Notes under the pieces: generated by a model | Database searches by the model: none | The model's input: only the letters and a program-made list of their open reading frames with translations | What the model was told of the DNA's origin: nothing | Source of the DNA: Clostridia bacterium | GTDB taxonomy: Bacteria; Bacillota; Clostridia; Christensenellales; Aristaeellaceae | NCBI GenBank assembly: GCA_017938695.1 | Contig: JAGBBA010000073.1 | Span: 1 to 34,096, forward strand | DNA length: 34,096 nucleotides | Direction of reading: 5' to 3' | Made by a program: the position numbers and the translations under genes | Shown: positions 1-34,096 of the stretch, in pieces | How the letters are laid out: each line of letters opens with the position of its first letter | Numbering within the stretch: the stretch's first letter is position 1

Positions 1-117
1 AAGGGCCGTTCGGCCCTTTCGAAACCCATGCGGAGGTACCAAACAAGGTGATCTCCGTGCATGGGTCACGGTGCGGAGGCTTCGCCCCGTTTCATGGGCG
101 CATCGCGACGCGAGTAA
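1..117. repeat. Hairpin module plus CGCGACGCG-type repeat, copy I
   Basis: No gene is seen here. Bases 1-18 form a perfect 8-bp hairpin (AAGGGCCG, TT, CGGCCCTT). Bases 24-67 form a second hairpin, ACCCATGC with GGAG pairing to CTCC with GCATGGGT across a 17-nt loop and a small bulge. Bases 63-117 then carry a GC-rich element ending in GGGCGCATCGCGACGCG. The same order (AGGGC hairpin, ACCCAT hairpin, CGCGACGCG element) recurs at 22840-22958, and the last element alone recurs inverted near 16079-16118. The left edge of the window cuts off what came before. An overlapping 102-codon frame consists only of repeat sequence and is not called. Confidence 0.6.
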
Positions 118-126
118 GCAACAAAA

Positions 127-163
127 AAACAGCCAGCTACATTGATCTTGTAGCTGGCTGTTT
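127..163 (-). terminator. Intrinsic terminator with U-tract on the minus strand
   Basis: A perfect 15-bp stem (127-141 with 149-163) encloses a 7-nt loop. Read on the minus strand it is followed by a run of seven T, the normal form of a Rho-independent terminator. It lies about 210 nt beyond the groL stop, after other hairpins, and is probably the final terminator of groES-groL. Confidence 0.75.
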
Positions 164-177
164 GCGTACCAAAGGGG

Positions 178-275
178 GGGAGGTATCGGAGGTGGAACGC
201 CTCCGATTCAATTCGTATCCGGCGGCTTTGCCGCCGGTGCGGGGCGTTTCCGGCTCTGCCGGAAACATACCTTAC
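178..275 (-). repeat. Three-hairpin repeat module, copy A (downstream of groL)
   Basis: Three hairpins are seen in series: 185-192 with 200-207, 219-226 with 230-237 (loop TTT) and 247-254 with 258-265 (loop TCT). The block aligns over its whole length with 2055-2155, the groES-groL spacer, including the flanking GGGAGG and CCTTAC. It would be transcribed as part of the groES-groL mRNA 3' region. In the third hairpin two base pairs differ between copies by compensatory changes. Function unknown. Confidence 0.65.
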
Positions 276-325
276 GCGAAGGAGCGGCCGTGGGCTTTAG
301 CCCACAGCGACGTAGCGCCAAAACT

Positions 326-355
326 CAACAAAGTGGCCTTCAGGCCACTTTGTTG
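326..355 (-). terminator. Terminator-like hairpin just after groL
   Basis: A 14-bp perfect inverted repeat (326-339 with 342-355) begins 16 nt past the groL stop. On the minus strand it is followed by AGTTTTGG, a short T-tract. It is probably the first terminator or a 3' stabilising hairpin of the chaperonin mRNA. A GTGGGCT/AGCCCAC hairpin lies beside it near 290-305. Confidence 0.6.
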
Positions 356-370
356 AAGCGCAGCGCGCTA

Positions 371-2014
<1,644 letters not shown>

Positions 2015-2054
2015 TTACTTGGTAGATAATGGTGGAACCTGTTTTGCAGCTTCC

Positions 2055-2155
2055 GGGAGGTGTCGGAGGGCTCGCAAGCCCTCTGACTTTGATCGTATCC
2101 TGCGGCTTTGCCGACGGGGCGGGGCGTTTTCAGCTCTGCTGAAAACATTCCTTAC
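2055..2155 (-). repeat. Three-hairpin repeat module, copy B (groES-groL spacer)
   Basis: This is the sister copy of 178-275. Hairpins lie at 2062-2072 with 2077-2087 (11 bp, one wobble), at about 2099-2118 (partly mismatched) and at 2127-2134 with 2138-2145 (loop TCT). It sits inside the groES-groL transcript, so its RNA form could affect the stability or relative amounts of the two cistrons; this is inference. Confidence 0.65.
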
Positions 2156-2216
2156 AAATCCGGACGACCTCTGGTTGGCCGGATTTGCGAATCTCGCCGA
2201 AAGCCTGCTTTCGGCG
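2156..2216 (-). other. Two hairpins directly after groES
   Basis: Inverted repeats AAATCCGG/CCGGATTT (2156-2163 with 2179-2186) and CGCCGAAAGC/GCTTTCGGCG (2195-2204 with 2207-2216). The second ends one base from the groES stop codon and has no T-tract. It looks like an intercistronic stabiliser or partial attenuator rather than a full terminator. Confidence 0.5.
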
Positions 2217-2217
2217 A

Positions 2218-2564
<347 letters not shown>

Positions 2565-2577
2565 TTCGTACTTTGCT

Positions 2578-2606
2578 AATATACGCTATTTAAGGAAGAT
2601 TAGCAA
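2578..2606 (-). promoter_or_regulatory. groES: groES-groL promoter (SigA type)
   Basis: On the minus strand, TTGCTA (2601-2606), a 17-nt spacer and TATATT (2578-2583). Transcription would start near 2571, placing the CIRCE site in the first bases of the transcript. Confidence 0.8.
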
Positions 2607-2685
2607 CTGTGAAGGGTGGTAAAATCGGGTAAAATCAAGGAAAAATGGTTGAATAGATGCAAATATCTCGCAAATGCTTGCAATT

Positions 2686-2713
2686 TTGAAAAATCCGCAA
2701 TTCATGGTACAAT
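2686..2713 (+). promoter_or_regulatory. mutY: mutY promoter (SigA type)
   Basis: TTGAAA (2686-2691), a 16-nt spacer and TACAAT (2708-2713) with an extended TG one base before the -10. The ribosome site AGGAGG (2723-2728) follows closely, so the mRNA leader is very short. Confidence 0.65.
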
Positions 2714-2735
2714 AGCAACAAGAGGAGGCTAAGCC

Positions 2736-3785
2736 ATGACATTTGCCGAATTGCTTCTGCGCTGGTATGACCAGCATGCCCGGGTGCTGCCCTGGCGGGG
2801 GATCCACAACGCTTACCACACCTGGGTTTCGGAGACCATGCTCCAGCAGACCCGGGTGGAAACCGTGCTGGCGTATTACCCACGGTTTATTCAGCGTTTT
2901 CCCACGGTGGAAGCCCTGGCTGCAGCTCCTGAAGAGGATGTGCTGAAGCTGTGGGAGGGCCTGGGCTACTACCGCCGCGCGCGAAACCTTCACAAGGGTG
3001 CGCAGCAGGTGGCAGCGGAGTTCGGCGGCGTGATCCCCAGTGATGTAAAGGAGCTGCTGAAAATCAGCGGCATTGGCGAGTATACCGCCGGGGCCATTGC
3101 CAGCATTGCCTTTGACCAGAGCGTGCCTGCGGTGGACGGCAACGTGATCCGCGTGGTGAGCCGGGTGAAGGGCATCCGGGAAAACGTGGGCATTCCTTCG
3201 GTGAAACGGCTCATCGCCCAGGAAGCAGCTACACTCGTACCCCAAAGCAGGCCGGGGGATTTCAACCAGGCAATGATGGACCTGGGCGCAACGGTGTGCG
3301 TGCCCGGCACGCCCAGCTGTGAACGGTGCCCTGTGGCCGAGCTGTGCGACGCCTATCATGAGGGCGACGCAGAGGACATCCCCGAGCTGCCGCGCAAGAA
3401 TCCGCCCAAGGTGATCGACTACGACCTGTGCCTGATCTTCAACGGCGACCGGGTGCTGATGCGCCAGCGTACAGAGCCTATGCTGCAAGGTCTGTGGGTA
3501 TACCCCATGGTGGAAGATCACCACACCACAAAGCAGCTGCCCGCATTGGTGAAACGCCGCATAGGCCTTGCGGTAACGGATGTACAGCCAGCCGGCGAGG
3601 CAAAGCACATTTTCACCCACCAGGTGTGGCAGATGAAGCTCTACACCATGCAAACCACCGCTGAAGCCCCGGCAGGCTGGCGGTTTGTGACGATGGCGGA
3701 AATGCAGGAGCTGACAATCCCGACGGCGGTGAAGAAGGCGAAGGAAGTTGTAATTCGGAATTCGGAATGCGGAATGCGGAATTAA
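2736..3785 (+). CDS. mutY: A/G-specific adenine DNA glycosylase MutY
   Basis: Base-excision repair enzyme that removes adenine mispaired with 8-oxoguanine. The 349-residue protein has the family order: helix-hairpin-helix glycosylase core with SETMLQQTRV (catalytic Glu33), hairpin LKISGIGEYTAGAIAS, catalytic Asp134 in VDGNVIRV, and a 4Fe-4S loop with cysteines at 188, 195, 198 and 204 (C-x6-C-x2-C-x5-C). A NUDIX-like C-terminal domain that recognises 8-oxoG follows from about residue 230. ATG 2736 has AGGAGG 7 nt upstream. Oddity: the last eight or so residues (NSECGMRN) and the stop are encoded by 7-nt repeats at 3752-3786, so the native C-terminus seems to have been replaced or extended by repeat DNA. 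Confidence 0.95.
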   Translation: MTFAELLLRWYDQHARVLPWRGIHNAYHTWVSETMLQQTRVETVLAYYPRFIQRFPTVEALAAAPEEDVLKLWEGLGYYRRARNLHKGAQQVAAEFGGVIPSDVKELLKISGIGEYTAGAIASIAFDQSVPAVDGNVIRVVSRVKGIRENVGIPSVKRLIAQEAATLVPQSRPGDFNQAMMDLGATVCVPGTPSCERCPVAELCDAYHEGDAEDIPELPRKNPPKVIDYDLCLIFNGDRVLMRQRTEPMLQGLWVYPMVEDHHTTKQLPALVKRRIGLAVTDVQPAGEAKHIFTHQVWQMKLYTMQTTAEAPAGWRFVTMAEMQELTIPTAVKKAKEVVIRNSECGMRN

Positions 3786-3793
3786 GTGTGGCC
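3752..3793 (+). repeat. 7-nt repeats ending in GTGTGGC, copy 1
   Basis: Five contiguous heptamers (AATTCGG twice, AATGCGG twice, AATTAAG) are followed directly by TGTGGCC. Similar tracts with the same tail occur at 16009-16066 and 18978-19008. This copy forms the 3' end of mutY. Confidence 0.7.
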
Positions 3794-3802
3794 CTATATA
3801 TG

Positions 3803-3836
3803 AAACAGCTCCGGCAAAGCATTGCCGGAGCTGTTT
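3803..3836. terminator. Terminator between mutY and pepF
   Basis: A perfect 15-bp stem (3803-3817 with 3822-3836) with a 4-nt loop AGCA. The stem begins AAA and ends TTT, so it could act for both strands, but no long T-tract follows. It lies 18 nt after mutY. Confidence 0.7.
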
Positions 3837-3845
3837 GTATTGTGG

Positions 3846-3914
3846 GCGAAGGTCGCTGCTTTTTCGGGGAGAGCGCGAGAGGGCGCTTTTTCTCAGAAAA
3901 AGCGGCCCTCTCGC
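3846..3914. repeat. Palindromic repeat, copy 1, downstream of pepF
   Basis: Bases 3846-3879 match 6516-6549 with a single difference over 34 nt. Here the element runs into a large inverted repeat (3875-3914) of about 19 bp with one bulge and almost no loop. The hairpin ends 10 nt from the pepF stop and probably serves as its 3' hairpin or terminator. Its partner lies just upstream of the phosphatase gene, so the pair brackets that two-gene operon. Confidence 0.65.
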
Positions 3915-3924
3915 ACGCTGCACA

Positions 3925-5682
3925 TTACACCTCTCCGCACAGGGCGCAGAACTTGTCGATCTCGTCCTTGATGATATCCAGGCTGGAACGCCAGAAATCG
4001 GGGTTGCGGACGTCGATGCCCACGCTGGCGGCCACATCGGCCACGGGGGCGGAGCCGCAGGAGCGCAGCAGCTGGTTGTAGGCAGGGACGAAGGCGGTGC
4101 CCTTTTGCAGGTACTGGGCGAAGACGCCCTTGCCGAACAGCTCGCCGAAGGCATAGGGGAAGTTGTAGAAGTTCAGGCCGGAAGAATAGTAGTGGCTCTT
4201 GCAGGCCCACATGTAGGGGTGGCGGATTTCCGGGTCGAGGCCGTCGCCGTAGGTGGCGTCCTGGGCGCGGAGCATGGCGTCCTTCAGCTCGTCCACGGTC
4301 ATGGCGTGGTCGGCACGGGTGTCGATGACCTCGGTTTCGAAGAGGTAGCGGCTGAGGATATCCACGATGGTCTGGGTGGATTCGATCAGGGTGGCATCCA
4401 GCAGGGTGAGCTGCTCTTCGGCGGTGGCGGTCTTGAGTACCTCGTGGGCGAGGATGGTTTCGTTGAAAATGGAGGCGGTTTCGGCCAGGGGCATGGGGGT
4501 GTCGATCATGGCATAGGGCAGACCGGCCAGGCAGCGGTTATGCCAGGCGTGGCCCAGCTCGTGGGCGACGGTGCTCACATCGGAGAAGCTGCCCTGGAAG
4601 TTGGTCATCACCAGGGAACGGTCGGCATAATGCACGCCGGAGCAGAAGGCACCGCCGGTCTTGCCCTCACGGGGATAGATGTCGATCCACTTCTGCTGGA
4701 AGGCGTTATCCACAAAGACGGCCATGTCAGGGTTGAACTTGCCCAGCTCAGCCATGAGCTTTTCGCGGCATTCCTCAATGGTGTAGGTGCGGCTGGCGTT
4801 GCCTACGGGGGCAAACAGATCGTAGAAGGGCAGGCCGTTCTTGTGGCCCAGCAGCTTGGCCTTGGCCTTCAGGTAGCGGCGGAAGTGGGGCAGATACTCC
4901 TTCATGGCGGTGAGCATGGCATCCAGGGTGGCGCGGTCCAGGCGGCTGGAGTCCAGGGTCATGTCCAGGACGGAGTCGTAATTGCGGGCCTTGGCCAGGG
5001 TGCGGGCTTCCATTTTGATGGAATTCAAGCAGTAGGACATGGGCAGTTCCATCTTCTTGTAGGAAGCAATCTCGGCCTCGTAGGCATCCTTGCGGACGGA
5101 GGCATCGGCATCGTAGGCCATGCCGCGCACAGCAGGCAGGGGCAGGGACTGGCCGCGATAGTCCACGGTGTGGGTGGAGTCCAGCTTGTCGCGCAGCTGG
5201 GAGAAAGCACTGCCGCCGGAAAGCTGCATCTGCAGCATCCAGGGTTCCAGCTCGGGGGCGATGGTGTGCTTGCAGGATTCCACCATTTCCTTCAGGGCGA
5301 AGGCGATGGGCTGCAGCTTGGCAGAGGAGGCGATGAGCTCGTCCAGGTTGTCCACGCTGCCCACATAGCGGATGATGTTACTGTTCACCAGGCTGGCGTC
5401 GTTCATGATCAGGCTGAACTTGTCGCCGTACATGTCGGCGGTGGTGTTGGTGGCATCCACAGCGATGGTCAGGAAAATGAAGCTGCCGATGCGGTCGGCC
5501 AGGGCGTTGAGCTCCTCGGTGCTGTCGGCCAGCTTTTCCAGGCGGGCCAGGTGGGTGAGGGAAGCATCGTCCAGGATGGCCTGCTGGGCGCGGATTACCT
5601 CGGGTAGCTTGGCCAGGTCGGCCAGGAAGGCCTCGTCTTCAAAGCTCTGGTACAGGAAAGAAAGATCCCACTTACCGTTCAT
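3925..5682 (-). CDS. pepF: M3-family oligoendopeptidase (PepF-like)
   Basis: Cytoplasmic zinc metallopeptidase that cleaves short peptides. The 585-residue product has the length and layout of the M3B family: a long helical N-terminal region and the zinc motif VAHELGHAWH with His374, Glu375 and His378. A downstream ETASIFNE supplies the likely third ligand, Glu401. ATG 5682 is preferred over an upstream in-frame start because GGAGGA (5691-5696) lies 8 nt upstream and the family starts with WDLS close to the N-terminus. The gene starts 4 nt after the phosphatase stop, so its ribosome site lies inside the upstream gene and the two are an operon. No signal peptide. Exact subfamily (PepF or a relative) is not certain. 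Confidence 0.9.
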   Translation of the reverse strand: MNGKWDLSFLYQSFEDEAFLADLAKLPEVIRAQQAILDDASLTHLARLEKLADSTEELNALADRIGSFIFLTIAVDATNTTADMYGDKFSLIMNDASLVNSNIIRYVGSVDNLDELIASSAKLQPIAFALKEMVESCKHTIAPELEPWMLQMQLSGGSAFSQLRDKLDSTHTVDYRGQSLPLPAVRGMAYDADASVRKDAYEAEIASYKKMELPMSYCLNSIKMEARTLAKARNYDSVLDMTLDSSRLDRATLDAMLTAMKEYLPHFRRYLKAKAKLLGHKNGLPFYDLFAPVGNASRTYTIEECREKLMAELGKFNPDMAVFVDNAFQQKWIDIYPREGKTGGAFCSGVHYADRSLVMTNFQGSFSDVSTVAHELGHAWHNRCLAGLPYAMIDTPMPLAETASIFNETILAHEVLKTATAEEQLTLLDATLIESTQTIVDILSRYLFETEVIDTRADHAMTVDELKDAMLRAQDATYGDGLDPEIRHPYMWACKSHYYSSGLNFYNFPYAFGELFGKGVFAQYLQKGTAFVPAYNQLLRSCGSAPVADVAASVGIDVRNPDFWRSSLDIIKDEIDKFCALCGEV

Positions 5683-5686
5683 GATA

Positions 5687-6475
5687 TTATTCCTCCAGTT
5701 CAAGGTGATCGATCAGCCGGTAGCCCATGGCCTCCACGTTGCGCTTGCCGGTTTCCCAAAGGTTGACATCGGCCAGGTGACGGGGCTCGTGGGCGTCCAC
5801 GCCGAGGATCACCGTATTATCGTATTTCTTTGCATATTCCCAGAAGGGCTGGGACGGATAGCCCCGGGAAAAGCCCCGCAGCTGGGTATCCAGCCCCAAC
5901 AGGTTATATTCGATGGGCATGTGCATTTCCCTTGCAGCCTGGCAGATCATATCGGTGGCTTGCTCGCAGGCCTTGGAAAACTCGTCATCCCGGCGGTGGC
6001 GCATGAAAAGATCCGGATGGGCAATGTAGCAGAACAGACCCGTGCGCATGGCGGCCACGGCAGCATCGGCATAGCGGAGCACGCCCTCGTCGGTCTGGCA
6101 TTCCGGGCCGATGTAGGGGTTCGCCTCCTCGCTGTCGTTATAATGCGCGCCGAGGATGAAGTAGGACACCCCTGCGTCGCGCAGCCGCAGCATGTGGTCG
6201 CGGTAGCGGGGGAAATACTCGCTCTCCAAACCCAAGCGAATGTCAATCTGCCCGGCATAACGATGGCGCAGCTCCGTCACCGACTGCACATACCCCTGAA
6301 AGTCGCTCATGGGCATGCGGATGGGGCTGACAAATCCATTGGCGAAGGGCCACGGCGCATGATCGGCAAAGCCGAGAACGTCAAAGCCAGCACCCAAAGC
6401 AGCTTGAACGAAATCCTCGTCGCTGCCCATAGCATGCTGGCATCGTATCGTATGCGTATGATAATTCGTCTTCAT
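5687..6475 (-). CDS. PHP-domain phosphatase, histidinol-phosphatase family
   Basis: A 262-residue PHP-family metal-dependent phosphoesterase, closest in style to HisK/HisJ histidinol-phosphatase. It starts MKTNYHTHTIRCQHAMG with the PHP HxH motif (His6, His8); GFADHAPWP, LGAHYND, IAHPDLF and GVDAHEP follow in the family's order and hold the metal-binding His and Asp residues. ATG 6475 is chosen because the HxH motif must be near the N-terminus; the ribosome site (GGGAAAGAAG) is weak. The longer frame upstream comes from repeat DNA. No other his genes are near, so histidine synthesis is only one possibility; its operon partner is a peptidase. Confidence 0.85.
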   Translation of the reverse strand: MKTNYHTHTIRCQHAMGSDEDFVQAALGAGFDVLGFADHAPWPFANGFVSPIRMPMSDFQGYVQSVTELRHRYAGQIDIRLGLESEYFPRYRDHMLRLRDAGVSYFILGAHYNDSEEANPYIGPECQTDEGVLRYADAAVAAMRTGLFCYIAHPDLFMRHRRDDEFSKACEQATDMICQAAREMHMPIEYNLLGLDTQLRGFSRGYPSQPFWEYAKKYDNTVILGVDAHEPRHLADVNLWETGKRNVEAMGYRLIDHLELEE

Positions 6476-6515
6476 ATTGCTTCTTTCCCGCACAGACAGG
6501 AAATGTGCATGCTGT

Positions 6516-6700
6516 GCGAAAGTCGCTGCTTTTTCGGGGAGAGCGCGAGGAAGGTCAGGCAGCGCCGCCAGTGGCAGAAGCAGCAGCCTGACCTTCCAAT
6601 GAGGCACAGAGGCCAGACGGTTTTAGCCGGATGGACGACAATGCCGAATTGTGAGGTGGGGCTTCTTTCAAAGAAGCCGCCTCTCTCGTATCTCGCACTC
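6516..6700. repeat. Palindromic repeat, copy 2, with inserted hairpins
   Basis: This gap between the GntR gene and the phosphatase holds no gene. Bases 6516-6549 repeat 3846-3879 (33 of 34 identical). Bases 6549-6560 (GGAAGGTCAGGC) pair with GCCTGACCTTCC near 6586-6597, and GGCTTCTTT/AAAGAAGCC form a tight hairpin near 6660-6679 that could end GntR transcription on the minus strand. The block closes with CCTCTCTCG and CTCGCAC, like the right edge of copy 1, so it may be the same element with about 100 nt of different sequence inside. Confidence 0.55.
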
Positions 6701-6706
6701 GTCCAC

Positions 6707-7399
6707 TTAGAAGTTCTGATTCTGCCGTTGGGCGGCCAGGGCGGCGAGGCAGTTTTCCTTGCTGCGCTCGATGTGGGTGCCCATCAGCTTGGTGAAGCTT
6801 TCGAGGTCGCGGTTTTCCACGTATTCCACCAGCTTGTGGTGCTCCTCGTGGGCGGAAGAACGGCGGTTCTCCTGCTTGATGGCCATGGCAGAGAAACGGG
6901 TGATGAACTCGTCCTGGCTTTCGATGACGCGGAGAATGCGGTTCTGCCGGCACAGACGGGTCAGCTGACTGTGGAAGGAACGGGCCATGGGGGAGAGGGT
7001 TTCGATATCGCCGCGCTCCAGTACTTCGTCCATGTCCTTCAGGGCCTGCTTGAGTTCGGCAATGTCTTCAGCGGTGGCATTGCGGATGATGGCAGGCAGG
7101 GTGAGCATCTCCAGCGAATTGCGGATGGTATAGATCTCTTCAACATCGGCGATGGTGAAGGCGCGCACCACCACACCGCGGCGCAGCACGTATTCCACCA
7201 GGCCGTCACGCTCCAGCTTGCGCAGGGCTTCGCGCAGGGGGGTGCGGCTGATGTGCAGACGCTCGGCATAGTCGGTTTCCACGATCCGCTCGCCAGCGGG
7301 AATTTCGCCGGTGATGATCGCGTGCTTCAGCACCTCGTAGGCGATCTCACGGATGGGTCGGCTTTCCATCATCGGTTGAAAGAGCGAGTTGGTCATCAT
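6707..7399 (-). CDS. GntR-family transcriptional regulator, FadR/FCD type
   Basis: DNA-binding regulator of about 230 residues. The N-terminal winged helix-turn-helix covers about residues 15-75, with GEIPAGERIVETDYAERL and the recognition segment SRTPLREALRKLERDGLV. An all-helical FCD ligand domain follows from about 85, with EIYTIRNSLE and later FHSQL and HHKLVEYV carrying the typical metal-site Asp/His positions. Start: AAGGAG (7411-7416) serves either TTG 7402 (8 nt) or ATG 7399 (11 nt); ATG is given. A perfect TTGTATACAA palindrome overlaps its own -10, so autorepression is likely. The effector is unknown; the downstream phosphatase-pepF pair, or the divergent side, could be targets. Confidence 0.9.
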   Translation of the reverse strand: MMTNSLFQPMMESRPIREIAYEVLKHAIITGEIPAGERIVETDYAERLHISRTPLREALRKLERDGLVEYVLRRGVVVRAFTIADVEEIYTIRNSLEMLTLPAIIRNATAEDIAELKQALKDMDEVLERGDIETLSPMARSFHSQLTRLCRQNRILRVIESQDEFITRFSAMAIKQENRRSSAHEEHHKLVEYVENRDLESFTKLMGTHIERSKENCLAALAAQRQNQNF

Positions 7400-7465
7400 C
7401 AATGAAGCAGCTCCTTATCCTTCAGTACGGGTAAAAAGTGCACAATCATGTACATTGTATGCACT

Positions 7466-7503
7466 TTGTATACAAGGATAATACAATCCACATCCTATGT
7501 CAA
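7466..7503 (-). promoter_or_regulatory. GntR gene promoter with TTGTATACAA operator
   Basis: On the minus strand, TTGACA (7498-7503), a 17-nt spacer and TATCCT (7475-7480). The palindrome TTGTATACAA (7466-7475) touches the -10 and start point, and an imperfect second copy, TTGTATGCAC, lies at 7455-7464. Palindromes around TGTATACA are common operators for FadR-type GntR proteins. Confidence 0.65.
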
Positions 7504-7544
7504 TAGCTTGCGGAAATTTTAACAGATATTTTCGAAAAAACAAC

Positions 7545-7573
7545 TTTACAAATGTAACCTTCGGGTGTATACT
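7545..7573 (+). promoter_or_regulatory. pyrR: pyrR promoter (SigA type)
   Basis: TTTACA (7545-7550), a 17-nt spacer and TATACT (7568-7573). It lies back to back with the GntR promoter and just ahead of the PyrR-binding RNA. Confidence 0.8.
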
Positions 7574-7587
7574 CGATAAGGTTGTCA

Positions 7588-7695
7588 AAGCATCCTTTAA
7601 GGACAGCACCGTGAGGCTGGGAAGGTTCGCAGACATCAAAGATATATGTATGTGTACGCCTTTTCCTGCTGCAACGGAAGAGGCGTTTTCTTTTT
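7588..7695 (+). promoter_or_regulatory. PyrR-dependent attenuator RNA with terminator
   Basis: The segment 7593-7625 has the features of a PyrR binding loop: CCTT pairs with AAGG, CAGC with GCTG, and the apical part contains CACCGTGAGGCTG, close to the conserved loop of B. subtilis pyr leaders. It is followed by an intrinsic terminator, an 11-bp stem (7656-7666 with 7676-7686) and a T-rich run ending at 7695. By analogy, UMP-bound PyrR stabilises the binding hairpin and lets the terminator form, shutting off pyrR and probably uraA when pyrimidines are plentiful. Confidence 0.88.
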
Positions 7696-7732
7696 GGACC
7701 GGCGGCCCAGGCCGCGCAAGGAGGTTGCGAAT

Positions 7733-8266
7733 ATGGCTGGAGGAATCCCCAAGGCTCAACTGATGAACGGTGAAGGCATGCAGCGTGCCCTGACCCGCAT
7801 GGCCCACGAAATGATGGAACAGCTCGATCCGCTGGACAATGTGGTGATGGTGGGTATCCGCCGCCGCGGCGTTCCGCTGGCACAGCGTCTGGCCAACATC
7901 ATTGAAAAGTATGAAAATGTCAAGATTCCCGTGGGCGAGGTGGACATCGCCAACTACCGCGACGACCTGGCCAACCGCGAACTGAAGGTGCAGGAGCAGA
8001 ACATCCCCGTGGATGTGGCTGGCCGCATCGTGGTGCTGGTGGACGACGTGCTCCACACCGGCCGCACCGTCCGCGCCGCCATGGACGCCATTCTGGATCA
8101 GGGCCGCGCCCAGAAGATCCGCCTGGCCGTGCTCATCGACCGCGGTCACCGCGAGCTGCCCATCCGCCCCGACTTTGTGGGCAAGAACGTCCCCACCGCC
8201 CAGAGCGAGCGCATCGGCGTTCAAATGGAAGAAATCGACGGCGGCGACGGCGTAGCCCTGTACTAA
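7733..8266 (+). CDS. pyrR: Pyrimidine operon regulator PyrR / uracil phosphoribosyltransferase
   Basis: RNA-binding regulator that senses UMP/UTP and PRPP and attenuates pyr genes; many members also convert uracil and PRPP to UMP. The 177-residue protein matches the family throughout: ALTRMAHEMME, VMVGIRRRGVPLAQRLA, VGEVDIANYRDDL, the PRPP loop VVLVDDVLHTGRTVRAA (Asp104, Asp105, Thr109) and LIDRGHRELPIRPDFVGKN near the end. ATG 7733 has AAGGAGG (7718-7724) 8 nt upstream; the frame extends upstream through the terminator hairpin, which is not coding. It lies just behind its own target RNA, the classic autoregulated layout, and probably heads a pyrR-uraA unit. Confidence 0.96.
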   Translation: MAGGIPKAQLMNGEGMQRALTRMAHEMMEQLDPLDNVVMVGIRRRGVPLAQRLANIIEKYENVKIPVGEVDIANYRDDLANRELKVQEQNIPVDVAGRIVVLVDDVLHTGRTVRAAMDAILDQGRAQKIRLAVLIDRGHRELPIRPDFVGKNVPTAQSERIGVQMEEIDGGDGVALY

Positions 8267-8420
8267 AGGGGTTTCACCCCTTTAGAATCCCCGACCAAAG
8301 AGGGCTTCGCCCTCTCTGGACTCTCTGACCAAAGGGCCCTTCGGCCCTCTGGACTCCCATTCGGGTATGACTGAGTGGGTATGATTTCCTTATTTTGATG
8401 ATCACCGGCCTGCCGGTTTT
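8267..8420 (+). repeat. Hairpin array in the pyrR-uraA spacer, with a small terminator
   Basis: AAAGGGG/CCCCTTT, AGAGGGC/GCCCTCT and GGGCC/GGCCC hairpins follow each other from 8266 to 8350, joined by linkers of the TCTGGACTC type. Bases 8299-8363 match 9805-9869 behind uraA at 60 of 65 positions. At 8404-8420 a 6-bp stem (ACCGGC/GCCGGT) with TTTT resembles a weak terminator. No second PyrR site and no convincing uraA promoter were seen, so uraA may depend on read-through from pyrR. Confidence 0.6.
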
Positions 8421-8471
8421 CATACGTCACTTCTTACTCGACGACTAAAGAGGAAGGAAGGTAAACTACCA

Positions 8472-9800
8472 ATGGAAAAGAAACTCTCTCCTGCCAAGTT
8501 TGCTCTGCTGGGCTTCCAGCATGTGTTCGCCATGTTCGGCGCAACGGTGCTGGTGCCCACCCTGACCGGCCTGAGCGTCAGCGCGACGCTGCTGTTCGCC
8601 GGCCTGGGCACGCTGCTGTTCCACCTGATCACCAAGCGTAAGGTGCCCGCATTCCTGGGTTCCTCCTTCGCTTTCCTGGGCGGCTATGCCATGGTGCGCC
8701 AGGCTGTTGAAGGTGCCGCTGCCGAGGGTGCTGCCCTGAACTGGATCCCCTATGCCGGCATCGGCGTGGCTTGTGCTGGCCTGCTGTATGTGATCGTTTC
8801 CCAGCTGTTCCGCGTGTTTGGCGCGAACAAGGTTATGCGCTTCTTCCCCCCGGTGGTTACTGGCCCCATCATCATCTGCATCGGCATGATCCTGGCCAAC
8901 TCCGCCATCAATAACTGCGCTGCTTCCTGGCCCATTGCCATTCTGGCCATTGCCATCGTGATTGTGTTCAACATCTGGGGCAAGGGCATGCTGAAGATCA
9001 TCCCCATCCTGCTGGGTGTGGTTGGCTCCTATATCGTGGCTGCCCTGTTCGGCCAGGTGGACTTCACCCCCGTGAAGGAAGCTGCCTGGATCGGCCTGCC
9101 CGTCCAGATGAAGGACACCGTGTTCTCCTTCTTCTCCACCGGCATTGACGGCAGCCTGCTGGCTTCCGCCATCGCCATGATGATGCCCATCGCTCTGGCC
9201 ACCATCATCGAGCACATCGGCGACATGTGCGCCATCTCCTCCACCGTGGGCGAGAACTTCATCGAAGAGCCCGGCCTGCACCGCTCCCTGATGGGCGACG
9301 GCCTGGCCACCGCCCTGGCTGCCCTGTTTGGTGCTCCTGCCAACACCACCTACGGCGAGAACACCGGCGTGCTGGCCCTGACCAAGGTGTACGATCCCAA
9401 GGTTGTGCGTCTGGCTGCCGTGATTGCTGTGGTCTTCTCCTTCTGCCCCAAGTTTGCTGCGCTGGTTTCCTGCATGCCCACCGCCACCATCGGCGGCGTG
9501 AGCCTGATCCTCTACGGCATGATCTCCGCTGTGGGTGTTCGCAACGTCGTTGAGAACCAGGTGGACTTCACCAAGAGCCGCAACGTGATTATCGCTGCCC
9601 TGATCATGGCCCTGTCCCTGGGCATTGCCTTCTCCAGTGCCGGTTCCATCGCCTTCTCCATCGGCGGCGTGAACATCAGCCTGTCCGGTCTGGCCGTGGC
9701 TGCCATCGTGGGCATTCTGCTCAACGCTGTCCTGCCCGGCAACGACTACCAGTTCGGCAAGAACGAGCAGGGCGACAAGTCCGTCAACTTCAAGGTGTAA
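8472..9800 (+). CDS. uraA: Uracil permease, NCS2 family (UraA/PyrP)
   Basis: Membrane symporter for uracil uptake. The 442-residue product has about 14 hydrophobic segments and UraA-type signatures: GFQHVFAMFGATVLVP at the start, PAFLGSSFAF in the first half, IEHIGD near residue 241 and YGENTGVLALT near residue 293, which hold the two Glu residues used for substrate and proton binding in E. coli UraA. ATG 8472 follows AGGAAGG (8455-8461) at 10 nt. It stands 205 nt behind pyrR and is probably controlled by the same attenuator. It is flanked on both sides by near-identical hairpin repeats and ends in a strong terminator. Confidence 0.95.
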   Translation: MEKKLSPAKFALLGFQHVFAMFGATVLVPTLTGLSVSATLLFAGLGTLLFHLITKRKVPAFLGSSFAFLGGYAMVRQAVEGAAAEGAALNWIPYAGIGVACAGLLYVIVSQLFRVFGANKVMRFFPPVVTGPIIICIGMILANSAINNCAASWPIAILAIAIVIVFNIWGKGMLKIIPILLGVVGSYIVAALFGQVDFTPVKEAAWIGLPVQMKDTVFSFFSTGIDGSLLASAIAMMMPIALATIIEHIGDMCAISSTVGENFIEEPGLHRSLMGDGLATALAALFGAPANTTYGENTGVLALTKVYDPKVVRLAAVIAVVFSFCPKFAALVSCMPTATIGGVSLILYGMISAVGVRNVVENQVDFTKSRNVIIAALIMALSLGIAFSSAGSIAFSIGGVNISLSGLAVAAIVGILLNAVLPGNDYQFGKNEQGDKSVNFKV

Positions 9801-9804
9801 CCAG

Positions 9805-9896
9805 AGAGGGCTCTGCCCTCTCTGGACTCTCCCGCCAAAGGGCCCTTCGGCCCTCTGGACTCCCATTCGCGGTCGTGCGAGTGGGAGTTTTCTTTT
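9805..9896 (+). terminator. Hairpin repeat and terminator after uraA
   Basis: Bases 9805-9869 repeat 8299-8363. The last hairpin, ACTCCCATTCGC (9859-9870) with GCGAGTGGGAGT (9877-9888), is a 12-bp stem with one wobble and is followed by TTTTCTTTT. In the copy before uraA this final hairpin is degraded, so that copy would not terminate while this one should. Confidence 0.8.
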
Positions 9897-9998
9897 GCGG
9901 GGCTGCGGTGCGAGGGGAGGGGCTTAGCAACTTGTTTCCTTATGATGATTATGTGCGGATAGGGGCGATCTGTGATGGCCGGTGCTGCGCATGAAAAT

Positions 9999-10029
9999 AG
10001 CCGCTTCTTTCAGGGTGAAAGAAGCGGCT
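9999..10029. terminator. Bidirectional terminator downstream of the MFS gene
   Basis: A perfect 14-bp stem (9999-10012 with 10016-10029) and 3-nt loop. AAAA precedes and GTTTTG follows, so it can end transcription of the minus-strand transporter gene and back up the uraA terminator. The rest of 9897-9998 shows nothing recognisable. Confidence 0.8.
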
Positions 10030-10043
10030 GTTTTGTGTTTCGG

Positions 10044-11231
10044 TCAGGATTTCTTCTGCTTCATCAGGGGCAGGCCGATGAGGATCAGGATGGGGAAGAT
10101 CATGGCGACCAGCAGGCCGTTTTGCAGCACGCCGCCGGTGGCATTGGCCACCAGGCCCACCACAGTGGGGCCGGAGGAGCAGCCTAGGTCGCCGGCCAGG
10201 GCCATCAGGGCGTACATGGCGGTGCCGCCGGTGGGCAGGGCCAGGGCACCCATGCTGAAGGTGCCGGGCCAGAAGATGCCTACCGAGAAGCCGCACACTG
10301 CGCAGCCCAGCAGGGCGAACAGCGGATTGCCGCTGAAGGCTGCCACCAGGTAGCAGCACACGCACAGGGCCGCGCTGCCCATCATGAACTGCTTCAGCGG
10401 GATCTTGTCGCTGAACTTGCCGTACAGGGCGCGGGCGGTGCCCATCAGGATGGCGAAGGCGCAGGGCCCGGCCAGGTCGCCCATGGTTTTGCTCACCTTC
10501 AGGCCGCTTTCAGCAAAGGCACTGGCCCACTGGCTCATAGCCTGCTCGGAAGCACCGGCGCAGACCATCAGCACCATCAGCAGCCAGAAAACCTTCTGCT
10601 TGAACAGCCCGGTGATGGACATCTTCTTCTCTTCCTCGGCCACGATGGGATAGATAGGCACCTGGGTGAAATAGAATGTGTTGAACAGGGGGATCAACGC
10701 CCACAGGCAAGCCAGTACGGGCCAGCTGCCAATGCCGAAGATGGCGAAGAACGCTGTGGACACAACCACCAGGAACACATGCCCCCAGCAGTAGAAGGAG
10801 TGCAGCAGGCTCATGGCGGCCTCCTTCTTCTTGGTAGGGCAGGCTTCGACGATGGGGCTGATCAGCACCTCGATGATGCCGCCGCCGATGGCATACAGCA
10901 CCACGGCGATCATAATGCCCGCGTAGGGGCTCATGATGGAAGGCAGCACTGCCAGGCCGATCAGACCAGCGGCGCAGGTAATATGTGCAGTGATGATGCA
11001 GGGCCGGTAGCCGATGCGGTCCACCACCTTGGCGGAGATCAGGTCAACGCCCAGCTGCACCAGAAAGTTGATGGTGGTGATCAGCGTGATCTGATCCAGC
11101 GACAGCCCGAAGGATGACGCAAAGGTCAGAAACAGCAGGGGAGCAAAGTTGTTGATGACGGCCTGGGTGATATAGCCCAGGTAACTGGCATAGATGGTGT
11201 GCTCGTAGCTCTGGCGGATGCGCTGAAGCAT
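10044..11231 (-). CDS. MFS transporter, substrate unknown
   Basis: A 395-residue integral membrane protein with about 12 hydrophobic segments in two halves, joined by a charged loop (AEEEKKMSITGLFKQK) near residue 200, as in the major facilitator superfamily. The A-like motif DRIGYRP lies near residue 65, and GTARALYGKFSDKIP in the second half is the repeat of that motif. General style recalls FHS/fucose-permease-like carriers, but no substrate can be assigned. ATG 11231 is chosen for its AGGAGG (11240-11245) at 8 nt; the frame upstream runs across the promoter. Divergent from the metal ATPase, with a 155-nt shared regulatory region. Confidence 0.85.
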   Translation of the reverse strand: MLQRIRQSYEHTIYASYLGYITQAVINNFAPLLFLTFASSFGLSLDQITLITTINFLVQLGVDLISAKVVDRIGYRPCIITAHITCAAGLIGLAVLPSIMSPYAGIMIAVVLYAIGGGIIEVLISPIVEACPTKKKEAAMSLLHSFYCWGHVFLVVVSTAFFAIFGIGSWPVLACLWALIPLFNTFYFTQVPIYPIVAEEEKKMSITGLFKQKVFWLLMVLMVCAGASEQAMSQWASAFAESGLKVSKTMGDLAGPCAFAILMGTARALYGKFSDKIPLKQFMMGSAALCVCCYLVAAFSGNPLFALLGCAVCGFSVGIFWPGTFSMGALALPTGGTAMYALMALAGDLGCSSGPTVVGLVANATGGVLQNGLLVAMIFPILILIGLPLMKQKKS

Positions 11232-11262
11232 GTGCGGAGCCTCCTCGTGTGTAGTCGCGCCC

Positions 11263-11292
11263 ATGATAGCACAAGTATAGGAAGAAAGACAA
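11263..11292 (-). promoter_or_regulatory. MFS transporter promoter
   Basis: On the minus strand, TTGTCT (11287-11292), an 18-nt spacer and TATCAT (11263-11268) with TG one base upstream of the -10. It is separate from the metal-ATPase promoter by about 20 nt. Confidence 0.55.
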
Positions 11293-11312
11293 TACATTTT
11301 CGAAATATGTTG

Positions 11313-11368
11313 TTGACATTCTTGAAAATGAGAGTATAATAACACATGAACAAATGCTCATATGTTAT
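11313..11368 (+). promoter_or_regulatory. Metal ATPase promoter with ArsR/SmtB-type operator
   Basis: TTGACA (11313-11318), a 16-nt spacer and a consensus TATAAT (11335-11340). An inverted repeat covers 11339-11352 and 11355-11368 with a 2-nt centre (12 of 14 positions symmetrical). It contains TGAACA, as in 12-2-12 operators of SmtB/CadC/ZiaR metal repressors. It starts at the end of the -10 and covers the start point, so binding would block initiation until metal releases the repressor. No arsR/smtB gene lies in the window. Confidence 0.72.
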
Positions 11369-11386
11369 TCAAAGGAGCTGCTGATC

Positions 11387-13441
11387 ATGAAAAAGACCTG
11401 GCCCATTGAAAACCTGGATTGCCCCAACTGTGCTGCCAAGCTGGAATGCGCTCTGAGCAGCCTGGAGCATGTGGATGCAGCAAACGTGAACTTTGTGAAT
11501 AAGACGGTATCCATTACAGTGAAGGAGGAAGTCTTTGCCGAGGTGTGCCAGGCGGTGCTGGCGGAAACGGCCCGGGTGGAGCCGGAGGCCCGCATCATCA
11601 TAGAAGAAGAGCACGGGCATCATCACGGTGGTGCCAGGCCCGTGGTGCTGTACCGGGTGGGCGCGGCGGCGGTGCTGCTGGCGGCGGGCCTGCTGGTGAA
11701 AGGCTGGCTGGGCGTGGTGCTGTTTGTGCTGGCCTATCTGGCGGTGGGATATGACATCCTGCTGGCGGCGGTACGGAACATCGGCCGGGGCCAGATCTTT
11801 GATGAAAACTTCCTGATGGCGGTGGCCTCGCTGGGCGCGATGCTCATGGGCGAATATGCCGAGGGTATTGCCGTGCTGGCCTTGTATCAGGTGGGCGAGT
11901 GGTTCCAGGAGCGTGCGGTGGACAAGAGCCGCGCGTCCATCGCCGCGCTGATGGATATCCGGCCGGATTATGCCAATCTGCTGGAAAACGGCCAGGCGGT
12001 GAAGGTTGCACCGGACGCCGTACAGGTAGGCCAGACGATCCTGATCCGCCCCGGCGAAAAGGTGCCGCTGGACGGCGTGGTGATGGAAGGCTCCTCCAGC
12101 CTGAACACCGTGGCCCTGACGGGGGAATCCCTGCCCAGGGATGTGGCTGAGGGCGACAAGGTGGTCAGCGGCAGCGTGAATCTGTCCGGACTTTTGACGG
12201 TGCAGGTCACCAGCGCATACGGTGAATCCACCGTGGCGAAGATCCTGCAGCTGGTGGAGGCATCCGGTGAAAACAAGGCGAAGGCGGAGAAGTTCATCAC
12301 CCGTTTCGCCCGGGTGTACACGCCCCTGGTGTGCCTGGCGGCGGTGCTGCTGGCGGTGATTCCCCCGCTGTTTGACGGGCAGTGGATGATGTGGCTCCGC
12401 CGCGCGCTGACCTTCCTGGTGATCTCCTGTCCCTGCGCGCTGGTGATCTCCGTACCGCTGACGTTCTTCAGCGGCATCGGCGGGGCAAGCCGCAAGGGCA
12501 TCCTGATCAAGGGTGCCAATTATATGGAAGCTTTGGCCGGTTTGAAGGCCGTTGTGTTCGACAAAACCGGCACCCTGACCCAGGGCAGCTTCAGCGTGAC
12601 GGCGGTGAAACCCCGGGGCGTTGCGGAGGCGGAGCTGCTGGAAATGGCTGCCCTGGCGGAAAGTCACTCCAGCCATCCCATTGGCAAGTCGGTGATCGCG
12701 GCTTACGGCAAGGCGGTGGATCACAGCCGGGTGGCGGATGTGACGGAGCTTGCCGGGCAGGGCTTGTCTGCGCTGGTGGATGGCCGGACGGTGCATGTGG
12801 GCAATGCGAAGCTGATGGCAGGCCTTGGCTTGACGGTGGACGCTGCGCAGGAAACCGGCACCGTGGTGCATATGGCGGTGGATGGCACCTACTGGGGCCA
12901 TCTGGTGATCGACGACGAGGTGAAGCCCACTGCGGCTGCGGCAGTGCAGGGCCTGAAGGAGAACGGCGTATCCCGGCTGGTGATGCTCACCGGCGACAGG
13001 CAGGCCGTGGCGCAGCGCATTGCAGACCAGCTGGGGCTGACGGAAGTCCATGCGGAACTGCTGCCGGAGGACAAGGTGCACCGCCTGGAAGCCCTGCTGG
13101 GCAATGGGCCGGTGGCCTTCGTGGGCGATGGCATCAACGATGCGCCGGTCTTGCGCCGGGCGGACGTGGGCATCGCCATGGGCGGCATGGGCAGTGACGC
13201 AGCCATTGAAGCCGCTGACGTGGTGCTGATGGATGACGATCCGGCCAAGCTGCCCCGGGCCATCGGCATTGCCCGGAAGACCATGGGCATCGTGCGGCAG
13301 AACATCGCCTTTGCCCTGGGGATCAAGCTGGCGGTGATGCTGATGGGTGCCCTGGGCGTAGCGAATATGTGGATCGCTGTTTTTGCCGATGTGGGCGTGG
13401 CCATGCTGGCGATTCTCAACGCCATGCGGGCCATGAAGTGA
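11387..13441 (+). CDS. cadA: P1B-type heavy-metal ATPase, Zn/Cd/Pb exporter (CadA/ZntA type)
   Basis: Membrane pump that exports divalent soft metals using ATP. The 684-residue protein has an N-terminal HMA domain with LDCPNCAAKLE (Cys12, Cys15), a His-rich linker EEEHGHHHGG near residue 75 and paired N-terminal membrane helices. TGES follows in the actuator domain, then the SCPCALVIS transport site (Cys348, Cys350), the phosphorylated Asp392 in DKTGTLT, SHPIGKS (His430) in the nucleotide domain, and GDGINDAP (Asp581, Asp585). CPC with an LDCxxC domain and a His-rich stretch favours Zn/Cd/Pb over copper, and the SmtB-like operator agrees. ATG 11387 follows AAAGGAG (11371-11377) at 9 nt. Confidence 0.93.
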   Translation: MKKTWPIENLDCPNCAAKLECALSSLEHVDAANVNFVNKTVSITVKEEVFAEVCQAVLAETARVEPEARIIIEEEHGHHHGGARPVVLYRVGAAAVLLAAGLLVKGWLGVVLFVLAYLAVGYDILLAAVRNIGRGQIFDENFLMAVASLGAMLMGEYAEGIAVLALYQVGEWFQERAVDKSRASIAALMDIRPDYANLLENGQAVKVAPDAVQVGQTILIRPGEKVPLDGVVMEGSSSLNTVALTGESLPRDVAEGDKVVSGSVNLSGLLTVQVTSAYGESTVAKILQLVEASGENKAKAEKFITRFARVYTPLVCLAAVLLAVIPPLFDGQWMMWLRRALTFLVISCPCALVISVPLTFFSGIGGASRKGILIKGANYMEALAGLKAVVFDKTGTLTQGSFSVTAVKPRGVAEAELLEMAALAESHSSHPIGKSVIAAYGKAVDHSRVADVTELAGQGLSALVDGRTVHVGNAKLMAGLGLTVDAAQETGTVVHMAVDGTYWGHLVIDDEVKPTAAAAVQGLKENGVSRLVMLTGDRQAVAQRIADQLGLTEVHAELLPEDKVHRLEALLGNGPVAFVGDGINDAPVLRRADVGIAMGGMGSDAAIEAADVVLMDDDPAKLPRAIGIARKTMGIVRQNIAFALGIKLAVMLMGALGVANMWIAVFADVGVAMLAILNAMRAMK

Positions 13442-13465
13442 AAAGTGCTGCATTGCCCTGTATGC

Positions 13466-13502
13466 AAAGGCCTCCGTGCGAGTGACTCGCGCGGAGGCCT
13501 TT
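13466..13502. terminator. Bidirectional terminator between cadA and sigG
   Basis: A 17-bp stem (13466-13482 with 13486-13502, one wobble) and 3-nt loop TGA, opening with AAA and closing with TTT. It separates two convergent genes. Confidence 0.75.
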
Positions 13503-13507
13503 GCTGA

Positions 13508-14290
13508 TTATTGCACCTGCACATGCTTGCGCATATGCAGCAGGGCGTTTTTTTCCAGCCGGGACACCTGGGCCTGGCTGATGCCGATCTCCCCGGCAAC
13601 TTCCATCTGGGTGCGGCCTTCAAAGAAGCGCAGCCGCAGGATCTTTTTTTCCCGGTCGTTCAGGCGTTGCAGGGCATCCTTGATGGAAATCTCCTCCAGC
13701 CAGTTTTCATCCTTGGTGTTCTCATCCTTCACCTGATCCATGATGTACAGCGCATCGCCGCCGTCGTTGTAAACGGGCTCAAACAGGCTGACGGGGTCCT
13801 GGATGGCTTCCAGGGCGAAGACCACATCCTCCCGGGGGATCTGCATCTCGGCGGCGATTTCGGTCACGTCGGGCTCGCGGTTCCACCGGGCCTGGAGGCG
13901 GTCGCGGGCCTGCAGGGCTTTGTAGGCGGTGTCGCGCATGCTGCGGCTGACGCGGATCACATTGTTGTCGCGCAGGTAGCGGCGGATCTCGCCGATGATC
14001 ATGGGTACGGCGTAGGTGGAGAAACGCACATTTTGGCTGGTGTCGAAATTGTCCAGGGCTTTCATCAGGCCGATGCAGCCCACCTGGAACAGATCATCCA
14101 CATTTTCACCCCGGCCGGAGAAACGCTGGATCACGCTGAGCACCAGCCGGAGATTGCCCTGGATAAACTCGTCCCGGGCGGCCTTGTCGCCGCCGTGCAC
14201 CAGTGGGAACAGCTCCCGCATGCGCTCGTTGGAAAGCACCGGAAGGGTGGAGGTATCCACCCCGCAGATCTCAACCTTGCCGTAAGCCAT
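13508..14290 (-). CDS. sigG: Sporulation sigma factor SigG (forespore)
   Basis: Late forespore RNA polymerase sigma factor. The 260-residue product starts MAYGKVEICGVDTSTLPVL, the SigG hallmark N-terminus. Region 2 has GNLRLVLSVIQRFSGRGENVDDLFQ-type sequence followed by IGLMKALDNFD and STYAVPMIIGEIRRYLRD. Region 4 near the C-terminus has LNDREKKILRLRFFEG and a helix-turn-helix ending ISQAQVSRLEK. ATG 14290 follows AGGAGG (14300-14305) at 9 nt; earlier starts have no support. It lies 134 nt behind sigE, in the spoIIGA-sigE-sigG order of B. subtilis, and has its own SigF/SigG-like promoter, fitting forespore expression. Confidence 0.97.
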   Translation of the reverse strand: MAYGKVEICGVDTSTLPVLSNERMRELFPLVHGGDKAARDEFIQGNLRLVLSVIQRFSGRGENVDDLFQVGCIGLMKALDNFDTSQNVRFSTYAVPMIIGEIRRYLRDNNVIRVSRSMRDTAYKALQARDRLQARWNREPDVTEIAAEMQIPREDVVFALEAIQDPVSLFEPVYNDGGDALYIMDQVKDENTKDENWLEEISIKDALQRLNDREKKILRLRFFEGRTQMEVAGEIGISQAQVSRLEKNALLHMRKHVQVQ

Positions 14291-14321
14291 ACTGTATAGC
14301 CTCCTGCACAACTGATACACA

Positions 14322-14351
14322 GAGTATGGCACCATCGCCGGAGGGATATTC
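14322..14351 (-). promoter_or_regulatory. sigG: Candidate SigF/SigG-type promoter of sigG
   Basis: On the minus strand, GAATA (14347-14351) fits the SigG -35 GHATR. After 18 nt, CATACTC (14322-14328) fits six of seven positions of the -10 CATWMTA. The position, about 30 nt ahead of the ribosome site, is right for autoregulated forespore expression. Confidence 0.5.
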
Positions 14352-14424
14352 AGCCTCGGCAAAAGGGGACAAAACAAGTGGGGATGCGCGGCAAAACGCG
14401 CACAGTGAAGCTATATGTGCACCA

Positions 14425-15150
14425 TCAGCCGCTGGCCCGCATCATTTCGCCGTGGAGCCGCTGCAGAATGCGCTTTTCCAGCCGGGAGATGTAGCTCTGG
14501 CTGATGCCCAGCACGTCGGCCACTTCCTTCTGGGTCATTTCCGGCTGGCCGCCCAGGCCGAAGCGCAGGTTCATGATCTTCTGCTCCCTGGGGGAGAGAT
14601 GGCTGAGGGCGGCGAAGAGCATCTGCTTTTCAGCGTTTTCCTCCATGCCGCGGTAGACGGTATCGCTGTCGGTGCCCAGCACATCGGAAAGCAGCAGCTC
14701 ATTGCCGTCCCAGTCGGTTTTCAGGGGCTCGTCCAGGGAAACCTCCACCTTCGTGCGGGAGAACCGCCGCAGGAACATGAGCACCTCGTTCTCGATGCAG
14801 CGGCTGGCATAGGTTGCCAGCTTGATCTTTTTCGAGGGGTCAAAGGTGTTGACAGCCTTGATCAGCCCGATGGTGCCGATGGAGATCAGGTCCTCCAGCA
14901 TGACACCGGTGTTCTCAAACTTACGGGCGATGAACACCACCAGGCGCAGGTTACGCTCGATGAGCGTTTGCCGGATGGTGCCGTCGTCCTGGTGCAAGCG
15001 GGCGCAGAGGGCTTGCTCTTCCTCCAGGGTGAGGGGCGCGGGGAGGGGATCGGGGCCGCCGATGTAATACAGCTCCCTGGAGGTGAGGCGGGAGAGCAGC
15101 TCGGTGAGGCGTTCACGGGCGATGGCATAAAGGCGGAAGGTTATGGACAT
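14425..15150 (-). CDS. sigE: Sporulation sigma factor SigE (mother cell), pro-form
   Basis: Early mother-cell sigma factor, made as an inactive precursor. The 241-residue product has the SigE core: [37 protein letters not shown] and [19 protein letters not shown] in region 2, [20 protein letters not shown] in the middle and [12 protein letters not shown] in region 4. A hydrophobic/basic pro-sequence of about 28 residues ends at YYIGG (residues 28-32), the site where B. subtilis pro-SigE is cut by SpoIIGA. ATG 15150 follows AAGGAGG (15160-15166) at 9 nt and overlaps the end of spoIIGA by 10 nt, suggesting coupled translation of the protease and its substrate. Confidence 0.97.
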
Positions 15151-15923
15151 AGGGATATACCTCCTTGTGCTGATGATAAAAGACAGGCCGGCAAAAGGGC
15201 CTGGAAACCGCTGTATCCATCGGGGCTGAGGCCAATGACGGCGGATACGGTCTGCCAGCCCTGGGGCAGAAGCAGCCGCACCGCTTTAGGCCGGAACACC
15301 GGCATCAGCGATGAACCGGCGATGGTGCGCACGCTGATCAGCCGCATGCCCTGGGTGAGCCTCCCGGGGTGGAGGCAGGGCAGCAGTTTGGCGGCAGCCG
15401 CCTGGGAAATGACGATCACCGGCAGCTGGGTGATGGGGTCGCGCAGCAGATTGCCGCTGTCCACCAGGGCGGTGAGCTCCATACGAAAACCGGCATAGGT
15501 GATCTCCACCGAAACGCAGGGGGTATTGCCATCCGTGGGCAGCAGGTGCGCCAGCAGCGGCAGCAGGGCGAAGAGCATCAGCACCAGCGGCGTGCGCATC
15601 AGCCCAAAGCCGCCCAGCAAACGCCCACACCCGGCCATCAACAGCTCCAGCACCAGGCTGGTGAACACCATGCGCCTGCGCTGGCTGTGGGGCACATGCG
15701 GCCAGGCCCCCAATGGCGCGAGAACGGTGATCCCCACCAGTGCAGGCATACGCAGCATGATGCTGCCCACCATGGTGCATGCTAAGCATATGCCTCCGCA
15801 AATGAAAGCCACGATGCTAAGACGCAACGGCGAGGCCTTCCTCAGCCCCATGCAAAGCCCCTGACTGAGCAGCAAGCTCCACGCGCAAGCTGCCTGCTGC
15901 AAAAGAAAAAGCCACGCGCTCAC
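15141..15923 (-). CDS. spoIIGA: Pro-SigE processing aspartic protease SpoIIGA
   Basis: Septum-located protease that activates pro-SigE on signal from the forespore. About five hydrophobic segments cover the first 140 residues. The C-terminal protease domain has [13 protein letters not shown] with catalytic Asp155, then a PVIVIS strand, as in SpoIIGA. The start is uncertain: GTG 15923 is chosen because AAAGGGG (15931-15937) lies 7 nt upstream and a membrane helix begins at once. The frame continues about 60 codons upstream, but that part is the promoter and 7-nt repeats. At 260 residues it is shorter than the roughly 309 of B. subtilis, mainly in loops and N-terminus. The gene overlaps sigE. 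Confidence 0.88.
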
Positions 15924-15946
15924 CCTACCGCCCCTTTCGTGAAGCG

Positions 15947-15980
15947 AGTATAGCAAGCCGACCAGCCGCCAGGCGTCGAA
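15947..15980 (-). promoter_or_regulatory. Candidate Spo0A-dependent spoIIG promoter
   Basis: On the minus strand a -10 TATACT (15947-15952) has no -35 at the usual distance. A sequence matching six of seven bases of the Spo0A box (CGTCGAA on the plus strand, 15974-15980) lies at about -34 to -40. B. subtilis spoIIG likewise has an over-long spacer and Spo0A boxes over the -35 region. This supports the GTG start chosen for spoIIGA. Confidence 0.5.
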
Positions 15981-16008
15981 AGAGTGTGCGAAAAAAGGGG
16001 AAAACTGT

Positions 16009-16066
16009 GAATTAGGAATTATGAATGATGAAGGATGAATGCTGAATGATGAATGCAGTGTGTGGC
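16009..16066 (+). repeat. 7-nt repeats ending in GTGTGGC, copy 2
   Basis: Seven contiguous heptamers of the form GAATKNT/GAATKNN fill 16009-16057 and are followed by GTGTGTGGC. This is the longest of the three copies and lies upstream of the spoIIG promoter. Confidence 0.7.
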
Positions 16067-16078
16067 GGCGAAGCAGCA

Positions 16079-16118
16079 TGTATCGCGTCGCGGTGCGCCC
16101 GTTGCGCACCGTGACCCC
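16079..16118 (-). repeat. CGCGACGCG-type repeat, copy II (inverted)
   Basis: Read on the minus strand, GGGGTCACGGTGCG is followed by GGGCGCACCGCGACGCG, the same start and end as in copies I (63-117) and III (22901-22958), but with a shorter centre. Confidence 0.5.
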
Positions 16119-16157
16119 AGGGAAAAGCAGCCAAGCAAGACCACCCCGAGCGGGATT

Positions 16158-16250
16158 CTTAAGGGTCGAAGACCCTTAAGCAGGGTTTCCAAAGGGGCAG
16201 AGCCCCTTTGGTCGGGGGGGAGTCCAGAGGGGGACGAAGTCCCCCTCTGG
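16158..16250. repeat. Train of three GC-rich triloop hairpins
   Basis: Three perfect hairpins in series: 16158-16167 with 16171-16180 (10 bp, loop GAA), 16189-16198 with 16202-16211 (10 bp, loop AGA) and 16224-16235 with 16239-16250 (12 bp, loop GAA). Linkers are CAGGGTTTCC- and GGTCGGGGGG-like. Closely similar trains lie at 28921-28998, 8267-8350, 9805-9869 and 22790-22856. Stem sequences vary while pairing is kept. Confidence 0.7.
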
Positions 16251-16329
16251 CGCATAGGATGAAGAGGAGGTTTATGCATGAATGCATAAATTTTTCCTGT
16301 AAGGGTTGACTTCCGGGAGGGAGTGTGAC

Positions 16330-16671
16330 ATGATGAAACGTGGAGAGATCTATCGGGCTGATCTGGATCCGGTGGTGGGCTCTGAACAGGGCGGGATACG
16401 GCCGGTGGTGATCATCCAGAATGATATAGGCAACCAGCATTCGACTACGGTGATCGTGGCGGCGGTGACCACACGCAGCAAAAAGGCGAATCTGCCGGTG
16501 CACGTGGCGATCACGGCAGAAGAAAGCGGGCTGAAGTGTGACTCGGTGGTGCTGCTGGAACAGGTGCGGACGCTGGAAAAGTCGCGGCTGAGCAAGTATC
16601 TGGGCTGCCTGGACAGGGACGCCATGCGGCGGATCGACCGGGCACTGGCCTTATCATTAGGAACAAATTGA
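16330..16671 (+). CDS. mazF: MazF/PemK-family endoribonuclease toxin (NdoA-like)
   Basis: Sequence-specific mRNA interferase of toxin-antitoxin systems. The 113-residue protein has MKRGEIYRADLDPVVGSEQGG at the start, then RPVVIIQND and TTVIVAAVTTR, the beta-barrel segments that hold the catalytic Arg and Thr. VLLEQVRTLEKSRL and a C-terminal helix follow, as in Bacillus NdoA. ATG 16330 follows GGGAGG (16315-16320) at 9 nt; an ATG one codon later is also possible. No antitoxin gene is recognisable upstream, where only repeats and a tiny ORF with AGGAGG (16265-16270) are found. It may be co-transcribed with the YitT-family gene. Confidence 0.92.
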   Translation: MMKRGEIYRADLDPVVGSEQGGIRPVVIIQNDIGNQHSTTVIVAAVTTRSKKANLPVHVAITAEESGLKCDSVVLLEQVRTLEKSRLSKYLGCLDRDAMRRIDRALALSLGTN

Positions 16672-16681
16672 TATAGCAACA

Positions 16682-16706
16682 GGCGGGCCTGCACTGCGGG
16701 CCCGCC
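16682..16706 (+). other. Strong hairpin between mazF and the YitT-family gene
   Basis: An 11-bp GC-rich stem (16682-16692 with 16696-16706) with a 3-nt loop and no T-tract, 10 nt ahead of the next ribosome site. It may stabilise the end of the mazF mRNA or limit downstream translation. Confidence 0.5.
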
Positions 16707-16725
16707 GATGAACACAGGAGGCTTT

Positions 16726-17604
16726 ATGAATCTGCATGAGAAACTGAGTGGGAAAATCCCGCATTTTGATGCCTTGATGGCCTACGGGCAGATCATTCTG
16801 GGCTGCATCATTGGCGGCGCGGCGTATCCGCTGTTTCTGGTGCCCAATAATATTGCGCCCGGCGGCCTGAGCGGCTTGGCGATGATATTGAACTACATCT
16901 TCCACTGGCCGGTGGGTATGACCAGCCTGATCATGAACATTCCGCTGTTTCTGGTGGGGTACAAGGCCATGGGCAGGGTGTTCGTGTGGCGCAGCCTGGT
17001 GGCGACGCTGCTGTTCTCGCTGTCCATTGACCTGATCAAGCTGGAGCCTATGACGGTGGACCCGCTGCTGGGTACGCTGTACGGCGGCTTATTGCTGGGC
17101 GCGGGCCTGGGGCTGATCCTGCGCGGCGGCGCGACCACCGGCGGCACGGACATGATCGCCCGGCTGGTGCACAGCAAGGCACCGTTCATCACGGTGGGGG
17201 CGTTCCTGTTCATGATCGACTGCGTGGTGGTGATCCTGGCCGGTGTGGTGATGGGCACCTCTGAGGGCCTGTACGCGCTGATTTCCATTTTTATTTCGTC
17301 CAAGGTGATCGACGTGGTGATGGCGGGCTTCTCGTCGAACAAGGCGTGCTTTATCATCACGCCCAACTGGGATAAGGTGACGGAGCGCATTCTGAAGGAC
17401 ATGGATCGCGGTGTGACGCAGCTGACGGCCAGGGGAGCCTACTCCGGCAAGGAGAACCCGGTGGTGCTGTGCGTGGCCAGCCGCCAGGAGGTGGCCCGTT
17501 TGAAGGATATTGTCCGTGAAGAGGACGAAATGGCCTTCATGTTTGTGACCGAGGCCCACGAGGCACTGGGCGAGGGATTCTCCCGGCTGACAGGCGAAAA
17601 TTGA
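16726..17604 (+). CDS. YitT-family membrane protein (DUF161 plus DUF2179)
   Basis: A 292-residue membrane protein of a widespread Firmicute family without a settled function. Five to six hydrophobic segments fill residues 20-205, with the family signatures VPNNIAPGGLSGLAMIL and GLILRGGATTGGTDMIARL. A soluble C-terminal domain (DUF2179) follows, with RGVTQLTARGAYSGKENPV and ending in MFVTEAHEALGEGF. ATG 16726 is preferred because AGGAGG (16716-16721) precedes it, though the 4-nt spacing is short; an ATG six codons earlier has no ribosome site. Translation of the family's C-terminal domain suggests ligand sensing, but this is unproven. Confidence 0.85.
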   Translation: MNLHEKLSGKIPHFDALMAYGQIILGCIIGGAAYPLFLVPNNIAPGGLSGLAMILNYIFHWPVGMTSLIMNIPLFLVGYKAMGRVFVWRSLVATLLFSLSIDLIKLEPMTVDPLLGTLYGGLLLGAGLGLILRGGATTGGTDMIARLVHSKAPFITVGAFLFMIDCVVVILAGVVMGTSEGLYALISIFISSKVIDVVMAGFSSNKACFIITPNWDKVTERILKDMDRGVTQLTARGAYSGKENPVVLCVASRQEVARLKDIVREEDEMAFMFVTEAHEALGEGFSRLTGEN

Positions 17605-17655
17605 CAAGGAACATCCGGCGCAGGCTGGAAAGGGCGAAAAATAACGACAAACCTC

Positions 17656-17684
17656 TTTCAAAAATGAATGAAGTCTGCTATAAT
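17656..17684 (+). promoter_or_regulatory. Promoter of the BMP-family binding protein gene
   Basis: TTTCAA (17656-17661), a 17-nt spacer and consensus TATAAT (17679-17684) with TG one base upstream, about 30 nt ahead of a strong ribosome site. Confidence 0.7.
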
Positions 17685-17732
17685 GTGTACATAAGGCACA
17701 TGTGTGCTGAAAAACAAGGAGGAGACAATCAT

Positions 17733-18932
17733 ATGAAGAAGCTTGTTTCTCTGATGCTGGCAGTCGTCATGCTGCTGGGCGTGGTGTCCTTCGCCAACGC
17801 TGAGGAAACCTACCGCATCGCCATGATCACCGACTACGGCGACATCACCGACCAGTCCTTCAACCAGACCACCTGGGAAGCTGTTGTGAAGTTCGGCACC
17901 GACAACGGCATCGACTACAAGTACTACAAGCCCGACACCAACGATACCGCTGGCCGCGTTGCCAAGGTTGAGCTGGCCATCGCTGACGGCTACAACGTCA
18001 TCGTGATGCCCGGCTACGCTTTCGGCGGCACCATCGCTGAGATCTCCGGCGAGTATCCCGAAGTGAAGTTCATCGCTCTGGACGTGGGCGTGGGCGACCT
18101 GCTGGAAGGCGGCGTGCCGCTGAAGGGCCAGGCCTATGACTACAACCCCGACAACTGGACCCTGACCGACTATGTGCACATGGACAATGTGTACTCTGCC
18201 ATCTATCAGGAAGAGCTGTGCGGCTACATGGCTGGCTACGCTGCTGTGAAGCTGGGCTACACCGAGCTGGGCTTCCTGGGCGGCATGGCTGTTCCTGCCG
18301 TTATCCGCTACGGCTTCGGCTTCGTGCAGGGCTGCGACGCTGCTGCCAAGGAGCTGGGCATCAACGTGAATGTGAAGTACGTGTACGGCAACCAGTTCTT
18401 CGGCGATGCTGATATCACCGCTTACATGGACAACTGGTACCAGAACGGCACCCAGATCGTGTTCGCCTGCGGCGGCGGCATCTACACCTCCGCTGTTGAC
18501 GCTGCCAAGAAGGTCGAAGGTGCCAAGGTCATCGGCGTTGACGTTGACCAGGCTGCTGTGATCACCAACTATGCCGCTGGCGAAGGCGCTTCCGAGGAAG
18601 AGCTGGCCAAGTGGGCTGACCTGACCGTGACCTCCGCCATGAAGGGCCTGGCCCCCACCACCATCGACACCCTGACCGATGTGGTGCTGAACGGCAACTG
18701 GGCCAACTACGCTGGCAAGATCGACAACCTGGGCCTGGTGGGCGAAGATCCCGACGCCAACTACGTGCAGATCGCCGGCAGCACTCAGTTTGCTGAGGGC
18801 AAGTTCACTGCCGAAGATTACAAGGCTCTGGTGAAGGGCATGCTGGAAGGCACCATCGTCGTTTCCAACGATATCGTGGCCGAGCCCGCTGTGACCAACG
18901 CCACCGTGGAATACCTGGGCAACATCAAGTAA
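17733..18932 (+). CDS. BMP-family (PnrA-like) nucleoside-binding protein of an ABC importer
   Basis: Extracellular solute receptor for the transporter encoded next. After a 24-residue signal peptide (MKKLVSLMLAVVMLLGVVSF, then ANA and EE) the mature protein opens with YRIAMITDYGDITDQSFNQTTWE, cut here as seen in PnrA/NupN proteins that bind purine nucleosides. VIVMPGYAFGGTI, KFIALDVG, GFLGGMAVPAVIRYGFGFVQG and VFACGGGIYTSAVDAAK continue the fold. Total 399 residues. ATG 17733 follows AAGGAGG (17716-17722) at 10 nt. Oddity: there is no lipobox cysteine, although such receptors are normally lipoproteins in Gram-positive bacteria; the signal looks like a signal peptidase I type (ANA/EE). The terminator behind it separates it from the ATPase gene. 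Confidence 0.9.
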   Translation: MKKLVSLMLAVVMLLGVVSFANAEETYRIAMITDYGDITDQSFNQTTWEAVVKFGTDNGIDYKYYKPDTNDTAGRVAKVELAIADGYNVIVMPGYAFGGTIAEISGEYPEVKFIALDVGVGDLLEGGVPLKGQAYDYNPDNWTLTDYVHMDNVYSAIYQEELCGYMAGYAAVKLGYTELGFLGGMAVPAVIRYGFGFVQGCDAAAKELGINVNVKYVYGNQFFGDADITAYMDNWYQNGTQIVFACGGGIYTSAVDAAKKVEGAKVIGVDVDQAAVITNYAAGEGASEEELAKWADLTVTSAMKGLAPTTIDTLTDVVLNGNWANYAGKIDNLGLVGEDPDANYVQIAGSTQFAEGKFTAEDYKALVKGMLEGTIVVSNDIVAEPAVTNATVEYLGNIK

Positions 18933-18945
18933 CAAACACAAAAGA

Positions 18946-18973
18946 GAAGCAGGCTTCGGCCTGCTTCTTTTTT
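18946..18973 (+). terminator. Intrinsic terminator after the binding protein gene
   Basis: A 9-bp stem (18946-18954 with 18959-18967) closed by the stable TTCG tetraloop and followed by TTTTTT. Partial read-through here would give more binding protein than transporter. Confidence 0.93.
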
Positions 18974-18977
18974 GTGT

Positions 18978-19054
18978 GAATGATGAATGATGAATTGAAA
19001 GTGTGGCCATATCTGCGCGGCACACAAACCAAATTCCTAATTCATAATTAGGAA
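18978..19054 (+). repeat. 7-nt repeats ending in GTGTGGC, copy 3, and a nearby palindrome
   Basis: Heptamers GAATGAT (twice) and GAATTGA fill 18978-18998 and are followed by AAGTGTGGCCATAT, much like the AAGTGTGGCCCTATAT after mutY. TTCCTAATT (19034-19042) then pairs with AATTAGGAA (19046-19054); this sequence resembles the first heptamers of copy 2 read inverted. Confidence 0.6.
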
Positions 19055-19061
19055 AAAGCAT

Positions 19062-19091
19062 TTTACAAAAAACCGCATTGTATGCTATACT
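19062..19091 (+). promoter_or_regulatory. Promoter of the nucleoside ABC transporter operon
   Basis: TTTACA (19062-19067), an 18-nt spacer and TATACT (19086-19091) with TG one base upstream. It gives the ATPase and permease genes their own transcript. Confidence 0.7.
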
Positions 19092-19166
19092 GTTCGTAGA
19101 TATGCTGAGCAATACAGCGCAACGTGAAATGAATAGCCGCTGTGCTGTTAAAGGAGGTTAAGGAGT

Positions 19167-20705
19167 TTGGAACAGTATGCAGTAGAAATGCTGCACATCA
19201 CGAAGCGATTCCCCGGTATCATCGCCAATGATGACATCACCCTGCAGCTGAAAAAGGGCGAGATCCATGCTCTGCTGGGCGAGAATGGTGCGGGTAAATC
19301 GACGCTGATGAGCGTGCTCTTTGGCTTGTATACGCCCGAGGAGGGCGAGATCCGCATGGACGGCCAGGCCGTCAAAATCCGCAACCCTAACGATGCCAAC
19401 GCACGGGGCATCGGCATGGTGCACCAGCACTTCAAGCTGGTGGAGTGCTTCACCGTGCTGGATAACATCATCATGGGTGTGGAACCTACCAATAAGCTGG
19501 GCTTTTTGCAGAAGAAGCATGCCCGGGAAAAGGTGCTGGCCATGTCCGAAAAGTATGGCCTGCATGTGAACCCCGATGCGCTGATCTCCGATATCACCGT
19601 GGGCATGCAGCAGCGTACCGAGATCCTCAAGATGCTGTACCGTGAGAACGATATCCTCATCTTCGACGAACCCACCGCTGTGCTGACGCCCCAGGAGATC
19701 GACGAGCTGATGCAGATCATGAAGAACCTGGCGGCGGAGGGCAAGTCCATCCTGTTCATCTCCCACAAGCTGAACGAGATCATGGCTGTGGCGGATCGCT
19801 GCTCGGTGCTGCGCAAGGGCAAGTACATCGGTACGGTGGAGATCAAGAACACTACCAAGGCCGAGCTGTCCCGCATGATGGTGGGCCGCGACGTGAAGTT
19901 CGCCGTGGACAAGGAAGAAGCCAAGCCTGCCGACGTGGTGATGGATGTGCAGCACATGACGGTGGCCTCCAAGCAGCATGATAACGATGCTGTGCGCGAC
20001 GTGTCCTTCCAGGTGCGCCGGGGCGAGATTGTGTGCATCGCCGGTATCGACGGCAATGGCCAGAGCGAGCTGGTCTTCGGCGTCACGGGTCTGGAGCCCC
20101 TGAAGAGCGGCAAGATCACCATGTGCGGCCAGGACATCACCAAGGCTCCCATCCGCAAGCGTTCCACCTCCGGCATGAGCCACATTCCGGAGGATCGCCA
20201 CAAGCACGGCCTGGTGCTGGATTACACCCTGGAGGACAACATGGTGCTTCAGCGGTACTTCGAGCCCCAGTTCACCAACGGCATCGGCTTCCTGAAGCGC
20301 GGCGCGATCCATGCCTACGCCGAAAAGCTGATCGACCAGTATGACGTGCGTTCCGGTCAAGGCGCGGTGACTGTTGCCCGCAGCATGTCCGGCGGCAACC
20401 AGCAGAAGGCCATCATCGCCCGCGAGATCGACAAGGATCCGGAGCTGCTGGTGGCTGTGCAGCCCACCCGCGGCCTGGACGTGGGTGCCATCGAGTATAT
20501 CCATCAGCAGATCGTGGCCCAGCGCGACGCGGGCAAGGCGGTGCTGCTGGTGAGCCTGGAACTGGACGAAGTGATGAACGTTTCCGATCGCATCCTGGTG
20601 ATGTACGAGGGTGAGATCGTGGGCGAGTTTGATCCCAAGAAGGTTACGGTGGAAGAACTGGGCCTGTACATGGCAGGCGCAAAGAGGGAAGGGGTGGCAC
20701 AATGA
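19167..20705 (+). CDS. Nucleoside ABC transporter ATPase (NupO/YufO type)
   Basis: Energy-supplying subunit with two tandem ABC domains in one 512-residue chain. The first has Walker [19 protein letters not shown] near residue 37, signature [12 protein letters not shown] and Walker [14 protein letters not shown]. The second has a degenerate Walker A (GIDGNGQSE), signature [15 protein letters not shown] and a Walker B-like [12 protein letters not shown]. This asymmetry is normal for BMP/sugar-type fused ATPases. The start is TTG 19167, 9 nt after AAGGAGG (19151-19157); the next ATG is seven codons in and poorly placed. Its stop overlaps the permease start by 4 nt (ATGA), so the two are translationally coupled. 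Confidence 0.93.
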
Positions 20706-21847
20706 AAAAGAAGCATTCTTCGATCCTTCGCTTTGAAGGCGTGCAGACCCTGCTGGCCTCGCTCCTGTGCATCCTGGGCGGTCTGCTGATCGGCTTTATC
20801 GTGCTTTTGATCATTGAGCCCAGCGGCGCGTGGGAGGCCATTACCTCCGTGCTGGAGAGCTACTTCCGCTATCCCAGCGCGAAGCTGCAGCTCAAGTACC
20901 TGGGCCAGACCCTGACCCGCACGGCTCCGCTGTTGATGTGCTCGCTGTCGGTGCTGTTTGCCTATAAGGTGGGCATGTTCAACATCGGCGCGGCGGGCCA
21001 GTATGTGGCTGGTGCCTGCGCAGCCCTGTATGTGGGCATTGCCTTCCACATGCCCTGGTGGGTGTGCATGCTGGCCGCCATCCTGGCCGGTGCCCTGCTG
21101 GGTGCCGTGAGCGGCATGCTGAAAACCTTCTGCAATGTGAATGTGGTTATCTCCGGCATCATGCTCAACTGGATCGCCCTGTATGTGACCAACATGGTGC
21201 TGAGCACCGAGGGCGTCAAGAACCCCATGAGCCCCTACACCATGCAGCTGCGCGGCGTGAACCCGGGCGGTCTGATCCCCCAAATGGGCCTGAACACCCT
21301 CTTCGGCAATGAAAAGAGCGTGACCATCGCCATCCCCCTGGCCATCATCATGGCCATTGTGGTGTGGGTGATCCTGAACAAGACCAAGTTCGGTTATGAG
21401 CTCAAGGCCACTGGCTACAACTATCATGCGGCCAAGTACAGCGGCATGAAGGAAAACCAGAACATCATCATGACCATGATGATCGCCGGTGCGCTGGCCG
21501 GTATGGGTGCGGCCCTTTTGTACCTCACCGGTATCGAAGAGTGGGAAACCACCATTTCCTCTGTGCCTGCCATGGGCTTCAACGGCATTGCCGTGGCCTT
21601 CCTGGGCGGCCTGAGCCCCATCGGCTCGATCCTGGCAGCGTACTTCATTCAGCACATCACCATGGGCGGCGGCAACGTGGACCTGAGCGTTTACTGCGCG
21701 CAGATTTCCAGCCTGATCTCCAGCCTGATCATCTTCCTGTGCGCGTTCGTGGCCTTCTTCAAGCTGGCGATCAAGAACCACTTGCGCAAGCGTGACGAAG
21801 CGGCTGCAGCGGCCGCACTGCCCAAGAAGGGAGGCGACAACGCATGA
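20702..21847 (+). CDS. Nucleoside ABC transporter permease 1 (NupP/YufP type)
   Basis: A 381-residue inner-membrane permease of the BPD_transp_2 family (as in BMP-type nucleoside and sugar importers), with about 10 hydrophobic segments. [26 protein letters not shown] and [21 protein letters not shown] are the family landmarks; the last, near residue 295, is the ATPase-coupling region. It overlaps the ATPase gene before it and the second permease after it by 4 nt each, so the three genes form a tight operon. Confidence 0.92.
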
Positions 21848-22788
21848 TCCTGCTTTTGCAATACACCCTGCTGTTTGCCTCGGTGCTGCTGCTGGTGGCT
21901 CTGGGCGGCTGCTTTTCTGAACGCAGCGGCGTGATTAACATCGGCCTGGAGGGCATCATGGTCATCGGTGCCCTGGGCGGTGCCCTGGTGATGAAATTCC
22001 TGCCTGCCGAAATGGGCGCGCCCATGATGATCACGGCGACCATTCTGGCCAGTGCGCTGGCGGGCATGCTGTATTCTCTTCTGCTGGCGGTGGCGGCCAT
22101 CAACTTCAAGGCTGACCAGACCATCACCGGTACGGCCATGAACATGCTGGCCACCGCTGGTGCCACCGTGGCTGTGAAGGCCATGAACACTGCTGCTTCC
22201 GGCGGCAGCGACGTGTCTTCCGACATCATTTACACCCGTGCCCGCGATATGTTCATCGTGCGCTTTGGCAATTTCGAGTTCAACTGGTTCATGGTGGTGG
22301 CCTTGGTGGCCCTGCTGATCTCCTGGGTGCTTTTGTACAAGGTGAAGTTCGGCCTACGGCTGCGTGCCTGCGGCGAGCATCCCCAGGCGGCGGACAGCGT
22401 GGGCATCAATGTGTACAAGATGCGCTACGCTGGCGTGCTGATCTCCGGCATCCTGGGCGGCATTGGCGGCATTGTGTACATCACTGCTGGCGTCAGCTCC
22501 TGGAAGTTCGAGAACGGCGTGGCGGGCTTTGGTTTCCTGGCCCTGGCCGTAATGATCTTCGGCCAGTGGAAGCCCTTCAAGATCGCCCTGGCGGCCCTGC
22601 TGTTCGGCTTCTTCCGCGCCCTGGGCAACGTGTACACCGGCTTCGACTTCCTCAAGAACCTGAACCTTCCCAGCGGCGTGTACAACATGCTGCCCTACAT
22701 CATCTCCCTGATCGTCCTTGCCCTCACCAGCAAGAGCTCCCTTGCTCCCAAGGCTGAAGGCATTCCCTACGACAAAGGCAGCCGTTGA
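21844..22788 (+). CDS. Nucleoside ABC transporter permease 2 (NupQ/YufQ type)
   Basis: A 314-residue second permease of the same family, with eight to ten membrane segments. [16 protein letters not shown] in the first quarter, [22 protein letters not shown] in the cytoplasmic coupling region near residue 180 (family-typical, here quoted only in part as [12 protein letters not shown]) and a glycine-rich [14 protein letters not shown] follow the family pattern. It starts within the stop of permease 1 (ATGA) and ends the operon; a hairpin array and terminator follow. With the binding protein and ATPase it makes a complete importer, most likely for purine nucleosides, beside the purine synthesis genes. 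Confidence 0.92.
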
Positions 22789-22789
22789 C

Positions 22790-22898
22790 CAGGGGCTTTG
22801 CCCCTGCCAGAGGGGCGTCGCCCCTCTGGACACCCCACGAAGGGCTTTCAGCCCTTTCGAAACCCATCCTGCGGTTATCTCGCAGGGTGGGTTTTCTG
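22790..22898 (+). terminator. Triloop hairpin train and terminator after the transporter operon
   Basis: Hairpins at 22790-22806 (7 bp), 22807-22816 with 22820-22829 (10 bp, loop GTC) and 22840-22846 with 22850-22856 (7 bp) are followed by a 13-bp stem (22861-22873 with 22881-22893, one mismatch or wobble) and TTTTCTGTT. The last is a credible intrinsic terminator; the first three belong to the triloop repeat family. Confidence 0.75.
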
Positions 22899-22900
22899 TT

Positions 22901-22958
22901 GGGGCCACGGCGCGGGGTCTTCGCTCCATTTCTTTCGGGCGCGCCGCGACGCGGGGAG
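22901..22958 (+). repeat. CGCGACGCG-type repeat, copy III
   Basis: GGGGCCACGGCGCGGGG is followed after a short centre by GGGCGCGCCGCGACGCG, matching copy I at 63-117 at both ends. As in copy I it lies directly behind an ACCCAT hairpin. Confidence 0.55.
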
Positions 22959-23002
22959 TGTAGGGGTTTGTCTTATTCTGCCGAATTGAGGCCATTGAGG
23001 AC

Positions 23003-23079
23003 AAATGCGAAACGAAACATTACAAAACTCAAAAAACGTTCGGATTTGTATTGACATGTGGTAACGGTTACGGTAAAAT
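23003..23079 (+). promoter_or_regulatory. purE: purE operon promoter with candidate PurBoxes and palindrome
   Basis: The promoter is strong: TTGACA (23051-23056), a 17-nt spacer and TAAAAT (23074-23079). Just upstream, 23035-23047 read on the minus strand is AAATCCGAACGTT, which fits the B. subtilis PurBox AWWWCCGAACWWT at 12 of 13 positions. A degenerate partner in opposite orientation, AAATGCGAAACGA, lies at 23003-23015 at roughly the normal spacing. A separate palindrome, GTAACGGTTAC (23061-23071), sits between -35 and -10 and looks like a LacI-family half-site pair. PurR control is therefore plausible but unproven; no regulator gene is in the window. Confidence 0.7.
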
Positions 23080-23109
23080 GAATCGTAATGTTTTGCAGGA
23101 GGTATCCGC

Positions 23110-23193
23110 ATGTTGATGCTGTGTATGAGCTGGAGCAAGCGTTGTACCTTCTACCGCCATACCTTTTTCCAGGATAGCAGGAGCGCAGTGTAA
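23110..23193 (+). CDS. Candidate leader peptide of the purine operon (27 codons)
   Basis: A short ORF in the purE leader with an excellent ribosome site, AGGAGG (23097-23102), 7 nt before ATG 23110. The 27-residue peptide begins MLMLCMSWSKRC, with three Met in the first six residues, and ends in AV and TAA at 23191-23193. Its stop codon forms the last three bases of the 5' arm of an intrinsic terminator, so a ribosome finishing the peptide would cover the hairpin. Codons 8-11 also contain bases able to pair with the 3' arm of that terminator. This arrangement suggests a translated attenuator rather than chance, but expression has not been shown and no similar peptide is known to me. Confidence 0.55.
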   Translation: MLMLCMSWSKRCTFYRHTFFQDSRSAV

Positions 23194-23217
23194 CTTCTTA
23201 CGCTGAGCTCTTTTATT
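23181..23217 (+). terminator. Leader terminator (candidate attenuator) of the purine operon
   Basis: GAGCGCAGTGTAA (23181-23193) pairs with TTACGCTGAGCTC (23198-23210): 13 positions with one mismatch and one wobble, tetraloop CTTC, then TTTTATT. An alternative helix is possible between GAGC, A, AGCGT (23133-23142) and ACGCT, GA, GCTC (23200-23210), which would remove the 3' arm from the terminator. It lies 36 nt ahead of purE, so full-length operon mRNA requires read-through. Confidence 0.65.
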
Positions 23218-23253
23218 GTGGAAAGACTTCCCGATTCAGAAAGGAAGAACGAT

Positions 23254-23739
23254 ATGAAAAAAGTTGCCATCATCATGGGAAGCGACAGCGACCTGCCCGT
23301 TTTGAAGCCTGCCTTCGAGCAGCTGCGCAAGCTGGACATTCCCTTTGAAGCTCATGTTTATTCTGCTCACCGCACCCCTGTGGAAGCGGCTGAATTTGCC
23401 CGCAACGCCCGTGATAACGGCTTTGGCGTGCTGATCGCCGCTGCTGGTAAGGCGGCCCATCTGGCCGGTGCCCTGGCTGCGCAGACCACCCTGCCCATCA
23501 TCGGCATTCCGGTGAAGTCCTCCACCCTGGACGGCCTGGATGCCCTGCTGTCCACCGTGCAGATGCCCTCCGGCATGCCGGTGGCGACCGTGGCCATCGA
23601 CGGCGCGGCCAATGCTGCCCTGCTGGCTGCCCAGATGATCGCCATCGAGGATGCTGACCTGGCTGCCAAGCTCAACGCCCAGCGCAAGGCCCAGCATGAT
23701 GCTGTCATCGCCAAGAACGACGCGCTGGTCATCGACTAA
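23254..23739 (+). CDS. purE: 5-(carboxyamino)imidazole ribonucleotide mutase PurE
   Basis: Purine step 6: moves the carboxylate to make CAIR. The 161-residue protein has the usual length, [11 protein letters not shown] near the start, VYSAHRTP with the catalytic His in the middle of the first third, [17 protein letters not shown], and [14 protein letters not shown] followed by [12 protein letters not shown]. The active-site segment reads GKAAHLAG where E. coli class I enzymes have GGAAHLPG; related variants are, from memory, common in Clostridia. Whether it uses N5-CAIR (class I, with PurK) or AIR plus CO2 cannot be settled here; purK is not in the window. ATG 23254 follows AAGGAAG (23241-23247) at 6 nt. 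First gene of the operon. Confidence 0.95.
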
Positions 23740-23771
23740 GCCAAAAAGACGAACATTCCACCTTTATTCCG

Positions 23772-23783
23772 ATCCGAACGTTT
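23772..23783 (+). promoter_or_regulatory. PurBox-like sequence between purE and purF
   Basis: ATCCGAACGTTT here is identical to the inverted 12-mer at 23034-23045 in front of the purE promoter. It contains the PurBox core CCGAAC. It lies in the 62-nt purE-purF gap, 4 nt before the purF ribosome site AGGAG (23787-23791); no promoter is evident beside it. Confidence 0.4.
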
Positions 23784-23801
23784 GATAGGAGATGGATGCT
23801 T

Positions 23802-25211
23802 ATGATGGATAAACTCCATGAGGAGTGCGGTGTATTTGGTATTTTCCGCCGCTCGGACGATACGGTTGTGCCGGAGACCTACCACGCACTCTACGCCCTG
23901 CAGCACCGTGGCCAGGAGAGCTGCGGTATTGCGGTGAATACCGACGGTGTGATCACCTGCCACAAGGGTCCCGGCCTGGTGAATGAAGTTTTCACCCGTG
24001 AAACCCTGCTGAAAATGCAGGAGGGCCACATGGCCATCGGCCACTGCCTGTATGGCTCGGTGGGCAATGCCAGTGAGAACATCCAGCCGCTGCTGATCAA
24101 CCACATGAAGGGTGCCATGGCCCTGGCCCACAATGGCTGCCTGACCAATGGCCTGGAGATCCGCGAGGAGCTGGAAAAGAAGGGCATGATCTTCCATACC
24201 TCCTCCAACAGCGAAGTGATCGCCTACGCCATCATTCAGGAACGGGTGCGCTGCGGCTCCATTGAAGAGGCTGTCCGCGCTGCCATGAAGGTCATCAAGG
24301 GTGCATACTCCCTGGTGATCATGAGCCCCACCAAGCTCATCGCTGCCCGCGACCCCCAGGGCATCCGTCCGCTGTGCATGGGCACCATGGGCGATGATGT
24401 GGTGTTCGCTTCTGAATCCTGCGCATTCAATGCCATTGGTGCCACCTTCCAGCGGGATATTGAGCCCGGCGAAGTGGTGGTTGTCACCAAGGACGGCGTG
24501 AAGAGCTACAAGCCGGAAGTGAAGGAAAAGACCGGCCTGTGCGTGTTTGAATACATCTACAATGCCCGGCCCGATTCCGTCATCGACGGTGCCAGCGTGC
24601 ATGAGGCCCGCCTGCAGGCCGGTGCCTTCCTGGCCCAGGAGCATCCCGTGGAGGCCGATGTGGTCATCGGCGTGCCGGACAGCGGCCTGGACGCTGCCCT
24701 GGGTTATGCCCGGGAGAGCGGCATTCCCTACGGCATTGGCTTTATCAAGAACAAGTACATTGGCCGCACCTTCATCCAGCCCACCCAGAAGGAGCGGCAG
24801 GATGCGGTGCGCATCAAGCTAAACGTGGTTTCTGCCACGGTGAAGGGCAAGCGCGTGGTGATGGTGGACGACTCCATCGTCCGCGGCACCACCTCCATCC
24901 CGATCATCAAGCTGCTGCGGGACGCCGGTGCCAAGGAAGTGCACATGCGGCTTTCCTCTCCGCCTTTCATCCGTCCTTGCTACTTCGGTACGGATGTGGC
25001 CTCGGTGGAGAACCTGATCGCCGCCAACCACACCATTGAGGAGATCCGCGACATCATCGGCGTGGATTCCCTGGGCTACCTGTCCGTGGAGGCTTGCGAC
25101 AAGCTGGCCAAGGGCTGTGGCCTGAGCTTCTGCAAGGGCTGCTTCACCGGCGAGTATCCGGTGGATCCGCCCAAGTGCGACCAGACGCCCCGGCATGAAA
25201 AACCTATTTGA
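23802..25211 (+). CDS. purF: Amidophosphoribosyltransferase PurF
   Basis: First committed step of purine synthesis: PRPP and glutamine to phosphoribosylamine. The 469-residue protein has the Ntn-glutaminase nucleophile Cys9 (EECGVFGIF), exposed after removal of an eight-residue propeptide as in B. subtilis. LYALQHRGQES, AHNGCLTN and ARDPQGIRPL mark the glutaminase domain, and the PRPP loop VVMVDDSIVRGTTS lies near residue 350. Cysteines in LSFCKGCFTGEYP fit the 4Fe-4S centre of the Bacillus-type enzyme. The start at 23802 has AGGAG at 10 nt; ATGs at 23796 and 23805 are alternatives. The enzyme is normally inhibited by AMP/GMP. Confidence 0.96.
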   Translation: MMDKLHEECGVFGIFRRSDDTVVPETYHALYALQHRGQESCGIAVNTDGVITCHKGPGLVNEVFTRETLLKMQEGHMAIGHCLYGSVGNASENIQPLLINHMKGAMALAHNGCLTNGLEIREELEKKGMIFHTSSNSEVIAYAIIQERVRCGSIEEAVRAAMKVIKGAYSLVIMSPTKLIAARDPQGIRPLCMGTMGDDVVFASESCAFNAIGATFQRDIEPGEVVVVTKDGVKSYKPEVKEKTGLCVFEYIYNARPDSVIDGASVHEARLQAGAFLAQEHPVEADVVIGVPDSGLDAALGYARESGIPYGIGFIKNKYIGRTFIQPTQKERQDAVRIKLNVVSATVKGKRVVMVDDSIVRGTTSIPIIKLLRDAGAKEVHMRLSSPPFIRPCYFGTDVASVENLIAANHTIEEIRDIIGVDSLGYLSVEACDKLAKGCGLSFCKGCFTGEYPVDPPKCDQTPRHEKPI

Positions 25212-25246
25212 CATATAAGCGACGCATATAGAAGGAGGATCTTCCC

Positions 25247-26290
25247 ATGAAGAGCGAGAGCGCAAGCTACAAGGCAGCCGGTGTGGACATCGTTGCCGGT
25301 TACCAGGCTGTGGAGCTGATGAAGAAGCACGTGGCCCGCACCAAGAACGAGGGCTGCATGGATGATATCGGCGGTTTCGGCGGCCTGTTCGGCCTGAACC
25401 TGGAGGGCATTAAGACCCCCGTGCTGGTTTCCGGCACCGACGGTGTGGGCACCAAGATCAAGCTGGCCATGCTGCTGGACAAGCACGACACCATCGGTAT
25501 CGACTGCGTGGCGATGTGCGTTAACGACGTGATCTGCTGCGGTGCCAAGCCCCTGTTCTTCCTGGACTACATTGCCTGCGGCAAGAACTATCCTGAGAAG
25601 ATCGCCTCCATCGTGGCTGGCGTGGCCGAGGGCTGCGTCCGTGCCGGTTCTGCGCTGATCGGCGGCGAAACCGCTGAGCATCCCGGCATGATGCCTGACG
25701 AAGATTACGACCTGGCTGGCTTCTCCGTGGGTGTGGTGGACAAGGATAAGATCATTGACCACAACACCATGAAGGCTGGCGACGTGATGATCGCCCTGCC
25801 CTCCACCGGTGTGCACTCCAACGGCTTCTCCCTGGTGCGCAAGGTCTTCGGCCTGGATGATCCCAACGCCAGCGACCGCACCTATCCCGAATTGGGCGAC
25901 AAGTCCCTGTGGGAAACCCTGCTGACCCCCACCAAGATCTATGTGAAGTCCGTGATGGCTCTGCTGAAGGAAATCCAGCCCCGTGCCATCAGCCACATCA
26001 CCGGCGGCGGCTTCTATGAGAATATCCCGCGTGCCCTGCCCGAAGGCCTGTGCGCCAAGATCAAGAAGAGCGATGTGCGTGTGCTGCCCATCTTCGACAT
26101 CATTGCCCGTGAAGGCAACGTGCCCGAGCGCGACATGTACAACACCTACAACATGGGTGTGGGCATGCTGATCACCGTGGCCAAGGAAGACGCCGACAAG
26201 GCCCTGGAAATCCTCCACGCCAACGACGAGCCCGGCGCGTACATCCTGGGCGAGATCGTGGAAGGCGAGAAGGGTGTGGAACTGTGGTAA
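25247..26290 (+). CDS. purM: Phosphoribosylformylglycinamidine cyclo-ligase PurM (AIR synthetase)
   Basis: Purine step 5: closes FGAM to AIR with ATP. The 347-residue protein has the family N-terminus SYKAAGVDIVAGYQAVE, LVSGTDGVGTKIKLA near residue 65, IDCVAMCVNDVICCGAKPLFFLDY, GGETAEHPGMM and the late ISHITGGGFYENIPR and YNTYNMGVGM. ATG 25247 follows AAGGAGG (25232-25238) at 8 nt. It overlaps purN by 7 nt. Confidence 0.97.
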   Translation: MKSESASYKAAGVDIVAGYQAVELMKKHVARTKNEGCMDDIGGFGGLFGLNLEGIKTPVLVSGTDGVGTKIKLAMLLDKHDTIGIDCVAMCVNDVICCGAKPLFFLDYIACGKNYPEKIASIVAGVAEGCVRAGSALIGGETAEHPGMMPDEDYDLAGFSVGVVDKDKIIDHNTMKAGDVMIALPSTGVHSNGFSLVRKVFGLDDPNASDRTYPELGDKSLWETLLTPTKIYVKSVMALLKEIQPRAISHITGGGFYENIPRALPEGLCAKIKKSDVRVLPIFDIIAREGNVPERDMYNTYNMGVGMLITVAKEDADKALEILHANDEPGAYILGEIVEGEKGVELW

Positions 26291-26907
26291 GAGTTGCTGT
26301 ACTGGTTTCCGGCGGCGGCACCAACCTGCAGGCCATCATTGATGCGCAGCTCCGGGGCGAGCTGGGCGGCGGCGAGATCGCTGCGGTGATCTCCACCAAG
26401 GAAGGTGCTTACGCCCTGGAGCGGGCCGCCAAGGCTGGCATTCCCGGCTATGTGATTCCCCGCAAGGCCTATGAATCCAACCAGGCCATGACCATCGCGC
26501 TGGTGGAAAAGCTCAAGGAGCTGGATATCCAGCTGGTGGTGCTGGCAGGCTGCATGGTGATCTTCTCCCATGAGCTGGTGGACAATTACCCCAACGCCAT
26601 CATGAATGTGCATCCGGCGCTGATCCCTTCCTTCTGCGGCAAGGGTTTCTACGGCCTGCATGTGCATGAAGCCGCACTGAATTACGGCGTGAAGCTTTCC
26701 GGTGCCACGGTGCACTTTGTTTCCGAAGAGTGCGACGGTGGCCCCATCATCGCCCAGAAGGCTGTGCCTGTGCTGGAAGGCGATACCCCTGAAACCCTGC
26801 AAAAGCGCATCATGGAGGAAGCTGAATGGAAGCTGCTTCCCGAAGCGATTTCCCTGTTCTGTCAAGGCCGGATCACTGTGGAAGGCCGCAACGTGAGGAT
26901 CAACTGA
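26284..26907 (+). CDS. purN: Phosphoribosylglycinamide formyltransferase PurN
   Basis: Purine step 3: adds a formyl group from 10-formyltetrahydrofolate to GAR. The 207-residue protein has VAVLVSGGGTNLQAIID at the start, the active-site NVHPALIPSFCGKG (Asn and His of the NxH motif) near residue 105 and SEECDGGPIIAQ with the catalytic Asp near residue 145. The start is GTG 26284, inside the purM stop region (7-nt overlap), without a strong ribosome site, so translation is probably coupled to purM. Confidence 0.95.
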   Translation: MVRVAVLVSGGGTNLQAIIDAQLRGELGGGEIAAVISTKEGAYALERAAKAGIPGYVIPRKAYESNQAMTIALVEKLKELDIQLVVLAGCMVIFSHELVDNYPNAIMNVHPALIPSFCGKGFYGLHVHEAALNYGVKLSGATVHFVSEECDGGPIIAQKAVPVLEGDTPETLQKRIMEEAEWKLLPEAISLFCQGRITVEGRNVRIN

Positions 26908-26921
26908 GGAGGAACAACCAT

Positions 26922-27653
26922 ATGCAGACCTACGATTTGAACGAACTCCTTGCTGGCAATACCTATCCCGGCCGCGGCATCGTGCTGGGCTTGGACGAAA
27001 CTGGCGAAAACGCTGTGATCGTGTACTTCATCATGGGCCGCAGCGTCAACAGCCGCAACCGCATCTTTGAAGAAACCGATGAGGGCATCATCACCAAGGC
27101 CTATGACGAGAGCAAGATGACCGATCCCCACCTGATCATCTACGCCCCCGTGCGCGCCCTGCCCGACGGCATGACCACCATCGTCACCAACGGCGACCAG
27201 ACCGATACCATCTACGATTTCATGAAGGACGGCAAGACCTTCGAGGATGCCCTGCGCACCCGCACCTTCGAGGATGACCGCCCCAACTGGACCCCCCGCA
27301 TCTCCGGCGTGGTGAAGGTGGAGGACGGCAAGGCCGAATACAAGCTGTCCATCCTCAAGAGCGACTGCGGCGACGAGAACAGCGTCCTGCGCTACTTCTA
27401 CGACTACTGCCAGCCCAAGGCGGGCGAGGGCCGCTTCATCCATACCTATGTGGGCGACGGTAACCCCATTCCTTCCTTCGAGGGCGAGCCTGAGAAGGTG
27501 ACCCTGAAGGGCGATATCGAGCAGCTGGCCCTGAACACCTGGCAGAACTTGAATGAGGACAACAAGGTTTCCCTGTATGTTTCCTTCATCAATCTGAAGA
27601 ACGGCGAAACCGACAGCATTATTATCAACAAGCACGAGCAGGATGAGGAGTGA
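26922..27653 (+). CDS. purO: IMP cyclohydrolase, PurO-like (archaeal type)
   Basis: Last purine step: closes FAICAR to IMP. The 243-residue protein belongs to the IMP cyclohydrolase family first described in archaea (PurO), not to the N-terminal domain of bacterial PurH. Family-like segments are NTYPGRGIVLGLDETGENA near residue 12, IVYFIMGRSVNSRNRIF near residue 35 and PRISGVVKVEDG near residue 125. ATG 26922 follows AGGAGG (26907-26912) at 9 nt; the ribosome site overlaps the purN stop. Directly followed by a stand-alone AICAR formyltransferase, which supplies its substrate, so the two together replace PurH. Confidence 0.87.
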   Translation: MQTYDLNELLAGNTYPGRGIVLGLDETGENAVIVYFIMGRSVNSRNRIFEETDEGIITKAYDESKMTDPHLIIYAPVRALPDGMTTIVTNGDQTDTIYDFMKDGKTFEDALRTRTFEDDRPNWTPRISGVVKVEDGKAEYKLSILKSDCGDENSVLRYFYDYCQPKAGEGRFIHTYVGDGNPIPSFEGEPEKVTLKGDIEQLALNTWQNLNEDNKVSLYVSFINLKNGETDSIIINKHEQDEE

Positions 27654-27658
27654 GAACC

Positions 27659-28831
27659 ATGACGGAACTGGAACTGAAGTATGGCTGCAACCCCAACCAG
27701 AAGCCTTCCCGTATTTTCATGAACGAGGGCCAGCTGCCCATTGAGGTGCTCAATGGCAAGCCCGGCTATATTAACTTCCTGGACGCCCTGAACGGCTGGC
27801 AGCTGGTGAAGGAGCTGAAGGAGGCCACCGGCCTGCCTGCTGCTGCTTCTTTCAAGCATGTGAGCCCCGCCGGTGCCGCCGTGGGTATGCCCCTGGACGA
27901 GACCCTGCGCAAGATCTACTTCGTGGGCGACGTGGAGCTGTCCCCCCTGGCCTGTGCCTATGCCCGCGCCCGCGGTGCTGACCGCATGTCCTCCTTCGGC
28001 GACTGGATCAGCCTTTCCGACGTGTGCGACAAGGCCACCGCGCTGCTGATCAAGCCCGAGGTGTCCGACGGCGTGATCGCCCCCGGCTACACCGACGAGG
28101 CCATGGAGATCCTGATGCAGAAGCGCAAGGGCGGCTACAACATCGTCAAAATTGACCCCGACTACAAGCCCGACCCCATCGAGCGCAAGCAGGTGTTCGG
28201 CGTGGTGTTCGAGCAGGGCCGCAACGAGTTTGAAATCAACAACGCCCTGCTGGACGACATCGTGACCAAGAACAAGGATCTGCCCGAGGACGCCCGCCGC
28301 GACCTGATCATCGCCCTGATCACCCTGAAGTACACCCAGTCCAACTCCGTGTGCTACGCCAAGGGCGGCCAGGCCATCGGCATCGGCGCAGGCCAGCAGA
28401 GCCGTATCCACTGCACCCGTCTGGCCGGCCAGAAGGCCGACAACTGGCTGCTGCGCCAGCATCCCAAGGTCCTGAACCTGCCCTTCGTTGAGAAGATCGC
28501 CCGTCCCGACCGCGACAACACCATCGACGTCTACATCTCCGACGACGCCGACGAAGTGCTGGCCGACGGCCGCTGGCAGCGTTTCTTCACCGAGCAGCCT
28601 GAAGTGCTGACCCGTGAAGAGAAGCGCGCCTGGCTGGATCAGCAGACTGGTGTTGCCCTGGGCAGCGACGCCTTCTTCCCCTTCGGCGACAACATCGAGC
28701 GTGCTAAGCGCAGCGGCGTGAGCTATGTGGCTCAGCCCGGCGGCTCCATCCGCGACGACCAGGTGATCGAAACCTGCGACCTGTACAATATGGTGATGAG
28801 TTTCACCCACATGCGCCTCTTCCACCACTAA
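27659..28831 (+). CDS. purH: AICAR formyltransferase, stand-alone (PurH C-terminal domain type)
   Basis: Penultimate purine step: formylates AICAR with 10-formyltetrahydrofolate. The 390-residue protein contains only the AICARFT part of PurH: LKYGCNPNQKPSRIF at the very N-terminus, the catalytic Lys-His in SFKHVSPAGAAVG near residue 66, and YTQSNSVCYAKGGQAIGIG then GQQSRIHCTRLAG near residues 230-260. The MGS-like cyclohydrolase domain that starts normal PurH (about 200 residues) is absent and there is no frameshift remnant upstream; PurO fills that place. ATG 27659 follows AGGAG (27646-27650) at 8 nt; GTG 27650 is a weaker alternative. A terminator follows 6 nt after the stop. Confidence 0.92.
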   Translation: MTELELKYGCNPNQKPSRIFMNEGQLPIEVLNGKPGYINFLDALNGWQLVKELKEATGLPAAASFKHVSPAGAAVGMPLDETLRKIYFVGDVELSPLACAYARARGADRMSSFGDWISLSDVCDKATALLIKPEVSDGVIAPGYTDEAMEILMQKRKGGYNIVKIDPDYKPDPIERKQVFGVVFEQGRNEFEINNALLDDIVTKNKDLPEDARRDLIIALITLKYTQSNSVCYAKGGQAIGIGAGQQSRIHCTRLAGQKADNWLLRQHPKVLNLPFVEKIARPDRDNTIDVYISDDADEVLADGRWQRFFTEQPEVLTREEKRAWLDQQTGVALGSDAFFPFGDNIERAKRSGVSYVAQPGGSIRDDQVIETCDLYNMVMSFTHMRLFHH

Positions 28832-28837
28832 GAAAAT

Positions 28838-28875
28838 GTGCCAGCCCGACGGAAATATCCCTCGGGCGCACTTTT
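28838..28875 (+). terminator. Intrinsic terminator between purH and purD
   Basis: GTGC, CA bulge, GCCCGA pairs with TCGGGC, GCAC (28838-28849 with 28862-28871), with a further GGA/TCC pairing in the loop, followed by TTTT. It divides the purine genes into two expression blocks; no clear promoter was found between it and purD, so purD-purL may rely on read-through. Confidence 0.8.
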
Positions 28876-28920
28876 GCGTAAACCCCACCCCAAAAGAAAG
28901 CACAAAAAAGCGGGTTTCGA

Positions 28921-28998
28921 AAGGGTCGAAGACCCTTCGCGGGATTCCCAAGGGCAGGGCCCTTGGGTAGGGTTTCCAAAGGGACAAAGTCCCTTTGG
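28921..28998. repeat. Train of three triloop hairpins before purD
   Basis: Perfect hairpins at 28921-28937 (7 bp, loop GAA), 28947-28967 (9 bp, loop AGG) and 28976-28998 (10 bp, loop AAA), joined by CGGGATTCC- and TAGGGTTTCC-type linkers. The order and linkers are nearly those of 16158-16250. The array fills the spacer between the terminator and the purD ribosome site. Confidence 0.7.
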
Positions 28999-29032
28999 TC
29001 GCCGCAGGCGAAACGTGCTGATGGAGGATAAA

Positions 29033-30313
29033 ATGAAAGTATTGATCGTTGGCGGCGGTGGCCGCGAGCATACGATTGCGACCAAGATCGCTGAAAATCC
29101 CAGCGTGACCAAGCTCTACGCCGCGCCCGGCAACGGCGGCATGGCGGACATCTGCGAGCTGGTGCCGCTGAAGGCCACGGATATCACCGGCATCACTGCG
29201 TTCTGCAAGGAAAACGAGATGGACTACGTGGTGGTGGCTCCGGATGATCCCCTGTGCCTGGGCCTGGTGGATCTGCTGGCCGAGGCGGGCATCCCTGCCT
29301 TTGGCCCGGAAAAGAAGGCCGCCATTATCGAGGGCAGCAAGGTCTTCTCCAAGAACCTGATGAAGAAATACGGCATTCCCACCGCGGCCTATGAAGCCTG
29401 TGATGAGTATGACGAGGCAGTGGCCTACATCAACAGCCTGCCCGAAGGCCCCCTGGTGGTGAAGGCTGACGGCCTGGCCCTGGGCAAGGGCGTGCTGATC
29501 TGCCAGAACAAGGCAGAAGCACTGGATGCTGTCAGTACCATGATGCAGCACAACGCCTTCGGTGCGTCTGGCCACCGCGTGGTGATTGAGGAGTTCCTCA
29601 CCGGCCCCGAAGTATCCGTGCTGGCCTTCACCGACGGCAAGGTGGTGAAGCCCATGGTGTCCTCCATGGATCACAAGCGCGCGCTGGATCACGACGAGGG
29701 CCTGAACACCGGCGGCATGGGTACCATCGCGCCCAACCCCTGCTACACCCCCGAACTGGCCGAACGCTGCATGAAGGAGATCTTCCTGCCCACCATCAAC
29801 GCCATGAACGCCGAGGGCCGCACCTTCAAGGGCTGCCTGTACTTTGGCCTGATGATGACGCCCAACGGCCCCAAGGTCATCGAGTACAACTGCCGCTTCG
29901 GCGACCCGGAGACCCAGGTGGTGCTGCCGCTGCTCAAGAGCGACCTTTTGACCATCATGCAGGCCACCACCAACGGTACCCTGGCGGAGACCGAGGTGGT
30001 CTTCGACGACGGCGCGGCGGCCTGCGTGGTGCTGGCCAGCGGCGGCTATCCCCAGAAGTACCAGACCGGCTATCCCATCTCCGGCCTGAAGGAAGCAGGG
30101 GAGAGTGCCTGCGTCTTCCACGCCGGCACCAAGCTGGGTGAGAATGGCGAGATCCTCACTTCCGGCGGCCGCGTGCTGGGCGTGACAGCCACCGCCGACA
30201 ACCTGAAGGAAGCTGTTGCCAAGGCCTATGCTGCGGCGGAGAAGATCAGCTTCACCGACCTGCACAAGCGCAATGATATCGGCCAGAGGGCCCTGATGGA
30301 GGTACAAGCATGA
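29033..30313 (+). CDS. purD: Phosphoribosylamine-glycine ligase PurD (GAR synthetase)
   Basis: Purine step 2: joins glycine to phosphoribosylamine with ATP. The 426-residue ATP-grasp protein starts MKVLIVGGGGREHTIATKI, then AAPGNGGMAD, FGPEKKAAIIEGSKVFSK, the ATP-grasp stretch PLVVKADGLALGKGVLIC near residue 140, HDEGLNTGGMGTIAPNP and EYNCRFGDPETQVVLPLL. ATG 29033 follows GGAGG (29023-29027) at 5 nt; an in-frame ATG four codons earlier overlaps that ribosome site. Its stop overlaps the purL start (ATGA). Confidence 0.97.
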   Translation: MKVLIVGGGGREHTIATKIAENPSVTKLYAAPGNGGMADICELVPLKATDITGITAFCKENEMDYVVVAPDDPLCLGLVDLLAEAGIPAFGPEKKAAIIEGSKVFSKNLMKKYGIPTAAYEACDEYDEAVAYINSLPEGPLVVKADGLALGKGVLICQNKAEALDAVSTMMQHNAFGASGHRVVIEEFLTGPEVSVLAFTDGKVVKPMVSSMDHKRALDHDEGLNTGGMGTIAPNPCYTPELAERCMKEIFLPTINAMNAEGRTFKGCLYFGLMMTPNGPKVIEYNCRFGDPETQVVLPLLKSDLLTIMQATTNGTLAETEVVFDDGAAACVVLASGGYPQKYQTGYPISGLKEAGESACVFHAGTKLGENGEILTSGGRVLGVTATADNLKEAVAKAYAAAEKISFTDLHKRNDIGQRALMEVQA

Positions 30314-33300
30314 GCGTTAAGCGCATTTATGTAGAGAAGATGCCTGATTATGCCGTAGAGGCCAAACATCTTCTGTGGGAGATCCGCCACATTCTGCTGA
30401 TCAAGAACATCACCGGTCTGCGTTTCCTGAACCGCTACGACGTGGAAGGCGTGACCGATGAGCTGTACAACACCTGCAAGCCCATCGTTTTCTCCGAGCC
30501 TCAGGTGGACGTGACCTATGACAAGCTGCCCGAGGGCGGCAAGGCCGTGTTCGCTGTGGAATACCTGCCCGGCCAGTACGACCAGCGCGCTGCCTCCTGC
30601 GAGGAGTGCATCCAGCTGGTGGGCCAGTGTGAGCGTCCCACCGTACGCACCGCCCGCGTGTACATCCTGGAGGGCGACTTCACCGAGGATGAGCTGAACA
30701 AGGTGAAGAAGCACGTGATCAACCCCGTCGAAAGCCGCGAGGCTGACCTGGCGGAAAAGGCCACCCTGCAGCAGAATTATGAAACCCCTGACCATGTGGA
30801 AACCCTCACCGGCTTCACCACCATGGACATGGACGCTGTGCAGGAATTCGTGAAGAAGTACGGCCTGGCCATGGACAAGGACGACCTGGCCTTCTGCCGC
30901 GACTACTTCGCCAGCGAGAAGCGCGATCCCACCCTCACCGAGATCCGCATGATCGACACCTACTGGTCCGATCACTGCCGCCATACCACCTTCCTGACCA
31001 CCATCGACGAGATGAACATCGAGAAGGTGGCCGTGGAGAAGGCCTTCAAGCGTTACCTGATGGCCCGCGAAACCGTGTACGGTGACCGCATCTCCAAGAA
31101 GCCCATCAACCTGATGGACATGGCCACCATGGGCGGCAAGTATCTGAAGAAGATCGGCCAGACCCCCAACATCGACGTGAGCGAGGAGATCAACGCCTGC
31201 TCCATCAAGATCGACGTGGACGTGAACGGCGTGAACGAGCCCTGGCTGCTCATGTTCAAGAACGAGACCCACAACCACCCCACCGAGATCGAGCCCTTCG
31301 GCGGTGCAGCCACCTGCCTGGGCGGTGCCATCCGCGACCCGCTGTCCGGCCGTACCTATGTGTACCAGGCCATGCGCGTCACCGGTGCGGCTGATCCCCT
31401 GGTGCCCGTGGCTGATACCATGCCCGGCAAGCTGCCCCAGCGCAAGCTGGTGACCACCGCTGCCGCCGGCTATTCCTCCTACGGCAACCAGATCGGCCTG
31501 GCCACCGGCCTGGTGGACGAGCAGTATCACCCCGGCTACGCTGCCAAGCGTCTGGAGATCGGCGCGGTGGTGGGCGCGGCTCCTGCCAAGAACGTCCGCC
31601 GCGATGTGCCTGCCCCCGGTGACAAGATCGTCCTGCTGGGCGGCCGCACCGGCCGCGACGGCATCGGCGGTGCCACTGGTTCCTCCAAGAGCCACAAGCT
31701 GGAGTCCATCGAGACCTGCGGTGCCGAGGTGCAGAAGGGCAACGCCCCCACCGAGCGCAAGCTGCAGCGTCTGTTCCGCAATGGCGAAGTGACCCGGCTG
31801 ATCAAGCGTTGCAACGACTTTGGCGCGGGCGGCGTTTCCGTGGCCATCGGAGAACTGGCCGACGGCCTGATGATCGAGCTGGACAAGGTGCCGAAGAAGT
31901 ACGACGGTCTGGACGGCACCGAGCTGGCCATTTCCGAATCCCAGGAACGCATGGCTGTGGTGCTGGCCGCGGAAGATGTAGAAGCCTTCATGGCCGCTGC
32001 CCGCGATGAGAACCTGGAGGCCACCGTGGTGGCTGAAGTCACCGCCGAGCCCCGTCTGCGCATGACCTGGAAGGGCAACACCATCGTTGACCTGAGCCGC
32101 GAGTTCCTCAACTCCAACGGTGCTGAGAAGCACACCACTGTGGCCGTGCCTGAGGACAGCGTGCAGCAGGTGACCTTCGAGGGCGGCACCGTGGCCGAGA
32201 AGTTTGCCAACATGGTGGGCGACCTGAACATCTGCTCCAAGCAGGGCCTGAGCGAACGCTTCGACGCCACCATCGGCGCGGCCACCGTGCTGATGCCCTA
32301 CGGCGGTGCCCGTCAGCTGACCCCCAACCAGGCCATGGTGGCCAAGCTGCCCGTGCTGGAAGGCGTTACCGATACCGTGTCCGGCATGGCCTACGGCTTC
32401 CACCCCGAGATCCTCAGCCAGAGCCCCTACGAGGGTTCCTACCTGGCTGTCATCGAGTCCGTCACCAAGCTGGTGGCCGTTGGCTTCGACTACAAGGAAG
32501 CCTACCTGACCTTCCAGGAGTACTTCGAGCGCATGACCTCCGATCCCAAGCGTTGGGGCAAGCCCTTTGCTGCGCTGCTGGGTGCCTTCGATGCCCAGCT
32601 GGATCTGAACATCGCCTCCATCGGCGGCAAGGACTCCATGTCCGGCACCTTCGAGAAGATGGACGTGCCCCCGACCCTGTGCTCCTTCGCCGTGGCTCCC
32701 GGCAAGGCCAGCGAAGTGATTTCTCCCGAGTTCAAGGCCGCCGGCCATGAGATCCGCCTGCTGAGCTGCGATCCCCACGACACCGCTGCCCTGACCGCCA
32801 ACTACGACGCCGTGCGCGAGGGCATCCTGTCCGGCAAGATTGTGGCTGCCTGGGCACTGGGCCTGGGCGGTGTGGCGGAAGGCCTGTTCAAGATGGGCCT
32901 GGGCAACGCCATCGGCACCCGCGTGGACGACGATTACGAGGGCGACCTGTTCGCCCAGCAGATCGGCGCGATGCTCATCGAGTGCGCCGAGCCCTGCGAC
33001 CTGGGCGTGAAGGTGGGCGACACCATCCCTGAGTGGGCCCTGGAATACGAAGGAGACCGCATTGACCTCGCTCCCATGCAGGAGATCTACGAGGGCAAGC
33101 TGGAGAAGGTCTTCAAGTATCGCGGCCGCACCGGCGAAACCACCGAGAAGTTCACCCACAAGGCTGAAAAGCGCGTGGCTTCCGCCATCCATGTGGCCAA
33201 GCCCCTGGCGTTCATCCCTGTGTTCCCTGGCACCAACTGCGAATACGACACCGCCCGTGCGGTGGAGCGTGCCGGCGGCAAGGCGGAGATCCTGGTGATC

Positions 33301-33996
33301 AACAATCTGACCCCTGCTGACATCACCGCCTCCATTGAGAAGGCCGCTTCCATTATCGCCCGCAGCCAGATGATCGTGCTGCCCGGCGGCTTCTCCGGCG
33401 GCGACGAGCCCGACGGCTCCGCCAAGTTCATCACCGCGTTCTTCCGCAACCCTGCCATGAAGGACGCTGTGGCCGACCTGCTGGACAACCGCGACGGCCT
33501 GATGCTGGGCATCTGCAACGGCTTCCAGGCGTTGGTGAAGCTGGGTCTGGTGCCCTTCGGTAAGATCGTGGATACCGACGATCAGTGCCCGACCCTGACC
33601 TTCAACGAGATCGGCCGCCACCAGTCCATGCTGGTGCGCACCCGCATCGCCTCCAACAAGTCCCCCTGGCTGTCCAAGTGCGACGTGGACGACATCCACA
33701 CCATCGCCATCAGCCACGGCGAGGGCCGCTTCGTTGGCCCCGAGGCCCTGCTGCGCCAGCTGGCTGCCAATGGCCGGATCGCTACCCAGTACGTTGACCT
33801 CAACGGCAACCCCTCCATGGACACTCGCTTCAACCCCAATGCCTCCTACTTCGCCATCGAAGGCATCACCAGCCCCGATGGCCGCGTCCTGGGCAAGATG
33901 GGCCACACCGAGCGTTCCGGCGAGAACCTCTACAAGAACGTCCCCGGCAACAAGTACCAGCCCCTCTTCGAAGGCGGCGTGGAGTACTTCAAGTAA
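30310..33996 (+). CDS. purL: Phosphoribosylformylglycinamidine synthase PurL, single-chain
   Basis: Purine step 4: FGAR, glutamine and ATP to FGAM. The 1228-residue chain carries synthetase and glutaminase in one protein, so separate PurS and PurQ are not needed. TYWSDHCRHTTF near residue 217 and FKNETHNHPTEIEPFGGAAT near residue 315 mark the synthetase halves; NDFGAGGVS and GGKDSMSGTF follow. The C-terminal class I amidotransferase has VFPGTNCEYD, LPGGFSGGDE, nucleophile Cys in LGICNGFQAL (about residue 1070) and the His/Glu pair in GHTERSGENL. The length resembles the Clostridium-type single-chain enzyme rather than B. subtilis PurSQL. It overlaps purD by 4 nt. Confidence 0.97.
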   Translation: MSVKRIYVEKMPDYAVEAKHLLWEIRHILLIKNITGLRFLNRYDVEGVTDELYNTCKPIVFSEPQVDVTYDKLPEGGKAVFAVEYLPGQYDQRAASCEECIQLVGQCERPTVRTARVYILEGDFTEDELNKVKKHVINPVESREADLAEKATLQQNYETPDHVETLTGFTTMDMDAVQEFVKKYGLAMDKDDLAFCRDYFASEKRDPTLTEIRMIDTYWSDHCRHTTFLTTIDEMNIEKVAVEKAFKRYLMARETVYGDRISKKPINLMDMATMGGKYLKKIGQTPNIDVSEEINACSIKIDVDVNGVNEPWLLMFKNETHNHPTEIEPFGGAATCLGGAIRDPLSGRTYVYQAMRVTGAADPLVPVADTMPGKLPQRKLVTTAAAGYSSYGNQIGLATGLVDEQYHPGYAAKRLEIGAVVGAAPAKNVRRDVPAPGDKIVLLGGRTGRDGIGGATGSSKSHKLESIETCGAEVQKGNAPTERKLQRLFRNGEVTRLIKRCNDFGAGGVSVAIGELADGLMIELDKVPKKYDGLDGTELAISESQERMAVVLAAEDVEAFMAAARDENLEATVVAEVTAEPRLRMTWKGNTIVDLSREFLNSNGAEKHTTVAVPEDSVQQVTFEGGTVAEKFANMVGDLNICSKQGLSERFDATIGAATVLMPYGGARQLTPNQAMVAKLPVLEGVTDTVSGMAYGFHPEILSQSPYEGSYLAVIESVTKLVAVGFDYKEAYLTFQEYFERMTSDPKRWGKPFAALLGAFDAQLDLNIASIGGKDSMSGTFEKMDVPPTLCSFAVAPGKASEVISPEFKAAGHEIRLLSCDPHDTAALTANYDAVREGILSGKIVAAWALGLGGVAEGLFKMGLGNAIGTRVDDDYEGDLFAQQIGAMLIECAEPCDLGVKVGDTIPEWALEYEGDRIDLAPMQEIYEGKLEKVFKYRGRTGETTEKFTHKAEKRVASAIHVAKPLAFIPVFPGTNCEYDTARAVERAGGKAEILVINNLTPADITASIEKAASIIARSQMIVLPGGFSGGDEPDGSAKFITAFFRNPAMKDAVADLLDNRDGLMLGICNGFQALVKLGLVPFGKIVDTDDQCPTLTFNEIGRHQSMLVRTRIASNKSPWLSKCDVDDIHTIAISHGEGRFVGPEALLRQLAANGRIATQYVDLNGNPSMDTRFNPNASYFAIEGITSPDGRVLGKMGHTERSGENLYKNVPGNKYQPLFEGGVEYFK

Positions 33997-34096
33997 GATA
34001 CCAGAAGCAAAATTATTATCTGCTTCTAAAATAAGAAGTGAATTTTGTATTTCTACAAAACGAAGATTTTTCAACAAATTCAATGAATTTTCAGCC
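33997..34096. other. AT-rich region after purL
   Basis: Composition drops abruptly from very GC-rich coding sequence to about one quarter GC. AGAAGC/GCTTCT and CTTCT/AGAAG can form weak hairpins, but no proper terminator with T-tract and no ORF is seen before the window ends. Confidence 0.4.

Follow-up and report, generated by a model that had tools for sequence, protein, structure and literature searches.

The leader of the purine operon in this clostridial genus holds a short upstream open reading frame (uORF) that ends within or next to the terminator stem ahead of purE, and comparison of related sequences indicates that this arrangement is real and conserved. What would such a leader do? 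We give even chances to its being a translation-controlled transcription attenuator, a race that senses polymerase speed beneath the control exerted by PurR. The two halves of this proposal are not equally firm: by analogy with known systems it is probable that a ribosome prevents termination at the leader, whereas purine NTP-dependent polymerase speed as the signal is the weaker part and can be put forward only tentatively.

Architecture of the purE leader

The window (the whole stretch of DNA analysed, 34,096 nucleotides) carries an operon assigned by Pfam the order purE-purF-purM-purN-IMP cyclohydrolase (PurO-type)-AICAR transformylase-purD-purL. The parts of the leader are collected in Table 1. 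The initial annotation had described a 27-codon ORF with AGGAGG at 7 nt and a terminator whose 5′ arm contains the stop codon of that ORF, and both descriptions agree with the sequence, the ORF list and the computed stem (the TAA occupies 23191-23193). The 168-nt leader is more stable than 200 of 200 shuffles (z -3.97), and the predicted 5′ UTR ahead of the Shine-Dalgarno sequence (SD) is about 11 nt long.

Table 1. Features of the purE leader in the window (positions count from the first letter of the window).
Feature	Position	Strand	Basis or remark
purE (AIR carboxylase)	23254..23739	+	Pfam; first gene of the operon
Leader ORF, 27 codons + TAA (ATG...GTG TAA), peptide MLMLCMSWSKRCTFYRHTFFQDSRSAV then stop	23110..23193	+	sequence, ORF list
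SD AGGAGG of the leader ORF, 7 nt before ATG	23097..23102	+	5′ side of the consensus SD helix
Predicted strong sigma-70-type promoter TTGACA-17-TAAAAT, 11/12 matches	23051..23079	+	also in relatives' sequences
PurBox-like site AACGTTCGGATTT, 12/13 to AWWWCCGAACWWT, just upstream of the -35 box	23035..23047	-	putative PurR layer
Anti-SD block UACCUUCU within the ORF, predicted to pair with the SD	23145..23152	+	MFE fold; consensus fold of 13 genus leaders
Predicted intrinsic terminator hairpin, -16.7 kcal/mol, holding the ORF stop codon	23180..23211	+	computed stem
U-rich terminator tract	23211..23219	+	sequence; TTTATTG after the stem

Other features of the locus deserve a mention. A palindrome-like sequence, GGTAACGGTTAC, lies at 23060-23071 between the -35 and -10 boxes of the purE promoter and is only loosely kept in relatives. 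Upstream, at 22785-22900, G+C-rich inverted repeats follow a transporter gene and resemble intergenic palindromic repeats. Within the operon, at 26916-28828, the PurH function appears to be divided over two proteins, one of the IMP_cyclohyd (PurO) type and the other with AICARFT_IMPCHas.

Conservation in the genus and beyond

PurE is present in 18/18 genus genomes (those whose titles were checked are MAGs), and before purE all 18 have a short ORF with a ribosome site whose stop lies in the terminator stem or at most 6 nt from it. This set comprises 17 leaders with a curated ORF plus genome G003, whose leader (L112) shows the matching layout with 27 codons encoding MARLSLFLFQRCACRRCVYTHSMRSEV and a stop. 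The second purE copy in G001 (L114) has the layout too. The distance from start codon to stem is 67-88 nt, and 70-74 nt in 13/17 genus leaders; L018 has a weaker SD. The initial annotation had named the relatives as the place to look, both for conservation of ORF, ribosome site and terminator and for genomes that keep the terminator and lack the ORF. Across the genus all three elements are kept and the ORF is found in 18/18, with L006, L007 and L008 ending in another frame relative to the stem, still a few nt away. One clade (L006-L012, L015, L016 and L114) has an extra hairpin between the transcription start and the SD, closed in several members by GTAAT with a pairing ATTAC or GTTAC; this hairpin is absent from the clade of the window.

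How far does the layout extend? The family PurE search gave matches in 155/200 genomes, and 100 leaders outside the genus were retrieved (for L131, L134, L140, L186 and L194 the stretch does not begin with a purE start codon, and purE positions may be a few nt off). A comparable layout occurs in one genome of another family genus (L017/L066) and, with unrelated peptides, elsewhere in Clostridia (L051/L060, L053/L062/L067/L082, L047, L068 and L070). The isolate Pseudoflavonifractor phocaeensis An901 (L108) has a comparable leader with a 23-codon ORF whose stop ends 10 nt before the stem. Eleven distant leaders (L043, L047, L051, L053, L060, L061, L062, L067, L068, L070 and L082) were chosen for an ORF ending near the terminator, so their open frames are not independent evidence; selection by eye also applies to 12 further leaders of the family (L116 onward) and to the ORFs assigned to them. 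In other family genera (L117, L118, L119, L123, L125 and L126) the ORF picked by eye crosses the terminator and stops between -13 and +1 of the purE start. That this read-through variant is meaningful is suggestive only, as 27/103 frames open across the stem stop near the purE start anyway, partly because ATGA at purE provides a stop. In two species (L078 and L095) purE is preceded by short leader ORFs that resemble each other (VFK.FSS..), have an SD, differ in length and again end near a hairpin.

Is the meeting of stop codon and stem more than chance? When a single terminator caller is used throughout, uORF stop and stem overlap in 15/18 genus genomes, and in L008, L010 and L014 the uORF ends 0-6 nt short of the stem. 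For comparison, 64 gene-end terminators were taken from the window and from 20 stretches in six genus genomes; just 4/64 overlap the stop codon of the gene they follow, and the median gap is 11.5 nt. Set against these, 17/20 uORFs (including L017 and L114) overlap (Fisher p 2e-11, for related rows). Across 80 named PurE loci, an SD-preceded uORF ends at the stem in 20/53 purE-leader terminators versus 7/201 other terminators in the same DNA (Fisher p 3e-10, for rows that share ancestry and are not independent); without the 8 from the genus and L066, the remaining 12/45 are still above the control (p 7e-6). When the sequence ahead of the terminator is shuffled, an SD-preceded uORF covering the terminator is expected in 8.1 of the 51 non-ZTP family leaders with a terminator, and is found in 28. 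Outside L001-L018 the excess is modest (10/33 vs 4.1 expected), and under a laxer SD rule it vanishes (16 vs 14.3 expected). Open frames are, moreover, common in this region: in the genus, frame +2 matches the ORF frame in openness (17/17), and in 32/54 frames of L001-L018 a stop falls close to the stem in any case. The genus result is strong and that for the rest of the family suggestive.

PurR and ZTP riboswitches

In Firmicutes, control of the purine operons is attributed to PurR and to riboswitches. Where does the leader stand with respect to these? The PurBox consensus, which we take to be AWWWCCGAACWWT, is the basis for calling AACGTTCGGATTT PurBox-like; its GTTCGG core is found upstream of the leader in 16/17 genus leaders scanned. 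The features of a PurR regulon of the B. subtilis type are thus both seen here, the predicted PurBox and a PurR gene in the organism's own genome (PF09182, E 4e-28), and PurR is found in 131/150 family genomes. The initial annotation had set a leader peptide apart from PurR and guanine riboswitches, the known regulators of such operons; leaving PurR aside here does not sit with a 12/13 match upstream of the -35 box in a genome with a PurR gene. Given both, the leader looks like a second control layer beneath PurR and a putative PurBox. In leaders of other genera (L117-L119, L123, L125, L126 and L128) a PurBox (like AATGTTCGGAAA) lies directly ahead of the leader SD, downstream of the promoter, and many genus leaders retain a similar GTAATGTTT ahead of the SD.

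In some relatives (L021, L042, L058, L105, L141 and L143) Rfam places a ZTP riboswitch at the same position before purE; the purE leader of the window has no aptamer match. A regular expression assigns 14/125 family leaders to the ZTP type, a count that misses some, among them L042, so the non-ZTP class may contain ZTP leaders. Among 20 further sources scanned with Rfam only ZTP was found, in leaders without a uORF, and none had both.

Elsewhere among the purine genes, PF01259 (purC) occurs at two or three places per genus genome, and PF00709 (adenylosuccinate synthetase) in 6/18 genus genomes, the organism's own not being one of them (completeness is 68-96%, which makes absence weak evidence).

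RNA pairing within the leader

The initial annotation had read the leader in terms of the attenuators of amino-acid operons, with an alternative pairing between 23133-23142 and the 3′ arm of the terminator. This pairing exists in the window, where the best duplex between ORF and 3′ arm has -13.8 kcal/mol (z -2.0). As a conserved element it has to be rejected: it is good in L001 (z -2.0), L004 (-1.6) and L018 (-1.2) and not in the other 14 genus leaders, and competing ORF pairing with the terminator arms is absent from the 17 leaders as a set (genus mean z +0.07 for the 5′ arm and +0.24 for the 3′ arm). Among 24 non-genus leaders L062 (z -2.9) and L070 (-2.3) pair well with the 3′ arm; the means of +0.17 (5′ arm) and -0.17 (3′ arm) again give no conserved antiterminator. 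Together with the lack of a control-codon run in the 17 genus ORFs, this leaves the trp-type logic unsupported.

What is conserved instead involves the ribosome site. Pairing of the leader SD with the ORF interior exceeds that in shuffles, with a mean z of -1.12 +/- 0.21 for the 17 genus leaders and of -1.20 +/- 0.26 for 24 others. Opening the SD also costs more than in shuffles, clearly so for the genus (z +1.10 +/- 0.25) and more weakly elsewhere (+0.43 +/- 0.23), with values below zero in L051, L060, L067, L082 and L128 and, in the genus, in L010 and L015. These pairing and opening-cost statistics use one curated ORF per leader in 41 leaders and exclude L112 and L114. In most genus leaders (L015 is an exception) the opening cost increases with transcript length, between 30 nt and 60 nt beyond the start codon. 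In the window itself the SD duplex is no better than its own shuffles (z -0.1), with a higher opening cost (z +1.24), so that the claim of an SD helix rests on the comparison across leaders.

RNAalifold on an ordinary alignment of 13 genus leaders gives two helices only, the SD:anti-SD helix (96.9% of cells paired) and the terminator. This alignment omits L003, L010, L013, L014, L018 and L112, mostly divergent ones, whose SD pairing z is -1.7, -0.4, -3.2, -1.0 and 0.0 for the first five (L112 not computed). Overall 96.2% of consensus cells are paired versus 93.6% in column shuffles (0/500 as high) and 45-78% in slid controls. Two-sided changes are seen at 3 pairs versus 1.7 in shuffles, a control not passed as 98/500 shuffles reach it; counted as cells there are 6, reached by no shuffle of 500. 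In the terminator stem 3/7 consensus pairs have two-sided changes. In the SD helix nearly all change is on the anti-SD side and mostly C/U, as expected if the SD is fixed.

Is the leader found before other genes? An RNA model of the leader run over the 18 genus genomes gives 16 matches above 31 bits, all purE leaders, 13 of them training sequences. The purE leaders of G003 (24.7 bits) and G014 (23.2) fall in the range of other matches and that of G013 is missed. Five weaker matches that were inspected are not leader-like (one marks the start of a gene within a long open frame, the other four are hairpins shortly downstream of a gene), and no such leader precedes the 20 purC loci read by eye out of 40 purC places. 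Within these 18 genomes and 20 purC loci, a wider purine regulon sharing the leader finds no support.

A proposed race between ribosome and polymerase

How might these parts work together? The default would be that the terminator forms and the purine genes are off, which we infer because nothing conserved in the RNA would compete with the hairpin; the one candidate positioned to block it would be a ribosome completing the ORF. Initiation before the anti-SD block is transcribed would bring a ribosome to the stop codon, where it would cover the 5′ arm of the terminator and allow read-through into purE. The SD helix would be the gate: the anti-SD block lies 43 nt beyond the SD, and initiation should be easiest as long as that block is still untranscribed. 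With plentiful purine NTPs a fast polymerase would make the anti-SD first, closing the SD and letting the terminator form; with scarce purine NTPs a slow polymerase would leave the gate open more widely and shorten the lag of the ribosome, which would then win. Low purine NTP would be a natural cause of slow transcription at a purine operon and would give the correct negative feedback. In this complete form (an SD open until the anti-SD is transcribed, and a slow polymerase admitting one ribosome that dismantles the terminator) a purine race attenuator in Clostridia is rather doubtful. From the initial annotation, the idea that leader translation controls read-through into purE is retained in that the ORF, SD and terminator are conserved and suitably placed; its trp-type pairing logic is dropped.

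The effect of the ribosome is deduced from this geometry and from data on E. coli, where bringing the stop codon of a translated gene closer to a terminator, to 5 nt instead of 28 nt ahead of it, reduced termination from some 90% to less than 10% (PMC4824070). For B. subtilis, terminators close behind stop codons have been tied in a review to runaway, uncoupled transcription (PMC7858274). The terminators of the genus also follow soon after stops (median 11.5 nt), so close coupling cannot be assumed. Runaway transcription would set the default to off and let the ribosome catch up only with a slowed polymerase; this evidence cuts both ways.

The proposal has precedents. Coupling-based attenuation is known for the pyrimidine operons of enteric bacteria; at E. 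coli pyrE the leader ORF (rph) is translated to or across the terminator. In 18/18 genus genomes ORF, SD and stop are arranged so that translation would run up to the terminator or over it, and in geometry the purE leader would work like these systems. It differs from them in standing on purine genes in Clostridia, not pyrimidine genes in enterobacteria, in an ORF that ends in the stem and holds an additional SD:anti-SD helix, in having a PurR layer and in having no evident nucleotide-specific pause tract. On this last point, the region from start codon to stem in the genus has 25% G and 20% A, which is no purine-rich tract, and pyrBI-like pause clusters are therefore not evident. For pyrBI itself, control works through translation of pyrL at its terminator (PMC5021804). 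A leader ORF there runs up to or over the intrinsic terminator of a nucleotide operon and a close ribosome prevents the hairpin, as would be the case in the purE leader. The trp/ilv-type attenuators and the hisS leader peptides of bacilli (PMC2965389) share a short ORF upstream of a terminator; unlike trp/ilv-type leaders, the purE leader has no control-codon run or conserved antiterminator, and its stop lies in the terminator itself.

What else could the leader sense?

Could the rate of initiation itself be the signal? Termination would then be set by GTP or ppGpp acting on IF2, or by the supply of formyl-Met, and not by polymerase speed, with the purine genes on when ribosomes initiate well. 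ZTP riboswitches report one-carbon stress, and their occupying the same place in relatives lends this idea some appeal, as does the SD-occluding helix, which makes initiation a plausible regulated step. A parallel comes from the fthC uORF motif of Streptococcus (uORFC-39-1), before a one-carbon gene and proposed to sense initiator tRNA (PMC11109978); in that Firmicute, too, an SD-like region, a short ORF and a terminator follow one another, although the stop lies in a second hairpin before the terminator, the gene is a different one and the comparison is by description only. The feedback would have the wrong sign, however, with purine synthesis switched off whenever scarce GTP or formyl-THF reduces initiation. 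The initial annotation had also linked Met1, Met3 and Met6 to initiation or formyl supply; Met3 and Met6 are not conserved (relatives begin MKLFTC.., MTCQQ.. or MSCQ..), and with this the formyl-Met idea loses its hint from the sequence. We regard a sensor of translation capacity as unlikely, though worth keeping in mind.

Is it then the peptide, or particular codons, that matter? In two clades (5 and 4 species) the uORF has pN/pS of 0.72 and 0.64 versus 0.08 and 0.04 for purE, with synonymous divergence (0.14 and 0.23) below that of purE (0.41 and 0.32); the stretch is therefore held at the nucleotide more than the peptide level. Such weak constraint on the peptide speaks for the act of translation and against an arrest peptide, and leaders of the TnaC, Erm or SpeFL kind, which require a conserved peptide, are disfavoured. 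The ORF frame has an excess of Cys codons in 12 representative leaders (29/275 vs 7/270 and 9/264 in the other frames) and in 12 further family leaders (20/240 vs 9/234 and 6/233), making them about three times commoner in that frame, in the family only, a pattern that fits no reading neatly. An attenuator in which a ribosome pausing at control codons, with Cys as the candidate, or a ligand sensed by the nascent peptide sets termination could draw on this enrichment. Yet the frame bias is absent from the 11 distant leaders (28/389 vs 25/381 and 21/379), the representatives share ancestry, and we know of no link between cysteine and purine genes. A paused ribosome would, moreover, have no conserved antiterminator to free and no codon run at which to pause, and with a peptide so weakly constrained we judge this explanation improbable.

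A known riboswitch (ZTP, guanine or another Rfam family) is rejected for the window's leader, which has no Rfam match at the gathering score and, below threshold, hits only two eukaryotic families (E 2.8 and 4.8). Could the SD helix and a 5′ hairpin form an aptamer of an unrecognised class, whose ligand governs how accessible the SD or the terminator is? An RNA of this kind would fit the nucleotide-level constraint seen in the ORF, a recurring TGTA[CT]CC block and the stable 5′ hairpin of one clade. Against it stand a consensus with two helices only, a window leader with a short predicted 5′ UTR and without that hairpin, and the Rfam scan of the 20 further sources, with ZTP alone and in leaders without a uORF; we hold this possibility to be slight. 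Least probable of all is that the ORF is incidental, be it a chance frame on an ordinary attenuator or a PurR roadblock, or a gene for a small protein whose end happens to overlap the terminator, since the open frames common in the region and the many family leaders without uORF or terminator (60/111 non-ZTP leaders have no terminator) are outweighed by an SD, start and stop kept in 18/18 genus genomes while the peptide drifts and by the overlap of stop and stem (15/18 vs 4/64; 20/53 vs 7/201).

Significance

Among the matches listed in open-access full text we recognised no leader-ORF attenuator on a purine operon, in a search where purE is inseparable from the word "pure". The available parts of three motif-discovery papers mention no motif before purE; the nearest ones in them belong to fthC in Streptococcus (the uORF motif) and to purS in Corynebacterium, the latter a riboswitch candidate (PMC8632094, PMC6429828, PMC11109978). 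If true, the race attenuator proposed here would be to purines what pyrBI is to pyrimidines, supplemented by a timing gate. It would operate in a lineage where the ordinary terminators point to uncoupled transcription, and it would stand where relatives use a ZTP riboswitch. With a ZTP riboswitch in some relatives and a uORF-terminator in others, purE offers a clean opportunity to study the replacement of one regulator by another.
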